NCBI GenBank assembly: GCA_002282015.1
Contig: NCIJ01000009.1
Location: 1-63,775, forward strand
Source: Sulfuricurvum sp. 17-40-25
GTDB lineage: Bacteria; Campylobacterota; Campylobacteria; Campylobacterales; Sulfurimonadaceae
Direction of reading: 5' to 3'
Length of the DNA stretch: 63,775 bases
In this document: one piece after another, positions 1-63,775 of the stretch
How positions within the stretch are numbered: position 1 is the stretch's first letter
How the letters are laid out: every line of letters starts with the position of its first letter
Position numbers and translations under genes: made by a program
Notes under the pieces: generated by a model
What the model saw: the letters and a program-made list of their open reading frames with translations, nothing else
What the model was told of the DNA's origin: nothing
The model's database searches: none

Positions 1-1137
1 AATTGCTCCAAACATATGTCTTAGACTATGTAACCCAAGATCCATCGATAGCTTTTCGGATTTTTCTGGTTTTTTATTTTTGAGTATCTGTAGATGTTTT
101 TTAAAAGTAGCTAATACTTGCCTCGGACGCAATCGGTTGCCTGTTTTTGTCATAAAAACAAAAGGATGCGGCTCGTCCATGCTGCTTTCTTTGCAATATT
201 CTTTTGAGCCAAAGTACACTTCCAGTGTTTTAAAAAATTCATCCCTAAATGACTCTGGATGAATCCAATATAATGGTTCATACTCTAACGGTATTGGATA
301 CTTGAACTGTAAATCACCAGCTCCATGCACATGATGCTGGTCCATCTCAATACCGTATCGTTCTTTTAAAAACTGCCTCCTTGGTCGCCCATACAGATCC
401 TTTTCGTCTGAGTTCGGGTCAATCAACCAAACTTCTTTTTTTCTGATGTCATAGTCATACAGGGTAAAATTCAATGCCTGTCCTATTCTCGCACTGCACG
501 CCCCACACAATAGATAAATGAGTTTTTCTCGTGGTTTTGCTATATTCAACAAATCACGAAATAGTTCAAAAGGAAAGGCTTTTGATTTTGGATTTCTTTT
601 TTTCTCTATTTTAAAGGGTGCTAAAAATGTTTTTCTCTTACCAAAGGCTTGGAGCCAACTATTTGATGGGCTTACACCTACCGAACCTAAAAAGCTTTTA
701 CTTGCCCTTGAGCGTTCATAAAATGTATCCATCTTGTCGTCTACTTCTATCAAATTCCTTTGTTCTGTGTATTCGAAATATGATCGGATCGATACAAGTT
801 CCTTATTAATTGTTTTCTTCAGAAGCGGCTCCGATGTGTATAAGCTCCAAATAATCTCATTTTCTTTTTTATGCCCATATAGTATTTCAAAACCATCGAG
901 TAACGCTTTTCTATATCTTGCTTCATAAAATGAAAATGTCTCATCATTTTTTGAAGGATTATTCAATGTCCATATCCAAAACCTTTCAACACTTCTCAGA
1001 TATCCTAAAACACTATTCTTTTTGTAATTTCTTATATTCAACATCCATAGTGACCATTCTTCTGCTTGATCTAATGTTACTACTTCATCATCTATGACTG
1101 TGGATATGACAAATCTATTCCCTAAATCAATTATCAT
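1..1137 (-). CDS. Tyrosine recombinase / phage-type integrase (C-terminus outside window)
   Basis: This is an open frame of at least 379 codons that runs off the left edge. The chosen ATG at 1137 has GGAG six bases upstream; in-frame ATGs at 1149 and 1164 have weaker ribosome sites. The catalytic half is recognisable. A box I arginine sits in ARIGQALNFT (R217) and a box II HSLRH motif is at residues 370-374. The nucleophilic tyrosine should follow within about 40 residues but lies outside the window. The roughly 150 residues between the box I arginine and the HxxRH motif are clearly longer than in XerC/XerD. The N-terminal half (about residues 20-120) is probably a SAM-like DNA-binding domain. 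The gene is AT-rich and faces away from the comM fragment that begins about 260 bp to its right, so it is probably the recombinase of an element inserted in comM. Confidence 0.8.
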   Translation of the reverse strand, partial: MIIDLGNRFVISTVIDDEVVTLDQAEEWSLWMLNIRNYKKNSVLGYLRSVERFWIWTLNNPSKNDETFSFYEARYRKALLDGFEILYGHKKENEIIWSLYTSEPLLKKTINKELVSIRSYFEYTEQRNLIEVDDKMDTFYERSRASKSFLGSVGVSPSNSWLQAFGKRKTFLAPFKIEKKRNPKSKAFPFELFRDLLNIAKPREKLIYLLCGACSARIGQALNFTLYDYDIRKKEVWLIDPNSDEKDLYGRPRRQFLKERYGIEMDQHHVHGAGDLQFKYPIPLEYEPLYWIHPESFRDEFFKTLEVYFGSKEYCKESSMDEPHPFVFMTKTGNRLRPRQVLATFKKHLQILKNKKPEKSEKLSMDLGLHSLRHMFGAI

Positions 1138-1181
1138 GTTTGACTCCATATCAATTTCAAACATTCTACTTAATAAGTTAA

Positions 1182-1395
1182 TACTTAGTAGAAAAATATG
1201 TCAATATGAAATATTTTCTCATACTCATAACTTTATATATAGTCATTAGTCTTAACTACTTAGTAACGTATTTTAAAGATACTGGAATTTTTATCTAATT
1301 TACTGATATTTCTTTTATCGTCGTATAATAGGGGGAATATATAAGTAGTGGATGTTTTAAAATGCTTCAATATTCTAATAGTTTAAGATACTTAG
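1182..1395. repeat. Three TACTTAG direct repeats at the presumed element/comM junction
   Basis: The region between the integrase start and the comM fragment contains TACTTAGTA at 1182-1190 and again at 1257-1265. A third, one-base variant TACTTAGAA lies at 1389-1397, immediately before comM homology resumes at about 1398. A looser similarity also exists between 1271-1290 and 1381-1400, both containing TTTAA, GATACT and GAATT. TACTTAGTA is nearly self-complementary. Spaced copies next to the integrase gene and at the junction fit recombinase-binding sites of an attachment region, but that role is inferred. No other gene is visible in this stretch. Confidence 0.4.
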
Positions 1396-1985
1396 AATTA
1401 TTTTTTGATGAACTGCCCCATTTTTCTAAAAATATTCTCGAAGCACTACGAGAACCTATGGAAGACAGACATATACGTATCTCTCGAGTAAACGCAAAAG
1501 TGACCTATGATGCCAATTTTCTCTTTATTGCTGCCATGAACCCATGCCCTTGCGGTAATCAATTCAGTAAAAGTATCGCTTGCCGCTGCAACGATCTGGA
1601 AATAAATCGCTATCGATCACGCTTGTCTGACCCTTTTTTAGATCGTATCGATTTGTATGTACAAATGCATCCGACTTCTGCTGAAGATAAAAGTTCCTAT
1701 ACCTCGCATCAGTTTCATACAAAAGTGCGAAATGCATTCGCACAGCAAAAAAAACGGGGACAAAAAACACTTAATGGTTCACTAAGCGATACAGAATTGG
1801 AAAAGTATTGTGAACTAAATGATGAAGGTAATACAATAATGGATCAAGCAATAGGACGATTTTCTCTCTCATTTCGTGCAGTCTCAAGAGTGCTGAAAGT
1901 GGCTCGTACCATTGCAGATATAGAAGGGGTAGAAGCTATTGAAAAAGAGCACCTAATGGAGGCGCTCAGTTATAGAAAGCGGTGA
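1362..1985 (+). pseudogene. comM: comM/yifB 3' fragment (Mg-chelatase-like AAA+ ATPase), 5' part missing
   Basis: The translated fragment matches the C-terminal 40% of ComM/YifB. It has the Walker B motif LFFDELP, then EALREPMEDRHIRISR, AAMNPCPCGN, RLSDPFLDRIDLYVQM, and the C-terminal helical domain with FSLSFRAVSRVLKVARTIAD. Intact family members are about 500 residues. Here the N-terminal S5-like domain and the Walker A half of the ATPase are absent. Homology begins at about base 1398 (leucine of LFFDE); the preceding dozen codons resemble nothing in the family and come from the adjoining element. ComM is a hexameric helicase that promotes branch migration in natural transformation, so loss of Walker A should abolish function. 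The fragment ends convergently with the YeiH gene, whose stop codon abuts at 1986. Confidence 0.85.
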
Positions 1986-3086
1986 TTAAAACGTTGCAAC
2001 TACCCATTGGGTAATCACAAATCCACCAACAACCAACCAAATAAACATAGAACCTGCCGTATAAATAGGTGCCAATCCAAGCCCTTTAAACTTTGCGAAA
2101 CGTGTTCCCATACCAAGTGCCGTCATCGCCATTGTCAGTAAAAAAGTATCAATGATATTAATATTATCAATAACACCCGTTATTACTAGTGCTAAATCTA
2201 GTGGCGCCGTTAGTGTGTAATTATGAATGAGTGAATTTATCCCGGCCATACCGACAAAATAAACAGCAAACCATGGAATTACTAATTTGACCTTAGCCCC
2301 TTTTCCTCCGGAACTTTTAGAAAGATAACTCAAAATAAAGCCCAATACAATCAGCATAGGGGCAATCATAATAACACGTGTCATTTTTACAATAACCGCT
2401 GTATTAGCCATCTCAGGACCTGCTCCAGGAATGGATGCAGGAACCGCAACTACTTGTGCGACTTCGTGTATCGTACCGCCTACATACATCCCAAAGGTTG
2501 AAGGGCTCATATGCAAAAATCCAGATGAGGGCTCAATAATTGCAGCGTAAAGTACCGGGTACAAAAACATAGAAATCGTACCAAACAAAACGACCATTGA
2601 AACCGCTACTGCCGTTTTATGCTCTTCGGACTTCAAAACTGGCTCAGTCGCCAATACAGCTGCGGCACCACATACCGATGCACCTGAAGCTGTCAAAATT
2701 GACGTATCACGGTCCATTTTAAAGACCTTTGTCCCCAACCAAATACCAATAATCAGTGTTGAAGAGAGGACCAGTAATGAAACCATAAATCCTTGTAAAC
2801 CCACTTCCGCGATTTGCTGAAACGTGATTCTAAATCCGTAAAATACGATCGCAAATCGTAAAATCTTCTTACCCGAAAACGTGATACCCGTTTCCCAAGC
2901 TGATGGAAACTTATTGTGCAATGTATTGGCATAAAAAATACCCAATACAATACCCACAACCAATGGTGAAATCCCCAAATTTTTAATAAAAGATATATCG
3001 GCAATCATCGTTGCTGCAGCAGCAAAAATAGCGACAAAAAGGATTCCGCTTATGGTTCCTGCGCGCTTTTGAGGTGAAAATGGCAT
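1986..3086 (-). CDS. YeiH family putative sulfate exporter (multi-pass membrane protein)
   Basis: The 366-residue product is hydrophobic almost throughout, with about ten membrane-spanning stretches and a lysine-poor N-terminus. It carries the motif GASVCGAAAVLATEP (near residues 136-150) and a later glycine-rich stretch TFGMYVGGTIHEVAQVVA, both characteristic of the UPF0324/YeiH family. Length is close to the family norm of about 340-370. Members are annotated as putative sulfate exporters from weak evidence, so the substrate is uncertain. In sulfur-oxidising Campylobacterota an exporter for sulfate or another sulfur anion would make physiological sense. The gene stands alone, convergent with the comM fragment and 57 bp downstream of the DUF748 gene on the same strand. 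Confidence 0.85.
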   Translation of the reverse strand: MPFSPQKRAGTISGILFVAIFAAAATMIADISFIKNLGISPLVVGIVLGIFYANTLHNKFPSAWETGITFSGKKILRFAIVFYGFRITFQQIAEVGLQGFMVSLLVLSSTLIIGIWLGTKVFKMDRDTSILTASGASVCGAAAVLATEPVLKSEEHKTAVAVSMVVLFGTISMFLYPVLYAAIIEPSSGFLHMSPSTFGMYVGGTIHEVAQVVAVPASIPGAGPEMANTAVIVKMTRVIMIAPMLIVLGFILSYLSKSSGGKGAKVKLVIPWFAVYFVGMAGINSLIHNYTLTAPLDLALVITGVIDNINIIDTFLLTMAMTALGMGTRFAKFKGLGLAPIYTAGSMFIWLVVGGFVITQWVVATF

Positions 3087-3143
3087 ACTAACCCTTCTTA
3101 TAATAAAATTATAATCGCATTATAGTGAAACTTGGTTAATAAC

Positions 3144-6100
3144 CTATTCCACCGTAATTTCCAAACGGGAGGGAATGTTTTGTTTTGAATCTAAGCTTGC
3201 TTTTTCACTTTTAGCTATGCTGACCCTGTTGTGCAAAGCCTGGTTTTTATGCATGTATTCAATGACACCCTTAGCACGGGCGCTTGCTAGTGCATCAAGC
3301 TCAGCTGGAGCAATTACCTGTAATGGAATAAGGCGCTCAATAAGCGCTGCTGTGTAGTGCTTGACAAATTGGGCTTCTTGCGTATATTTCACTTCCATGG
3401 CAGCGCGTATACTTTTGACTTCAGATGAATCAATCAATTTTTTTGCTGTTTTTTCAAGCATCTCTAAACTCATGGCATGTGATGAATCTGTTTTGCCCTT
3501 TGTATCTTGCTGGACAACTGAATCTATAAGCTTTTTGATTCTTAATGCTCTATCGTCCTCTTTTGCAGACGATGTTCCATGTACCTTCAAGGTAAGCTTT
3601 GGACGTTTTACCATCACAGCTGACAATTTATCCAGCTGCTCTTTCATCGGAGGAGACAATTCATCTTCCCCCGGTTCAAATGAAACACTCGAAAGCGTAT
3701 CGTCATCCGATGATAATCCCATCATAGAACCTAAAAGTTTAAAAGGTGATGTAACAGCTTTGGTCAGGACATTCCCAATCACCTGCCATACTACTTTCCC
3801 GTATTTAAAGTCTGGACTGTTGACATCCCCTTGTATTGGTAAATCAATATCAATGATCCCCTCACCGTCTTCCAATAAAGCAACTACAAGTCGCATCGGC
3901 CATGGCGATCCACCCTCTTTTTCTTCGCCAAGCTCTATATGCTTGATAACTACTTGGTTTTTTCCATCCAATTTGCCCTCATTGATTTTGTACCCCAAAT
4001 TTAAAAAGAGTTTTCCATTGGCTATTTTGTAGCCTAAAAACTGTAGCGAATAAGGGGTGTATTGTTTCAATTCCAAATTATCGAAAGCTACTTTCATATC
4101 CGTGAATGATTTAGGGGCATTGGTATTGAGTGAACCATCTATTTTTGCCAATCCATACTGATCAACGTCCCCTTTTAAACGGACAAACGTTGTGACATCT
4201 TTAGTGGTTGATATCCCCAAGATCTCACCTTTTAAATCATGAATATAGGTTTTAAACGGTAGTGGTAATGAGAGGTCGCTAAACGTTGCACTGCTGTTGG
4301 AAATAGCCAATCTCACAATATCAATACCAAATGGATTTGAGGTTTTTTCTGCCTTAGTAGACTCCGATTTTTTTGCCTTACTCAAGGTTGAATAATTAAA
4401 TGTTTTATTCTGATCGATTTGCGTATTGGTATACAGTCCATCCACTGCAATTTGATTGATTTTTAATCGGTTATCCGGATATGCGTATGAAAAAGGAGTT
4501 ACCCCGATACGATTCCAGCCCAAAAGCACCGAATTATCCCTTCGGTCATTCACAATCCAGTCGTTCAATCCGATTTTTCCCCGTACCCTTGTCGCTGAAG
4601 GTGTATACACATAGTCGCCTTTAATACTCAAATCACCACGTCGCAATGCTGCATACGTCGATGATTCAATATACGGGTCAATCAACGGTAATGAAAAATG
4701 GGTTAACTCAAACTCGCCCTTGCTTTGAAGTGTTTCACGTCTCAGTTGGGAGTGAACTTTCAGCATCGACTTTTGATTTATCCGTGCAGAACTTTCAATC
4801 AACATCATTTCTTTTTTATCACTCGAAAATCCATTTATTTTAAGCCAAAGGTCATCAATATCTGCTTGTACAAAACGTTCTGGAACCTCATCCGTAAAAT
4901 TCACTTTACTAGCATTAAGCTCAATTTTATCGATTGCATATGCCCATGGCGTTGATGTGACTTTTTTTGTAGCAGGTTCTTTGGAGGTATATATAAGGTG
5001 TTGGAGATCAATTGCTCCATTTTTAAGCCGCTTTAGAGAAGCATTAACACCGCTAACTTCAAGACTTTTCACCGTAGCACTTTTTGCCTCACGGTCCAAA
5101 ACAATTCCACCTACATTAACGCTCGTAAAACCTGCAATTTTTTGGCTGTCAGCCAAGCGATTTAGCTCAAAGGCACCAAAGCCTACACTGGCATTCAATA
5201 GCAACTTTGGATCACTGCTAAGATTTTGAGAGTACAGGTTTATTCCACTTACGTTTGCGCGGTAGGCTTCTTTGGGTGCAAAATCATTCCAAACCAATGC
5301 TATGTCTTCGAGGGCTATATCCTTGACGTTAACCTTCCATGGGGTCTTGGTTTCATTATCGTCAGAGGGAAAGGCTTTATTGATTTGATCTGCATACTCT
5401 ATCCAATCAATAGCTCCCGATTGACTGCGTGAAGCATGAAGTTCTAGTCCAGCAAGATTGATGCTATTTGCTTCTAACACTTTACGCATCGGCCATACCG
5501 TGGTATCAGAGAGTTTAAGACTCCCGACATCCAATAATTTTTCTTTTTGATCTTTGGCAATCACTCTAAGTCCATCAAGTTCGACATGGACTTCTGAGAA
5601 CTTTGTTGCATTCATATCATCGGTATTCAAAGCATAGTTCAAACCGAAATTCATAGTGCCATCTGCGACTTCTATTGGTAACTTATCTTTGAAGTAACGC
5701 CACGGTGTATACAGTTTTCCTGAATTAAATGCCACACTTCCGTTGATCTTAAACGGCTTTAGACGTTCAATCTTTCCTCGTAAATCGATAAATCCACCCT
5801 CATTGATCCTTGCATACAGTCGCATCATCCCATGCTTTTTACTAGCATCCCTCAAATCAATGTTTTCCAGATGAAATCCGATGGAGTCAATCGCCTGATG
5901 ATAGTGTTTTCCCTCACTCTCATCTGTGAAATCTACTCCTCCCCCCTTGAGGGTAAAACTATTCAACAAAAGAGCCAATGGTTTGGATTCCTCTGTTGAT
6001 TCGTTCTCATCTGTTCCAAGAGTGCTCAACCATCCAAAGTTCATCTCACCCTTAGAATCTTTATGCAGTGTAATCTGAGGTTTTTCAATACGTATGTCCT

Positions 6101-6395
6101 TGATCACCCATGCAAACTTCCACAGATAATCCAACGGATTAAGATTCACAGCCAAATAGTTTACTCGAATAAAGTCCCCTTTTTGAGGAGTTTTAAACGC
6201 CATATCATGTACTTGAAGATTAAAAGTAAAAGGGTTGAAAGAGGCTGATTCGATTGAAAAAATTCCGCCTTTTGTAGCATCCAATACCTTTTCGGGGGCA
6301 ATATTTTTAAGCACATAAGGGACTCCAAAAAACCCGATAATTCCATATGTTACAAATATTCCTGCAACTGCTTTAAGTATCCATAATTTTTTCAT
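3144..6395 (-). CDS. DUF748 domain protein, AsmA-like envelope protein
   Basis: A 1083-residue protein with one N-terminal membrane segment (about residues 7-29) and a long periplasmic part. The opening region, with SIESASFNPFTFNLQVHDM and NPLDYLWKFAWVIKDIRIEK, is typical of DUF748, a family related to AsmA and the bridge-like lipid-transfer proteins. Such proteins form long beta-rich grooves between the two membranes, and a role in lipid or outer-membrane homeostasis is the usual inference. The tail from about residue 901 looks like a divided OmpA-type domain. It has SVSFEPGEDELSPP and LTLKVHG, then a roughly 100-residue helical insert, then ASARAKGVIEYM. The gene is divergent from nrdB, sharing a 77-bp promoter region. 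Function in this organism is not known. Confidence 0.8.
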   Translation of the reverse strand: MKKLWILKAVAGIFVTYGIIGFFGVPYVLKNIAPEKVLDATKGGIFSIESASFNPFTFNLQVHDMAFKTPQKGDFIRVNYLAVNLNPLDYLWKFAWVIKDIRIEKPQITLHKDSKGEMNFGWLSTLGTDENESTEESKPLALLLNSFTLKGGGVDFTDESEGKHYHQAIDSIGFHLENIDLRDASKKHGMMRLYARINEGGFIDLRGKIERLKPFKINGSVAFNSGKLYTPWRYFKDKLPIEVADGTMNFGLNYALNTDDMNATKFSEVHVELDGLRVIAKDQKEKLLDVGSLKLSDTTVWPMRKVLEANSINLAGLELHASRSQSGAIDWIEYADQINKAFPSDDNETKTPWKVNVKDIALEDIALVWNDFAPKEAYRANVSGINLYSQNLSSDPKLLLNASVGFGAFELNRLADSQKIAGFTSVNVGGIVLDREAKSATVKSLEVSGVNASLKRLKNGAIDLQHLIYTSKEPATKKVTSTPWAYAIDKIELNASKVNFTDEVPERFVQADIDDLWLKINGFSSDKKEMMLIESSARINQKSMLKVHSQLRRETLQSKGEFELTHFSLPLIDPYIESSTYAALRRGDLSIKGDYVYTPSATRVRGKIGLNDWIVNDRRDNSVLLGWNRIGVTPFSYAYPDNRLKINQIAVDGLYTNTQIDQNKTFNYSTLSKAKKSESTKAEKTSNPFGIDIVRLAISNSSATFSDLSLPLPFKTYIHDLKGEILGISTTKDVTTFVRLKGDVDQYGLAKIDGSLNTNAPKSFTDMKVAFDNLELKQYTPYSLQFLGYKIANGKLFLNLGYKINEGKLDGKNQVVIKHIELGEEKEGGSPWPMRLVVALLEDGEGIIDIDLPIQGDVNSPDFKYGKVVWQVIGNVLTKAVTSPFKLLGSMMGLSSDDDTLSSVSFEPGEDELSPPMKEQLDKLSAVMVKRPKLTLKVHGTSSAKEDDRALRIKKLIDSVVQQDTKGKTDSSHAMSLEMLEKTAKKLIDSSEVKSIRAAMEVKYTQEAQFVKHYTAALIERLIPLQVIAPAELDALASARAKGVIEYMHKNQALHNRVSIAKSEKASLDSKQNIPSRLEITVE

Positions 6396-6472
6396 AATCT
6401 ATTCCCCCGTGATCGTGGCTTAATGATATCTAGTGTAGAATAGTATAACACTAACGAGCTTTTGGAGCACCT

Positions 6473-7492
6473 ATGCAACGCAAGAAAATTTATAATCCGT
6501 CATCCACTGAACATGTTAATGATCGGCGTATTTTCGGTGGAAATCCTACCGGTATTTTCGAGCTCAATAACATCAAATACCAATGGGCTTATAACCTTTG
6601 GGAGATGATGCTTAACAACACTTGGTTCCCAAAAGAAGTCGATATGACCCGTGACGCAGTCGACTATAAATACCTCACAGAGATGGAAAAAACAGCGTAC
6701 GATAAAGCTTTATCGCAACTCATCTTCATGGACAGCCTGCAAACCAATAATCTCATGGACAACATCAATCCTTACGTGACTGCGCCCGAGATCAACCTCA
6801 TCTTGGTACGTCAAAGTTTTGAAGAAGCATTGCATTCTCAAAGCTACGCCGTAATGGTCGATTCGATCAGTCAAAACAGTGATGAGATTTACAATTTATG
6901 GCGTTCGGACATGATGCTAAAGACCAAAAATGATTCCATCGCAGCGCGCTATGATGAGCTTGCACATGATCCAAGTGAAAGTGCCTTTTTAAAAGCCTGT
7001 TTTGCGAATCAGATTTTAGAAGGTATCTATTTTTACAGCGGATTTACGTATCTTTATACACTCGCGCGTTCTGGAAAAATGTTGGGCTCTGCACAAATGA
7101 TCCGTTTTATCCAGCGCGATGAAGTGACCCATCTTGTCTTGTTCCAAAACATCATCAACACTCTACGCCGTGAACGTCCAGATCTCTTCACCGAAGCCCT
7201 TATCGAAGAAGTCTATGACATGTTTCGAAAAGCCGTAGAGCTAGAGAGTGCTTGGGGAAAATACATCACCCAAGGACAGATTTTGGGTCTAACGAACGAA
7301 ATCGTAGAACAATACATCCAGTATTTAGCCGATGTTCGTCTCAATGCCGTAGGACTAAAACCACTGTACAACGTTTCTAATCCTATTAAATGGGTCGATG
7401 ACTTTTCAAAATTTAATGACCAGAAAACAAACTTCTTTGAAGGTACTGTCACCAATTATTCCAAAGGAAGCCTCAGCTTTGACGACTTCTAA
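6473..7492 (+). CDS. nrdB: Ribonucleoside-diphosphate reductase, beta subunit (class Ia)
   Basis: NrdB carries the di-iron centre and tyrosyl radical that NrdA needs to reduce ribonucleotides. The 339-residue product has the E-x-x-H motif (E118, H121) followed by a tyrosine at the radical position (HSQSY, Y125). The second ligand set appears in [16 protein letters not shown], so catalytic residues look intact. The ATG at 6473 follows TTGGAG with good spacing, and a TATAAC -10-like box lies about 30 bp further upstream. Its partner nrdA is not adjacent: it lies 4 kb away on the other strand, an arrangement I recall from other Campylobacterota. The 3' end overlaps the next gene by 14 bp. Confidence 0.95.
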
Positions 7493-8222
7493 AACACGTC
7501 CTCTTGCGACGCTTTGTTTTCCCACCGATTTGCAATTTGAAAAAAATCTGGAGCATCTCGTAAAATTGATAGAGCAAGCTTCCCCTGATACCATCATTGT
7601 CGCTCCTGAAGTATGCTTGAGCGGCTTTGCCTATGACAGGTTCGAGCAAGCAGCAGCATTTACCCTCATAGCACTCAAGCAACTTCTTAGCTGTATACAA
7701 GATCGATTGCTGATCTTTACCGCTATTAGCAAAGTTGATGCTAAGTTTTACAATACCGCTTACGTCCTTCATGATGGAGCTATTATCCACACCCAAAACA
7801 AAGCAAAACTTTTTGCCCTTGGAGGAGAGACAGACTATTTCGCTGCAGGAGATGAATACGATATCATGCCCTTTGACTTTCAGGGCATTAAAATCGGGAT
7901 TTTGATCTGCTTTGAACTACGATTTAAATCTCTCTGGCAAGCATTAGAAGGGTGTGATCTTATCGCCATTCCTGCCCAATGGGGGAAACTGCGAAGCGAC
8001 CATTTCGTCACCCTCACCAACGCCTTGAGTATCATGAATCAGTGCTATGTTGCAGCCTCAGATGGGCTCAATGAAGATACCAGTGGCATGAGTGGTATTA
8101 TCACCCCTTTTGGTGCAGAAATTCGTAACAGTGGGGAAGCCGTTCTTTCCTCCAACTATGAAGAGCGCACGGTTATCTCCATGCGCCGCTATTTGAATGT
8201 AGGAATTTCCAGTGACCGATAA
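7479..8222 (+). CDS. Carbon-nitrogen hydrolase (nitrilase superfamily), TTG start
   Basis: A 247-residue nitrilase-superfamily amidohydrolase. The three catalytic residues are visible: Glu in VAPEVCLSG (E44), Lys in HTQNKAKLF (K110) and Cys in [10 protein letters not shown] (C144). An ATG-initiated frame could open at 7398, deep inside nrdB. However, TTG at 7479 is preceded eight bases upstream by AAGGAAG and starts just before the family homology, so TTG is the better start and overlaps nrdB by 14 bp. Similar enzymes include omega-amidases and Nit proteins that clean up damaged metabolites; the substrate cannot be told here. Overlap with pcm downstream suggests translational coupling in a five-gene operon. 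Confidence 0.85.
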
Positions 8223-8853
8223 AGTAACCACCATCAAAACCACTCGTATGGCCGAAGAGATCAGCAAAAAGTTCCCGCTTCGTGATACCATCAAAAATGC
8301 TATTATCCAAACCAATCGCGAAGCATTCGTTCCGCTAGCCATGCGTCATAATGCGTATCGTCTCGATGCTTTACCAATCGGCTCGCAGCAATATATCTCA
8401 TCACCTCTTACCGTTGCCAAAATGACACAGTATCTAAGTCCCGAGGGGTGTGACAATGTTTTGGAAATCGGATGTGGCAGCGGATATCAGGCAGCTATAC
8501 TTTCTCGTGTTTTCCGCCGTGTCTTTACCATAGAGCGTATCGAATCTCTCTTGCTTGAAGCCAAAGAACGGTTTCGCCATCTCAAACACGGAAACATACA
8601 CACTCGCACCGATGATGGGCAAAATGGATGGGAGCAATACGCTCCGTTTGATCGAATATTGTTTTCCGCATCTGCACGTGCCATTCCGCAAAAACTCTTT
8701 GACCAGCTCAAAGAGGGTGGTATTCTCATCGCACCTATGGAGCGCGGACATGAACAAATCATTACCCGCTTCACAAAACAGGGGGGAAGAATCATCGAAG
8801 ATGCCATCGAGGTATGTGATTTTGTCCCTATTTGTGATGGAGTGGTACGATGA
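8212..8853 (+). CDS. pcm: Protein-L-isoaspartate O-methyltransferase
   Basis: PCM methylates isoaspartyl residues in aged proteins so they can revert to aspartate. The 213-residue protein has the family's substrate-loop region (REAFVPLAMRHNAYRLDALP, with QQYISSPLTVAKM after it). The SAM-binding motif is NVLEIGCGSGYQAAIL near residue 82-97. The start is a GTG at 8212, six bases after AGGAA, and overlaps the nitrilase stop by 11 bp. The stop overlaps the next start as ATGA. Grouping with a nitrilase suggests a damage-repair theme, but that is inference. Confidence 0.92.
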   Translation: MTDKVTTIKTTRMAEEISKKFPLRDTIKNAIIQTNREAFVPLAMRHNAYRLDALPIGSQQYISSPLTVAKMTQYLSPEGCDNVLEIGCGSGYQAAILSRVFRRVFTIERIESLLLEAKERFRHLKHGNIHTRTDDGQNGWEQYAPFDRILFSASARAIPQKLFDQLKEGGILIAPMERGHEQIITRFTKQGGRIIEDAIEVCDFVPICDGVVR

Positions 8854-9461
8854 ACGATCAACGTGAATTTTGGAATGACCGCTTCGGCCGCGAGGGGTAC
8901 TTTTACGGTACCACTCCCAACCGTTATCTCGCATCCCATATTGACATGCTTCCCCCTCAGCAGACCCTTTTATTCTTAGGCGAGGGTGAGGGACGAAATG
9001 CTGTGTATGCAAGCCAATGCGGCCATACCGTAACCGCTTTGGACGCTGCTGAGATCGGACTTGCCAAAACAGCATTGCTGGCTCAGCAAAAAGGGTTAGA
9101 AATTGCATTAATACATACAGATTTAGAGCAGTGGAACCCCCTCCAACAGTATGATGCTATCATGTGTTCTTTTCTCCATCTAACGGAACCTTTGCGCAGT
9201 GAGGTATTTAGCAAATCTCTAGCACAGCTCAATAAGGGGGGAGTATTTGTGGGAGAATTCTTTTCCATTCACCAATTCTCGAAAAATACAGGTGGTCCCA
9301 AAGCTCTCGAGCTACTTTACACCGCAAACGATCTTTTAGCCATAATGGATACATTACCATGTGATGTACTTGAGCTATGCGAAATGGATACTGAGCTACA
9401 AGAAGGAAAAGTTCACAATGGCCTAGCCAGCGTCGTGCGCTTAAAAGTGCGAAAACGGTGA
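8850..9461 (+). CDS. Class I SAM-dependent methyltransferase (TehB/thiopurine methyltransferase-like)
   Basis: A 203-residue small-molecule-type methyltransferase. It begins with NDQREFWNDRFGREGYFYGT, the typical opening of TehB-like and UbiE-like proteins. Motif I is degenerate, reading TLLFLGEGEGRNAVYAS where LDLGCGxGRN is expected. An acidic motif II (VTALDAAEIGLAKT) and motif IV (YDAIMCSFLHL) follow. The start overlaps the pcm stop (ATGA) and the stop overlaps the next gene's GTG start (GTGA), so translation is coupled at both ends. The substrate is not known; tellurite or thiol methylation are possibilities only by family resemblance. Confidence 0.8.
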   Translation: MNDQREFWNDRFGREGYFYGTTPNRYLASHIDMLPPQQTLLFLGEGEGRNAVYASQCGHTVTALDAAEIGLAKTALLAQQKGLEIALIHTDLEQWNPLQQYDAIMCSFLHLTEPLRSEVFSKSLAQLNKGGVFVGEFFSIHQFSKNTGGPKALELLYTANDLLAIMDTLPCDVLELCEMDTELQEGKVHNGLASVVRLKVRKR

Positions 9462-10399
9462 GTCTTCCCGAAGCCTTTATTGAACGTCTGCACCAAATTG
9501 TTCCACGTGAAGAAATCGACACCATTCTTAAAACCTTTGATGCCCCAAAACAAGTTACCTTTCGCGTCAATACACTAAAATCTACATCTCATTCACTTGA
9601 AGTAGAATTAACAACTGCGAATATCCCTTTTGAACGTATCGCATGGCTCGAGGGTGCGTATCGTATTGCTCCCAATGACAAACTAAGGCTTACCCAAACC
9701 GATGCTTTTTATGAAGGCAGATTGTATATCCAAAACCTAGCATCTATGCTTGCTCCTATGATTTTGGCCCCACAGCCCGAAGAAACAGTCCTTGATCTCG
9801 CCGCCGCACCTGGGGGTAAAACACTTATGTTGGCAGGGATGATGCAAAATACTGGATGGCTCTCCGCTGTAGAACCCACACGTGAACGTTTTTTTCGTCT
9901 CAGAGCCAATCTAGAAAACCAAGGGGTGACTAACGCCCATACCTATATGACGGATGGACGCAGTGTAGGGAAAAAATGTCCCCAGATGTTTGATCGTATC
10001 ATGCTGGATGCTCCCTGTTCCTCAGAGGCCCGTTTCAAAACCCATGAGCCAAAATCAATGTCGTTTTGGAGTATCCACAAAGCTAAAGAGACTTCAAAAC
10101 TCCAGAAGCGCCTTCTCCTCTCCGCCTATGATGCACTCAAGCCTGGGGGAAAACTGCTCTACTGTACCTGCTCTTTCTCAGCCGAAGAGAATGAAAGCCC
10201 TTTACATCATTTGCTGCAACGTCATGGCGAGAACTTGACGACACTTCCTATTTCCCTTCCTTTTGACAATATCCAAAAACCGTTAGAACGCTGGGGAAAA
10301 GAGATCTTTGATGTCCGCATCCAAAATGCCGTGCGTATTCTCCCTACGGATACCATCGATGGCTTCTTTTTGTGTCTACTGGAAAAGAAACCGTCTTAA
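9458..10399 (+). CDS. RsmB/NOP-family RNA (cytosine-5) methyltransferase
   Basis: A 313-residue m5C RNA methyltransferase of the RsmB/RsmF/Nop2 family. The SAM-binding motif is TVLDLAAAPGGKTLMLAGMM. Motif IV reads LDAPCSSEARF and motif VI reads LLYCTCSFSAEENE, which supply the two conserved cysteines used in catalysis and product release. The N-terminal NusB-like RNA-binding domain of RsmB is missing and only a short PUA-like lead is present. It may therefore be an RsmF- or archaeal-like single-domain enzyme, and the target (rRNA or tRNA) cannot be assigned. The GTG start at 9458 overlaps the previous stop. This is the last gene of the nrdB-nitrilase-pcm-methyltransferase chain, and the DUF882 gene converges from the right. 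Confidence 0.88.
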   Translation: MSLPEAFIERLHQIVPREEIDTILKTFDAPKQVTFRVNTLKSTSHSLEVELTTANIPFERIAWLEGAYRIAPNDKLRLTQTDAFYEGRLYIQNLASMLAPMILAPQPEETVLDLAAAPGGKTLMLAGMMQNTGWLSAVEPTRERFFRLRANLENQGVTNAHTYMTDGRSVGKKCPQMFDRIMLDAPCSSEARFKTHEPKSMSFWSIHKAKETSKLQKRLLLSAYDALKPGGKLLYCTCSFSAEENESPLHHLLQRHGENLTTLPISLPFDNIQKPLERWGKEIFDVRIQNAVRILPTDTIDGFFLCLLEKKPS

Positions 10400-10417
10400 A
10401 GCATCCGAATTATATCT

Positions 10418-10957
10418 TCAACCGTTCCAGCTTCTCTCTTTCCAGGTATCCACATGAACAAATCCCGAGTAAATACCTATACCCGAACCACCAGATAATC
10501 GCAGTAAGCGCGCGAGATAATCAATAGGGATCCCTTCCATATGAATATCTGCTGCCTTACCGTATAAATGCATTGAGTTAACCGCTGAACCCTCTGTCAT
10601 GTTGTTCGTGTGCTGGGTACGATACCCCGATGTGAGAATAATCGGCTTATAGATTTCATGACTCGAGAGCCACCCTTGCGCTTTTGCCAAAACTGAGAAT
10701 AAATTGGCGTCCATCTGTACTGCAACTTGATCATGGGTATCTGCAAAGATTTTGCACAAATCATAATATCCATTGGGCTCTATTTTACCGTCACGCATAA
10801 AAGGGATTTTGTAGGTGCTCCCGTTGCGTATGATATGCAGCAAGGTTTCACTATTGGTAAAGTCGCTCGCGCCCATTGGAATTGAAGCAGCCAAAAGCAT
10901 GCTCTTCTTCATAAATGATCTTCGTGCATTAAAAAAAGACGGCTTATTATTCTTCAT
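10418..10957 (-). CDS. DUF882 / M15-like peptidase with Tat-type signal
   Basis: A 179-residue exported protein. The N-terminus has twin arginines (ARRSFMKKSMLLAASIP), consistent with a Tat signal peptide. The mature part resembles the YcbK/DUF882 group of peptidase M15, zinc enzymes or relatives that act on peptidoglycan cross-links. The zinc-binding pattern is visible as SMHLYGKAADIHM (H..D) and GFVHVDTW (H.D). The family typically acts in the periplasm, often with a twin-arginine signal as here. It is probably monocistronic: the upstream small gene is on the same strand but 86 bp away. Confidence 0.85.
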   Translation of the reverse strand: MKNNKPSFFNARRSFMKKSMLLAASIPMGASDFTNSETLLHIIRNGSTYKIPFMRDGKIEPNGYYDLCKIFADTHDQVAVQMDANLFSVLAKAQGWLSSHEIYKPIILTSGYRTQHTNNMTEGSAVNSMHLYGKAADIHMEGIPIDYLARLLRLSGGSGIGIYSGFVHVDTWKERSWNG

Positions 10958-11044
10958 AAATCCATTACACTACTCTAAATTTTTACTTCTTTAACATGCA
11001 AGCAAACAATAGTCCATATTTACAAATAATCCTATTAGCACTCC

Positions 11045-11419
11045 CTAGTTCTCTCCAAATTCACATTCCATATAGCCGATAGTTGCACCGTGAATATAAA
11101 GAGGGGCATCTTCTGTACGGCCCCTGTAATCTCCTATTGCCAATGCAGCCTTTGTGTTGTCTATCTCAATCGTTATTCCCTCTTCAAGAGAAATCAGCTT
11201 AAGGGCATTGTCGCTTACTAATCGCGCATCGTTAACACCATCAATAACAAACAAAACATCAATCCAGTCAAAACCACGGGCCTTGTCTTGAACACTAAAA
11301 CGTATTTCTATGGAAGTAGGTGAAAGAGGGACGAGGGAGTGTATTTCTCCATGACGAGCGTAATCTATACGCTCACATAGTGAATGAAGTGATTTGGCGC
11401 TCAGGGGCTTTACTGGCAC
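11045..11419 (-). CDS. Conserved-type hypothetical protein downstream of nrdA
   Basis: I do not recognise this 124-residue acidic protein. It has no signal peptide or membrane segment. Predicted strands (IEIRFSVQD, DWIDVLFVIDGV, GITIEID, IHGATIGYMECEF) suggest a small beta-rich fold. The GTG start at 11419 lies inside the last codons of nrdA, overlapping it by 10 bp, with GGAG eight bases upstream. Translation is therefore probably coupled to nrdA, and a role connected with nucleotide reduction is possible but unproven. Confidence 0.6.
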   Translation of the reverse strand: MPVKPLSAKSLHSLCERIDYARHGEIHSLVPLSPTSIEIRFSVQDKARGFDWIDVLFVIDGVNDARLVSDNALKLISLEEGITIEIDNTKAALAIGDYRGRTEDAPLYIHGATIGYMECEFGEN

Positions 11420-13741
11420 CCATCACACTCCATCGATCTGTCTTGTGTCTGAGCAACTGCCTCAGGTGATTGAGATCGTAGATAATAGGTCGATTTGAGT
11501 CCAAGTTTCCATGCAAGCATATAGACATCATTGAGGTATTTACCGCTTGCTTTATCAAGAGTAATAAATATATTAAGACTTTGACCCTGATCAATCCATT
11601 TTTGACGTATTGCCGCTGCTTTGACCAAGATCGTTTGATCCAAGTCGTAGGCAGGGGTATAGTAACCCCACGTGTCTGGATTAAGATTTGGCGCCACAAC
11701 AGGAATAAGTCCTGATAGATTTTCCTCAAACCATTTACGCTTATAAATAGGCTCAATCGTCTGAGTTGTCCCTGTGAGGATCGAAATAGAGCTTGTAGGA
11801 GCGATTGCCATCAGATAGCCATTACGCATCCCCTGACGCTTGATTGTTTCACGTAGAACGTCCCATTCATAGTTAGGAGCAAATAATCCACCACGATCGA
11901 TAAGATTCTGTACTTCTGCAGTCGCGTGATCCATAGGGAGGATTCCACGGTTCCATTTTGAACCTACGTATTCTGGATACGAGCCTTTTTCGACCGCTAA
12001 ATCCGATGATGCTTTAATAGCGTTGTAGCTAACTGCTTCCATCACTTCATCAATCTTATCAAAGTGGGCTTGGCTTCCCCATACGATCTTCTGTCCTGCA
12101 AGCATCTCAGCTTCACCCATAACACCCAAACCAATAGCGCGACTACGCATATTAGTACGCTTTACTTTTTCTAAGGGATAAAAGTTCAGATCAATGACGT
12201 TATCCAATGCCCGAATAGCAATAGGGACGATAGTTCACAGAACCCAAATTACAAACGGCCGTAGAGCCATCTACTTTTTCTTTTTCAACAATGTACACAG
12301 GACGTCCGCCCAAAGAGTCCAATGCCGTTACTTTGTTTGCCGGTTTTTCAATACCGCTGTCGACTTTTACAATCTCATCTTCTTCGTAAGTAACAAACGT
12401 GCCGTCTTCGTATTTAACCTTAATCAAATAATGGTTAGGCTGTGTGTTTTGGAAGATCTCTGTACACAGGTTTGAACTTCGGATGATTCCATAGTGATCG
12501 TTTGGATTCGCACGATTCGCACTGTCTTTGAAACACAGGAATGGGCTTCCTGATTCAAAATAACTCGTTAAGATTTTTTTCCAAAGATCTTTTGCTTTCG
12601 TATGCTCTTTTATAACACTAGTGTCTTGTTCCAGCTCTATGTAACGTTTCTCAAATGCATCGCCATAAAGCTCTGTGAGTTCTTTAACGTCAAACGGATC
12701 AAACATAGTCCAAATACCATCTTCCACAACCCGCTTCATGAACATATCATTGATCCACAATGCCGGGAACAAATCATGGGCACGACGGCGCTCTTCTCCC
12801 GAGTTTTTCTTGATGTCCAAGAAGTCTTTGACATCCATATGCCATGGCTCAAGATACACAGCAATCGCACCTTTACGAGTACCTAGCTGATCAACAGCAA
12901 TAGCAATGTCATTAGTGATTTTCAAGAACGGTACGGTTCCGCCCGCTGCATTTTTATGTCCATCGATAAAAGACCCCATCGCACGAACGCGTGTCCAATC
13001 CCAACCGATTCCTCCACCGAACTTAGAGAGTAATGCCATCTCTTTGTAGCCATCAAATATCCCTTCGATGTTATCAGGGCTTGAACCGATATAACATGAA
13101 CTGAGCTGATGACGTGTTGTACGCGCATTGGATAATGTTGGTGTTGCCAGCATCACTTCAAACTTAGAGAGCATGTCGTAAAACTTTTTTGCCCATCCCA
13201 TTGAATCATCTTCTCTTTGTGCCAAGAACATGGAAATCGCCATAAACATATGTTGAGGAAGTTCGATTGGATCACTGTTACGATCTTTAATCAAGTAACG
13301 GTCGTAGAGTGTTTTAACCCCTAGGTAGTTAAATTCTAAATCACGCTCAGGGACAATATAGGCATCTAGTTCAGCTAAGTTATACTTTTCTCTTAGTCCT
13401 AGCAAGATTCTACCCTCGCCTTCGCATCGCTCAAAATATTGCTGTAATGTACCGTATCCGGTAAAACCATTAACACGATGATACAGATCATATAGAAAAA
13501 GACGTGATGCTACAAACGTCCAGTTCGGGCTGTCAATATCGATCTTATCGACTGCTGTCTTGATCAGTGTTTTTTGAATCTCATTACTGGTGATTCCATC
13601 TCGAAATTGGATCTGTGCGTCTACTTCAAGTTCACTTTGAGAGACGTTGATCAAACCTTTTACGGCTGCAGAAGTATATTTTTGTATTTTAGTAATATCC
13701 AACGGCTCTCGTCGGCCGTTTCGTTTAAGTATTGTCAGCAT
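11410..13741 (-). pseudogene. nrdA: nrdA, ribonucleotide reductase alpha subunit, broken by a short deletion/frameshift
   Basis: Two overlapping frames together encode class Ia NrdA. The first (13741 to about 12233) covers the ATP-cone, the NLCTEI active-site region, the Campylobacterota insert and CNLGSVN. The second (about 12231 to 11410) resumes with IVPIAIRALDNVIDLNFYP and runs to the C-terminal ECDGCQ-type tail. Campylobacter NrdA has about 12 residues (LSKI..KEDIAR) between these blocks that are missing here. The frame also changes, so about 35-38 nt are absent at 12231-12234. Without repair the product stops after 513 residues. The start is taken as the second ATG (13741), nine bases after AAGGA; the ATG at 13747 is too close. 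A TATAAT box lies at 13772-13777. Because nrdB is intact and the enzyme is normally essential, an assembly error is as likely as a true pseudogene. Confidence 0.85.
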
Positions 13742-13829
13742 GTGCATATATCCTTAGCTCTTATGGGGCATATTATAATCATTTTTATTTTAGTATTTCT
13801 TATAGTAATTAACTGTTTTTTTTTGCTTA

Positions 13830-15158
13830 TTATTTAAACACGCGATTAAAAATCTTGTCCACATTTTTGGTATAGTAATCAAAGTTAAAACATTCACGTA
13901 TCGCTTCTTCACTCAAACTTTTTCGTAGTTCTTCATCATCCAATAGATACTGAAGATAAAGACTTTCCCCTTTTTCATTGGTGGCACTTTTACCTTGTTG
14001 TAGACCTTCCCAAACTTTCATCGCATTACGCTGAACGATACGATACGCATCCTCACGGCTTACACCTTTGAGTGGTAATTCCAATAACACACGCTGTGAG
14101 AAAACCAATCCACCCGTAAGATTGAGATTACGCATCATGTTTTGTGGATAAACAACCAACTTGGAAATAACGCTGTTAAAACGGTGAAGCATAAAATCGG
14201 AGGTTATAAACGAATCAGGAAGCCAAAAACGCTCCGTAGAACTGTGTGAGATATCACGCTCATGCCATAACGCAACGTTTTCCATTGCGGGTATAACATA
14301 TGAACGTACCATACGTGCTAACCCAGTTATGTTTTCTGTCAAAATAGGATTACGCTTATGCGGCATTGCGGATGATCCTTTTTGCCCTACTGCGAAATAT
14401 TCTTCACACTCATAGACTTCAGTGCGCTGCCAATGACGCACTTGTACCGCAAACTTCTCAATCGAACTTGCCATAAGCGCTAACGCACTGGCTAGTTGTG
14501 CATAACGATCGCGTTGAATAACCTGGTTAGAGGCAGGAGCTGCTTTTAATCCTAACGCCTCGCACGTATACTCCTCAAGCTCCAATGGCGCGTGAGCAAA
14601 ATTTCCCATCGCTCCTGATACTTGACCTACAGCAATAACGTCCATTGTTTGTTCTAAGTTCGTTAGGTGACGTGCCATCTCATCATACCAAACCGCTAAC
14701 ACCAATCCAAACGTAATTGGCTCACCATGAATACCATGAGAACGTCCAACCATTAATGTCATCTTGTGTTCAATTGCTCTGGTCTTAATAGATTCCATAA
14801 CCATTTTTACATCGGTGATGATCAATGCTAATGAATCACGCATCTGTAATGCTACGGCTGTATCAACCGTATCGGATGATGTCATACCATAATGAAACCA
14901 TCGGCTCTCTTCTCCTAGTGTTTCCGATACCGAAGTCGTAAACGCAATAAGATCGTGTCGTGTTACCGCTTCGATCTCATCAATGCGGTCTATATTAAAT
15001 CCGGCATTGTCTACAATCTTTTTAGCATCAGCATCAGGTATTAACCCTAAACGATTCCATCCTTTTACAACGGCAACCTCAACATCCAACCACGCTTGGT
15101 ACTTTGCCTGCATTGTCCATTTTGATTTCATCTCTTCTCGTGCGTAACGTTCAACCAT
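13830..15158 (-). CDS. purB: Adenylosuccinate lyase
   Basis: PurB cleaves SAICAR to AICAR and adenylosuccinate to AMP in purine synthesis. The 442-residue protein has the fumarase-superfamily signature GSSAMPHKRNPI, with the mobile-loop serines, and the earlier motifs FTTSVSETLG and GRSHGIHGEP with catalytic histidine. Length and motif order match the bacterial family. The ATG at 15158 is the natural start. It is followed by nrdA on the same strand after an 82-bp gap containing nrdA's own -10 box, so they are probably separate transcription units. Confidence 0.95.
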   Translation of the reverse strand: MVERYAREEMKSKWTMQAKYQAWLDVEVAVVKGWNRLGLIPDADAKKIVDNAGFNIDRIDEIEAVTRHDLIAFTTSVSETLGEESRWFHYGMTSSDTVDTAVALQMRDSLALIITDVKMVMESIKTRAIEHKMTLMVGRSHGIHGEPITFGLVLAVWYDEMARHLTNLEQTMDVIAVGQVSGAMGNFAHAPLELEEYTCEALGLKAAPASNQVIQRDRYAQLASALALMASSIEKFAVQVRHWQRTEVYECEEYFAVGQKGSSAMPHKRNPILTENITGLARMVRSYVIPAMENVALWHERDISHSSTERFWLPDSFITSDFMLHRFNSVISKLVVYPQNMMRNLNLTGGLVFSQRVLLELPLKGVSREDAYRIVQRNAMKVWEGLQQGKSATNEKGESLYLQYLLDDEELRKSLSEEAIRECFNFDYYTKNVDKIFNRVFK

Positions 15159-15251
15159 ATTTATTCCTTGAATGTGCTAAAATGCGCCTATAATTTGCGC
15201 TAAATATATGGTATTTAGTTTATCTAACCCTCCCTTATAAAGGAATATATT

Positions 15252-16163
15252 TTGCCCTTCGTCACCAAAAAACTCCATGCCCCTGTTCGTGAAAAAGCTT
15301 TTATATTTTTGATTCGAGAGCTTGGTCTTTCGCAAGCCGAGTCCCAACGTCTTTTAGCCAAAGGCCGCTTAACACAAAACGGAATAGTTATGAGTAATCA
15401 AGCGGGATACATCGAAGGGGAGTTTGATTTTTTGATTTTTGAGCCAGAGTCCCAAGGTCTAACAGCCATCTTTGTTGAATCTGATTTTGCTGTTTACGAT
15501 AAACCCAGCGGCGTATTGGTTCATCCTCAGAGTCGTAAAACACCATATTCTCTCAGTGATGAAATAAAACATGAGTTTGGATCCAACGCGAATGTTGCTC
15601 ACAGAATCGATCAAGAGACAAGTGGTCTTGTACTAGCGTCTCGCAACAAAGAGAGTGAGACGATTTTAAAACTCTTGTTTGAAAACCGTCAAATTACCAA
15701 ACGTTATTTGGCAATGGTGCATGGTCATTTAAAAGAAGATCTTGACATCCAAGAACCTCTTTTACGTCGTGAAGACACAGACACTCTTGTTCGTATGGTA
15801 GTTAAAGTACATCCCGATGGAAAAGCTTCTCGTACCTTTATCAAGCCACTGCACTATTTTCCTGATCGCGATATGACACTTGTTGAGGCCTCTCCCTTTA
15901 CGGGACGGACCCATCAGATTAGAGTCCATTTGTTTCACGTGAAACATCCCATAGTCGGAGATCCAATCTATGGACAAGAAGAAAATGACATACGAAGATT
16001 TTTAGATAAAGTTTTAACACCTCGCGACAGGCTGGAGATGGGAGGGGCAACACGACTTTTATTGCATGCAAACTCACTTGAATTTAACCATCATGGAAAA
16101 GAGTATCACATCGTTTCAAAAGAAGATTTTATAGACACCTGCTATAAAGCAATGACGTTATAA
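15252..16163 (+). CDS. RluA-family pseudouridine synthase, TTG start
   Basis: A 303-residue pseudouridine synthase with an S4-like RNA-binding lead (RELGLSQAESQRLLAKGRL) followed by the catalytic domain. The catalytic aspartate lies in VAHRIDQETSGLVLASRN. The later motifs GRTHQIRVHLFHVKHPIVGD and LLLHANSLEF are complete. The TTG at 15252 is preceded by AAAGGA seven bases upstream and there is no better ATG. Family members modify 23S rRNA or tRNA; which uridine is modified cannot be decided. It stands alone, divergent from purB and convergent with the acyltransferase gene. Confidence 0.9.
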   Translation: MPFVTKKLHAPVREKAFIFLIRELGLSQAESQRLLAKGRLTQNGIVMSNQAGYIEGEFDFLIFEPESQGLTAIFVESDFAVYDKPSGVLVHPQSRKTPYSLSDEIKHEFGSNANVAHRIDQETSGLVLASRNKESETILKLLFENRQITKRYLAMVHGHLKEDLDIQEPLLRREDTDTLVRMVVKVHPDGKASRTFIKPLHYFPDRDMTLVEASPFTGRTHQIRVHLFHVKHPIVGDPIYGQEENDIRRFLDKVLTPRDRLEMGGATRLLLHANSLEFNHHGKEYHIVSKEDFIDTCYKAMTL

Positions 16164-16168
16164 AGTAA

Positions 16169-16194
16169 CCGTTCGACAGGCTCAGGGCGAACGG
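16169..16194. repeat. Intergenic hairpin repeat containing GACAGGCTCAGGGC
   Basis: A perfect 7-bp inverted repeat (CCGTTCG at 16169-16175, CGAACGG at 16188-16194) encloses a 12-base loop between the convergent RluA and acyltransferase genes. The stem-loop sequence belongs to a type of short repeat I remember seeing between genes in many unrelated bacterial genomes. It lacks a T-run on either strand, so it is not a classical terminator, although a bidirectional stop role at the convergent junction is possible. Confidence 0.7.
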
Positions 16195-16202
16195 ATAGAA
16201 TA

Positions 16203-17924
16203 TCACACCTCTTTGATATAGCGCTTACGCTTAGCCTCTTTTATACGATTAATCTCAACCATTATATACCCATCGACACAGTTGTTAAACTCAACATCGA
16301 TTCCAAAGTCTATAAACTGTGCGCCTCCTGCTTCACATAATTCACTGTATTGTTTATACAACATTGGAACTGCCACATCAAAGGTTTTAAGATAATCCTT
16401 CAAAACTCTAAAGTCCTGTTCATAATCAACCCCTAAAAAAATCTCTGAAAATTCTGCATTAACATTGTCTGATAAACGAAAAGGAGATCTTGCTCTGAGG
16501 TACTGACGATCGCAACCATAGTAGAGGGTATAAAAATACACTAGCGCTTCTTGCGCATGCTTAGGATAGCTTCCCGATATACTCACAGGCCCAATCATGT
16601 ATTTGATATGTGGATTGTGGGCCAAGTACGCTCCAATCCCCTGCCAGAGATAATCAAGTGCTCTACTACCCCAATACTTCGGCTGTACAAAACTGCGTCC
16701 TAGTTCTATCGCATCTTCTAAAATAGGGTCAAACAAATTGCTCATCGTACACAAGTCGTTTAGATACAATCCTTCCTTTCCAAGCCACGAAAGTATCCAG
16801 CCGCACTCACCGATACGATAGGCTCCTACCACTTCGAGTGCATCATCATCCCACAATACCAAATGGTGATAATAGCGATCGTATTCATCGATATCCTTTG
16901 AATGTCCACTCCCCTCACCCACTTTCCTAAATGTATATTCACGCAACCTTCCTATTTCATTCATCAAATTAGCGGCATTATCGTGCTCTACTAAATAGAT
17001 CTGTTTGTTGTCACTTGTCTCTCCAAGACGTTCAGCACGCTTAAGCTCCTGACGTATCTCTTGGCGTGACATAGGATGGGCTATGGAACACTCAGTCGGA
17101 TATATCCCTTTCTTACCCTTGGAGAGACGTATAAGATGTTTACGAAAGAGTCGTGCATGATGCATATCCTTCATAGGGGTATCGTTTAGGATTTTGGAGT
17201 TAATCAGCTCCCCCACTCTAAAATCAAATATTTGGTTACGTGCGGCGAAGATCTCATGACCCAGCAATAGCGTTCCCAATGGTTTATATATCCATGATGC
17301 CGCATAAAAAAGCGAACTGTTCTTTGCTTTGATAAAGATGGGTACAATCGGCGCGCTGTTACGTTTGGCAAATTTTACAAAACCGCCTTTCCACTTTGCC
17401 TCTTTTTGCCCAAATAAACCGACGCGAGAGACTTCACCGCTGGGAAAAAATATCACCACCTCTTCACTTTGCAACGCTTGATCGATCTTACGTAAAGAAT
17501 CTCGAGAAAGTCTATCATTGAAGTTATCTACACCGATAATAAACTCGCTCAGTTGTGAAATAGACCCAAGCATTTTATTGGCTACGATCTTAACTTTTTT
17601 ATCCTGCCGAACACTGCAAATCATTTGTATTAAAGCAAGAGCGTCCAAAGCTCCAAGAGGATGATTGGCAACCACAATGACTTTTCCAATAGCTGGTATG
17701 TTCTCTACCTCTCTATGGATGACCTTATACGATACATTTAAATGCACTAAAACTGCATCGATAAACTCTAAGCCACTTTTAGCTTTATGCTTCTCCATAA
17801 AATGATTTATTGAGTTTTCGTGCAGTATAAAACGTGTTAATCTAATTAAAGTTTTAGAAATAAGATCCGGGTAAGTAAATAAGCCAGGGTGTTCTTTTTT
17901 TAACATTGTTTCAACACTAACCAT
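16203..17924 (-). CDS. Bifunctional acyltransferase: PlsC-like plus OlsB/GNAT-like domains (OlsF-like)
   Basis: A 573-residue two-domain protein. The N-terminal half is a PlsC-type glycerolipid acyltransferase, with the motif ANHPLGALD (H88, D94) and FFPSGEVS near residue 155. The C-terminal half, from about residue 310, resembles the OlsB/hemolysin-type N-acyltransferase, with GRLREYTFRKVGEG, DEYDRYYHHLVLWD, VGAYRIG and YPKHAQEALVYFY. OlsF proteins, described in Serratia and Flavobacterium, have this same order. They make ornithine lipid alone by joining lyso-lipid formation (OlsB) with its second acylation (OlsA). The fit in order and size is good, so synthesis of phosphorus-free amino-acid lipids is a reasonable inference, and it would suit an organism with a large phosphate-starvation locus. 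Confidence 0.75.
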   Translation of the reverse strand: MVSVETMLKKEHPGLFTYPDLISKTLIRLTRFILHENSINHFMEKHKAKSGLEFIDAVLVHLNVSYKVIHREVENIPAIGKVIVVANHPLGALDALALIQMICSVRQDKKVKIVANKMLGSISQLSEFIIGVDNFNDRLSRDSLRKIDQALQSEEVVIFFPSGEVSRVGLFGQKEAKWKGGFVKFAKRNSAPIVPIFIKAKNSSLFYAASWIYKPLGTLLLGHEIFAARNQIFDFRVGELINSKILNDTPMKDMHHARLFRKHLIRLSKGKKGIYPTECSIAHPMSRQEIRQELKRAERLGETSDNKQIYLVEHDNAANLMNEIGRLREYTFRKVGEGSGHSKDIDEYDRYYHHLVLWDDDALEVVGAYRIGECGWILSWLGKEGLYLNDLCTMSNLFDPILEDAIELGRSFVQPKYWGSRALDYLWQGIGAYLAHNPHIKYMIGPVSISGSYPKHAQEALVYFYTLYYGCDRQYLRARSPFRLSDNVNAEFSEIFLGVDYEQDFRVLKDYLKTFDVAVPMLYKQYSELCEAGGAQFIDFGIDVEFNNCVDGYIMVEINRIKEAKRKRYIKEV

Positions 17925-18029
17925 ACAATCAACCTTTAGTACACTTAAGATTGTAGATGGTAAATTATATTTATTTCAGTTTCGTTACATCATTATTACA
18001 CCATTATTACAGCCATCAAGTTTAAAAAA

Positions 18030-18360
18030 TGTGAATAACTTTTTATAACATGCGCTTAAAGATTACTGAAGTAGTAATGTTTCTTTTAATACTTCGAAGA
18101 AGCCCTAAAAACAGGGGTTTACTTAGATTATAGATCCCTTGATTTTAGGTAGAATTTATATAAAAGATTTCTGAAATAGGTAAAGGTTATAAGGATAATA
18201 AGTAAATTTTACAAACATTTATTCACATTCCACTCACAGTGTGAATACTACACATTTTGAAAAAAATACGTATCTATTTTACTTTTTAATATTTTTTTTA
18301 GGTCTATTTTCCAACTGCCTTAAAAAAAATATTCATGAAAGAATAAAGGATAATTTATAA
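18030..18360. other. Putative oriC segment 1: DnaA boxes and AT-rich stretch upstream of ruvC
   Basis: The 488-bp gap 17925-18412 has no gene. It contains DnaA boxes matching the Helicobacter-type consensus TTATTCAC[A]: 18030-18038 (minus), 18219-18227 (plus) and 18240-18248 (minus, GTATTCACA). These are followed by a very AT-rich tract at about 18249-18360 with runs of A and T, a candidate unwinding element. The first 100 bp of the gap are AT-rich upstream sequence of the OlsF-like gene. Confidence 0.55.
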
Positions 18361-18386
18361 GGGGAATCCCGATACACTTCTGACTT

Positions 18387-18413
18387 AGCGGCTCTCCTGG
18401 TGTGTTAGCCGCT
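18387..18413. repeat. Inverted repeat at the 3' end of ruvC
   Basis: AGCGGCT (18387-18393) and AGCCGCT (18407-18413) form a perfect 7-bp stem with a 13-base loop. It lies exactly at the ruvC stop codon. In the ruvC transcript there is no U-run after the stem, so it may be a processing or stabilising hairpin, or an imperfect terminator. Confidence 0.5.
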
Positions 18414-18910
18414 TATACTACTTTGTTTACCTTCCCTTTTTCCAATTTAACTCTTTGTGCATGTGTTATAGCTACTGCCATCGCATCTGTTATGTCCAAC
18501 GGCTTAATTTCTTTGGTGATCCCTAATATTTGTTTAACCATAAAAGCAACCTGTTCTTTGGCAGCTTTTGCTTTGCCTGTTAATGCTTTTTTGACTTGCA
18601 GTGCCGTATACTCAGAAAATTCACCGTGTTCTTGTAGGAGCTTTAACATAATGGCACCGCGAAATTGTGCTAACTTTAAAACAGTTTTTGGATTATGCGC
18701 ATAAAATATATCTTCCATGGCTACTTCTTGAATTTTATGAAGCGAAAAAAGTTGCCCAATTGCTTCAGCAATTTGCGGGATCTGATATTGTAGCCCTTCG
18801 CTTTTGATTTTAATCAAACCAGCTTCAACCAGTTTCATTTTTTGTCCCTCTAATGAAATGAGTGCATATCCGCAATTTCGCGTACCAGGATCAATTCCTA
18901 AAATAAGCAT
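18413..18910 (-). CDS. ruvC: Holliday junction resolvase RuvC
   Basis: RuvC is the endonuclease that cuts Holliday junctions after RuvAB branch migration. The product is 165 residues from the ATG at 18910, which follows GGAG with a five-base gap; an upstream ATG at 18925 would add five residues but has a worse ribosome site. The acidic catalytic residues are present: [12 protein letters not shown] near the start, [13 protein letters not shown], and [16 protein letters not shown] near the C-terminus. Its position next to dnaA, on the opposite strand, is a layout I associate with Campylobacterota origins. Confidence 0.95.
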
Positions 18911-18917
18911 AATTTCT

Positions 18918-19003
18918 CCATTCACATGTATTAAAATAGTTATTCACATATATATATCCCCAATTATAGGGAAAAAAGTGTATTATTACTATTACTATTC
19001 ACA
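18918..19003. other. DnaA-box cluster between ruvC and dnaA
   Basis: Three DnaA-box-like 9-mers lie in the short divergent region: CCATTCACA (18918-18926), TTATTCACA (18940-18948) and CTATTCACA (18995-19003), all on the plus strand. They overlap the presumed dnaA promoter, so they may serve both origin function and DnaA autoregulation. Confidence 0.6.
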
Positions 19004-19019
19004 TAGTTTGGGAGAAAAA

Positions 19020-20351
19020 ATGAATAACATAGGCAGCATGGTCATCCAAATGCTCAAAAATGAGATTAATGAAATTGATTATACCCGCTATATTAAACAG
19101 CTCTCATTTAATGAAGAAGAATCAAAAAGTAATTTGGTCGTATACAATGCACCCAACCTTTTAATCGCCAATTGGATACAAACAAAATATGCCGATAAGA
19201 TTTCTCATCTATTTGAAATAAAAACCGGAGTAAAGCCTACAGTATCTATTCGTATTAAATCTCAAACTACAGTAGCTTCCCAAAATTCTTCCCCAGCTAT
19301 ACAAACACACAGCGATAAAACTCCTGTTGCACTTTTAAACCCATCCTATACATTTGAAAACTTTGTAGTGGGTGGCTCTAATAATTTTGCTTATGTTGCC
19401 GCCAAGAGTGTCAGTGAAAAACCAGGTATTGTCTATAATCCCCTTTTCATCTATGGTGGCGTCGGTTTAGGAAAAACGCATTTGATGCAAGCCGTTGGAA
19501 ATGTAATGCTCACTCAAGGAAAAACCGTTATTTATACCTCTGTAGAACAGTTTCTTAATGATTTTAGCCGACATCTGAGTAACCGAACGATGGATAGGTT
19601 TAAAGACAAATATCGTAAATGTGATTTATTACTAATCGATGATATACAATTTTTAAGCAATAAAAATCAAATACAAGAAGAGTTTTTTCATACTTTTGAA
19701 GCGTTACGTAATGAAAACAAGCAAATCATTATCACATCCGATAAACACCCTAAAAAAATAGCCGGTTTAGAAGAACGATTAAAAAGTCGTTTTGAATGGG
19801 GTTTAGTAGCTGATATACAACCACCAGAACTCGAAACTAAAATTGAGATTATCAAGAAAAAATGTGAAATCAACCGTGTAAAGCTTGATAAAGAAGTCAT
19901 CAATTACGTAGCAACAATAATTGAAAATAACACCAGAGAAATTGAGGGAATACTGTCAAAACTAAACGCTTATTCCCAGCTTATGGGTGTGGATGTCAAT
20001 ATAGAGTTTGCACGTAATGTTTTAAAAGAACAAATGGCTGAAAAACGTAACAATATTACAACCGATCTTATTATGGAAATCGTTTCTAAAGAACTTAATG
20101 TTAAAACAAGTGAAATACGTTCAAAAAGCCGTAACAGTAATATTGTTTATGCTCGTCGTATTGCTATATATCTATCCCGAAATTTAACGCCTAATTCAAT
20201 GCCTCAACTGGCTCAATACTTTGGAATGAAAGATCATACCGCAGTTAGTCATACCATGAAAAAAATTAATGAGCTCATAAAAAATGATGAAGATTTTAAA
20301 GTAAAAATAGATGAACTTTCCAATAAAATTTCAACAATGACCTCAGAATAA
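19020..20351 (+). CDS. dnaA: Chromosomal replication initiator DnaA
   Basis: DnaA binds 9-mer boxes at oriC, oligomerises with ATP and opens the duplex. The 443-residue protein begins at the ATG at 19020, six bases after GGGAG; an open frame extends 72 codons upstream but that part is not DnaA-like. Domains are the N-terminal DnaB/HobA-binding domain (1-90), the AAA+ domain with Walker A GGVGLGKT (146-153) and Walker B LLLIDDIQF, and C-terminal domain IV with the DnaA signature MKDHTAVSHTMKKI. It is flanked by DnaA boxes on both sides. dnaN follows on the same strand after 193 bp. Confidence 0.97.
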   Translation: MNNIGSMVIQMLKNEINEIDYTRYIKQLSFNEEESKSNLVVYNAPNLLIANWIQTKYADKISHLFEIKTGVKPTVSIRIKSQTTVASQNSSPAIQTHSDKTPVALLNPSYTFENFVVGGSNNFAYVAAKSVSEKPGIVYNPLFIYGGVGLGKTHLMQAVGNVMLTQGKTVIYTSVEQFLNDFSRHLSNRTMDRFKDKYRKCDLLLIDDIQFLSNKNQIQEEFFHTFEALRNENKQIIITSDKHPKKIAGLEERLKSRFEWGLVADIQPPELETKIEIIKKKCEINRVKLDKEVINYVATIIENNTREIEGILSKLNAYSQLMGVDVNIEFARNVLKEQMAEKRNNITTDLIMEIVSKELNVKTSEIRSKSRNSNIVYARRIAIYLSRNLTPNSMPQLAQYFGMKDHTAVSHTMKKINELIKNDEDFKVKIDELSNKISTMTSE

Positions 20352-20398
20352 AAATCTAATTGTAAAGGTGATTTAAAAAAGATATAATTCTAGGGTTA

Positions 20399-20489
20399 AG
20401 TGAATAGATGTGAATGAAACAAAACGTTTTGGTCACGCCTGTTCATACCAGCTGTAAGAAGGGATAGGTGTTTATTCACATGTTCACAC
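20399..20489. other. Putative oriC segment 2: DnaA boxes between dnaA and dnaN
   Basis: The 193-bp dnaA-dnaN gap holds CTATTCACT (20399-20407, minus), TCATTCACA (20409-20417, minus) and TTATTCACA (20472-20480, plus). A weaker TGTTCACAC lies at 20481-20489. Together with the clusters upstream of dnaA this resembles the bipartite Helicobacter pylori origin, where oriC1 and oriC2 flank dnaA. Confidence 0.6.
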
Positions 20490-20544
20490 CCCCTTATTAC
20501 TAACTACTAACTATTTAAGATATAAATTAAAAAGGAAATTCGTT

Positions 20545-21612
20545 ATGAAAATAACCATTGATAAATCCGTTTTAGAAAACATATTGCTTCATCTTCAACC
20601 TTTCCTAGAAAAAAAGGATACATCACAGATTACATCCCATATCTTATTAAGTACCGATGGAAGAATACTCAATGCAAAAGCTACCGATTACGAAATTGGT
20701 TTAACCATACAAACCAATGCGCTAACAGTAATAGAACCAGGTTCAGTAACAGCAAATGGAAAAAAACTGTTAGACATCATACGCATATTAAAAGATGAAG
20801 AAGTAGAAATTGAACTGGTAAAAGAAAACCTTCATATTCGACAAAAACGGTCAAATTTTAAATTGCCGACTTATAAAAGTTCCGAGTTTCCTGTATTTCC
20901 TATAACCGATCAAAAACCAAAAATAGAAATAAATTCTCAAATTTTAATAGAGTCTTTGAAAAAAATAACCCCTGCTACGGATACGAATAATCCAAAGTTT
21001 GAATTAAACGGTGCTTTGATCGATATAAAAAACAATCAAATCAATTTTGTATCTACCGATACACGACGTTTAGCATTGGTACATATTGAAAGTCAAAGTG
21101 ACCATGAACTCTCAATTATTGTCCCTAAAAAAGCAATAATTGAAATTCAAAAATTGTTTAACAACAATATAGAAATTTATTATGACAATACCCATCTAAT
21201 CATCAAATCAGAAGATTCACTCTTTTTTACTAAACTAATCAATGGTAAGTTTCCAGATTACACCCGCATCATTCCAAAAGAATCATCACGCTCTATAACC
21301 CTACCAAAAGCAACAATTATTACTGCTATCAAGCAAATAACTACCATATCCAATGATTTGAAATTAACCTTTCAAAATGATTCAATTTTATTTGAAAGTC
21401 TAAGTGATGATAATATTGAAGCAAAAACAGCTGTAGAAATAGAAAATGGGTTTGATTCCCCTTTTATACTTGCAATCAACAGTCGATACATACTTGATTT
21501 TCTAGGACAAATTAGCGGTAATGAATTTATTTTAGAAGCAAATGAATCCAATCAACCCTTTGTTATTAAAGAAGGTAATTTTAAAACCATTGTAATGCCA
21601 ATCGTCATTTAA
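20545..21612 (+). CDS. dnaN: DNA polymerase III sliding clamp (beta subunit)
   Basis: The 355-residue product is the beta clamp that holds DNA polymerase III on DNA. Position after dnaA, length, and motifs such as TDTRRLALVHIES in the second domain, LINGKFPDYTRIIP and the C-terminal FVIKEGNFKTIVMPIV identify it. The ATG at 20545 follows AAAGGAAATTCGTT. The gene is markedly AT-rich, like dnaA. A terminator-like hairpin lies just downstream, separating it from gyrB. Confidence 0.96.
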   Translation: MKITIDKSVLENILLHLQPFLEKKDTSQITSHILLSTDGRILNAKATDYEIGLTIQTNALTVIEPGSVTANGKKLLDIIRILKDEEVEIELVKENLHIRQKRSNFKLPTYKSSEFPVFPITDQKPKIEINSQILIESLKKITPATDTNNPKFELNGALIDIKNNQINFVSTDTRRLALVHIESQSDHELSIIVPKKAIIEIQKLFNNNIEIYYDNTHLIIKSEDSLFFTKLINGKFPDYTRIIPKESSRSITLPKATIITAIKQITTISNDLKLTFQNDSILFESLSDDNIEAKTAVEIENGFDSPFILAINSRYILDFLGQISGNEFILEANESNQPFVIKEGNFKTIVMPIVI

Positions 21613-21629
21613 GCTATATATTCTCTCTT

Positions 21630-21657
21630 AAAACCCTTTTTTTAGGGGTTTCTTTTC
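21630..21657 (+). terminator. Rho-independent terminator after dnaN
   Basis: AAACCC (21631-21636) pairs with GGGTTT (21646-21651) across a T-rich loop, and CTTTT follows. The stem is flanked by A and T runs, so it could work on either strand. Confidence 0.6.
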
Positions 21658-21675
21658 ATAAAACTTCATTTTTAG

Positions 21676-24036
<2,361 letters not shown>

Positions 24037-24040
24037 ATCT

Positions 24041-25435
24041 ATGACCTACACAGAAGAAAAAGAGCGTTCGCATAGATTTGTGTTAGCGTTACGAATGGGT
24101 CTTCCCATTTTTTTAATGAGCATCATTGCTCTTTATGCTCTTTTTTCTCAAGCCTACTCTACCCTCTCTTCTCTGGTTATGCTTACATTACTATTGTTTG
24201 CCATGGCCATTTATTTTCTCTTTTTTTTAATCAATCAAAGCAGTTATGAGCACATCACTGAACCTATTGCCCACACGTTTACACCCGAATATTTTTTTAA
24301 ACTTTTTGACACTTGGACTAAACGTAAGATAGGGACCTTGGTGATGATCAGTATTGACAATCTAACTGGGATCAATGAGCGCTATGGGGTTAAAAATGGG
24401 GATACTATTCTTCAACAAATCGCGCTGCAGATAAACGACTACTTTGTTTCCAAAGAGATTAAAAAACTTTCTCTATGCCGATACAAAGGGGGTGACTTCA
24501 TCCTTTTGCTAATGGGTGAAAAAGAATCCAATGCTGCACTGATTGAACTTTTCTTAGCTAAATATCAAGACACCCTTCTTAATGAAATAGAAGTGAAGCT
24601 TTCGTGTGTATTGCTGGATACCAAGCATATTAAGCACTCAAAAGAGATCGTAACGCGGTTGTATGAACTTCAATATGCTAATAAAGAGAAAAAAACATTT
24701 ACTGACCGTGATGAGATTGTTCCTCATGAACTTGAAGAATCTGTTTTGAATGCACTTAAGCATGAGCGTTTTTCTATTGCATTACAGAGTGTGTGTTGTG
24801 ATAAAGCACCCTTGCATGAAGTTTCGTTCAAGCTTATGAATGAAACTAAGGGGCTGATACATCAAAGTCGATTTATCCCTTTGCTAAATCGTATGGGGAA
24901 AATTCGAGAATACGAAAGTGCTATTTTGGAACAGGTTATTAAGCTGACTTCTGGCGAAAGCGATTCCTATGCCGTTGGTTTGTCTTCGGTGACCTTGCGT
25001 AATGGTCTGTTTTTTCAGCACGCATTGGAACTCTTGCAGCAGTACCCAGAGGCAAAAAACAAAATTATAATTATGATAGATGAAAAAGAATATTGCTCCC
25101 AAATAAAACGGTTCAAAGAACAAGTTGCTCAATACCGCGCGGTGGGCTATAAGATTGCTTTGGATAAATACGGAGTGAACCATACAACAATGATGTATTT
25201 AAAAGAACTGGAAGTCGACTATGTTCGTTTTGATTCTTTATATGCACGGCACATCAAAGAAGAAAAATATCAAAACATTGTCCAAGGGCTTAATATAACC
25301 GCACATCTATGCGGTGCAGCAACATGGATCAATATGATTGAAGATGAAGAAAGCGATAAGATAGCGCTTGGTTTAAAGATCAATTATAGACAAGGCAACT
25401 TTCATGGAAAAATCACAGTAAAGGATACACAATGA
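24041..25435 (+). CDS. Membrane protein with degenerate GGDEF and EAL domains
   Basis: A 464-residue protein with two membrane segments near residues 18-66, a GGDEF-type domain at about 95-205 and an EAL-type domain from about 235 to the end. Both look inactive. The GGDEF signature reads RYKGGDF (147-153), lacking the glutamate of GG(D/E)EF. The EAL part has no EAL motif, and the DDFG segment reads ALDKYGV. It may bind nucleotide or act by protein contacts, but cannot be predicted to make or degrade c-di-GMP. It starts four bases after gyrB and its stop overlaps the queF start (ATGA), which is an unusual place for such a protein. Confidence 0.75.
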   Translation: MTYTEEKERSHRFVLALRMGLPIFLMSIIALYALFSQAYSTLSSLVMLTLLLFAMAIYFLFFLINQSSYEHITEPIAHTFTPEYFFKLFDTWTKRKIGTLVMISIDNLTGINERYGVKNGDTILQQIALQINDYFVSKEIKKLSLCRYKGGDFILLLMGEKESNAALIELFLAKYQDTLLNEIEVKLSCVLLDTKHIKHSKEIVTRLYELQYANKEKKTFTDRDEIVPHELEESVLNALKHERFSIALQSVCCDKAPLHEVSFKLMNETKGLIHQSRFIPLLNRMGKIREYESAILEQVIKLTSGESDSYAVGLSSVTLRNGLFFQHALELLQQYPEAKNKIIIMIDEKEYCSQIKRFKEQVAQYRAVGYKIALDKYGVNHTTMMYLKELEVDYVRFDSLYARHIKEEKYQNIVQGLNITAHLCGAATWINMIEDEESDKIALGLKINYRQGNFHGKITVKDTQ

Positions 25436-25821
25436 AATACGGAGAACAAATAGTTGCTGATTTTGATATCGAAAAAGATTTTGAGATTTGGCCAAATGCC
25501 CATGAGCGTGATTATGTCGTAAAAGTCACATTGCCAGAGTTTACCTGTCTGTGCCCTCGCAGCGGATACCCTGACTTTGCAACGATTACCATTGAATATA
25601 CACCCAATAAATTTGTAGCAGAACTAAAAGCGATCAAGTTGTACATTAATTCATTCAGAAACCGCCATATTTCGCACGAAAACAGTGCAAATGAGATCTA
25701 CAGCCTCTTTGAGGATAAAATCGCTCCTAAGCGCTTAAAAGTCGTTGCAGATTTTTATCCAAGAGGGAATGTTCATACAGTCATTGAGATTGATAGTGAA
25801 AAAAATGGTATCTCCGCGTAA
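25432..25821 (+). CDS. queF: NADPH-dependent 7-cyano-7-deazaguanine (preQ0) reductase
   Basis: QueF reduces preQ0 to preQ1, the last free-base step of queuosine synthesis for tRNA. The 129-residue protein is the short, unimodular form. The catalytic cysteine and aspartate are present in FTCLCPRSGYPDFATI (C41, D48), and the substrate-binding glutamate region (SHENSANEIYSLF) and NVHTVIEID follow. The start overlaps the preceding stop as ATGA. No other queuosine genes are in the window. Confidence 0.95.
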   Translation: MKYGEQIVADFDIEKDFEIWPNAHERDYVVKVTLPEFTCLCPRSGYPDFATITIEYTPNKFVAELKAIKLYINSFRNRHISHENSANEIYSLFEDKIAPKRLKVVADFYPRGNVHTVIEIDSEKNGISA

Positions 25822-25844
25822 GGGCGGGGATAGTTTAAAGAAGA

Positions 25845-27797
25845 CTAAAACTTGTAAGTATACGTAAGATTAGCGCTACGTCCCCAATGGTGTGGAATGG
25901 TATTGGTTTGATTTCCAAAATTTAAATCGGGGGCATAAACCTCTTCATCCAGGAGATTGTCAAGATACAACGCAATTAAAGAATGGCCCGCTTTTCCAAT
26001 TCCCCACATCTTGGCAGTATCGATGGAAATATTGGCGCTTAATAGATTGTAAGCGTCTGCTTTGGGGTTAATGGCTGGTGCATTTGGTTGTGTTGCATTA
26101 AGATCAGTCGACGTCCCTATGTAGCTGTTAAAGACCCCGATGTTCATGCCATGAATTCGTTCGTAGTTAATACCGGTTTTTAGCATCATTTTTGGGGCAA
26201 ACGTACTGTCTTTTATGCCATTGTCTGTTTTATTGGTTTGATAGCTGAAATTCCCGACAAGATTGATTCCTTCATATATGTTGGTGCGACCTTCCAGCTC
26301 AATTCCCTGATATTGTACAAATCCTTGATTTTCATGCGATGGAGGAGTGGAGCTTGTTCGAACAATCAAGTCTTTATGCATGGTATCGTATAGGGTAAGG
26401 CCGAGATAGTGTTTTGGTGTTTGATAAATAAACTGAAGGTCATAGGTTTTGACGTGTTCGGGGGCTAAATTGGGGTTACGTGTTAGTGCGGCAGCAACAA
26501 GATAGGTTTCCACAAAGTTGGGTGAGCGAAAGGCTTCGCTGTAAAGCAGTTTAATCCAGAAATTATCTCCAAACCCCTGTATAAAACCCGCACGTGCAGA
26601 GTAATCTGCATTGTTTGCTTCGGGTTTGTTCCATTGCACCCCGCCGATTATCTTTTGTTTGGGCGAAAGCATGTAGTCGATTTGGGTATATGCAGATACG
26701 TTATACAGTTCGATAGGATCCAAAAAACGGTCAAATGCAGTGCTGTTGGTTACATAATTGGCACCAAAGAGAATATTTAAATCAGTATATACATTCCCCC
26801 TGACAATGGTCTCTAGCATTTCAGAACGATCATGATAATGATTACGCCCTAAGTCTTCTCGGATCTGCCATTTCAAATCACTGACGCTGGTGGTATAGTT
26901 TATAGAAGTATCCCAGCCTGGAGCAATATCATAGAGATACCCGATATCAAAAAAGTATCTTCGTTTGTCAACTTGCTGTGATGGGAGTTGAAAATTTGAG
27001 TTGGCACGACTTGGAGCATTGTCCATGATCATCGCATTTAGTGTAAAGTTTTTGTAGTTTCCATTAATGAGAAGATTATCGCTTTTTTCATCCATGACGT
27101 AGGTTCCTTGAATCCCATCTTTATCGGTGACCCCGTCAATGTCATCCCCATGTGATCGTATGGAATTGACACCGATATTAAGGGAGTAATCAGCGTCTCC
27201 TATTAGTGTTGTAAGTTGAAGCTGACGCCGGTTGAAGCTTCCTGCTCCAATGTCGACTTGGGATTCGTTAATTGAGTTCTTGGCATTTTTGGTGATGATA
27301 TTGATAACCCCTGCCATGGCATTGGTACCATATATGACGGATCCCGGTCCTCGTACCACTTCGATATGGTCGATTGTTTCGAGGGGAAAGCCCTGATAGA
27401 TATCAAAGTTGACCCCGCCATCGGTTGCTTCTCTCATTGGACGGCCGTTTAATAAGAGAAGTACTGAGCCTTCATTATGCGCCGAATTCATCCCTCGTAT
27501 GGATGCTTTTGTGTGCCCCCATTGATGAGAGCTTCCAATTTGAATTCCGACAAGACGGTCAATGACATCGCGTAAATGGCGGGCACCGTATTGATGAATC
27601 TCTTGAGCAGAAACCACGGTTACTATTCCAGATGCTAAATGCTGCGATTCCGGACGTCTGGATGTACTGGTAATTTCTACATTCATCAGGTCTTCTAGTG
27701 AAAGTGTGGATAAAAATTCGGGAGTATCATTGGTTGCGGTTTGCTCAGTTGCTTGGAGCAAGATGCAACTTAAAAAGGGTAGTAGTAGTTTTGTCAT
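25845..27797 (-). CDS. TonB-dependent outer-membrane receptor
   Basis: A 650-residue outer-membrane receptor with a short signal peptide, a plug domain and a beta-barrel ending in TYTYKF with terminal phenylalanine. The plug contains the TonB-box-like lead LEDLMNVEITSTSRRPES, then RGMNSAHNEGSVLLLLNGRP and IDHIEVVRGPGSVIYGTNAMAGVINIITK split into its usual two motifs. Size and barrel resemble the vitamin B12/colicin or siderophore-type receptors without matching one clearly, so the ligand is unknown. It is the last gene of an operon with a response regulator, a YfiR protein and a histidine kinase. A 15-bp inverted repeat precedes it. Confidence 0.9.
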   Translation of the reverse strand: MTKLLLPFLSCILLQATEQTATNDTPEFLSTLSLEDLMNVEITSTSRRPESQHLASGIVTVVSAQEIHQYGARHLRDVIDRLVGIQIGSSHQWGHTKASIRGMNSAHNEGSVLLLLNGRPMREATDGGVNFDIYQGFPLETIDHIEVVRGPGSVIYGTNAMAGVINIITKNAKNSINESQVDIGAGSFNRRQLQLTTLIGDADYSLNIGVNSIRSHGDDIDGVTDKDGIQGTYVMDEKSDNLLINGNYKNFTLNAMIMDNAPSRANSNFQLPSQQVDKRRYFFDIGYLYDIAPGWDTSINYTTSVSDLKWQIREDLGRNHYHDRSEMLETIVRGNVYTDLNILFGANYVTNSTAFDRFLDPIELYNVSAYTQIDYMLSPKQKIIGGVQWNKPEANNADYSARAGFIQGFGDNFWIKLLYSEAFRSPNFVETYLVAAALTRNPNLAPEHVKTYDLQFIYQTPKHYLGLTLYDTMHKDLIVRTSSTPPSHENQGFVQYQGIELEGRTNIYEGINLVGNFSYQTNKTDNGIKDSTFAPKMMLKTGINYERIHGMNIGVFNSYIGTSTDLNATQPNAPAINPKADAYNLLSANISIDTAKMWGIGKAGHSLIALYLDNLLDEEVYAPDLNFGNQTNTIPHHWGRSANLTYTYKF

Positions 27798-27825
27798 TAT
27801 TGTATTCCTAAAGTTATAAGAAATT

Positions 27826-27868
27826 ATAATAATGATTAAGTCATTAAAGGTTACTTAATCATTATTAT
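27826..27868. promoter_or_regulatory. 15-bp perfect inverted repeat before the TonB receptor, Fur-box-like
   Basis: ATAATAATGATTAAG (27826-27840) and its exact complement (27854-27868) flank 13 bases, in the 72-bp gap between the kinase gene and the receptor gene. Each arm contains ATAATGAT/ATCATTAT units that resemble half-sites of the Fur operator. No T-run follows on the transcribed strand, so an operator is more likely than a terminator. An iron-responsive promoter for the receptor is inferred, not shown. Confidence 0.5.
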
Positions 27869-27869
27869 C

Positions 27870-29420
27870 TTATTTTTTAAGTAAAAGAGGAACAGTGAAG
27901 GTATATTTTGTCCCCTCGTTAGGCTTACTTTCCAACTGAACCTTTCCTTGTAGCTTTTGGGTGATTAAATTGTAAACAATATTGAGCCCAAGCCCTGATC
28001 CACCTGAATTTCTTTTGGTGGTGGTGAAGGGCTCAAAGGCAACGGGTCTGATTTTGGCATCCATTCCCAGTCCATTATCGCTATAGGTCACTACAAGAGA
28101 GTCTGATACGACTTCATAGTGAATCACGATAGTGGGATGCTGTATTTTTTCATTAAAGGCATGAAGCAGTGAATTTTGAATGAAGTTGGATATAATTTGA
28201 GCGTAGACTCCCGGGTATGAGTTAAGAATAAGGGTCTGATCACCTTGAAGAGTAACCGCAATAGGGATTTTTTTGAGCTTATTATGAAAAGTAAGCAGGA
28301 TTTCTTGAAGGTAATCGTATAAATTAAACTCACGTGCATTTTCGCTGGCTTGATCCACAGAGACACGTTTGAAACTACGAATCAAATCGGCGGCATGCTC
28401 CAAGCTTCTCATCATGACCTGAGCCGTTTCATTTAAAATATGCAGCCCATGATCCATAGAAGATTTTTTAAGAGTGCCAGCTTCCATGGAAGCCAACAGA
28501 TTTTTACTCTCTTTGAGGATGATTGAACCACCGGTAATGGCATTTCCAAGAGGGGTGTTGACCTCGTGAGCTACACCGCTGACCAGACTCCCCAATGCCG
28601 CCATTTTTTCAGATTGAACCATTTGTACTTGGGTTTTTTGCAGGGTTTCCAAAGAGAATTCGAGCTCTTTGGTTCGTTGTGCGACACGTTTCTCAAGATT
28701 TGCAGTAAGGGATTGTGTCTCTTCTAATAGATGGTTAAAGGATCGGTATAAAGAACTTATTTCATTATCGGCTTTGTACGAGACGCGTAACGCATAGTTA
28801 TTGGTATCCGCAATGTTTTGAGCAGTATGGGATAAGTCTAAAACGGGCTGTAAAATTTTTTTACTCAAATGACGTGCCGAAAAGTAGACTAAGGTTAGAA
28901 GAAAAAAGGAAAAGATAGACAAGAAAAAAAGCATATTCAGCAAAAACTGAGTGATATTGTCGCTTTTTCGTTCGATTGAGAGATAGCCCAAGAGCTCTTC
29001 GTTCTCTTTGATTTCAATCGTTGTTGTGAGATTACCAAAAATCCAGGGCTTCCAGGAGGTATCATGGTAGCTGTTTTGCACATAGGGCAAAGTGTCTGGG
29101 ATGGAATGAACCCGCGTATGCAGACCATAGGCCAAAGGTATTTTGCGGGAATCGTATACAATGGCACTGATGACGTCATCATTGTTATTGAGATATTCCA
29201 GTTGTTCATCGATTCCCTGAATATCTAAAAAAGCCAAAGGTGCGGCCGTCATATTGGCGATGAGCTGTGTTTCTAGAGCGCTTTTTGTCTTAAAAGCAGT
29301 TTTTTCATGGTTTAGCGTATGCCAAAGATGAAAAAGAGTTCCAAAAAAGAGAATAGCGATACTGGTTACAACCAGGGACAGAGTGATTTGAGAGGTGATG
29401 GAATACTGTTTGATGTGCAT
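27870..29420 (-). CDS. Membrane sensor histidine kinase
   Basis: A 516-residue kinase with membrane segments at about residues 12-32 and 160-182 enclosing a periplasmic sensor domain of about 125 residues. A HAMP-like linker (183-240), a coiled coil (240-270), the phosphoacceptor helix and an ATPase domain follow. The H-box is VAHEVNTPLGNA (H285), and the catalytic domain has NFIQNSLLHAF, DNGLGMD and GGSGLGLNIV. The H-box resembles those of the HPK4/NtrB-type kinases with AHE(V/I)NTP. It sits two bases after the YfiR gene and upstream of the TonB receptor. The nearest response regulator is the GGDEF-EAL protein two genes upstream, its probable partner. Confidence 0.88.
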   Translation of the reverse strand: MHIKQYSITSQITLSLVVTSIAILFFGTLFHLWHTLNHEKTAFKTKSALETQLIANMTAAPLAFLDIQGIDEQLEYLNNNDDVISAIVYDSRKIPLAYGLHTRVHSIPDTLPYVQNSYHDTSWKPWIFGNLTTTIEIKENEELLGYLSIERKSDNITQFLLNMLFFLSIFSFFLLTLVYFSARHLSKKILQPVLDLSHTAQNIADTNNYALRVSYKADNEISSLYRSFNHLLEETQSLTANLEKRVAQRTKELEFSLETLQKTQVQMVQSEKMAALGSLVSGVAHEVNTPLGNAITGGSIILKESKNLLASMEAGTLKKSSMDHGLHILNETAQVMMRSLEHAADLIRSFKRVSVDQASENAREFNLYDYLQEILLTFHNKLKKIPIAVTLQGDQTLILNSYPGVYAQIISNFIQNSLLHAFNEKIQHPTIVIHYEVVSDSLVVTYSDNGLGMDAKIRPVAFEPFTTTKRNSGGSGLGLNIVYNLITQKLQGKVQLESKPNEGTKYTFTVPLLLKK

Positions 29421-29421
29421 T

Positions 29422-29952
29422 TTATTGTCCTACCGCGTCGATAACGGTTGCGAATTTGAGCAGCTTATAGCTGGCATTTAATTTTGCATTGGTGAGATTA
29501 CGCTGGTTGATGACAAAACGATAGGCGTTTTTTTCCAAATAAAAAGAGATCATACCCCCTTTGGTGGCATCATCCTTGTCATCGCTGATCATCAAAATGT
29601 TTTCATTATGAAGTTTATTGAGCTGAGCACTGTTTTGCAGAGGCTTGGAACCTCGATAATAGAGAATAGTACAGGCTGAGAAATCTTGGAGGGAGGTTCC
29701 AGCACTTAATGACAAAACCTTGACCGGGCGATTGTTAAAACGTCGGGAGGCATACATTTTTTCTAAGGTATTCCCAAACGCATCATCATTATAAACGCAT
29801 ACATTATACTCAGGGATTGGATTTGGCCACTCGATAAACATCGCAAAACGTTCCAGATAAGCGGCCTTGATGTTTTCTTCTGAAGAAGCTTGCAATACTC
29901 CAGCTGTGCACAGCACAAGGAGCAAGGGTAAGATTATTTTTGGCTGTTTCAC
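29422..29952 (-). CDS. YfiR family (DUF4154) periplasmic protein
   Basis: A 176-residue protein with a cleavable signal peptide (hydrophobic residues 5-22, probable cleavage after VLQA). The mature domain starts EENIKAAYLERFAMFIEWP and includes VCVYNDDAFGNTLE and ILMISDDKD, both typical of YfiR/DUF4154. In Pseudomonas, YfiR is a periplasmic brake on the cyclase YfiN. There is no YfiN-type cyclase here; instead the protein is encoded between a cytoplasmic GGDEF-EAL response regulator and a sensor kinase. Its partner may therefore be the kinase's periplasmic domain, which is inference. The start overlaps the upstream gene by four bases. Confidence 0.85.
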   Translation of the reverse strand: MKQPKIILPLLLVLCTAGVLQASSEENIKAAYLERFAMFIEWPNPIPEYNVCVYNDDAFGNTLEKMYASRRFNNRPVKVLSLSAGTSLQDFSACTILYYRGSKPLQNSAQLNKLHNENILMISDDKDDATKGGMISFYLEKNAYRFVINQRNLTNAKLNASYKLLKFATVIDAVGQ

Positions 29953-31655
29953 GCAATCAAATCAGGCTTAGGTTCGCCTAAAAAATATCCTTGGGCATAA
30001 TCGACACCTAGGGATTTTACAATTTCATAGACCTGTGCGTTATGGACAAACTCTGCGACGGTTTTGACTTTAATCTTACGAGTAAAATAGAGGATAGATT
30101 CTGTAATCGTTCGGGATTGGGGATTGGTATCGATATCTTTGATGTAGGCACCGTCAATTTTTATGATGGAGAGGTTGAGTGCGCCGATTTGAGCAAAATT
30201 AGAACACTGTACCCCAAAGTCATCCAAACACAAATGGTAGCCTATCTCAGTGAGTTTTGCTAAATGCTCTTCAGCCATTGGATTGCTCAAAATACTGCTC
30301 TCTTCGAGAATCTCAAAATAGATCCGATTGGGATCGATGTTATGCAGTTGCCGTGTTTGTTCTATAAATTCTATAAAGTTAGGTTCGATGAGGTCCTGAT
30401 CTGTGATATTGACCGAAAAAGAGAGGGCGTTATGGGCGAACTTTATACACGCCTGGGTAAACATCTTTTGTGTGATTTGGTAGAGTAAACCTGCGTGCCG
30501 TGCCGTAGCCAAAAAATGAAAGGGAGAGTATATCGTTCCATCGCGCTCTAAGCGTACCAAGCTTTCATATTTGACAATCTCTTGGGTTTTACAATCTATA
30601 ATAGGCTGAAAATAGGCCAGTATTCTGTCATTATCAAGGGCAGTTTTGAGCCATTTTGTCCACTTGGTGTTTTCTCGTATTTGCTGTATTAGATCAAGGT
30701 CATCTGAATAGTATTGGACTCGATTACGGCTCAATTTACGTGCTTGGCGAAGCGCAATCTCGGCTTTTTGGATCATGTTTCCGACATCATGCTCGACGAT
30801 GCCTATAGTGACATTTAGACGATGTTCCACTTCTTGGATCGTATAGGTTTCCATGGAGAGGCTATTTCTTATATTTTTGACGTATGTCTGAACGTTGTTA
30901 TCGGGTCGAAAGCAAGTCAAAATAGCAAATATATCTGCTTCAAGACGGTAAATATCGGATTTGTGATGCGATGCGTTACGTAAAATATCAGCAAACTGTA
31001 TGAGCATCTGATCTCCTACGTCAAACCCATAAACATCGTTGATCATGCTAAACGAATCGATGTTAAGTAAGATCAGAGACATAGGCTCGGTGCTATCAAG
31101 ATCAAAGTTTAGCTTGGATCGATTGCCAAGTCCCGTTAGAGTGTCAGTGATGAGGGCTGTGTAAATCTCATTTTTTTTATTTTCAAGTTCAATGATGTGT
31201 TTGTATTGAGATAGGGAGCTTCGAATGGTTGTGTAAAGCCTGTCCGCCGTAAGCTCTGTTTTTTCTTTGTAGTCGTTTATGTCGTAATGATCAATAACGT
31301 AGCGTTCAGGAGATATACCAGGCTGCCCTGTGCGTATGATAATACGTACGTTTGGATTGTTAAAGTGGTGGCGGATGACTTTGACAAGTTCCAACCCTGC
31401 GGTATCGGTTTCCATAACGACATCCAGCAGTACGATAGAAATATCATTGCGCTGTTCAAAAATAGTTTCTGCTTCTTTGGCGCTGTATGCTGAAAGGAAG
31501 AGAAGGCCTTTTCGTTCATACGAAAAATCATGCAATGCGAGTTTGGTCATGGAGTGGACTTCACGGTCGTCATCCACTATCAATATGACCCAGGGGTCAT
31601 TATGCAGTGTTTCATCACCCTCTTCGGCTGCAAACAAAAATTCATCTGAAGACAT
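29949..31655 (-). CDS. Response regulator with degenerate GGDEF and probably active EAL domain
   Basis: A 568-residue three-domain protein. The receiver domain (about 20-150) has the phosphoacceptor D78 in SIVLLDVVMET and the acidic triad VDDD. The GGDEF domain (165-325) has EADIF (239-243) in place of GGDEF and is probably not a cyclase. The EAL domain (335-565) keeps the key residues: ESL at 364-366, N416, E448/E451, D478-D479 in LCLDDFG, K499 in IIKID and E535. It is therefore a likely c-di-GMP phosphodiesterase controlled by phosphorylation. It is the first gene of the operon leading to YfiR, the kinase and the TonB receptor. Confidence 0.9.
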   Translation of the reverse strand: MSSDEFLFAAEEGDETLHNDPWVILIVDDDREVHSMTKLALHDFSYERKGLLFLSAYSAKEAETIFEQRNDISIVLLDVVMETDTAGLELVKVIRHHFNNPNVRIIIRTGQPGISPERYVIDHYDINDYKEKTELTADRLYTTIRSSLSQYKHIIELENKKNEIYTALITDTLTGLGNRSKLNFDLDSTEPMSLILLNIDSFSMINDVYGFDVGDQMLIQFADILRNASHHKSDIYRLEADIFAILTCFRPDNNVQTYVKNIRNSLSMETYTIQEVEHRLNVTIGIVEHDVGNMIQKAEIALRQARKLSRNRVQYYSDDLDLIQQIRENTKWTKWLKTALDNDRILAYFQPIIDCKTQEIVKYESLVRLERDGTIYSPFHFLATARHAGLLYQITQKMFTQACIKFAHNALSFSVNITDQDLIEPNFIEFIEQTRQLHNIDPNRIYFEILEESSILSNPMAEEHLAKLTEIGYHLCLDDFGVQCSNFAQIGALNLSIIKIDGAYIKDIDTNPQSRTITESILYFTRKIKVKTVAEFVHNAQVYEIVKSLGVDYAQGYFLGEPKPDLIA

Positions 31656-31753
31656 ATCTACCCTTTTTCTTTATCCCTAAAGAAGTGTTTATGTCAACTA
31701 TTATAGCACTTAAAAATAAGAAAAGATGATAAGAAAGAGGAAAGTTTTGGCTA

Positions 31754-33235
31754 TTAATAGCCAAAACCTACTTTGAGTGCGAAGAAGAAAAGTGCTGCCA
31801 TTGCTCCTGCTGCAGGTAGGGTGACTACCCATGCCATGGCAATAGGACGCATCAAGGCCCAGTTAGCGTTACGGTTCAATAAACCGATACCGATAATAGC
31901 ACCCACTAAGATATGAGTTGACGATACAGGGATCCCCATTTTGGTTGCTAGGAGAATGACCAATGTCGCACCAAGCTCTGCAGCAAAGCCGGTTACTGGG
32001 AATATTTCAGTAATTCGGCTACCAACGGTTTCAATGACTTCTTTACCGATAAACCACAGTCCCGCTATCAATGCGACTCCAAAGGTAGCCATTGCAATAA
32101 GGGGAACCGGAGCCTCTGTATTGATTTGACCCGTTGCTAGTATATCGATGATAGCAGCAAAGGGTCCAATAGCATTTGCAATGTCATTAGCACCATGGCT
32201 AAATGCGAACGAAGAGGCTGTGAGAACTTGTAGCATACTAAAGACACGCATGGTTGCTTTATGCGGAGTGTCTTTGTGCATCACTTTGACAATCGCAAAA
32301 ACAACGCCGTACATCAATGTTGACATGAGTGCAAGCAGCATGTAAATTTGAACGTCATCAAGACCTAAGTGCGTGTGTTTTAGCCCTTTGAACAAGAGCA
32401 TACCCGCGATCATCGCCGTTCCAAACGCTGCAGCAATAGGGGCATGCGTTCGAAGAGCGTAAAATGCGTTTGATTTTTTCTTGAGAGTCGTTATTTTAGC
32501 TACTTGAGCTGTGTAGCGCTCTTTTTCATCATCGGTAGCATTGGTGGCATCGTGTGCTAGATGTAAGCTCTCTAGCTGTTTTTTGAGGGCATCAATATGA
32601 GATTGAATGTGGTCATTGTAGTCTAGTATGTATTTTTTCAAATACCAATAAATACCATACGATGCTATCCCTCCCAAAATCGGGGAGACGACCCAGCTTA
32701 GTGCGATTTTGATGATCTGATCCCAATGGATAAGGCCAAATACAGATTCACCCGCTCCCATCGTAACGTATCCAAGGGCTATAGAGCCTCCCAAAATACC
32801 ACCAACGATCGAATGCGTAGTGGAGACGGGATACCCTTTTTTAGAAGCGTACAGTAGCCATGTTCCTGCTGACAATAGAGATCCCATCATGACAAAGACA
32901 AACAGCATCGGATCAAAGTCCATCGCGGAGATATCGACAATCCCTTTTCGAATGGTGTCGGTTACGGCTGAACCTGCGAGCATGGCTCCGCCAAGCTCAA
33001 AGATTGCTGCGATCATGAGCGCTTGTTTGACGGTCAGCGTTTTGGCGCCGACACTCGTTCCAAAGGAATTGGCTACGTCATTGCCTCCGATGTTAAATGC
33101 CATAAAAACCCCAAACAAGGTGGCAAGGACAAAAAGGGTGAAGTTACTTTGAAGATAATCAAATCCCCAGATGAGAAATACGGTGGTCATAACGACAAAA
33201 ATACCGCCGAAAAAGAGGTTGTCACGTGAAAACAT
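31754..33235 (-). CDS. Inorganic phosphate transporter, Pit family
   Basis: A 493-residue low-affinity phosphate permease. The two duplicated Pit signatures are visible: FNIGGNDVANSFGTSVGAKTLT near residue 45 (split here into its parts) and FSHGANDIANAIGPFAA near residue 345. About ten membrane helices surround a charged cytoplasmic loop (residues 200-260, lysine- and aspartate-rich). It follows pstB by 79 bp on the same strand, so high- and low-affinity phosphate uptake are encoded side by side. GGAG precedes the ATG by five bases. Confidence 0.9.
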   Translation of the reverse strand: MFSRDNLFFGGIFVVMTTVFLIWGFDYLQSNFTLFVLATLFGVFMAFNIGGNDVANSFGTSVGAKTLTVKQALMIAAIFELGGAMLAGSAVTDTIRKGIVDISAMDFDPMLFVFVMMGSLLSAGTWLLYASKKGYPVSTTHSIVGGILGGSIALGYVTMGAGESVFGLIHWDQIIKIALSWVVSPILGGIASYGIYWYLKKYILDYNDHIQSHIDALKKQLESLHLAHDATNATDDEKERYTAQVAKITTLKKKSNAFYALRTHAPIAAAFGTAMIAGMLLFKGLKHTHLGLDDVQIYMLLALMSTLMYGVVFAIVKVMHKDTPHKATMRVFSMLQVLTASSFAFSHGANDIANAIGPFAAIIDILATGQINTEAPVPLIAMATFGVALIAGLWFIGKEVIETVGSRITEIFPVTGFAAELGATLVILLATKMGIPVSSTHILVGAIIGIGLLNRNANWALMRPIAMAWVVTLPAAGAMAALFFFALKVGFGY

Positions 33236-33314
33236 GGAGACTCCATAGAGTAATGTAACCGTAAGTATATTACAGAACTGCTATGAATAGATTAGAAAAG
33301 GGATATAGTGAGTA

Positions 33315-34100
33315 TCAGCCGAACTTTCCGGTGATGTATTCTTGCGTTAATTTTTCTTTAGGAGTGACAAACAGTTTCTCTGTCTCTCCCAGCTCAATGA
33401 GCTCTCCTAGGTACATAAACCCTGTGTAATCACTGACCCGTGCCGCTTGCTGCATGTTGTGCGTTACGATGATGATACTGACGCGTTCTTTGAGCTCGAT
33501 GACGAGACGTTCAATTCCTTGCGTCGAGATCGGATCAAGAGCAGAGGTGGGTTCGTCAAACAGCAATACCTCTGGTTCTACGGCGATAGCACGTGCGATA
33601 CATAAACGCTGTTGTTGGCCACCGGATAAGCCGTTTGCATCATTTTTGAGACGATCACCAACCTCTTTCCATATAGCAGCGTCTTGGAGTGCTTTTTCAA
33701 CACGGTCTTTGAGTTCCGTTTTATTTTTGATCCCTTGAAGCCGTAAGCCATAGGCAACGTTATCAAAGATCGACATCGGAAATGCGGTCGGTTTTTGGAA
33801 GATCATCCCAATTTTAGTACGCAAGTGAATTAAGTCCTCTTTGGGTCCTAAAATATTGCGCCCCTCGAATTCGATCTCCCCTGCATAGCTGTTTCCAGGG
33901 TACAAATCATGCATACGGTTAAATGAACGTAACAGGGTTGTTTTACCGCAGCCAGAAGGACCGATAAGCGCTGTAATTGAATGTTTAGCGATAGGCATCG
34001 TTATTTTTTTCAAGCTTGGAGACTCTGCGCCTTTGTAGGTAAACTCAAAATCTCGTACGTGTAATGCGCACTCTTCTTTGATATCAATAATGCTTGCCAT
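33315..34100 (-). CDS. pstB: Phosphate ABC transporter ATP-binding protein
   Basis: The 261-residue ATPase of the Pst phosphate importer. Walker A is [19 protein letters not shown], the signature motif is [14 protein letters not shown], and Walker B is [14 protein letters not shown]. These match PstB more closely than other ABC ATPases, especially the RSFNRMHDL segment. It follows pstA by three bases in pstCAB order. Confidence 0.96.
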
Positions 34101-34103
34101 AAT

Positions 34104-34949
34104 CTATTTCCTTTTCTTTCCGGCGAATAAGATGACTCGCCCTAATATATTGAGACCTAAAATAAACATTGAGAGGATAAAAGCGGCTGCCCATCCCAGT
34201 TGCTGCCAATCTTCATAGGGACTGGTTGCGTAGTTGAACATAGTGACCGTAAGTGAGGGCATTGCTTCATTTAAATTGGTGGTGAAAAAATTATCGTTAA
34301 ATGAGGTAAAGAGCAATGGTGCCGTTTCTCCGCCAACACGTGCAATTCCCAGTAATACACCGGTCAAGATACCGGCTTTTGCTCCACGATAGACAACGCT
34401 TAAGATGACTTTGTACTTTGGTGCACCCAGAGCAAACGCAGCTTCACGCAGTTCACCAGGGACAAGCTGAAGCATATCGTCCGTGGTACGTAAAATAATG
34501 GGAATCATGATGATCCCAAGGGCAATGGCACCAGCCCAAGCGCTGAAGTGACCCATAGGCATAACGACGACTGCATACACGAACGCCCCGATGACGATGG
34601 AGGGTGCAGACATCATGATGTCTGAGATGTCACGGATGGTATGAGCCAGTTTTGAGTTTTTACCGTATTCGCTCAAGTACGTCCCTGCCAAAATTCCCAC
34701 AGGAACGCCAATAGCCGTAGCCATACCGATCAAGATCGCTTGACCGACAAGGGCGTGTTTTAAACCACTCTCATCATATCCCGGAGGAGCTCCCTCAAAA
34801 ATAAAGATGTTCCAGTTAAGGGCACTGACCCCCTTCATCACCAAAACACCTAAGATCCAAAATAAAAATCCTAAGGCAATAAGTGCGCTGATGGTAGAGA
34901 GGGCAAGGGCTATTTTGTTAATAACAACACGTTTTTGTACGGCAGTCAT
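34104..34949 (-). CDS. pstA: Phosphate ABC transporter permease PstA
   Basis: A 281-residue inner-membrane permease with six predicted helices and the EAA-type loop motif ELREAAFALGAPKYKVI before the last helices. The N-terminal half (IFEGAPPGYDESGLKHALVG) matches PstA. The start overlaps the pstC stop by one base, implying coupled translation. Confidence 0.95.
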   Translation of the reverse strand: MTAVQKRVVINKIALALSTISALIALGFLFWILGVLVMKGVSALNWNIFIFEGAPPGYDESGLKHALVGQAILIGMATAIGVPVGILAGTYLSEYGKNSKLAHTIRDISDIMMSAPSIVIGAFVYAVVVMPMGHFSAWAGAIALGIIMIPIILRTTDDMLQLVPGELREAAFALGAPKYKVILSVVYRGAKAGILTGVLLGIARVGGETAPLLFTSFNDNFFTTNLNEAMPSLTVTMFNYATSPYEDWQQLGWAAAFILSMFILGLNILGRVILFAGKKRK

Positions 34950-35797
34950 TATGCTCTCCTAGCTTTACGTAAAAAGTAAAATTTAGCAATGGCAATCACC
35001 ACGAAACTCATAATGAGAAGGGTCAATGCAAGACCGAAAAGACTTGAGAAATACAGAGAACTGTCTGCTTCGGTAAACTCGTTGGCGAGGGTTACCGGAA
35101 TCGATGTAGTCGGGTCCAGAATAGATTTTGGTACATGGTGGACATTCCCCATCACAAACGTAACGGCCATGGTCTCACCGATCGCGCGGCCTAATGCCAG
35201 GATCAGTGAACCGATAATACCTGCTTTGGCATACGGTATGATAATGTCTTTGATAACATCCCATTGCGTGCCACCTAGTGCGTAGGCAGATTCTTTGAGG
35301 ATGTCGGGAGTGGTGTTCATGGCATCGCGTGTAACCGCAGCCATAAACGGCAAAATCATGATTGCCAAAATGATTCCTGCGGCAAGCAGACCGATCCCCA
35401 ATCCTCCAAAAATATCACGGATAATCGGGACGAAAAAGAATAAACCCCACATCCCGTAAATAACCGACGGGATAGCCGCAAGGAGTTCGACGCTGACGCC
35501 AAATAACCCTTTGATTTTAGGGTGGGCAATCTCGCTTAAAAAGATAGCAACACCTATTGCAACAGGTACAGCTAAAAGCATGGCCAAAAAAGTAGAGATG
35601 ATGGACCCTAAAATAGCAGCCTGCGTTCCAAATTTATCAAGATTCGGCGCCCACTCGTCTTTGGTGATGAAGTCCAGACCAAAGGTGTTCATCGCTTCGA
35701 GGGAGTGATTGAATAAAACGGTAAAAATCCACGCTACAATAATCAGAATCAGCAACGCACTAAAGCGTGTGAAGTTGAAAAATATTTTATCGATCAT
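34949..35797 (-). CDS. pstC: Phosphate ABC transporter permease PstC
   Basis: A 282-residue inner-membrane permease. It has six predicted helices and the EAA loop ILKESAYALGGTQWDVIKDI, and GRAIGETMAVTFVMGN is characteristic of PstC. It is separated from the upstream cca gene by 46 bp. That gap contains two CTGT-like half-sites spaced 12 rather than 11 bases apart, so a PHO box there is doubtful. Confidence 0.95.
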   Translation of the reverse strand: MIDKIFFNFTRFSALLILIIVAWIFTVLFNHSLEAMNTFGLDFITKDEWAPNLDKFGTQAAILGSIISTFLAMLLAVPVAIGVAIFLSEIAHPKIKGLFGVSVELLAAIPSVIYGMWGLFFFVPIIRDIFGGLGIGLLAAGIILAIMILPFMAAVTRDAMNTTPDILKESAYALGGTQWDVIKDIIIPYAKAGIIGSLILALGRAIGETMAVTFVMGNVHHVPKSILDPTTSIPVTLANEFTEADSSLYFSSLFGLALTLLIMSFVVIAIAKFYFLRKARRA

Positions 35798-35843
35798 ACA
35801 AAGCCTTGCGTCATTTTGTCGTGATATTGTAGTACAGTTTCTA

Positions 35844-36917
35844 TTACAAAGCTATTACTAAATGGGTTTTTAACCATTGAATTGCTTCTGCTTTGGTGGA
35901 AAATATTGCGTTGAGCTGTGCCTCGTAAGCGCTATGCAAAATATTTTTAAATGCTAAACCTGGGGTGAGTCCTAGCGCGATCAAATCACGTCCCTGGACA
36001 ATTGGGTTTGGAAGGTGGGCAATAACACCATATTTTCGGGCGTATTGGATCAGCTTTGGGATGCTTGAGAGCAATGAACGCTGGGCTGTTAGCTGTTCTA
36101 AAGTGCTTTGAGGATTTTGGGTCTCCAAAAGCAAGGCGCAAAGACGTAATTCGAGATCTTTGGGAGTGTTATCCACTAGCACCAGTGTTTTATTCCATGT
36201 CTCGTCATTGATGGGAGCGAGCAGGTGTTTTGCACCCATTTGTGCGAGAAGCGATAGCCCCAAAGAGGGTTTTTGGCTGAGCATCAGCAGTTTTCTGAGT
36301 TCTTCAAAAATCCGTTCTTTTGGGAGTTCTTCCAGTGCGCCTTGCTGGATCATCTGTCTACACAGCATTAAGAGATTCGGATCACAGATCAGATCAAACC
36401 GAGCTACAAACTGTACAGCTCGCAATATCCGCAATGGGTCTTCAATAAAAGTCATCGGGTCTACGCATACAAGACGTTTGGCCTTTAGATCATCAGCCCC
36501 ATGGTGCGGATCGAGAAGTGTTTGGGTGAGCGGGTTATATCCCATAGCATTGATCGTAAAATCACGTCGCTGTGCTGCGGTGGCAAAGTCCAGATCACTG
36601 TAGGTTTCTACCACAAACCCTTTATGCCCTTTGGCCGATTTGTTTTCGGTACGAGGGAGTGAAAGATCGATGGAATATTTACCGTAACGAAATTTGAAAA
36701 CGCCGAATGATTTACCGACTTCATTGATCTTTCCATAGGGTGTTAAGATTTTGGCAAGTTCAGTGGTGTCGTCAATACCATAGAGTTCGATATCGATGTC
36801 CAAGCTCTCATGTCCCAATAGATGATCACGCACGCATCCGCCCACCAGTATGGGGGTGATTTTATGAAGTGCCAGATGATCTATTAGAGGGAGAAGATCA
36901 GGATAGCGTTGGATCAT
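35844..36917 (-). CDS. CCA tRNA nucleotidyltransferase / poly(A) polymerase family
   Basis: A 357-residue nucleotidyltransferase that adds or repairs the 3' CCA of tRNAs. Motif A is LVGGCVRDHLLGHESLDIDI with the metal-binding DxD, then RRDFTINAMGYN, and DPLRILRAVQFVARF near residue 165. The head and neck domains are complete; the C-terminal tail is shorter than in E. coli and has no HD phosphohydrolase domain. The start overlaps the phoR stop by four bases (ATGA), so this housekeeping enzyme is translated within the phosphate-sensing operon. Confidence 0.9.
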   Translation of the reverse strand: MIQRYPDLLPLIDHLALHKITPILVGGCVRDHLLGHESLDIDIELYGIDDTTELAKILTPYGKINEVGKSFGVFKFRYGKYSIDLSLPRTENKSAKGHKGFVVETYSDLDFATAAQRRDFTINAMGYNPLTQTLLDPHHGADDLKAKRLVCVDPMTFIEDPLRILRAVQFVARFDLICDPNLLMLCRQMIQQGALEELPKERIFEELRKLLMLSQKPSLGLSLLAQMGAKHLLAPINDETWNKTLVLVDNTPKDLELRLCALLLETQNPQSTLEQLTAQRSLLSSIPKLIQYARKYGVIAHLPNPIVQGRDLIALGLTPGLAFKNILHSAYEAQLNAIFSTKAEAIQWLKTHLVIAL

Positions 36918-38329
36918 TGGTGGTGAGGGGTGGATGATGTTGGATGGAAGGTATCAATGGAAAACGCGAAGGTGGATCCTACCCCAAGCGTACTCGTGAT
37001 CTTGAGGTGTGAATCGTGCAGTCTTAAAACATAGCTAACAATGGCAAGCCCTAATCCCATTGAGTTGTCCCAGCTGTTTTTTTGAACACGGTAGAATTTA
37101 GAGGTGATGAGCTCCAGTTCGTGGGGGGCGATACCGATTCCCTGATCGATGATTTCGACAGTGTGCTCACTTAGCCGAAGGGTGACTTCATTTTCAGAAT
37201 ATTTGATGGCGTTGTCGATGAGGTTGGTGATGACAAGATCAACCATAGTCTTATCGGCGAACACTTCTTTGTGCAGTCCCTCGTACAAAATAGTACGGCT
37301 GGGATATTTTGCCTGAAGCGCACAGGTGACATCACGGCATAAAGCATCGAGATCAAACATAGAGGGTTTGATAGAGAGGTCGTTGTTCTCGAGTTTGACA
37401 GACAGTGCAAGACGGTCAAGCATGTGGCTGATTTTCATCGCATTGGAGTGAATCTTACCCAAAAACTTTTCCCGTATTGCGAGATTCAGATTCGAATCTT
37501 CACTCAGGGTTTCGGTATAACCTACGATAGCGGCGACAGGATTTTTGAACTCATGGCTGATAGCAGAGAGGATATCGTTTTGCTGTTTGTTGATGAGACG
37601 CAGACGAGCCGTGTATTTGCGTTTTTGTTTATCGCGAGTACGGAGTTTTTTTACAAGATTTTTGAGAAGCAGGGTGATTTGTAAAAACTCTCTAAAATGC
37701 TGAGGCTTTAAAACCGCCATGTAATTTTTAGCCGAAATATCGTGGAGGTATTGGGTGATCTGTGCAATATCGTATTCAGCTTTTTTTGAAATTTTAAAAG
37801 TAAGGATGAGTGCAATAATAATAAAAAGGAGAAATGAAGCCGCAAGTTTGGTCCAGAGTTGGTAAAAATATTGCATAACGCTGTGTACTGTCACCCCAAG
37901 TCGTAAAATGACGATATCACCGCCAAAGGGGATTTGTTTGGCTACAAATATATAATCTTCACCAAATGTCTTGGAGTATCGTACAGCAATGCCGTAAGGT
38001 TCGATGGCAGAGTGCATGATTTCGATACGATTGTGGTCGGAGTCCACAGAGCGTTTGTCCAGAGCGCTCTCGGCGATCACGCGCCCCTCGGTATCAAAAA
38101 TGGTAGTGCGATAATCGGTTTGATTACGGATACTTTTAGCGTAATGGTCTGCGCTATTGGACTGGTTGGCTTTTGTTGCAACGAGCTCAAGGGTTTTTGT
38201 GAGGTGATTGATATTCTCATTTACGATCATCTCTTTGAGCGTATAGTAACCGACAATTGAAGCGATAGCGAGGGTGCCAATAAAAAGGGCAAGGGTGTTG
38301 AGGAAGAAAAGCTGATGAATTTTTAACAC
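36914..38329 (-). CDS. phoR: Sensor histidine kinase, PhoR-like
   Basis: A 471-residue membrane kinase next to phoB. Membrane segments at residues 7-29 and 160-180 enclose a periplasmic domain of about 130 residues, larger than in E. coli PhoR. A helical linker leads to the H-box SAISHEFKNPVAAIVG (H259), and the ATPase domain has NLIDNAIKYSE, DQGIGIAPHE and MGLGLAIV. The start overlaps the phoB stop by 7 bp. Assignment as PhoR rests on the context of phoB, phoU and the pst genes. Confidence 0.88.
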   Translation of the reverse strand: MLKIHQLFFLNTLALFIGTLAIASIVGYYTLKEMIVNENINHLTKTLELVATKANQSNSADHYAKSIRNQTDYRTTIFDTEGRVIAESALDKRSVDSDHNRIEIMHSAIEPYGIAVRYSKTFGEDYIFVAKQIPFGGDIVILRLGVTVHSVMQYFYQLWTKLAASFLLFIIIALILTFKISKKAEYDIAQITQYLHDISAKNYMAVLKPQHFREFLQITLLLKNLVKKLRTRDKQKRKYTARLRLINKQQNDILSAISHEFKNPVAAIVGYTETLSEDSNLNLAIREKFLGKIHSNAMKISHMLDRLALSVKLENNDLSIKPSMFDLDALCRDVTCALQAKYPSRTILYEGLHKEVFADKTMVDLVITNLIDNAIKYSENEVTLRLSEHTVEIIDQGIGIAPHELELITSKFYRVQKNSWDNSMGLGLAIVSYVLRLHDSHLKITSTLGVGSTFAFSIDTFHPTSSTPHHQ

Positions 38330-38997
38330 AGCGTGTATCCAACTCCTCTCACAGTCTTTAGGTAATCTTTGCTCTTGTCGGGATCGATTTTGTCTTTGAG
38401 CCGATTGATCGCGACATTGACGGTACGATCTTGATAGACATCATCGTTTCCCCATACATGTTCGAGGAGATAATTGCGGTCTAACACGATATTTTGGTTA
38501 TTAATGAGTTCATACAGAAGATCAAATTCGAGTTTGGTGAGGTCTATGGAGTTGTTTTCGATTACAACCCTACGTGAAGCAGGGTTTATGGTGATATCAC
38601 GATAAGTGATATTGCCTTCTACTGAGGTTTTTTGGGTACGGCGCAATATGGCTTTTACGCGTAAGATAAGTTCTTTCATACTAAAAGGTTTAGTGATGTA
38701 GTCATCTCCTCCGCGTTCAAACCCTTGCTCGATATCTTGGTCTTTATCTTTGGCACTGATGAAAATGACGGGAGTATTGATTCCCTGTTTGCGTAATGTT
38801 GCAATGAACTCACTCCCCTCGGTGCCAGGCAGGTTGCGATCCATCAAAATCAAATCGACTTTTTCTTCCAAAAGTACTTGGGCAACACTTTTGGTATTTA
38901 AAAATCCCATAGTCTCAAACCCCTCTTTGGAGAGATTGAACTCCATGAGTTCCAAGATGTCTTCTTCGTCTTCAACGATGAGTATAAGTGCATTCAT
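38323..38997 (-). CDS. phoB: Response regulator, PhoB-like (OmpR family)
   Basis: A 224-residue receiver plus winged-helix regulator. The phosphoacceptor is D53 in LILMDRNLPGTEG, the switch lysine lies in DYITKPFSMKEL, and the C-terminal DNA-binding domain has ELINNQNIVLDRNYLLEHVWG and RTVNVAINRLKDKID. It lies between phoU and phoR and next to pstS, which has a PHO box, so PhoB is the likely identity. Confidence 0.92.
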   Translation of the reverse strand: MNALILIVEDEEDILELMEFNLSKEGFETMGFLNTKSVAQVLLEEKVDLILMDRNLPGTEGSEFIATLRKQGINTPVIFISAKDKDQDIEQGFERGGDDYITKPFSMKELILRVKAILRRTQKTSVEGNITYRDITINPASRRVVIENNSIDLTKLEFDLLYELINNQNIVLDRNYLLEHVWGNDDVYQDRTVNVAINRLKDKIDPDKSKDYLKTVRGVGYTLC

Positions 38998-39008
38998 AAA
39001 CTGGACCC

Positions 39009-39680
39009 TTATGCGTGAAAGTTTAGCTCGCCGCCTTGTTGCGCATACAAAAGAAGTGCAGCGATATTGACCGTACGATCTCCTGTTCTCTCTAATTTTC
39101 GCAGGGTTGAGAGAACTTTGACATAGTCCGCAGAGAGTTCGTGGGATTCGGAGATGAGATTGAGAAGATCTTTTTCGATAATGGAAAACAGATCATCATT
39201 TTTAGACTCTTCAACCGATACTTTACGAAACAGCTCTTCGGCGTCGGAGGTAGTCATCGATTCGAGATAGTTATGAATGTATACCAAAGCATTAAGAGTC
39301 GTTTTTTGCAATTGAATGATAGAAGGGGTCATAATCGTGATATCGCATTCACTGCGGCACAGTTCTTGAATGCGATTGTTGTACTTTTTCATGTTTTCGC
39401 CCACACGATCAAGCTCGTTGGTCATCTTCAAAAATGCGACAAGAAGACGCAGCTCCTCTGCCTCAGGACCATATAACGCGAGGGTTTTAATGACTTCGTT
39501 ATCGATGCTGTTTGCATCGGCTTGGATCCCTTTTAGATGCGCTCTAGCGCTTTCATAAAGATCGTTTTGGTTACTTTCAAATGCCTTTAACGTCTCTCCG
39601 TTGGCACTGATGATAGACGCAACAAGGTGTGAGAGCTGTGTACGGATTTCATTGAGTTTGTTTTCGTAGCGTGGAAGCAT
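39009..39680 (-). CDS. phoU: Phosphate-signalling protein PhoU
   Basis: A 223-residue, all-helical protein with two PhoU repeats, each with an acidic metal-binding E..D pattern (NELDRVGENMKKYNNRI and KLERTGDRTVNIAALLLY). PhoU links the Pst transporter to PhoR and restrains Pho activation when phosphate is ample. It is the first gene of the minus-strand Pho operon and diverges from pstS across 148 bp. Confidence 0.92.
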   Translation of the reverse strand: MLPRYENKLNEIRTQLSHLVASIISANGETLKAFESNQNDLYESARAHLKGIQADANSIDNEVIKTLALYGPEAEELRLLVAFLKMTNELDRVGENMKKYNNRIQELCRSECDITIMTPSIIQLQKTTLNALVYIHNYLESMTTSDAEELFRKVSVEESKNDDLFSIIEKDLLNLISESHELSADYVKVLSTLRKLERTGDRTVNIAALLLYAQQGGELNFHA

Positions 39681-39760
39681 AGTATGACCTTTTAATAAAA
39701 CATAATTATGGGATTGTAGTACTCTATAGTCACCATTTAATTACAATAGTTTACCATACT

Positions 39761-39794
39761 CTGTTACCTTTTTGTTATCTAGTCACGGTATAAT
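39761..39794 (+). promoter_or_regulatory. PHO box and -10 element of pstS
   Basis: CTGTTAC (39761-39767) and TTGTTAT (39772-39778) form a direct repeat with an 11-bp period, the classic 7-4-7 PHO box. TATAAT follows at 39789-39794, ten bases after the box, which is the spacing expected when PhoB replaces -35 contacts. A weaker half-site TTTACCA at 39750-39756 continues the 11-bp phase upstream. Confidence 0.75.
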
Positions 39795-39828
39795 CTGCTA
39801 ATCAAATCAAACTTCACAAGGATAATAT

Positions 39829-40830
39829 ATGCTAACATCAATAACAAAAGGTCTTCTGATCGCAGCAGTTGCAGCATCATCAATGATGGCCGCAGATAAA
39901 ATCAACGGTGCAGGTGCTACCTTCCCAGCCCCTTGTTACTATGACTGGGCATACAACTATCAAAAAGCGACAAAAGTTCGTGTAAACTATCAATCCATCG
40001 GTTCAGGTGGCGGTATCAAACAGATTTCTGAGCGTATCGTGGATTTTGGTGCAACGGATGCTCCGATGACGCCAAAAGAGCTTGACAAAGCAAATTTGAC
40101 ACAGTTTCCTGCGGTTATCGGATCAATAGTCGTAGCGCATAACCTTCCGGGTGTTGCAGATGAAAAACTAAAACTCAAAAACAGTGTTGTCGCGGATATC
40201 TTCGCAGGTAAGATCACGATGTGGAATGATGCGGCAATCGCAGCGGACAATGCAGGTATCAATCTTCCGGCACAAAAGATCATCGTAGCTCACCGTTCGG
40301 ACGGGTCAGGTACGACGTACGTATTTACGGACTATTTGAGTGAAGCATCCAAGATGTGGAAAAGCAAATTCGGTACAGGTAAAGCAATCGGATGGGCAAC
40401 AGGTGTCGGCGGAAAAGGAAATGAGGGTGTAACAAATCTTATCAAGCAAACGCCTTACTCTATCGGGTACATCGAAAACTCGTATAAAGAGAAGAACAAC
40501 CTTGCAGCGGCAACCTTGCAAACAGCAGAGGGTAAATGGATTGTTGCGAATAAAGCGACGTTTCAATCAGCGGTTAAACAAGCAAAATGGTCTAAAAAAG
40601 ATCACTTTTATAGCTCATTGGTTCTCCAAGATGGTTCATATCCAATCGTTGCAGCAACGTTTATCTTGATGCCTCGTGATGCGGATAAAGCAGATACGAG
40701 AAACGAAGTGGTCAAATTTTTCGATTATTCATTCCGTAACGGTGATGCAGCAGCAGAAAAACTAGGTTACATCGCTCTACCAATCGAAACATCCAATATG
40801 GTTCGTCAATATTGGGCTGAAACGAAGTAA
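39829..40830 (+). CDS. pstS: Phosphate ABC transporter substrate-binding protein
   Basis: The periplasmic phosphate-binding protein, 333 residues, with a signal peptide ending at about SSMMAA. The phosphate-contact motifs are INGAGATFPAPCYYDW, YQSIGSGGGIKQI, DFGATDAPM and HRSDGSGTTYVFTDYL. ATG at 39829 follows AAGGATAAT. It has its own PHO-box promoter and diverges from phoU, separated from pstCAB by the regulators. A hairpin downstream may stabilise its transcript before the porin gene. Confidence 0.96.
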   Translation: MLTSITKGLLIAAVAASSMMAADKINGAGATFPAPCYYDWAYNYQKATKVRVNYQSIGSGGGIKQISERIVDFGATDAPMTPKELDKANLTQFPAVIGSIVVAHNLPGVADEKLKLKNSVVADIFAGKITMWNDAAIAADNAGINLPAQKIIVAHRSDGSGTTYVFTDYLSEASKMWKSKFGTGKAIGWATGVGGKGNEGVTNLIKQTPYSIGYIENSYKEKNNLAAATLQTAEGKWIVANKATFQSAVKQAKWSKKDHFYSSLVLQDGSYPIVAATFILMPRDADKADTRNEVVKFFDYSFRNGDAAAEKLGYIALPIETSNMVRQYWAETK

Positions 40831-40887
40831 ATTATTATTTAAATTTCTACGCCATCGGAATAGATTCCAATTAGTTACGTTAATGCT

Positions 40888-40910
40888 GGGTTCACTTCGG
40901 AAGTGAACTC
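40888..40910 (+). terminator. Intercistronic hairpin between pstS and the porin
   Basis: GTTCACTT (40890-40897) pairs perfectly with AAGTGAAC (40901-40908) around a CGG loop, extendable by two pairs. No T-run follows, so it is more likely a partial terminator or mRNA-stabilising stem between pstS and the porin. Confidence 0.5.
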
Positions 40911-40938
40911 AAGTATAAAAAATCAGGAGTGATTCGAT

Positions 40939-42345
40939 ATGAAAAAAATAGTTTTGTCGGCCCTTGCAGCCACAATTGTAACAAGTGCAGTTAATGCAGA
41001 TACTATAACATTATTTACCGATCCTAAAACAGGTCAAGTATTTACAACAGCTGGAGAAGGGCGTGTTGAGATGGGCGATTTCGTCAGTGCAAAAGAAGTG
41101 GACATGGCTAATCGTGAGCAAGCGTCTATAATCGCTGAGTATACAGACAGTGATAAAAAAAGCGTTACAGTGATTGATTCTAAATCTCCACATTTCATTT
41201 TGGGTCAAGAAACAGGTCCAAACTTGAAGATCAAAGCAAAAGACAACAAAGATATGTACCTAAAACTGGGAGTACGTCTTCAGTCTACCTTTGAAACTCG
41301 TAACAAAGACTATGCAGATAATTCAAAAGATGTAAAGACAAATGATGCTTATATGCGTCGTACTCGCTTGGAAGTAGAAGCTGGTTTCGATAAGCATACA
41401 TCATTTGTTATGGATTTACGTGATGACAAAGCCAATGCAGAAGATAAGGGTGAGCAAACCTTTAACGTCGGTGATGCATACTTAAATATCAAAAAGCCTT
41501 TTGATACGTCACTGGTCAATTTCAAATTGTACCGTGGTAAGATCGACGTATCACGTTCTGAAACAGCTAAGTCTGCTTACAATGTCCACTATGACCGTGC
41601 ACATGTAGCAGATGAAGCGGCACAGTACATCACGCATAACCGTCGTGGTACGAATGCACAGATGTATGGTGATTGGGAGAAAAAAGTACACTACCAAGTA
41701 GCAATGGGTGATGGTGTTTACTCAGGAGCAACGTCTGATGCAAAGGGTAAAACATTAAGTTCTTTCGGTGGTTCTGTTAAATCTCAGGATTTCTTCTACG
41801 GGGGTAAACTGAAGCTTTCTCCGTTTGATGGATGGGAAGAGACAGAGATTACTGAAACCTACATGGGCCAAGGTAAACACTTCACAGTGGGTGCTGCTTA
41901 CTGGAAAACTGGAAATATTGTCACAAGTGGTCTTACTAACAACGTTAATGTTGACCATGAATTGGTTAACTTAGAGGCATCTGCACACTACAATGGTGCT
42001 TCGGTTACGGCTGAGTATTTTAACTTTGACGGTGTAGTTAAAGATTTCACATCAGCTACAGTAAAACAGGTTGGTAAATCAACTGGTTGGTATGCGCAAG
42101 CGGAATATGTATTTACCGATTTTGGTTTTGTTGCACCGTTCTACCGCTATGAGTCATGGAATAAGTTTAAGGATGCAGCAGCTGGCGAAAACTTTGATCT
42201 GACATCTAAAATCGCTGGAGTGAACTGGTACTTACGCGGTAACACCACGAAGGTTGGGTTCTCAGTTCAGAATGATACATACGGTAAAACATTGGGTGAC
42301 TACACGGATACACGCTTCAAGCTTACATCACAGTTTCACTTCTAG
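40939..42345 (+). CDS. Phosphate-selective porin (OprP/OprO-like)
   Basis: A 468-residue outer-membrane beta-barrel protein with a signal peptide (cleavage near AVNA/DT) and C-terminal phenylalanine (TSQFHF). A barrel of the OprO/OprP type begins near residue 110 (YLKLGVRLQSTFETR, then RRTRLEVEAGFDKHTSFVMD). The extra 80 residues before it may be a plug or periplasmic segment. Location directly after pstS supports phosphate or anion uptake. The ATG at 40939 follows AGGAG. The protein is lysine- and threonine-rich. Confidence 0.82.
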   Translation: MKKIVLSALAATIVTSAVNADTITLFTDPKTGQVFTTAGEGRVEMGDFVSAKEVDMANREQASIIAEYTDSDKKSVTVIDSKSPHFILGQETGPNLKIKAKDNKDMYLKLGVRLQSTFETRNKDYADNSKDVKTNDAYMRRTRLEVEAGFDKHTSFVMDLRDDKANAEDKGEQTFNVGDAYLNIKKPFDTSLVNFKLYRGKIDVSRSETAKSAYNVHYDRAHVADEAAQYITHNRRGTNAQMYGDWEKKVHYQVAMGDGVYSGATSDAKGKTLSSFGGSVKSQDFFYGGKLKLSPFDGWEETEITETYMGQGKHFTVGAAYWKTGNIVTSGLTNNVNVDHELVNLEASAHYNGASVTAEYFNFDGVVKDFTSATVKQVGKSTGWYAQAEYVFTDFGFVAPFYRYESWNKFKDAAAGENFDLTSKIAGVNWYLRGNTTKVGFSVQNDTYGKTLGDYTDTRFKLTSQFHF

Positions 42346-42375
42346 GCCTTTTGGTTTAGTTCCTCTTTCTTATCT

Positions 42376-42391
42376 TCCCGCAGTTGCGGGA
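42376..42391 (+). terminator. Terminator-like hairpin after the porin
   Basis: TCCCGC (42376-42381) pairs with GCGGGA (42386-42391) with a four-base loop. A T- and C-rich stretch follows, ending in TCTTTTT at about 42404, so the U-run is imperfect. Confidence 0.5.
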
Positions 42392-42456
42392 GACATTTCC
42401 TCTCTTTTTAAAAATACGCTACAATCTTCTCAATTTATTAACTCAAAGTGATTTTT

Positions 42457-42846
42457 ATGGATACAACAACCTTAGTTTTAATTTTGCTTGCACTGTTTGT
42501 CGTATTGATTATTTTGGTCGTCGTGTATGTCGGTGCGCAAGGATCAAAAAAACCCGTTACAACAACTGCACAAACTGCAGTAACATTTGAGATGATGTGC
42601 TCGATTATCAACCGCAGTTCTGCGAATAATATTGAGCTTAATAATGCGGTGGATACGATCATAGCGCGGTACAGCGAGATCACTGATATTGATGTGTATG
42701 GGGTATTATTGGAAAAGCTGTGCACCCATTCCAATACGGATTCAAAAGTGATCCTACGATTTCAAAAGGCGCTTATAGCGGCTAATCCAAAGTACAAAGA
42801 ACAGCTTGAAAAAAGTCTGAAGATAGGCTTGGCGGGGCGAAGGTAA
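42457..42846 (+). CDS. Small membrane-anchored protein of unknown function
   Basis: I do not recognise this 129-residue protein. It has a single strongly hydrophobic N-terminal segment (about residues 6-27, rich in L, V and I). A soluble domain follows, beginning with FEMMCSIINRSS and containing DIDVYGVLLEKL and KVILRFQKALIAANP. The ATG at 42457 follows AAGTGA by five bases; a GTG nine bases upstream is possible but has no ribosome site. It is likely an inner-membrane-anchored cytoplasmic protein. It lies between the porin and a tRNA gene. Confidence 0.6.
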   Translation: MDTTTLVLILLALFVVLIILVVVYVGAQGSKKPVTTTAQTAVTFEMMCSIINRSSANNIELNNAVDTIIARYSEITDIDVYGVLLEKLCTHSNTDSKVILRFQKALIAANPKYKEQLEKSLKIGLAGRR

Positions 42847-42911
42847 AAGTAAATACATGGTTTTAATAGGCCTATTTTTAAGTAATGGTTGATTATAATT
42901 TCGCTTCACAT

Positions 42912-42988
42912 GCCGGCATAGCTCAGTTGGCTAGAGCAGCTGATTTGTAATCAGCAGGCCCGGGGTTCAAGTCCTCGTGCCGGCACCA
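42912..42988 (+). tRNA. tRNA-Thr (anticodon TGT)
   Basis: The 77-nt sequence folds as a complete cloverleaf. The acceptor GCCGGCA pairs with TGCCGGC, the D-arm has AGCTCAGTTGGCTAGAGC, and the anticodon stem GCTGA/TCAGC encloses TTTGTAA, giving anticodon TGT (codon ACA). The T-arm has GGTTCAAGTCC, and an encoded CCA ends at 42988. It ends three bases before the stop codon of wbaP, which lies on the opposite strand. Confidence 0.97.
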
Positions 42989-42990
42989 CT

Positions 42991-44310
42991 TTATAACGCC
43001 CCTTCTCGTTTTAATACTACTTTAACCGTTTTAACCAAAATAACAAAATCTGTCCACAGGCTCCAGTTGCGTACGTACCATGCATCCAATGTTACACGGC
43101 TCATAAAATCAAGTTCACTGCGTCCTGAGACTTGCCAGAGACCGGTTATCCCAGGTTTGACAGCTAGAATCATGGACAGTTTATCGCCAATCTTTTCGCT
43201 CTCTTGAGGCATATAGGGTCGCGGTCCGATGAGACTCATCTCCCCTTTGAGTATATTGAAGATCTGAGGGAGTTCGTCAAGCGATGTTTTACGCAAGAAT
43301 GTACCGATTTTGGTAATACGCGGATCGCATGTGTATTTATGAAAAAGTGCATAATGGTCTAGTTCATAGGGGTTGTTCGCAAGGTATTCTCGCAGTATTC
43401 CCTCACTGTTTTCCCGCATCGTTCGAAACTTGTAACATATAAAGGGTTTTGCATCGCGTCCCATTCTATTTTGTTTAAAAAACACACTCCCTTTGGGTTC
43501 TTCACGTTTTATGAGGATAAAGATACAAATCATGACGATTACGATAAATGGAAGGAGTAAAAGGGTTAGAAGATAGTCGCTTATCCCTTTAAGCAGTTGA
43601 TTAAAAGGGTTGAGTAGTTTGTTTTGCAAAACGACGAGATTAGTACGGGCATTGAAGATATGAATGATGAAAGAATCAGAAAAGTCATAGCTTTTGATAA
43701 GGGGGATAAAGATGACTTCTTGATTGCGTTTTACGCTGTTATCAAGAATCTTTTCAATCTCCTGTACATGTCGATAATCTGATGCAATAAAGAGGGTTTT
43801 GGATGTTTGATCATCACCTTGGACATAGCCCAAATAAGGGTTACCAAATACGTGTTCTATAAAAAAAGGATCTTGACCCAAAACCAAAGCTTTTCTGTTC
43901 CATAGTCCTAAATGATAAAGCCAATATTTAACCAACCTTTTTTCTATGGGGATAATGATAAGCATGATTACAAATGAGGTGATAATGATGAATCTTGAAT
44001 AGCTTTCAGTCTCTTTTTGTAGGGCTAAAAAAGCAAAAATAACAATCAGCGAGATGGCTAGGGAAGCAGTAATACGTTTGTGTTCTTGCCAAAAATCGAA
44101 CCGCTTGGTGTATATTCCTTCATACATCATAACAAGAAGGATAACACTGTATATCGAAGTGATATGGAGATAGTGTTGTAGATTATGGGAAGGTAGCCTA
44201 ACAAAGTGATCGGCTAACAAAAGGCGCAGATAATAAGCCGCTATAAGGGCAATGAAAATCATTAAGGCATCAAAAACAATCAGTAAAGATTTAGCGATTA
44301 ATTCTTTCAA
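42991..44310 (-). CDS. Undecaprenyl-phosphate sugar phosphotransferase (WbaP-like)
   Basis: A 439-residue initiating transferase that loads the first sugar-phosphate onto undecaprenyl phosphate for surface polysaccharide synthesis. Four N-terminal helices (residues 10-120), a cytoplasmic domain, one further helix near 245-270 and a C-terminal catalytic domain match WbaP. Catalytic motifs are NRMGRDAKPFICYKFRTM, GTFLRKTSLDELPQI, MSLIGPRP and VKPGITGLWQVSGRS. The first sugar (galactose, glucose or other) cannot be told. It is the last gene of the minus-strand surface locus and abuts tRNA-Thr tail to tail. Confidence 0.9.
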   Translation of the reverse strand: MKELIAKSLLIVFDALMIFIALIAAYYLRLLLADHFVRLPSHNLQHYLHITSIYSVILLVMMYEGIYTKRFDFWQEHKRITASLAISLIVIFAFLALQKETESYSRFIIITSFVIMLIIIPIEKRLVKYWLYHLGLWNRKALVLGQDPFFIEHVFGNPYLGYVQGDDQTSKTLFIASDYRHVQEIEKILDNSVKRNQEVIFIPLIKSYDFSDSFIIHIFNARTNLVVLQNKLLNPFNQLLKGISDYLLTLLLLPFIVIVMICIFILIKREEPKGSVFFKQNRMGRDAKPFICYKFRTMRENSEGILREYLANNPYELDHYALFHKYTCDPRITKIGTFLRKTSLDELPQIFNILKGEMSLIGPRPYMPQESEKIGDKLSMILAVKPGITGLWQVSGRSELDFMSRVTLDAWYVRNWSLWTDFVILVKTVKVVLKREGAL

Positions 44311-44322
44311 AAATACTCTTTA

Positions 44323-45234
44323 TTACAATTTATCCCACCATCTTTTATGCATACTCATGTATTTAATTATAGTGATGGGAAATAGTAGATGTATTTTACC
44401 TAGTTTATAGCCAATATACTTGGCAATATTACGTAAGATAGAATAAGGGATAAGAAAAGTTTTATGATTCGATATCAAAAATCTCCATTCGCTTAAAACA
44501 TATTTCAGCCCTTCCCCCTCAGGTTTTCCAAAATCTTCCAAAATCCATGACTCATTTCGGTGAAGAACACCGATGTCAAAATATCGTTGAAACTCTTGCC
44601 AAATACTGTAGTTGTGAGAATGATAAACACTAGCATTGCTTTGATAGGCTAATGAATATCCTGCTTGTAGCAGTAGGGCTCCAGCAACCATATCTTCGCC
44701 TAATATGAGATGGTCTTTAAAATATCCAATAGAGGCTAAAGCACTTCTTTTGTAGGCACAAAAAGAGTTTGAAAGAAAAGCAGTTTTGATCCCATAATAT
44801 TGCTTATCATGATAAGTACGTACATAGGAACTTTCAGAATAATTAAATAAGCGTAAGTGTGTACCAAATAGGCTTGCATCAGCATAAGGTAGCTGTCTAC
44901 CATATACAGCTCCTGTTTGATCGTGAAAGCCTCCTATGATACGCTCAAACGCATAGATATCTGTAGGTAGTGCATCTTGTGTTAAAAATAAGAGAATATC
45001 ACCTTTGGCCATCATGGCTGCGTAGGTACGAGTTCCTCCATGGTCAAATGCGTCACGTTCTATTTTTTCAATGTGTAGGTTGTGATTTTTTGCCATTATA
45101 CAAGTGCTGTCTGTGGATGAAGAATCAATGATGATTATCTCGCAAGGCTGTAAGGTCTGCTTCTGTATAGCATCTATTAACGCTGAAAAGTGATTTTCGG
45201 CATTGAGTGTGGGGATGATGAGTGAAAATGTCAT
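44323..45234 (-). CDS. Glycosyltransferase family 2 (rhamnosyltransferase-like)
   Basis: A 303-residue GT-A glycosyltransferase. It opens with TFSLIIPTLNAENHFSALID, has IIIIDSSSTDST and the acidic DHGGTRTYAAMMAKGD and FLTQDALPT segments typical of rhamnosyltransferase-type GT2 proteins. It has no membrane segment apart from a hydrophobic C-terminal stretch. The start overlaps the acyltransferase gene by four bases. Its low GC content differs from the GTs at 54-61 kb. Confidence 0.85.
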   Translation of the reverse strand: MTFSLIIPTLNAENHFSALIDAIQKQTLQPCEIIIIDSSSTDSTCIMAKNHNLHIEKIERDAFDHGGTRTYAAMMAKGDILLFLTQDALPTDIYAFERIIGGFHDQTGAVYGRQLPYADASLFGTHLRLFNYSESSYVRTYHDKQYYGIKTAFLSNSFCAYKRSALASIGYFKDHLILGEDMVAGALLLQAGYSLAYQSNASVYHSHNYSIWQEFQRYFDIGVLHRNESWILEDFGKPEGEGLKYVLSEWRFLISNHKTFLIPYSILRNIAKYIGYKLGKIHLLFPITIIKYMSMHKRWWDKL

Positions 45235-46313
45235 AGATGAGTGGGTTGTTTTCTTTTCTTAAGCAATAAAACCTTTTTTTCTAATAGATGCCATGAGACA
45301 ATTGACATAAGCAAGGTAATTAAAAAGCTCATGAAAAAAAGAGAAGATGCATTTAAATCAGATTTAAAAAAATGAACCAAAGTCTGTTGAACAGGAAACG
45401 CATAGATATACATACCATAGGAGTAATCACCTGTTTTTGAAAACAAGCTTGTTTTAACAATGGATCCAAATGAAACAAGTATATAGGGAAAAATAAATAA
45501 TATCAGAAGTGGTAGATTTCCAAATAAGCCTGCGAATATTAATGCTAAAGAGCCTATGCTCATTAATCGTTTGGATACAATAATGGACTCACGGTATAGA
45601 TACAACATGACACCATAAAAAAAGAAGCTGCTTAAAAGAACTAGCTTTGAATACTCATCAGGGTTGAAGACTGAAAATAGCATAAAGTTTTTCAAAATAT
45701 AAGCTACAGCTAGAATCCCCAAAAGGAATGTTCCATACAGAACTAATTTTCGATTGTGATGTACAATAAAATAAAGAATTGGCAAAATGACATAAAGCAG
45801 TACTTCATATTTTAGAGTCCACATGGATCCATTAATATTATCTATAAGAGGATTATTGGGAAAAGCTCCTTGGATTGTCCATGCGGCACCATTGATATGA
45901 AAGATGGCAGAATGAAAAAAGAAATATAATGAGGAACCCGCATGTAAACTAAATATGTCTGCTTCTTTTGAAATAAGGGGAACTAAAATAAATGAAGCTA
46001 GAAATAAAGAGAGCCAAAACGCAGGAATGATTCGATATATCCTATTTTTTGCATAAACTATAAGGGAAGGGTTTGATTCCAAACTCTGGATCATAAAAAA
46101 ACCTGAAAGGACAAAAAAGCCATATACGGCTAATGTGCCAGGGCTGATTTGGAAATGGGTGAACACAGTTAGTGGATCAGTTCCCATTACACTTTCTCCA
46201 TATAAAAGTGCGTATGAGTGTACATAAAGAACCATTACTGCGAAAATAAATCTTAAATCATCAAATGAATTATTTCTCTTATCATAAAGAGTACCTAAGC
46301 GGTTGGTTTGCAA
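45231..46313 (-). CDS. Membrane acyltransferase, OafA/acyltransferase-3 family
   Basis: A multi-pass membrane protein (about 360 residues, ten helices) of the acyltransferase-3 family, which adds acetyl or other acyl groups to surface sugars. It begins with SFDDLRFIFAVMVLYVHS, where the conserved R and H match the R/K-H pattern of the family. An ATG start at 46379 would overlap the RTX gene and adds residues unlike the family. A TTG at 46313 follows GGGGG by six bases and is preferred; the exact start is uncertain. It probably decorates the polysaccharide made by neighbouring genes. Confidence 0.8.
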   Translation of the reverse strand: MQTNRLGTLYDKRNNSFDDLRFIFAVMVLYVHSYALLYGESVMGTDPLTVFTHFQISPGTLAVYGFFVLSGFFMIQSLESNPSLIVYAKNRIYRIIPAFWLSLFLASFILVPLISKEADIFSLHAGSSLYFFFHSAIFHINGAAWTIQGAFPNNPLIDNINGSMWTLKYEVLLYVILPILYFIVHHNRKLVLYGTFLLGILAVAYILKNFMLFSVFNPDEYSKLVLLSSFFFYGVMLYLYRESIIVSKRLMSIGSLALIFAGLFGNLPLLILFIFPYILVSFGSIVKTSLFSKTGDYSYGMYIYAFPVQQTLVHFFKSDLNASSLFFMSFLITLLMSIVSWHLLEKKVLLLKKRKQPTHL

Positions 46314-46341
46314 CAATATCCCCCTGTTACATACATAGGTA

Positions 46342-47508
46342 TTATGCCAAATTGGTCGATTCAAATCCGACCAATCCAAGATTATTAATACCGGTTAACG
46401 TAGCAACTTTGACCACTTCATCTGCAGTAATTGCAGTAACACCCGTTTGGTTTACTAGATACCATACAGTGGCATCTCCTATGATATCGGCAGTTATAAT
46501 AACAGCTTTTGTTCCAGTTGTTGGTGCTGCAAAAGCCTTCCCTGTCCCAAAGAGTGCTGCGACAGTATCGGCTGTTGTTAATGCATTACCGGAAACAATT
46601 AGGATATCACCATTTAACCATGCTTTTGCAGTGATATCGGTAGAGAGGACTGTTGTATTGTTTTTTGTATTGCTTTTATTGAGAAAAGCAGTAAAATTCA
46701 GGATATCTCCTCCTTTTCCAATTGCAAAATCAGTTATTGTATCGATCCCATTTCCAACTGTAGTCGATTCAAAAATAAAAGTGTCGATTCCTGTACCACC
46801 GGTGAGCGTGTCGTTTCCTCCAAGCCCACGTATACTATCTGCATCTTTTGTCCCGGTATACGTATCATTACCAGAAGTCGTTGGTGTCGCAACGGTGGTT
46901 TGAGCTGCCCATATTTTGCTAATAGCGAGGTTTGCGTCACTGCCTAGTGCAGTTATATCGGTTAGTTTTGGAACAGCACCGGTTATGGAAGTCGAGAGTA
47001 AAGCTAATCCTGTGGTTGTTTTTTGAGGACTGACATTGGCTAAATACAACATTATATTTCCCCAGTCTAATGACCCTTTGGTGATGGATGCCAATGCCTC
47101 TGTTTTTGTTTGTTGCGTTATTCCGCTTACTCCCATAGTTCCTATAAGTGCATCGAGCTTTGCACTGTTTGACTGTGCTGCAGTTGGAATATGGGCGTAA
47201 AATTCAGCAGAGTTGACGAAACGTCCGGCTACATCTTTGAGTGTGGCACCATTATCGACAATCCCGCGCCAAAACATCATCGTGTCAATAGTAGCAAATT
47301 TTCCAAACGCACCATAATACATCGTAGCAAGTAATTGGTTTTCATTTTTAAATGCTGTAGTTTGGGATGCGAGTTGTGTTAGTAAAGTCGGTGTGGTAAA
47401 ACCCTGTTCTATTTGCTTTGCCCAATAAGTCAAATCAGTAGTTGACAGCTCTTTAAAAAGGAGCCCTCTAGCAATGTTTTGAACAATGGTTTCATTCGCA
47501 GTAGCCAT
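46342..47508 (-). CDS. DUF4214 and RTX-repeat protein, probable type I secretion substrate
   Basis: A 388-residue protein without a Sec signal. Residues 1-160 resemble DUF4214-type helical repeats (DLTYWAKQIEQG, TMMFWRGIVDNG). Residues 212-244 contain calcium-binding RTX repeats (SGNDTYTG, GLGGNDTLTGGTGIDTF). The C-terminal half is a beta-rich region. Proteins of this make-up are exported by type I systems and calcium-folded outside. It is encoded 22 bp after the tolC-like gene of a complete type I secretion set, so it is probably a dedicated substrate. Its function outside the cell is unknown. Confidence 0.85.
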   Translation of the reverse strand: MATANETIVQNIARGLLFKELSTTDLTYWAKQIEQGFTTPTLLTQLASQTTAFKNENQLLATMYYGAFGKFATIDTMMFWRGIVDNGATLKDVAGRFVNSAEFYAHIPTAAQSNSAKLDALIGTMGVSGITQQTKTEALASITKGSLDWGNIMLYLANVSPQKTTTGLALLSTSITGAVPKLTDITALGSDANLAISKIWAAQTTVATPTTSGNDTYTGTKDADSIRGLGGNDTLTGGTGIDTFIFESTTVGNGIDTITDFAIGKGGDILNFTAFLNKSNTKNNTTVLSTDITAKAWLNGDILIVSGNALTTADTVAALFGTGKAFAAPTTGTKAVIITADIIGDATVWYLVNQTGVTAITADEVVKVATLTGINNLGLVGFESTNLA

Positions 47509-47530
47509 ATAAACTCCTTTTACCTTTGGA

Positions 47531-48844
47531 TTAACCTTGGTGTGTTATACGTGTTTCAAACCCTTCGAGACTTTCAATGTTAAGTTCCCCGATGATATCA
47601 AACAATGATAACTGATTATTGATGAGTTCATACCCAGCATCGACTAGATCACGTTTAATGGCATAGAGTTTTGCCCGTGCTTCTAAAACATCGACAAAAC
47701 TTTTAAGTCCCGCAGCTTGCCCTTGTTCTACAGAGCTTACATACAAAACTGCGGACTTTTCAGATTCACGCAATACTTTGATCTTTTCGATCATAAGCGA
47801 TCGCTCGGCCCAAAAGGATTCAAATTGTAATCGTACCTCTTTACGGGAAAAATCAATATCTTGCGTAGCAGAGTCCAGTAGTTTAAGCCCTTCGCGTACT
47901 CTGGATTGCGCATACCCACCTTGATAAATAGGAATGCTCATTTGTATGATAGCTTGATTGTCATACTGGTGAGCAACGGTATCTTTGGTATAGGTTTCCT
48001 TGCGTGTCAAGCTTAAATCGACTTTTGGATAATGTTCATATTGTCGCATTGCTACTTGGTGTCGTGCCATTTCACCGGCATATTCGGAAGATTTAAGCGA
48101 AGGATTATTCTCAATTTTTTCTTCCCAAACACTTTTCTCCAGAGCAAAGACATCGAGTGGCATGGTATAAAAATCAAATCCATTCGTCTTCTCTACGCTT
48201 TCTCCTATTAATTGTTCTAGTTTTAGTTTACTGACACTTAGGCGCTTTTGTTCAGTTAGCCATTCAAAAAGTGCTTTATCCCGGTGTACTTTTGATTCCA
48301 GCAAATCAATTTTAGTGGTAAGCCCTACTTTTAGCATCTCTTGTTGCTGATTGTATTTTGTTTCATAATACTTTTTTTGTGAATCAGCTAAATCAACGTT
48401 TTGATGGGCGCGTACGAGCTCAAAATAAGCTTTTGCAACATCCAGCCCCATTTGTTGGGCTTGTGCTTTGAAAGCATATTCAGCTCCTTTAGCACGGGCT
48501 TTAGTTTCATCCAATCCACGCCAATATTCAGGATGGTAAATAGCTTGTGATACAGATAGAGAATAACTGCTGTAGTTTTCTTTGACGGGCTCTCTTAAGT
48601 AGGGTGCTTCATAGCCATAATATCCATACGAAAGACTCCCTTGTACTTGTGGTAAAAGTCGGGATCGACTTTGATGTACAAGTTCCTGTGTTGCTTCAGT
48701 TTTATATGCGGCTGAACGCAGTTTTGGTGCATGTTGAAGCGCAAGAGTATAGGCTTCACTGAGAGTTAGATTCTGAGCATAAGAGGATGCCTCTAATGCA
48801 ATGGATAAAACGACACTGCCCAGCAACTTTAGATTACTGCTCAT
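47531..48844 (-). CDS. TolC-family outer-membrane channel of the type I secretion system
   Basis: A 437-residue TolC/PrtF-like protein with signal peptide (cleavage near ASSYA/QN) and two outer-membrane-factor repeats. Recurrent ALQHAPKLRSAAYK- and LQFESFWAERSLM-type helices point to the trimeric channel-tunnel fold. Its start overlaps the HlyD gene by 11 bp, and it forms an operon with the ABC transporter and adaptor. Confidence 0.88.
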   Translation of the reverse strand: MSSNLKLLGSVVLSIALEASSYAQNLTLSEAYTLALQHAPKLRSAAYKTEATQELVHQSRSRLLPQVQGSLSYGYYGYEAPYLREPVKENYSSYSLSVSQAIYHPEYWRGLDETKARAKGAEYAFKAQAQQMGLDVAKAYFELVRAHQNVDLADSQKKYYETKYNQQQEMLKVGLTTKIDLLESKVHRDKALFEWLTEQKRLSVSKLKLEQLIGESVEKTNGFDFYTMPLDVFALEKSVWEEKIENNPSLKSSEYAGEMARHQVAMRQYEHYPKVDLSLTRKETYTKDTVAHQYDNQAIIQMSIPIYQGGYAQSRVREGLKLLDSATQDIDFSRKEVRLQFESFWAERSLMIEKIKVLRESEKSAVLYVSSVEQGQAAGLKSFVDVLEARAKLYAIKRDLVDAGYELINNQLSLFDIIGELNIESLEGFETRITHQG

Positions 48845-50177
48845 TAAAACTCTTTTTAAACATCACAGTAAATGGTTGAATGAGATAGTCGGCGAGCGTT
48901 CGCGATGCAACCACAATCATAGCATCCGCTGGAATCCCGGTTTGAAGTACAAGGTGATTTTTCAAAAGCTCAGCTTCACCCTCCGGAGTGATACGTATTT
49001 TAACAGGATAGTACAGCATATGAGTATTTGGATCTTGTACCGTATCTGCACCGATATGAATAACCTCTCCTTTGACCTCTTTTAGCGTTTTTACGTGTGC
49101 AAAACTAGGAAATTGTATATCTGCTTTTAATCCTATATGGATATTGTTACTTTCGGTTGCCGCTATTTGTCCCTCGATTATAAGAGGCTCCCCTTGAGGC
49201 ACGATTTCCAAAATCGGTTTACCTGCAGGTATGACCCCTCCGATGGTACGAATGACTAAACTGGTCACAGTTCCGTCCATAGGCGCTTTAATATGAGCAC
49301 GTTGGACAATATCTTTTAATCCGCTTGCACGGGCGCGCATATCAGCTAATTTTCGTTGTGTATCACTTAGTTGGGAAACGACATCTTTGATAAAATTGGC
49401 TTTTATAGAGAGTTTTTGCGCGTTTATTTCATTGATTTGTGCTTTTAATCGCGCGATATCTGCTTTTGCATTGGCGACTTCACCTTCAGTCGTGAGCACT
49501 TGGCGTTTGATATCTCTTAGACGAATTTTATCAATCAGTTGTTGCGCGTAGAGCACTTCCCACTCTTTGACTTCATCGCGGTATGAACGAGCCAGAGCCG
49601 TTTTACTTTCAACGATGGATTGCAGACCATCAATCTGGTTTTTCATTTGTTCGATGCGTTGCGTTAAAATCGCTATTTCATTATCTGAGGCAAATGCACG
49701 CGCTGAGAATTCTCGGCGTTGATTTTCGGTGATGATGGTACGTGTTTTTGCATCAACATTGGTGAGTTCAGGCGAAAAGGTAATAGTGCTTTTATGATCG
49801 CGTTCTGCGATGAGACGTGATTCCAAAGCGAGAGCTTCATAATATTGCGATTCAATGATATTGAGCTGTGAAGCGGCTTGTGTATCGTCCAAAACGATTA
49901 AATCATCTCCTTTTTTGACCTGTGCTCCATCACTTACGTGAATGGATTTGACGATCCCTCCCTCTAGATGCTGAATGATTTGATTGCTGGATGCAACGAT
50001 CACTTTTCCGGATGCAGGAACGGCACTCTCAAGCGGTGCTAACGCTGCCCATAAACCGAAGACACCGACAAAGAGACCTAATACGATCCATCCCAGTTTG
50101 CGATACCCTTTATCATTGGTTTGAGGGGTAGGCTGTTCGGGTGATTTTACGACTTCAGTCAAGAATTCTTGTTTCAT
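48834..50177 (-). CDS. HlyD-family periplasmic adaptor of the type I secretion system
   Basis: A 447-residue membrane-fusion protein. One membrane segment lies at about residues 29-50, followed by a lipoyl half-motif (VIVASSNQIIQHLEGGIVKS), a long coiled coil (about 130-290) and the second lipoyl and beta-barrel region (IKAPMDGTVTSLVIRTIGG). It matches PrtE/HasE-type adaptors. The stop overlaps the TolC-like start, and the start overlaps the ABC gene by four bases. Confidence 0.92.
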   Translation of the reverse strand: MKQEFLTEVVKSPEQPTPQTNDKGYRKLGWIVLGLFVGVFGLWAALAPLESAVPASGKVIVASSNQIIQHLEGGIVKSIHVSDGAQVKKGDDLIVLDDTQAASQLNIIESQYYEALALESRLIAERDHKSTITFSPELTNVDAKTRTIITENQRREFSARAFASDNEIAILTQRIEQMKNQIDGLQSIVESKTALARSYRDEVKEWEVLYAQQLIDKIRLRDIKRQVLTTEGEVANAKADIARLKAQINEINAQKLSIKANFIKDVVSQLSDTQRKLADMRARASGLKDIVQRAHIKAPMDGTVTSLVIRTIGGVIPAGKPILEIVPQGEPLIIEGQIAATESNNIHIGLKADIQFPSFAHVKTLKEVKGEVIHIGADTVQDPNTHMLYYPVKIRITPEGEAELLKNHLVLQTGIPADAMIVVASRTLADYLIQPFTVMFKKSFNEQ

Positions 50178-51901
50178 GATTGTGTTCCTTGATCGTTTTG
50201 AATCGGGGCTTGTGGTTTTGGTTGCAGAGCCGCAAGTACTTCATCTCGCGTTCCGAAAAGTTGTAACAGTCCATCACGCATGAAAGCGATTCGGTCTACA
50301 ATCCCTAAAATAGCAGGTCGATGTGTGATAAGAATAACCGTAGAGCCTCTCTTTTTGAGTTCAAGAATCGCTTGTGTAAGTGCACGTTCTCCCACATCAT
50401 CCAAATTTGAATTAGGCTCGTCAAGGACAATGATTTTAGGATAACAATAGATCGCTCTTGCCAAACCGACACGCTGACGCTGACCGCCTGAGAGAGCGAT
50501 CCCTCCCGGTCCGATTGGTGTATCGTACCCTTGAGGCAGCTGTAAGATCATCTCGTGCACACCTGCAACTTGAGCCGCTTCGACTACCATTTCAGGTTTT
50601 GGATCTTCATAGCGTGCGATATTTTCGCTGATGGTACCGTCAAAGAGTTCGATATCTTGTGGCAGATAGCCGATATATTGCCCCAATACCTCACGGTCAT
50701 AGTGGCCGATTTCAGCACCATCGATACGGACTTTTCCATTGACACATGGCCATACTCCCAGCATCGCACGAGCGAGTGAGGATTTACCGGCCGCACTTGG
50801 ACCGATTACGGCAACGGTTTCACCCGCTTTGATGGAGAGGGTAACTCCGCGAATAGAGGGTACTTTGCTATCAGGAGGGAGAACAACGATTTGTTCAAGA
50901 TCGATAAATCCTTGAGGTGCAGGAAGAGGTGTCGGTTTTACAGGCACTGTAAACTCTGCGAGCAGTCCGCCAAGACGACCGTAAGAGGTACGTGCACCAC
51001 TAAACTGTTTCCATGTACCGGTCATGAGATCGATAGGTGCGAGAGCACGACCCATGATGATAGAACCTGCGATCATCATTCCTGGGGTCACTTCACCGAT
51101 GATAGCGAGGTATCCACCCAGCCCCAAAACGAGGGATTGCATCAGCATCCGAACAATTTTAGAGGTGTTTGACCATACGCCCGCCTCATCACTGGCATTG
51201 GATTGCTCATTGAGAAACGATATATAACGGCCATACCATCGGCGACGAATATTTCCATGCATTCCCATAGCTTCGATGATTTCACTGTTTCGTAAACTGG
51301 AACTGATAAAGGATTGTGAAGACTGATAGTGCTTGTTTGAGGCTTCGAGACCTGCTTTGGTCCGTTTTTCATTGATCAGGGTCAGACTAACGGCCACGAT
51401 TGCCGCAAAGATGGCAAAGTATCCAAATAAGGGATGAAATAAAAACATAATTCCGATGTAAATAGGTATCCACGGAGCATCAAAAAAGGCAAAGAGAGGC
51501 GTCCCTGTTAAAAATTGGCGTATTTGGGTAAGATCACCCAGAGGTTGAGCGGTTGCTTTGCCGGGATGACGGTTGGCCAGTGCGAACATTGCATCAAATA
51601 AGCGATTGCTCATTTTAGCATCGATAGCATTGCCTACACGGATGAGGATACGTGAGCGGATAAACTCCAGCATTCCCAACACGAAAAATAAGAAAACAAC
51701 GATGATGGTGAGCATGATCAGCGTTTCCATGCTGCGGCTTGCCAAAACCCGATCGTAAAGCTGCAACATGTACAGCGTTGGCACCAGCATCAGTATATTA
51801 ATAAAAAGCGATATAAATGCCGCAAAATAAAATGACCCCTTGAGGGTCTTGAGAAGATCAATAAGCTCATTTTTGGTGGATGAAAGTGGTTTGGATGACA
51901 T
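50174..51901 (-). CDS. Type I secretion system permease/ATPase (PrtD-like ABC transporter)
   Basis: A 575-residue ABC exporter with six helices (residues 30-320) and a nucleotide-binding domain. Walker A is GPSAAGKSSLARAMLG, the signature is LSGGQRQRVGLARAIY, and Walker B is IIVLDEPNSNLD. Like PrtD and HasD it lacks the C39-like N-terminal domain of HlyB. It energises export of RTX proteins encoded nearby. The operon's promoter lies upstream of the DUF6447-like gene, two genes before. Confidence 0.92.
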   Translation of the reverse strand: MSSKPLSSTKNELIDLLKTLKGSFYFAAFISLFINILMLVPTLYMLQLYDRVLASRSMETLIMLTIIVVFLFFVLGMLEFIRSRILIRVGNAIDAKMSNRLFDAMFALANRHPGKATAQPLGDLTQIRQFLTGTPLFAFFDAPWIPIYIGIMFLFHPLFGYFAIFAAIVAVSLTLINEKRTKAGLEASNKHYQSSQSFISSSLRNSEIIEAMGMHGNIRRRWYGRYISFLNEQSNASDEAGVWSNTSKIVRMLMQSLVLGLGGYLAIIGEVTPGMMIAGSIIMGRALAPIDLMTGTWKQFSGARTSYGRLGGLLAEFTVPVKPTPLPAPQGFIDLEQIVVLPPDSKVPSIRGVTLSIKAGETVAVIGPSAAGKSSLARAMLGVWPCVNGKVRIDGAEIGHYDREVLGQYIGYLPQDIELFDGTISENIARYEDPKPEMVVEAAQVAGVHEMILQLPQGYDTPIGPGGIALSGGQRQRVGLARAIYCYPKIIVLDEPNSNLDDVGERALTQAILELKKRGSTVILITHRPAILGIVDRIAFMRDGLLQLFGTRDEVLAALQPKPQAPIQNDQGTQS

Positions 51902-51958
51902 TAGAATCCTAATTTATAGTTTGTAGTACGCGTAATTATAACAAAAAAAAGCTGCATA

Positions 51959-52417
51959 TCAAAACGGTTGCCGGTAATCCAATAGCTGTGGTGATATGCC
52001 CCAGTGCATATGCGGTGCCGCGCCAAAAATGGATTGTATCACTGCCATCATCATCTGCTCACTCAAAACAGCGACAGTTGCTACATTTTTTCCTCTCATG
52101 CGTATTTCAAACATCCCCGTATCCGTAGTGTAGGTCATGTCAACCGCTTCGAGTAAAATCCCCTCTTTTTCCATAACCGCCAGTGTTCCGCTATCGGTTG
52201 GCGTCGTTTCTTTGTTATGCGTAGCTTGTGAGGGGGTGAGAACATGCGGGGATGTGTAAGTATAGAGGTACTCCTCCATTGAGGGGAGTAACTTGAGTAA
52301 AAAAGCGCGTGTGATCCAAAAATCGACTCGATGAGTAAAATCAGCATAATTGACTACCAGCCGAATTCTATCTTCGGCTTCGCAGTAATAGGGGGTAAAG
52401 GTGGTTGCTGGAATCAC
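51959..52417 (-). CDS. Hypothetical protein in the type I secretion operon
   Basis: I do not recognise this 152-residue protein with certainty. It has no signal peptide or membrane segment and reads as a soluble cytoplasmic protein with mixed strands and helices (IRLVVNYADFTHRVDFWITRAF, then GMFEIRMRG and VAVLSEQMMMAVIQSIF, quoted in parts). The start overlaps the DUF6447-like stop (ATGA) and the ABC transporter begins 57 bp later. Coupling to that small gene and the exporter suggests a secretion-related accessory role, such as substrate chaperoning. Confidence 0.6.
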   Translation of the reverse strand: MIPATTFTPYYCEAEDRIRLVVNYADFTHRVDFWITRAFLLKLLPSMEEYLYTYTSPHVLTPSQATHNKETTPTDSGTLAVMEKEGILLEAVDMTYTTDTGMFEIRMRGKNVATVAVLSEQMMMAVIQSIFGAAPHMHWGISPQLLDYRQPF

Positions 52418-52623
52418 GCTTTGGGTTTAGTAGCTTTTTTCTTTGGTAAAAGAGGTTGCAGAGCTTGTGCGTATGCATTACGTGCTGTATTCATGATGGC
52501 CAGTTGTGTATTCAAATCGGCAATTTTTTGGTCAACAACCTGTATAGATCCGATCTGTGCTTTCGCTTCATCCGATAGTTGATCAAGTTCGTAGTCAATA
52601 TTATCAATAGAAATAGTCGTCAT
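52414..52623 (-). CDS. Small coiled-coil protein, DUF6447-like
   Basis: A 69-residue protein that begins with a beta hairpin (TTISIDNIDYELDQLSDEAK), continues as a single coiled coil (about residues 15-57) and ends in a lysine-rich tail. From memory it resembles the DUF6447 family of small proteins. It is the first gene after the promoter of the secretion operon, with AAAGGGAAAAT before the ATG. No function is established; its position makes it a candidate cytoplasmic helper of the exporter. Confidence 0.6.
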   Translation of the reverse strand: MTTISIDNIDYELDQLSDEAKAQIGSIQVVDQKIADLNTQLAIMNTARNAYAQALQPLLPKKKATKPKA

Positions 52624-52653
52624 ATTTTCCCTTTTTCCTTTTTTAGAATCGGT

Positions 52654-52683
52654 ATTATACCCAAGATATCCTTAGCCTTGCAA
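52654..52683 (-). promoter_or_regulatory. Sigma-70 promoter of the type I secretion operon
   Basis: On the minus strand TTGCAA (52683-52678) and TATAAT (52659-52654) are separated by 18 bases, with GGG just before the -10. The start of transcription would be near 52647, about 25 bases before the DUF6447-like ATG. The -35 overlaps the end of the protease gene. Confidence 0.6.
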
Positions 52684-54153
52684 GACAGGAATAAAAGATG
52701 CATTAGCCAAGCTTATACCAATCAAGATCACTGCACCGCTTCCTTGATCGGGAATAAGAGATAAATTTCCTGCAGTATCCGTTCCCCAGCTCCAATCAAA
52801 ATGACTCCGCAACCTCAGCGTATCTTCTCCCAAAGTGAAATCGAGGATGCGGTCAATCCCCATCCCTGTGTCCCATGCGAAGAAATCAGCACCGCCGCCG
52901 CCGGTGAGACTGTCGTTGCCTCCCATACCGTAGAGATAATCCGCTCCATTGTTCCCGATGAGGGTGTCATTTCCCTCTCCTCCTCGCAGCAGTGAGTCCT
53001 CTTCACGTGCGATAAGAGTGGTGTTTTCATCGCTTGCAACCGCTTCGACACTAAAATCACGATAACTCCGATGCCACGTTTCATACACATCCAGCTTATG
53101 CGATGCCCGAAAAATATCCAGCGTCGCACACAGCAACAGCCCATCCGATCGAGGCATCCCACTGTCCAATGCCCCAAGCCAGTAGGAAAACTCTTCAATA
53201 CTGTAGGAGAGATTCAATACATTGGTAAAAACATGGGTTAAAAAGGCGCTGTTGTTCATAGTCGCGGCTGCTGTAGAGGCATACGCATCGCTGTGATAGA
53301 TCATTTGGGCAATCGCTTTTGTATCACTTCCTCCGGCATACGCGTCACTTAAAATATCCAGTTCTGTTTTTGTCCCATTTCTCCCTAAAAAAGCGAGCAC
53401 CATAAAATTCATCTCTTCGATCACAGGGCGCAATTGCAATGGTGCATCGAGTTGTTTGGGGACATCCGCATCGTTCGCCGCTATCCACCCCTGTATTTGT
53501 GCAGCGATAACACTGTTAAACGTTACCGCTGCATTGTAATCAGGAGTGAGACTCTCATGCGAGATAACCCCCACTATCTTGACTCCATCCGGTGCAGTGG
53601 TAAATATCCCGCTTCCGCTTTGCCCGCCGCGCGCATCCAAATCATCGGAAAATGTGATAAGATGCGCAGTTGAACCATCGACACTCCCCGAGATTTTATA
53701 GAGACTGTTTCCATTTGCAAGATCACCGGGGTATCCATAGCTTTGCACTTCTTGGTTCAGCAGCTCATACCCATTCACCGATCCGATATCGACCCATCCG
53801 CTTTGGTATCCGATGGGACGTGCGAGGGTAATGAGTCCATAGTCCCCATCATAGCTTCCCGTAGCAGTCCAGCTATTGGATACGATCATATCGGAAGCGT
53901 AAACTACCCCAAAGGGTTTTAATGCCCCCTGTCGTATAGGAGTGACTTCAATGGCGACAGCATATCCGCCATGCCCTGCGTTAAACAGTACATGAGCCGC
54001 CGTTAAAACATCATTTTTTCCGACCATCGTTCCACTGCCTTGCGCAATATAGCCATCACTAAAGCGCGCGATAATCTGAACGGCAGGTGCATAGGAATAA
54101 AAATCAAGCTGGCTGCTGGAGATTAAAAGACGATCGTCATTGCCAAATACCAT
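52672..54153 (-). CDS. Trypsin/V8-like serine protease with DUF4214 and RTX repeats
   Basis: A 493-residue secreted-type protease. Residues 20-220 form an S1/V8-like domain with the catalytic triad intact: H54 in LTAAHVLFN, D104 in SYDGDYGLITL and S179 in ARGGQSGSGIF. Residues 235-350 look like a DUF4214 region (FMVLAFLGRNGTKTELDILS, YSIEEFSYWLGALDSG). RTX repeats follow at about 395-440 (GGEGNDTLIG, GMGGNDSLTGGGGADFF). There is no Sec signal, so export through the adjacent type I system is likely. It lies just upstream of the secretion operon but has the intervening promoter, and may be its own unit. Confidence 0.88.
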   Translation of the reverse strand: MVFGNDDRLLISSSQLDFYSYAPAVQIIARFSDGYIAQGSGTMVGKNDVLTAAHVLFNAGHGGYAVAIEVTPIRQGALKPFGVVYASDMIVSNSWTATGSYDGDYGLITLARPIGYQSGWVDIGSVNGYELLNQEVQSYGYPGDLANGNSLYKISGSVDGSTAHLITFSDDLDARGGQSGSGIFTTAPDGVKIVGVISHESLTPDYNAAVTFNSVIAAQIQGWIAANDADVPKQLDAPLQLRPVIEEMNFMVLAFLGRNGTKTELDILSDAYAGGSDTKAIAQMIYHSDAYASTAAATMNNSAFLTHVFTNVLNLSYSIEEFSYWLGALDSGMPRSDGLLLCATLDIFRASHKLDVYETWHRSYRDFSVEAVASDENTTLIAREEDSLLRGGEGNDTLIGNNGADYLYGMGGNDSLTGGGGADFFAWDTGMGIDRILDFTLGEDTLRLRSHFDWSWGTDTAGNLSLIPDQGSGAVILIGISLANASFIPVLQG

Positions 54154-54199
54154 GATACAAGCTGACCTTTTTTTGTAAAATAGTGAGAGTAATTGTACT

Positions 54200-55135
54200 T
54201 TATATCTTTAAAAACAGTCCAATGTTTCTAATGAACCCTTGTTTGAAGAGTTTATACTTTAGGAGGATAGCTCTCCTTTGCCAAAAAGATTTTTCTTCTA
54301 GGGTTATAAAATCTTGCAGCATCTCTTTGGTCGTAGGGTCCAATTGGCTTTGATACGTTTGTAAAAAGGCTTCTGCCTGTATGAGATTACCGTGTAAATG
54401 TTCCAGATAGAGGTTTTTGAGAAACAAAATATCGAAAGTTTTTTTGAATATAGTGAAATGGTTAAATTTTTTGGCACCAATGGTATTACCGCTGTGTTGT
54501 CTGTAGTTGATAGTAGACTCTTCGATGTACCCTATGACCCCAAATTGACTTGCGACCAAACCGATCCACCAATCGTGCATGATAGATGCTTCGGGTATGG
54601 GTAGACATTTTTCTGCCAATTCTTTATTGATGATCATCGTGCAGCCTGTAATGGTGTTTTGCATCAAAAGCCTGTTAAAAGAGTTGTATCGCGGGATAGT
54701 ATGCTCGTATTCCCAAAATGACTCATAGAGGGTAGCCAATTTTGTATCCACTACCTTCAAATCCGTATGGACGAGCACAGGTGTATCAGGGTACTTGCGC
54801 TGGATTTCTTCTATTTTTAGGTAACTTTTTTCAATTTTGTCACTTTCCCAGACGTCATCTTGATCGCAAAACATAAAATAATCGCTTTGTAGGTTCTCCA
54901 ATCCAAATTCCAATAACGCCTCAAAACTTTTTTTGGCACCAACATTGTGATTGGCATCTACAAGAGTGACGCGATAGGCTTTTAATATTTCCAAACTGGC
55001 ATCAGTAGAACCGTCGTCTCTGGCGATTATCTCAAAGTCTTTATAGCTTTGCGCCAACAGGGAATCAAGCTGCCTAGCAAGATACGCTTCTCCATTGTAG
55101 GTTGATAACAAGACGGCTATTTTGTTATTGATCAC
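54200..55135 (-). CDS. Glycosyltransferase family 2
   Basis: A 311-residue GT-A glycosyltransferase. The nucleotide-binding opening is IAVLLSTYNGEAYLARQLDS, followed by IIARDDGSTDASLEIL and the metal-binding FCDQDDVWE. These features match rhamnosyl- and galactofuranosyl-type GT2 enzymes of O-antigen clusters. The GTG start overlaps the preceding gene's stop, so translation is coupled to the PIG-L/GT gene. Confidence 0.88.
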   Translation of the reverse strand: MINNKIAVLLSTYNGEAYLARQLDSLLAQSYKDFEIIARDDGSTDASLEILKAYRVTLVDANHNVGAKKSFEALLEFGLENLQSDYFMFCDQDDVWESDKIEKSYLKIEEIQRKYPDTPVLVHTDLKVVDTKLATLYESFWEYEHTIPRYNSFNRLLMQNTITGCTMIINKELAEKCLPIPEASIMHDWWIGLVASQFGVIGYIEESTINYRQHSGNTIGAKKFNHFTIFKKTFDILFLKNLYLEHLHGNLIQAEAFLQTYQSQLDPTTKEMLQDFITLEEKSFWQRRAILLKYKLFKQGFIRNIGLFLKI

Positions 55136-58100
55136 GTGCTGGGTACTTTTAAACTAAAATCTTCCCGATCCAGGGTGAGGTTTGGATTGTAATACGGATC
55201 ACCATCTGCTAGGATGGTTTTATGCCTTTTTTGCATAAAATGAACTTCATTTTGAAATCTTTTTTGTTTTTCAACGGTATTTTCATGGCCTCTCGAGATA
55301 GATTCATGGTGATACGCTTCGCAGTAGGGGGTATAGACATTCAGATATCCCGCTTCGCGTAAACGCAGACAAAAATCAACATCATTGAATGCTATTGCAA
55401 GATCTGTCTCATTCAATCCGCCTACGGTTTCATAGAGTGATTTTTTTACCATCAAACAAGCCGCAGTAACTGCAGAAAGATTTTGGATGATGTTGAGTCG
55501 AAAAAAATACCCAGGGTGATCTTGTGAAAAATGCTTATGTGAATGACCAGCAACTCCTCCAAGCCCTATGATAACACCGTAACACCGGCATGCTGTAGTG
55601 TGTCGTCGGGATAATAGAGCTTAGCCCCGACAGCTCCCACATCGTTTCGTTGTGAAAACTCTAGCAAGTGTTCTATCCATTCAGGGGTGATGATCTCGAT
55701 GTCATTATTGAGGAGGATAATATGTTCACCTTTTGCATAGGTGTTGACCGCATGATTATTGATCTGTGAATAGTTGAACGGGACATTGTATTCATAAAAT
55801 GAAATACGCGAGTCGAGTCGTGCCAGTCGTTGCATCTCATCAAAGGTAGCTTGATCACTGCTGTTATTGCTGATGCCGATGATTTCAAAGTGGGGATAGG
55901 TCGTTTTCTGTAAGATCGATTCAATACACAGTGTTAGCAACTCAGGCTTGTCTTTAAACGGAATGATGATACTGACCGTAGGATTTCCGATGATGCTGTA
56001 TTTGACGCGATAAGTTCCCGGATATTTCCCATCACAAACCAAAGCATCGATTCCTCTGCGTTTCATGGCATTTTCCAATGCGACACAGCCCGCCTTTTGT
56101 GCATACGATTTATCGCTAAAACTTGCAGCGGTAGAACCGGGAATTTTCCGCCAATGGTATAAAACTTTAGGGATATGAACAATCTTGCAGGTCAGCTCAA
56201 AAACTTTGAGATACAAATCGTAGTCCTGAGCCCCTTCCAGCCCTATTTCAAACCCTCCTGCTGTATCAATCAGCTCTTTTTTAATGACCCCTAGATGGCT
56301 GATATAGTTTTGGCTCAAAATCATATCCGGTGAAAAATCAGGTTTAAAATGCGGTTCGCTATAGCGACCATCCATTTCCAGCTTGTCTTCGTCGCTGTAG
56401 ATAAATTCTGCACCTTGTTCATTGATCGCTTTGACAACCTCATAGAGTGCGTCAGGAGTTAATTCATCATCATTGTCCATCAGTGCAATGTATTTCCCCG
56501 TTGCCAGCTTTAACGCTTCATTGGATGCCCCGCAGATGTTGAGATTGTGGTCCAAATAGCTTATTTTGATTTTTGGGTTTCGGAGAGATTGTAAATATCG
56601 GATCGTTTTTTCATTCGTACTCTTATCGTCACAAATGCACAGTTCCCAATTGTCATACCACTGGTTTTCAATGGACTTTATAGCCAAATCCAGCCATTTA
56701 GGATCGACATTGTATACGGGCATGATGATGGATATCAGAGGTTGATAGGGCAGCTCTTTGAGACTGTCCTTTGTTTCGTGTGTCAAAACAGGGGTGAGGT
56801 AGGTGTATTTGCTTTGATGGATAGTGATGTTGCCGATTTTAGCAACATGCAGCAATACCCCTTTAATATTTTTAAGTTTCTTGAGTATGCGCATACTGTT
56901 TCGAAGAGGCTGTGTCAGCTTCCACGACTTTGAATGCAGCATGCTTTGAACTTCGGCAGCGAGAACATTTCTTTCATGCAGCATAGCATTGTGCGTTTGC
57001 ATTAGAATACTCTTCTCGTTCATGAGTGCATCTTTTATAGTTTTCTCATGAATTAGCTGAGGAAGATTGCGCGCTTTGATCACTTCATCGGATAAAAAAG
57101 TAATAATATCGGCATCCCATAAATTTTGCCATTTCTTTAGAACCATAAGCCGAGCCGCTTTATTATGCATTGGACTATGCGCATCCGAACTCCCCCCGTG
57201 CTCCATACGGTAATAGGCGCTGATACACTCGACGCGTTTGAAACTCCCCAGTGCGGCAAGCTGAATCCAAAAATCCCAGTCCTCATAAATAGACAAATCG
57301 GTGTCGAAAGCACACTGGTGTATGCTGTAGGCCTTTAGCTGGAATAAAACGCTGTGAATAGGGATGAAATTTCCGACATAAATCTGTTCTTTTTCATAAT
57401 GGTAGTCAAAGAGAGCGATTTGCTCACCGTGTTCGTTAATAACCCGTGTTCCTGTGTAGGCGAGGACAGCGAGAGGATCGTTTTTCAGCGCGTTTACAAG
57501 CTTTTCGATATGTTCTGCAGCAATCCAGTCATCATCGTCCAAAAAGAGGGCGTATTCACCCTTTGCATGACCGAGGGCTGTATTCGCAGCTTTTGAGCGG
57601 GGAAGGGGTACGTTTGAATCGATGAAATGTATTTGAAAATTACCGATGGAATCGGGCAGGTGCGTATGTTCTTTTCCGCTGGCATTGACGACGATGATTT
57701 CGATGTTAGGATAGGTTTGCATCCCTACAGAATTTAATGCGGTTTGGAGATAGGGTATATCCATGCTTCGGATCAAAACAGTGACAAGGGGTTGGCGATA
57801 TTCCAAATCCAACAGACCCGCTTCTTTTTGCCGTTGAAATTCTGATTGCAAAAAAGCGTGTTTTCCTACCTCCAAATCATCAGATGTATAATACTCAAAC
57901 CCTTCAGCACTGTTGATATTGTGGGGCAGCGTATAGGTTCGATAGCGATTGAGTGCTTCTATGTGCTGATCGTACCGCTGATAGTGCAGTTGAGAGATAA
58001 AACATTGCATTGCCTCATTTTTTTTAGGTTCAACAGCAGTAATATCGATAAGACAGTTGGGACGCAGAGGGGCACTCACTTCATACTGCATGAGAACACA

Positions 58101-58529
58101 GGTTTTTATCCGTCGGACCGCTTCAATAGCACACAGGGCAGTTGCCCGATGATCGGGATGATTTTCCCATAGCGAGGGGGCATAAACGAGGGTTATCGAT
58201 TTTTGACGGATAAATTGTTCAATACGCTCAATGAGCTCGCTGCAGTATTGTACGTTGCGATCACCGATATGCCAACAGGATAGAGAATCATACCCCAGGA
58301 CAGCAGAAGCGTTTTGACTCTCTTGCAGACGTTTTTCCCCTTCTCCTGCACCATCACCGGCGGTGAGCAAGAGCACATTGACCTCTGCACCCGCTTGAGC
58401 ATGCAGGGCAATTGCCCCCCCGCATCCGAATACTTCATCATCGGGATGAGGTGCTAAAACGAGGATATGTTTATCGGCAGGCAGTTGACTCGCTGCATAG
58501 GGTATGAGTTGGTTTTCTGTCATGTTCAT
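55132..58529 (-). pseudogene. PIG-L deacetylase fused to three GT2 domains, interrupted by an 8-nt tandem duplication
   Basis: Read as one gene this encodes about 1129 residues. The N-terminal PIG-L/LmbE deacetylase domain has HPDDE (28-32) and NHPDHRA near 120. Three GT2 domains follow, starting near residues 235, 600 and 855. The frame breaks at 55571-55586, where an 8-base unit is repeated in tandem with one mismatch (GGTGTTAC, GGTGTTAT on the minus strand). Removing one copy restores HAGVIIGLGGVAGHSH, the expected GT2 sequence. As it stands the first product ends after 987 residues at 55566. The last 107-181 codons (to 55132) remain open in the shifted frame with a later ATG. The arrangement suggests a polymer-building enzyme that deacetylates and extends a surface glycan. 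Confidence 0.85.
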
Positions 58530-58536
58530 CGCTTCT

Positions 58537-59496
58537 TTATCTAAAATCGGTATCGCCGGCCATCAGCCACCAGCGATTGCGCACTTCATCAGGTGAGATA
58601 CCCGCAGTGAGAACGTTAAAAGGTATGACGATATCGATAGGCACAACATGAGGCTGTGTTGGTTGAAAAAAACGCTGATGGCTGTTCGTTATCCAGCAAA
58701 ATAATCGTTGTGAACCTTGCCCCAGAGTATATCGGTATACAGCACCCCACAACCTTTTGATATCCTTGACATCTCCGAAGATATCCAGGCATTCCATCCC
58801 ACTCTCCCCGCGATCACGCAGTACAGCGATCCCGTGAACTTTTTTGCTTCCATAGCGGTAAATACTGATAATCTTATACGGGGTATCGGGATGATCCAGG
58901 TATCGTTCCCTCAGCCATTGTCCATCACGCACCCCTAAAATACTATCGGCAAGACTCTCTTTCATCTTTTGCCAAATTTTTGGGACATAGTGCATATCAC
59001 AGGCTCTGTATTCTCTCGCACGCCACAACGACAATGAGACTTTTGGGGAAATTTTCCATGAAAGCTCCACGAGGGAGTCTACCGCATCATACAAATCGAG
59101 CCGTTTCCCCAGCATATACGCACGCTGGTTGGGAAAACCAAAAGCGATCGCATATGTATTGCCCTCTCCGACCATAGTGCCGATATACCCGCTTGCTACT
59201 TTCCAAAATGCCCCTTTTCTAGTAAACGCGCCCCGTTCGCTTGGGTGTACCATCACATCCCCCATTTGAACCGCTTGCATCGATTCCCCCTTGAACAGGA
59301 TATTTCTAGGCATTCCCCCATAAAATGCGATGAGCTTTCCCTCTTTTCGCAAAGCGACACCGATTTTTGGTACGTCTCGATATTTCCATCGCCAAAAATC
59401 TTCTGACATTTCCGTACCGAAAACTTGGTGAAATAACTGCAGCCACTCCTCATGCCCTCTCGAGATATCGAACCATTCAGTATTGTTGCTGATCAT
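58537..59496 (-). CDS. GNAT-family acyltransferase-like protein of the polysaccharide locus
   Basis: A 319-residue protein with GNAT-like features: LIAFYGGMPRNILF, the acetyl-CoA region QMGDVMVHPSERGAFTRKGAF, and a second half repeating the fold. Proteins of this type in polysaccharide clusters are thought to modify amino sugars or peptides, but the substrate is not visible. The start overlaps the Wzt-like stop (ATGA). The PIG-L gene follows eight bases later, and a deacetylase plus an N-acyltransferase in series hints at re-acylation of an amino sugar. Confidence 0.7.
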   Translation of the reverse strand: MISNNTEWFDISRGHEEWLQLFHQVFGTEMSEDFWRWKYRDVPKIGVALRKEGKLIAFYGGMPRNILFKGESMQAVQMGDVMVHPSERGAFTRKGAFWKVASGYIGTMVGEGNTYAIAFGFPNQRAYMLGKRLDLYDAVDSLVELSWKISPKVSLSLWRAREYRACDMHYVPKIWQKMKESLADSILGVRDGQWLRERYLDHPDTPYKIISIYRYGSKKVHGIAVLRDRGESGMECLDIFGDVKDIKRLWGAVYRYTLGQGSQRLFCWITNSHQRFFQPTQPHVVPIDIVIPFNVLTAGISPDEVRNRWWLMAGDTDFR

Positions 59497-60701
59497 AGAT
59501 CAAAACTCTCCCATCGGTGTTCCAGCTCGACGATCCCCTGCTGAACCCCTTTTTGCTCCAGTTCGAAAACAGCGACAGGGTCGGCCCAGTCATAGGTATG
59601 CAGACCACGTTCGCAAAACAGGTAAACGCCGACATGATAGCGCCCTTTGAGCAAAGCGATGGAGGGAAACTGAATCGAAAATGTTCCGGCACCTTTCGAA
59701 TCTCGTTTCAGGAGTACCCCGTCATTCCATGCTCCTGCACTGCACAAAATCCGTCCGTCAGGCCCTGAAATAGTCACCGCGGCAGAGGGGCAGGGGAGAG
59801 AGGGATCAGAGACAAACTCCCCATAGATGCCCAGCGTTGAACGACCGCTGAACCCTTTGAGCAAACCCTCTTGCTGCCCATCCAGCGAAACGACAACCTT
59901 GCTAAATCGTGCATGCCCCTGTACGGTTGATGGGTGAGGCTGGAACGCTTCTGGCATAGTGAGCGTATCCAGATAGTTTTGATACGCCGCAACAACATTG
60001 GCGGCCATTCCGTCTTCGCGGATTTCCCCTTTTTCAATCCATATTGCCCGACTGCACAGCGATTCGATTTGAAACAGACTGTGAGAACAAAACAGGATCG
60101 TGCATCCGCGATCCTTGAGCGCCATGATTCGTTCAAACGATTTGCGGGCAAATGCCCCATCACCCACCGACAGCGCCTCATCGATGATGAGAACATCGGG
60201 TTTGACGCTCGTAGCGACCGAAAACGCCAGTCGGATCATCATTCCGCTCGAGTACGTTTTGACGCTCTGATCGATGAACTCTCCGATCTCGGAGAACGCG
60301 ACGATCTCATCGAACTTTTGATCCGCTTCTTCTTGGCTTAGTCCCGCAACAGCGGCAGCGAGGTACACATTCTCTCTTCCGCTAAACTCTGGATTAAACC
60401 CGCTCCCAAGCTCCAGCAGGGCAGAGACTTTTCCATGGGTGATCGCCTCTCCGTGGCTAGCTTGGATCGTTTGAGCGACGATTTGCAAAAGCGTTGATTT
60501 ACCCGCCCCGTTACGTCCCACGATCCCTACAACTTCACCGTGCGCAACACTGAGAGTGACATCACGCAGCGCATGAAAAGTCTTGCCGATGATTTTATGT
60601 CGATTCCATGGCAGCATCGTGCGCAGACGATCGCTGGGTTTGTCGTAAATCTGATACTGTTTAGCGACATTTTTTAGCTCTATTGCAGGATCATAAGACA
60701 T
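59493..60701 (-). CDS. Polysaccharide ABC exporter ATPase with C-terminal carbohydrate-binding domain (Wzt-like)
   Basis: A 402-residue ATPase from the ATG at 60701, which follows AAGGG by seven bases; an ATG at 60728 lies in the permease gene and is rejected. The ATPase part (1-240) has IVGRNGAGKSTLLQIV, the signature KTYSSGMMIRLAFS and VLIIDEALSVGD. Residues 265-402 resemble the Wzt C-terminal domain, which recognises the O-chain terminus before export. It overlaps the permease 3' end by 11 bp. Such transporters export O-antigen or teichoic-type polymers assembled in the cytoplasm. Confidence 0.9.
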   Translation of the reverse strand: MSYDPAIELKNVAKQYQIYDKPSDRLRTMLPWNRHKIIGKTFHALRDVTLSVAHGEVVGIVGRNGAGKSTLLQIVAQTIQASHGEAITHGKVSALLELGSGFNPEFSGRENVYLAAAVAGLSQEEADQKFDEIVAFSEIGEFIDQSVKTYSSGMMIRLAFSVATSVKPDVLIIDEALSVGDGAFARKSFERIMALKDRGCTILFCSHSLFQIESLCSRAIWIEKGEIREDGMAANVVAAYQNYLDTLTMPEAFQPHPSTVQGHARFSKVVVSLDGQQEGLLKGFSGRSTLGIYGEFVSDPSLPCPSAAVTISGPDGRILCSAGAWNDGVLLKRDSKGAGTFSIQFPSIALLKGRYHVGVYLFCERGLHTYDWADPVAVFELEQKGVQQGIVELEHRWESFDL

Positions 60702-61457
60702 CGGCAAACCCTTTTCGCATCGCACCAAACAGTTTCCATCCGACGTATGCGATGAGAAGCGACACGAGAGCGTAGACCGCCATCGCTATACACACCCTCG
60801 TATCCACTCGATAGGCAGACTCATAGGATTGATCTCAAACAGCCATCTCGACCATTGAGGCACCGCCTCTATGGGGTAAAAAATCGGAGAGAGAAACATA
60901 ACCATGCTCATAAAAACCCCGATCAGCGTGGAGATGTCACGCACATAAACCCCCAATGCCGAAAAAATCCATCCAGCTCCCAAAAGCATGGGCATGGTGA
61001 CGAGTATGATGAGAGGCAGCGCGAGAATGGAGAGATGGATCTCTTGATAAACAGCCGCCACCGCTATGAGCAAAATAGCCAGATTGATCAGGAGATGAAA
61101 AAGACTCCCGATGAGCGTGACAACAGGCAATATCTCCAGCGGAAAGATCACTTTGGTGACATAATTGCTCTGAGAGACGATCAGTCCGGGGGATTTGGTG
61201 ATCACCTCGTTAAAAAACCAAAAAACAACCAACCCCGCATAAAGCTGAACCGAAAACTCCGCGATATTGCCGCTCCCACCATGCCATTTTGCTTGAAAAA
61301 TCTCTCCGAATACAAAGGTGAAAATCAGCAGCATGAGTATAGGTGTCAGCAGTGCCCACCATATTCCCAGCACCGAGCCGCGATACCGTGAAAATATCTC
61401 TCTTTTAGAGAACTCTTTGATGAGATAATAATGGGAAAACAAAGATGGAAGCTGCAT
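60691..61457 (-). pseudogene. Polysaccharide ABC exporter permease (Wzm-like), frame broken near the 3' end
   Basis: The main frame (61457-60786, 223 residues) has six-helix ABC-2 permease features: FSKREIFSRYRGSVLGIWWA at the start and FEINPMSLPIEWIRG near the end. It then stops at CV. The expected last part, MAVYALVSLLIAYVGWKLF followed by GAMRKGFADVL, is present in another frame and ends at 60691, overlapping the Wzt-like start. Compared with typical permeases roughly ten residues between the two blocks are missing, so a short deletion not divisible by three near 60784-60795 is likely. The lost final helix would probably inactivate the exporter, unless this is an assembly error. Confidence 0.75.
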
Positions 61458-61796
61458 AATTCTGCTTTTACATTAAATTTTTTTGTATAAATTAGATTAA
61501 CTGACCTTACGCACTTTTTGAAAAAAGAGCGTAGTGAAACCTCTAAATTCTCAAAAGAGTAGCTTTAGTGTATAACATCAGTGATAAATGTGAATTATAG
61601 CAAATAAGCATTAAACAGCGGTTATTCGTAGATAAAAAAAGACAAAAAACATCAGAAACACATTGATTGGGTGATTATTAAGGTTTGTTTAAAATAACTT
61701 AGGGGATAATTCAGCATCATCGAGAGTAGTTAACTCGGTGTGCGCACATCAACTACACTAGGTAACATCTAGTATAATATATTTAAAGGAGCCTAA
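61458..61796. promoter_or_regulatory. Divergent control region between Wzm-like gene and S-layer gene
   Basis: The 339-bp gap has no gene. Close to the S-layer start there is TATAAT (61773-61778) and AAAGGAG (61785-61791), five bases before the ATG. A perfect 10-bp palindrome, TGTGCGCACA (61739-61748), is centred about 41 bases upstream of the likely transcription start. No clear -35 element is visible, as is common in Campylobacterota. The remainder is AT-rich with no feature I can name. Confidence 0.55.
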
Positions 61797-63775
61797 ATGG
61801 CAATCACATCAACACAACGTACACAAATCGTACAAGCTACGGTTGCAATGTTCGGAGCAGCTCCAGGCGGTTACATGACTGAGCTTACTGCTTTGTTCGA
61901 AGCAACTGGAAGCAACATCACAAACTTTATGAAAGCATTGGCTACAACAACAGCTTTTACAAATCAAGCAGCTTACGCTAACTTCAAAACAACAACTGAA
62001 AAAGCAACAAGTATGGCGGCAGCATATGGCCTAACAGATATTACAACAGCAGGATCTGCTGGTAAACAAGCATACGATTACTTTGCAGCAGAATTAAACA
62101 AAGGTGTTAGCATCGGTGAGATCTTCGCAGCAGCGAACACTTTCTTGACAGGTACAACAGATGCAGCATTTACAGCTACTAAAACATTGTTGACAAACAA
62201 AACAACAGTAGCAGAGTACTATACTGTAACTCAGGGTGGTACATCAACTACTCTAACAACACTTCAGTCTGCTGTTTCTTCTGTAACAGCAACTACTGAC
62301 GTTTCAACTCCTACAGCTATCGCAGCGGTTATCGCAGCTACTGCAGCAGCAACGACTGGTCAAACTTTCACGCTCACTACTGGTGTTAATGAAGGTACTG
62401 CATTTACTGGTGGTACTGGTAATGATACATTCACTGCAACAAATGCTACATTGACAACAGCATTAGACACACTTAAAGGTGGTACTGGTACTGATACACT
62501 TAGTATCACTTCTGTTACTACTGACTTGAATAATGATGGCGATACTACAGATACAAATGAAGGTGCATTTGTTTTGACGGACGTATCTGGATTGTCTCTT
62601 ACAAGTATTGAAACAGTACAAATCCGTGCAGCGCATAACGCAACTGTTAACACTACAACTTTCACAGATGTAACAACTTTGAGTACAACTCAAGTTGCTG
62701 GTGATGCAGCATTGACTGCAGCCACTACAACTGATATTACTGTATCTGGTGTAACTGGTACTATCGCAACAGATGGTGGTAAAAATATCTCTGTAACTGA
62801 TGCTACAGCTGCTAAGAATATCACAATCGGTGCTGCAACGGTTAATGCAGGTACTATTACTGTAACGGATACAAACCAATCAACTGGTGCTATCGCAATC
62901 GATGGTGGTACAACTGTAACAGTTACTGCTTCTGCTCGTACAACGGGTACTATCACAGTGGGTGATACTGGAGCTGGTAACGTTGCAACTGATATGGCAA
63001 GTGGTGCTATTACAGTTACTGCTAGTGAAGCTTTAGCATCTACTGGTACTGCAGCTGATATCACTGTAGAGGGCGGTTCATCTATCTCTATTACTGAAAA
63101 CATTACTGCTTCTGCTGCTGCTATCACAACGGCATCAACTTCAGGTGCTCCTGGTGTTATTACTGGTGCTGCGATTGCTGCTACTGGTGGTGCTGCTACA
63201 ACTACAATTACTGTAAATCAAACTGCTGCTAAAGCTGCTGTTGCTGCTGTTACAGCTGCTACTGCTGTTGCTGCAACAACGACTGCAACATTTACTGCGG
63301 TTACTTCTGGTACTGCTGTTACTGTTAACGGTTTGACATTTACTGCTGCAAAAGATCTTACAGCTGCTCAAGTTGCTGCTGCATTTAGTGGTCTAACAGC
63401 TGGCGATAAGCAAGCGGGTACAGGACCGACTGCAAACGGTACATACACTGGAGCATCTGCTGCAGCTTGGACAACTGGCGCTGTTACAAATATTAGTTCA
63501 ACAAGCAGTTCAGTTACATTTACAGCTGTAAGCGGTACTGCTGCAGTTACTGCTGCGACTAATGCTACTCTTGGCACTCCAGTTACTGGTACTGTTGGCG
63601 CAACTGGTGTTACTGGTGTTCTTGGTGTTGTTAATGGTGGAGTAACTGTTAATGGTAACATCACAGGTACAGACGTATTGTCAACAGTTTCTTTGAATGC
63701 TTATGGTACTTCAACAGTTGCTTCTGATGCATTGACATCTCTTAGCCTTGCAAACAGTGCAAGTGGTGTAACTGT
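61797..63775 (+). CDS. Giant S-layer-like RTX protein (C-terminus outside window)
   Basis: An open frame of at least 659 codons that runs off the right edge. The protein is extremely rich in Thr, Ala, Val, Gly and Ser, and I see no cysteine. The N-terminal 150 residues are helical (MFGAAPGGYMTELTALFEAT), as in the secretion/anchoring region of RsaA of Caulobacter or SapA-type S-layer proteins. RTX-like repeats follow at about residue 200-225 (GGTGNDTF, GGTGTDTL), and then a long beta-rich region of repeats. Codon use is strongly skewed to GCA, ACA, GCT, ACT and GGT, typical of very high expression. The strong ribosome site fits. It has no Sec signal, so the divergent type I system is the likely exporter. 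Confidence 0.85.
   Translation, partial: MAITSTQRTQIVQATVAMFGAAPGGYMTELTALFEATGSNITNFMKALATTTAFTNQAAYANFKTTTEKATSMAAAYGLTDITTAGSAGKQAYDYFAAELNKGVSIGEIFAAANTFLTGTTDAAFTATKTLLTNKTTVAEYYTVTQGGTSTTLTTLQSAVSSVTATTDVSTPTAIAAVIAATAAATTGQTFTLTTGVNEGTAFTGGTGNDTFTATNATLTTALDTLKGGTGTDTLSITSVTTDLNNDGDTTDTNEGAFVLTDVSGLSLTSIETVQIRAAHNATVNTTTFTDVTTLSTTQVAGDAALTAATTTDITVSGVTGTIATDGGKNISVTDATAAKNITIGAATVNAGTITVTDTNQSTGAIAIDGGTTVTVTASARTTGTITVGDTGAGNVATDMASGAITVTASEALASTGTAADITVEGGSSISITENITASAAAITTASTSGAPGVITGAAIAATGGAATTTITVNQTAAKAAVAAVTAATAVAATTTATFTAVTSGTAVTVNGLTFTAAKDLTAAQVAAAFSGLTAGDKQAGTGPTANGTYTGASAAAWTTGAVTNISSTSSSVTFTAVSGTAAVTAATNATLGTPVTGTVGATGVTGVLGVVNGGVTVNGNITGTDVLSTVSLNAYGTSTVASDALTSLSLANSASGVT

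Follow-up and report, generated by a model that had tools for sequence, protein, structure and literature searches.

YfiR systems control biofilm-related c-di-GMP, and the binding of YfiR to its partner YfiN is inhibitory. A locus in Sulfuricurvum sp. 17-40-25 raises the question of whether a TonB-dependent receptor might feed a signal into such a system. Within positions 25845-31655 of the window, by which we mean the whole analysed stretch of 63,775 nucleotides, the ORF list contains four minus-strand reading frames, encoding an EAL response regulator, a YfiR-like periplasmic protein, a sensor histidine kinase and a TonB-dependent outer-membrane receptor (Table 1). The Pfam domains of all four proteins exceed the curated cut-offs, and the receiver-controlled EAL enzyme proposed in an earlier, sequence-only reading is a REC-GGDEF-EAL protein. 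That reading saw in the four genes, all of which are present, a possible route from ligand capture at the outer membrane to the c-di-GMP level.

Table 1. Features of the YfiR locus and its flanks (window coordinates).
Feature	Position	Strand	Basis or remark
TonB-dependent outer-membrane receptor	25845..27797	-	PF07715 (plug) and PF00593 (barrel), above cut-off
Plug domain of receptor	27306-27632	-	Pfam
Receptor N-terminal segment LSTLSLEDLMNVEITSTSRR	27654..27713	-	SLE[ED]L-type motif ahead of a TonB-box-like stretch; common to many YfiR-adjacent receptors
Hairpin between kinase and receptor genes	27826..27868	-	16-bp perfect, AT-rich
Sensor histidine kinase, two TM helices	27870..29420	-	Pfam, NCBIfam
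HATPase_c of kinase	27885-28202	-	Pfam
Phosphoacceptor H285 in AHEVNTP	28566-28568	-	Alignment
HAMP of kinase	28716-28868	-	Pfam, above cut-off
Periplasmic CHASE8/PDC sensor of kinase	28941-29330	-	Pfam, above cut-off
YfiR-like periplasmic protein (DUF4154), signal peptide, GTG start	29422..29952	-	PF13689
Response regulator REC-GGDEF-EAL	29949..31655	-	Pfam Response_reg, GGDEF, EAL
EAL phosphodiesterase domain of regulator	29973-30656	-	Pfam
Degenerate GGDEF of regulator, signature RLEAD	30723-31151	-	Pfam and alignment
Receiver domain of regulator	31320-31589	-	Pfam
Candidate operon -10 box GTGCTATAAT	31700..31705	-	By eye; similar position upstream of the EAL gene in relatives
Terminator-like hairpin of upstream phosphate-permease gene	31742..31769	-	Separates permease from operon

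The four genes had been taken for one unit with almost no spacing. This holds for the genes of the EAL regulator, the YfiR-like protein and the kinase, of which the first two overlap by 4 nt (GTGA) and the last two lie 1 nt apart, but not for the receptor gene, which follows the kinase gene after a gap of 72 nt that holds the 16-bp hairpin (-18.6 kcal/mol; z of -5.3 against shuffles). Separate control of the receptor gene is thus possible, and the hairpin is a possible operator or attenuator. Sulfuricurvum loci are syntenic with the window at about 70% identity. Neither the hairpin nor its inverted repeat was found in the relatives, which do share a TATTAT-like stretch ahead of the receptor gene, so that this gene may have a promoter of its own. 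For the candidate -10 box ahead of the operon (Table 1), a promoter scan gave no excess over shuffled sequence. A Fur box ahead of the receptor gene was considered and rejected, because the sequences that most resemble one occur at other sites of the window and relatives do not share the inverted repeat.

Domain, fold and secretion signal concur in placing the small periplasmic protein in the YfiR family (DUF4154, YfiR/HmsC-like). It matches PF13689 with 114.9 bits (cut-off 24.9; E 4.2e-33) and the NCBIfam model YfiR_like_TOL0243 with an E value of 2e-26, and its N-terminus is hydrophobic and signal-peptide-like. Since a sequence search of the PDB returned no match for this protein, we compared folds instead. 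The AF2 model (pLDDT 85.8) was submitted to Foldseek, and the 15 best PDB matches were all YfiR of P. aeruginosa (TM to target up to 0.76), followed by the single-domain substrate-binding proteins 5z6v and 6k1x and the ABC substrate-binding lobes 3lft and 3lkv. Phe/Leu positions close to the C-terminus (RFVIN, KLL) align with E. coli YfiR, and the Sulfuricurvum clade conserves two cysteines that several relatives lack.

The kinase combines the input side of YfiN with a histidine kinase output. Its residues 15-247 match the YfiN/DgcN model (E 4e-20), its N-terminal half also matches the NCBIfam model HK_near_YfiR_like (E 9e-27), and the AF2 model of its sensor is PDC-like and lies near LapD-type and CitA domains. 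Among 12 kinases H285, N412/N416 and the G-box residues are invariant, and the N, F and G boxes are kept. The sequence-only reading had stated that YfiN is absent. No whole YfiN is encoded in the cluster, but the N-terminal half of the kinase is YfiN-like, including its CHASE8 and HAMP domains, and a YfiR-like gene paired with a GGDEF partner lies elsewhere in the genome. The cluster therefore carries the input half of YfiN in fusion with a kinase, and, as far as the sequence tells, the cyclase domain of YfiN has given way to a kinase from which the EAL regulator should receive phosphate. The suggestion that YfiR may act on the sensor of this kinase gains good support from homology. For the contact between YfiR and YfiN, Malone et al. 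(PMC3375315) proposed a C-terminal Phe/Leu patch of YfiR and a Phe in the AAVVF stretch of the sensor, and the hydrophobic residues implicated there have counterparts in the YfiR-like protein and in the kinase sensor, the conserved Phe-x-Asp of which aligns with E. coli DgcN. Moreover, of the 15 CHASE8 domains above cut-off in our phylum sample, 11 have a DUF4154 gene no further than about 4 kb away. The second YfiR-like gene of the source genome and its GGDEF partner (G000:C1:242724-243101; L031 6575-8394) have no adjacent receptor gene, which may have been lost since the similar loci L048 and L050 carry a divergent receptor there.

The EAL regulator retains intact active-site motifs. In the window protein and five Sulfuricurvum-type orthologues of about 71% identity, D78, T109 and K130 of the receiver and E364, N416, E448, D478/D479, K499, E535 and Q555 of the EAL domain are all invariant, as is the RLEAD sequence in place of the GGDEF signature. 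Because EAL loop 6 is atypical (DFGVQCSN, not DFGTGYSS), phosphodiesterase activity of the regulator is not assured.

The receptor consists of plug and barrel, and Pfam detected no STN signalling domain in it; FecA-type signalling was rejected for this reason. Its match to the TOL_0244 family is limited to residues 29-190, and TonB C-terminal domains are present in the genome. The SLE[ED]L motif in its N-terminal segment recurs in 7 of 7 YfiR-adjacent receptors as opposed to 1 of 28 others, this one adjoining a YfiR-kinase fusion. We treat the motif as a lead, since the pattern was picked after inspection and a wider set of adjacent receptors carries it in 20 of 36 cases.

To ascertain how regularly receptor and YfiR occur together, we drew 298 Campylobacterota genomes evenly, found 31 DUF4154 matches in 22 of them and examined all 31 neighbourhoods; the YfiR genes of L065 and L069, missed by the ORF picker, were placed by coordinates. 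The sequence-only reading would have been weakened by a lack of association of these families in other genomes, and the opposite was found: counted with a profile built from related loci, a TonB-dependent receptor lies no more than two genes from the YfiR-like gene in 29 of the 31 loci, mostly as its immediate neighbour. The exceptions are L066, in which the receptor is six genes off, and L070. At distances of three to eight genes from YfiR, only 1 of 254 genes encodes a receptor. The 22 genomes hold 8.6 plugs on average, so that chance would be expected to yield such linkage in about 1.5% of loci if a genome has about 2,300 genes. In none of the 31 loci, the one in the window included, did the genes up to 5 kb away contain a significant match to YfiB.

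The gene order was followed through relatives recovered by a genome-collection scan with the EAL regulator alignment. Sulfuricurvum, Sulfurimonas and Arcobacter relatives share the order EAL regulator, YfiR, kinase. The Sulfuricurvum relatives have all four genes together, as do L078 and L079, the receptor is missing in L077, L082 and L083 (Sulfurimonas and Arcobacter loci), and YfiR is missing in L076 and L084, so that neither of the two is strictly required. This conserved linkage of EAL regulator and kinase and the recurrent pairing of receptor and YfiR lend support to the proposed path by which a signal at the outer membrane would reach c-di-GMP. Across 36 triads the similarity of YfiR tracks that of the receptor (r 0.91) more closely than that of the sensor (r 0.73), which is consistent with contact but confounded by common descent, as this by itself yields positive values, and by near-duplicates among the loci. 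When L044 is compared with the window, the regulator domains are 72-76% identical, as opposed to 33% for YfiR, 32% for the sensor and 26% for the receptor; the receptor also has other nearest relatives, and it appears as if the input had been exchanged and the output kept. The contig of L036 (2034-6077), shared with L072, carries two tandem receptor genes after the kinase gene, each with about 65% identity to the receptor of the window, which represents a duplication of the proposed input.

The output paired with YfiR and receptor varies widely. Beside both we found CHASE8-HAMP-GGDEF proteins (L037, L052, L055), a GGDEF-EAL protein (L060), kinases (L053, L187, L188) and hybrid kinases with Hpt (L062, L063). 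DUF4154 also occurs near a receptor in one chain with GGDEF (L041, L045), SpoIIE (L047) or a kinase (L064), and in the GGDEF and SpoIIE fusions a long coiled-coil-like stretch and one TM helix join the YfiR domain to the output. Because the linkage persists despite unrelated outputs, fusions included, the receptor is the most constant partner of YfiR. The SpoIIE phosphatase fusion (L047 5122-7035), which adjoins its receptor, extends the outputs of YfiR beyond c-di-GMP signalling. Comparable clusters are found in Gamma- and Alphaproteobacteria, a breadth that rests on L096 and plasmid records. The Spongiibacteraceae locus L096 has the order receptor, YfiR, kinase, REC, REC, and its receptor scores 617 bits on the TOL_0244 model. 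Receptor, YfiR and kinase also follow each other on plasmid records of two Sphingobium, an Indioceanicola plasmid record holds a YfiR match flanked by receptor and kinase, and Pseudoalteromonas plasmid records show receptor, YfiR and GGDEF/EAL. On one of the latter (L193 2795-6486) the receptor reads as two ORFs, and an IS30-family transposase gene lies between receptor and YfiR.

We slightly favour the view that the locus encodes a Yfi-type envelope relay in which the receptor takes the place of YfiB as the outer-membrane input, with kinase and EAL regulator as the output. In P. aeruginosa, outer-membrane YfiB sequesters YfiR away from YfiN (PMC3375315). By analogy, the YfiR-like protein would bind the kinase's PDC/CHASE8 sensor and set its state, and the liganded or energised receptor, as the gene linkage suggests, would alter the amount of free YfiR. 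Upon a switch of the sensor the kinase would autophosphorylate at H285 and the phosphate would presumably be transferred to D78 of the regulator, the phosphodiesterase activity of which would change so that c-di-GMP is lowered or, if the sign is the other way, spared. A specific transfer between these two proteins gains indirect support from the adjacency of their genes, which several genera conserve.

An alternative to which we assign a minor but appreciable chance is that YfiR acts as a ligand-binding adaptor: the receptor would import a ligand, YfiR would bind it in the periplasm and the complex would act on the kinase sensor. The resemblance of YfiR to single-lobe substrate-binding proteins in the Foldseek ranking fits this idea, which moreover explains the linkage without direct contact between receptor and YfiR. 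However, a soaking study of a single-domain protein of Rhodothermus marinus revealed only Hg2+ on a cysteine and assigned no function, and canonical YfiR signals via protein contacts with YfiB and YfiN (PMC3375315). It is rather improbable that the receptor is a passenger or a regulated target, co-located because it serves the same physiology, and that YfiR senses redox or envelope stress. The gap with its hairpin and a possible promoter of the receptor gene itself, the three-gene cores that lack a receptor and the cysteines kept in the Sulfuricurvum clade would suit this explanation, whereas the near-constant linkage of receptor and YfiR across unrelated outputs, YfiR-output fusions among them, and the lack of the cysteines in several relatives argue against it. 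That the genes are neighbours by accident or through general operon crowding, with no common pathway, we regard as hardly credible. With 27 EAL and 7 plug matches in the genome some chance adjacency is to be expected, but the linkage statistics already contradict this explanation, and order is conserved across genera and linkage recurs in other classes.

Beyond the relay proposed for this locus, we tentatively put forward, as an idea that falls somewhat short of being probable, that a TonB receptor, YfiR and an interchangeable transducer constitute a general class of envelope signalling, as yet unpublished, that spans Campylobacterota and Proteobacteria. An STN-less receptor would talk to YfiR, perhaps via the SLEEL-type N-terminal segment, and YfiR would drive the attached cyclase, kinase-EAL pair, hybrid kinase or SpoIIE-type phosphatase.

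When compared to YfiBNR (TpbB) of Pseudomonas and E. coli, the window cluster shares a YfiR-family periplasmic protein, an inner-membrane partner with YfiN-like sensor and HAMP, and a c-di-GMP endpoint. It differs in having a kinase and a REC-EAL regulator instead of a GGDEF cyclase on the partner and a TonB receptor instead of the OmpA/Pal-like lipoprotein YfiB, and its output is expected to remove rather than make c-di-GMP. Closer still are the divergent YfiNR pairs of Malone et al. 2012 (PMC3375315), mostly without YfiB, in which YfiR adjoins a kinase with a YfiN-like sensor in place of the YfiN cyclase and was proposed to act on it; the main text of that paper, however, never contains the word TonB, and no description of a dedicated EAL regulator was found in it. 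NCBIfam curates a triad of YfiR-like protein, TonB receptor and kinase (TOL_0243, TOL_0244 and HK_near_YfiR_like), which three window proteins match with scores short of the curated cut-offs; neither a mechanism nor an EAL regulator appears in the names of the models. In FecA-FecR-FecI a TonB receptor likewise passes a signal across the envelope, but the window cluster encodes no STN domain, FecR or sigma factor, its relay consisting of YfiR and kinase. In a search that covered mainly open-access literature, we found no paper that joins YfiR to TonB receptors. The action of YfiR on kinases was already proposed in 2012, and NCBIfam already names the receptor, YfiR and kinase families that share this association. 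New here are the count of the linkage across the phylum, the exchangeability of the outputs and the recognition of the kinase input as YfiN-like with a dedicated EAL regulator. If TonB receptors are the usual outer-membrane partner of YfiR throughout the phylum, nutrient or siderophore capture becomes a candidate YfiR signal and STN-less receptors become candidate signalling receptors.

Next to the operon, on the plus strand, the window encodes a membrane-anchored GGDEF-EAL protein (24041-25435) without a sizeable periplasmic domain, for which LapD is the best NCBIfam match. In its EAL domain the catalytic motifs seem degenerate (e.g. LDKYG instead of DDFG), which suggests a c-di-GMP receptor, and a similar gene is kept beside the operon in the Sulfuricurvum relatives L034, L035 and L038.
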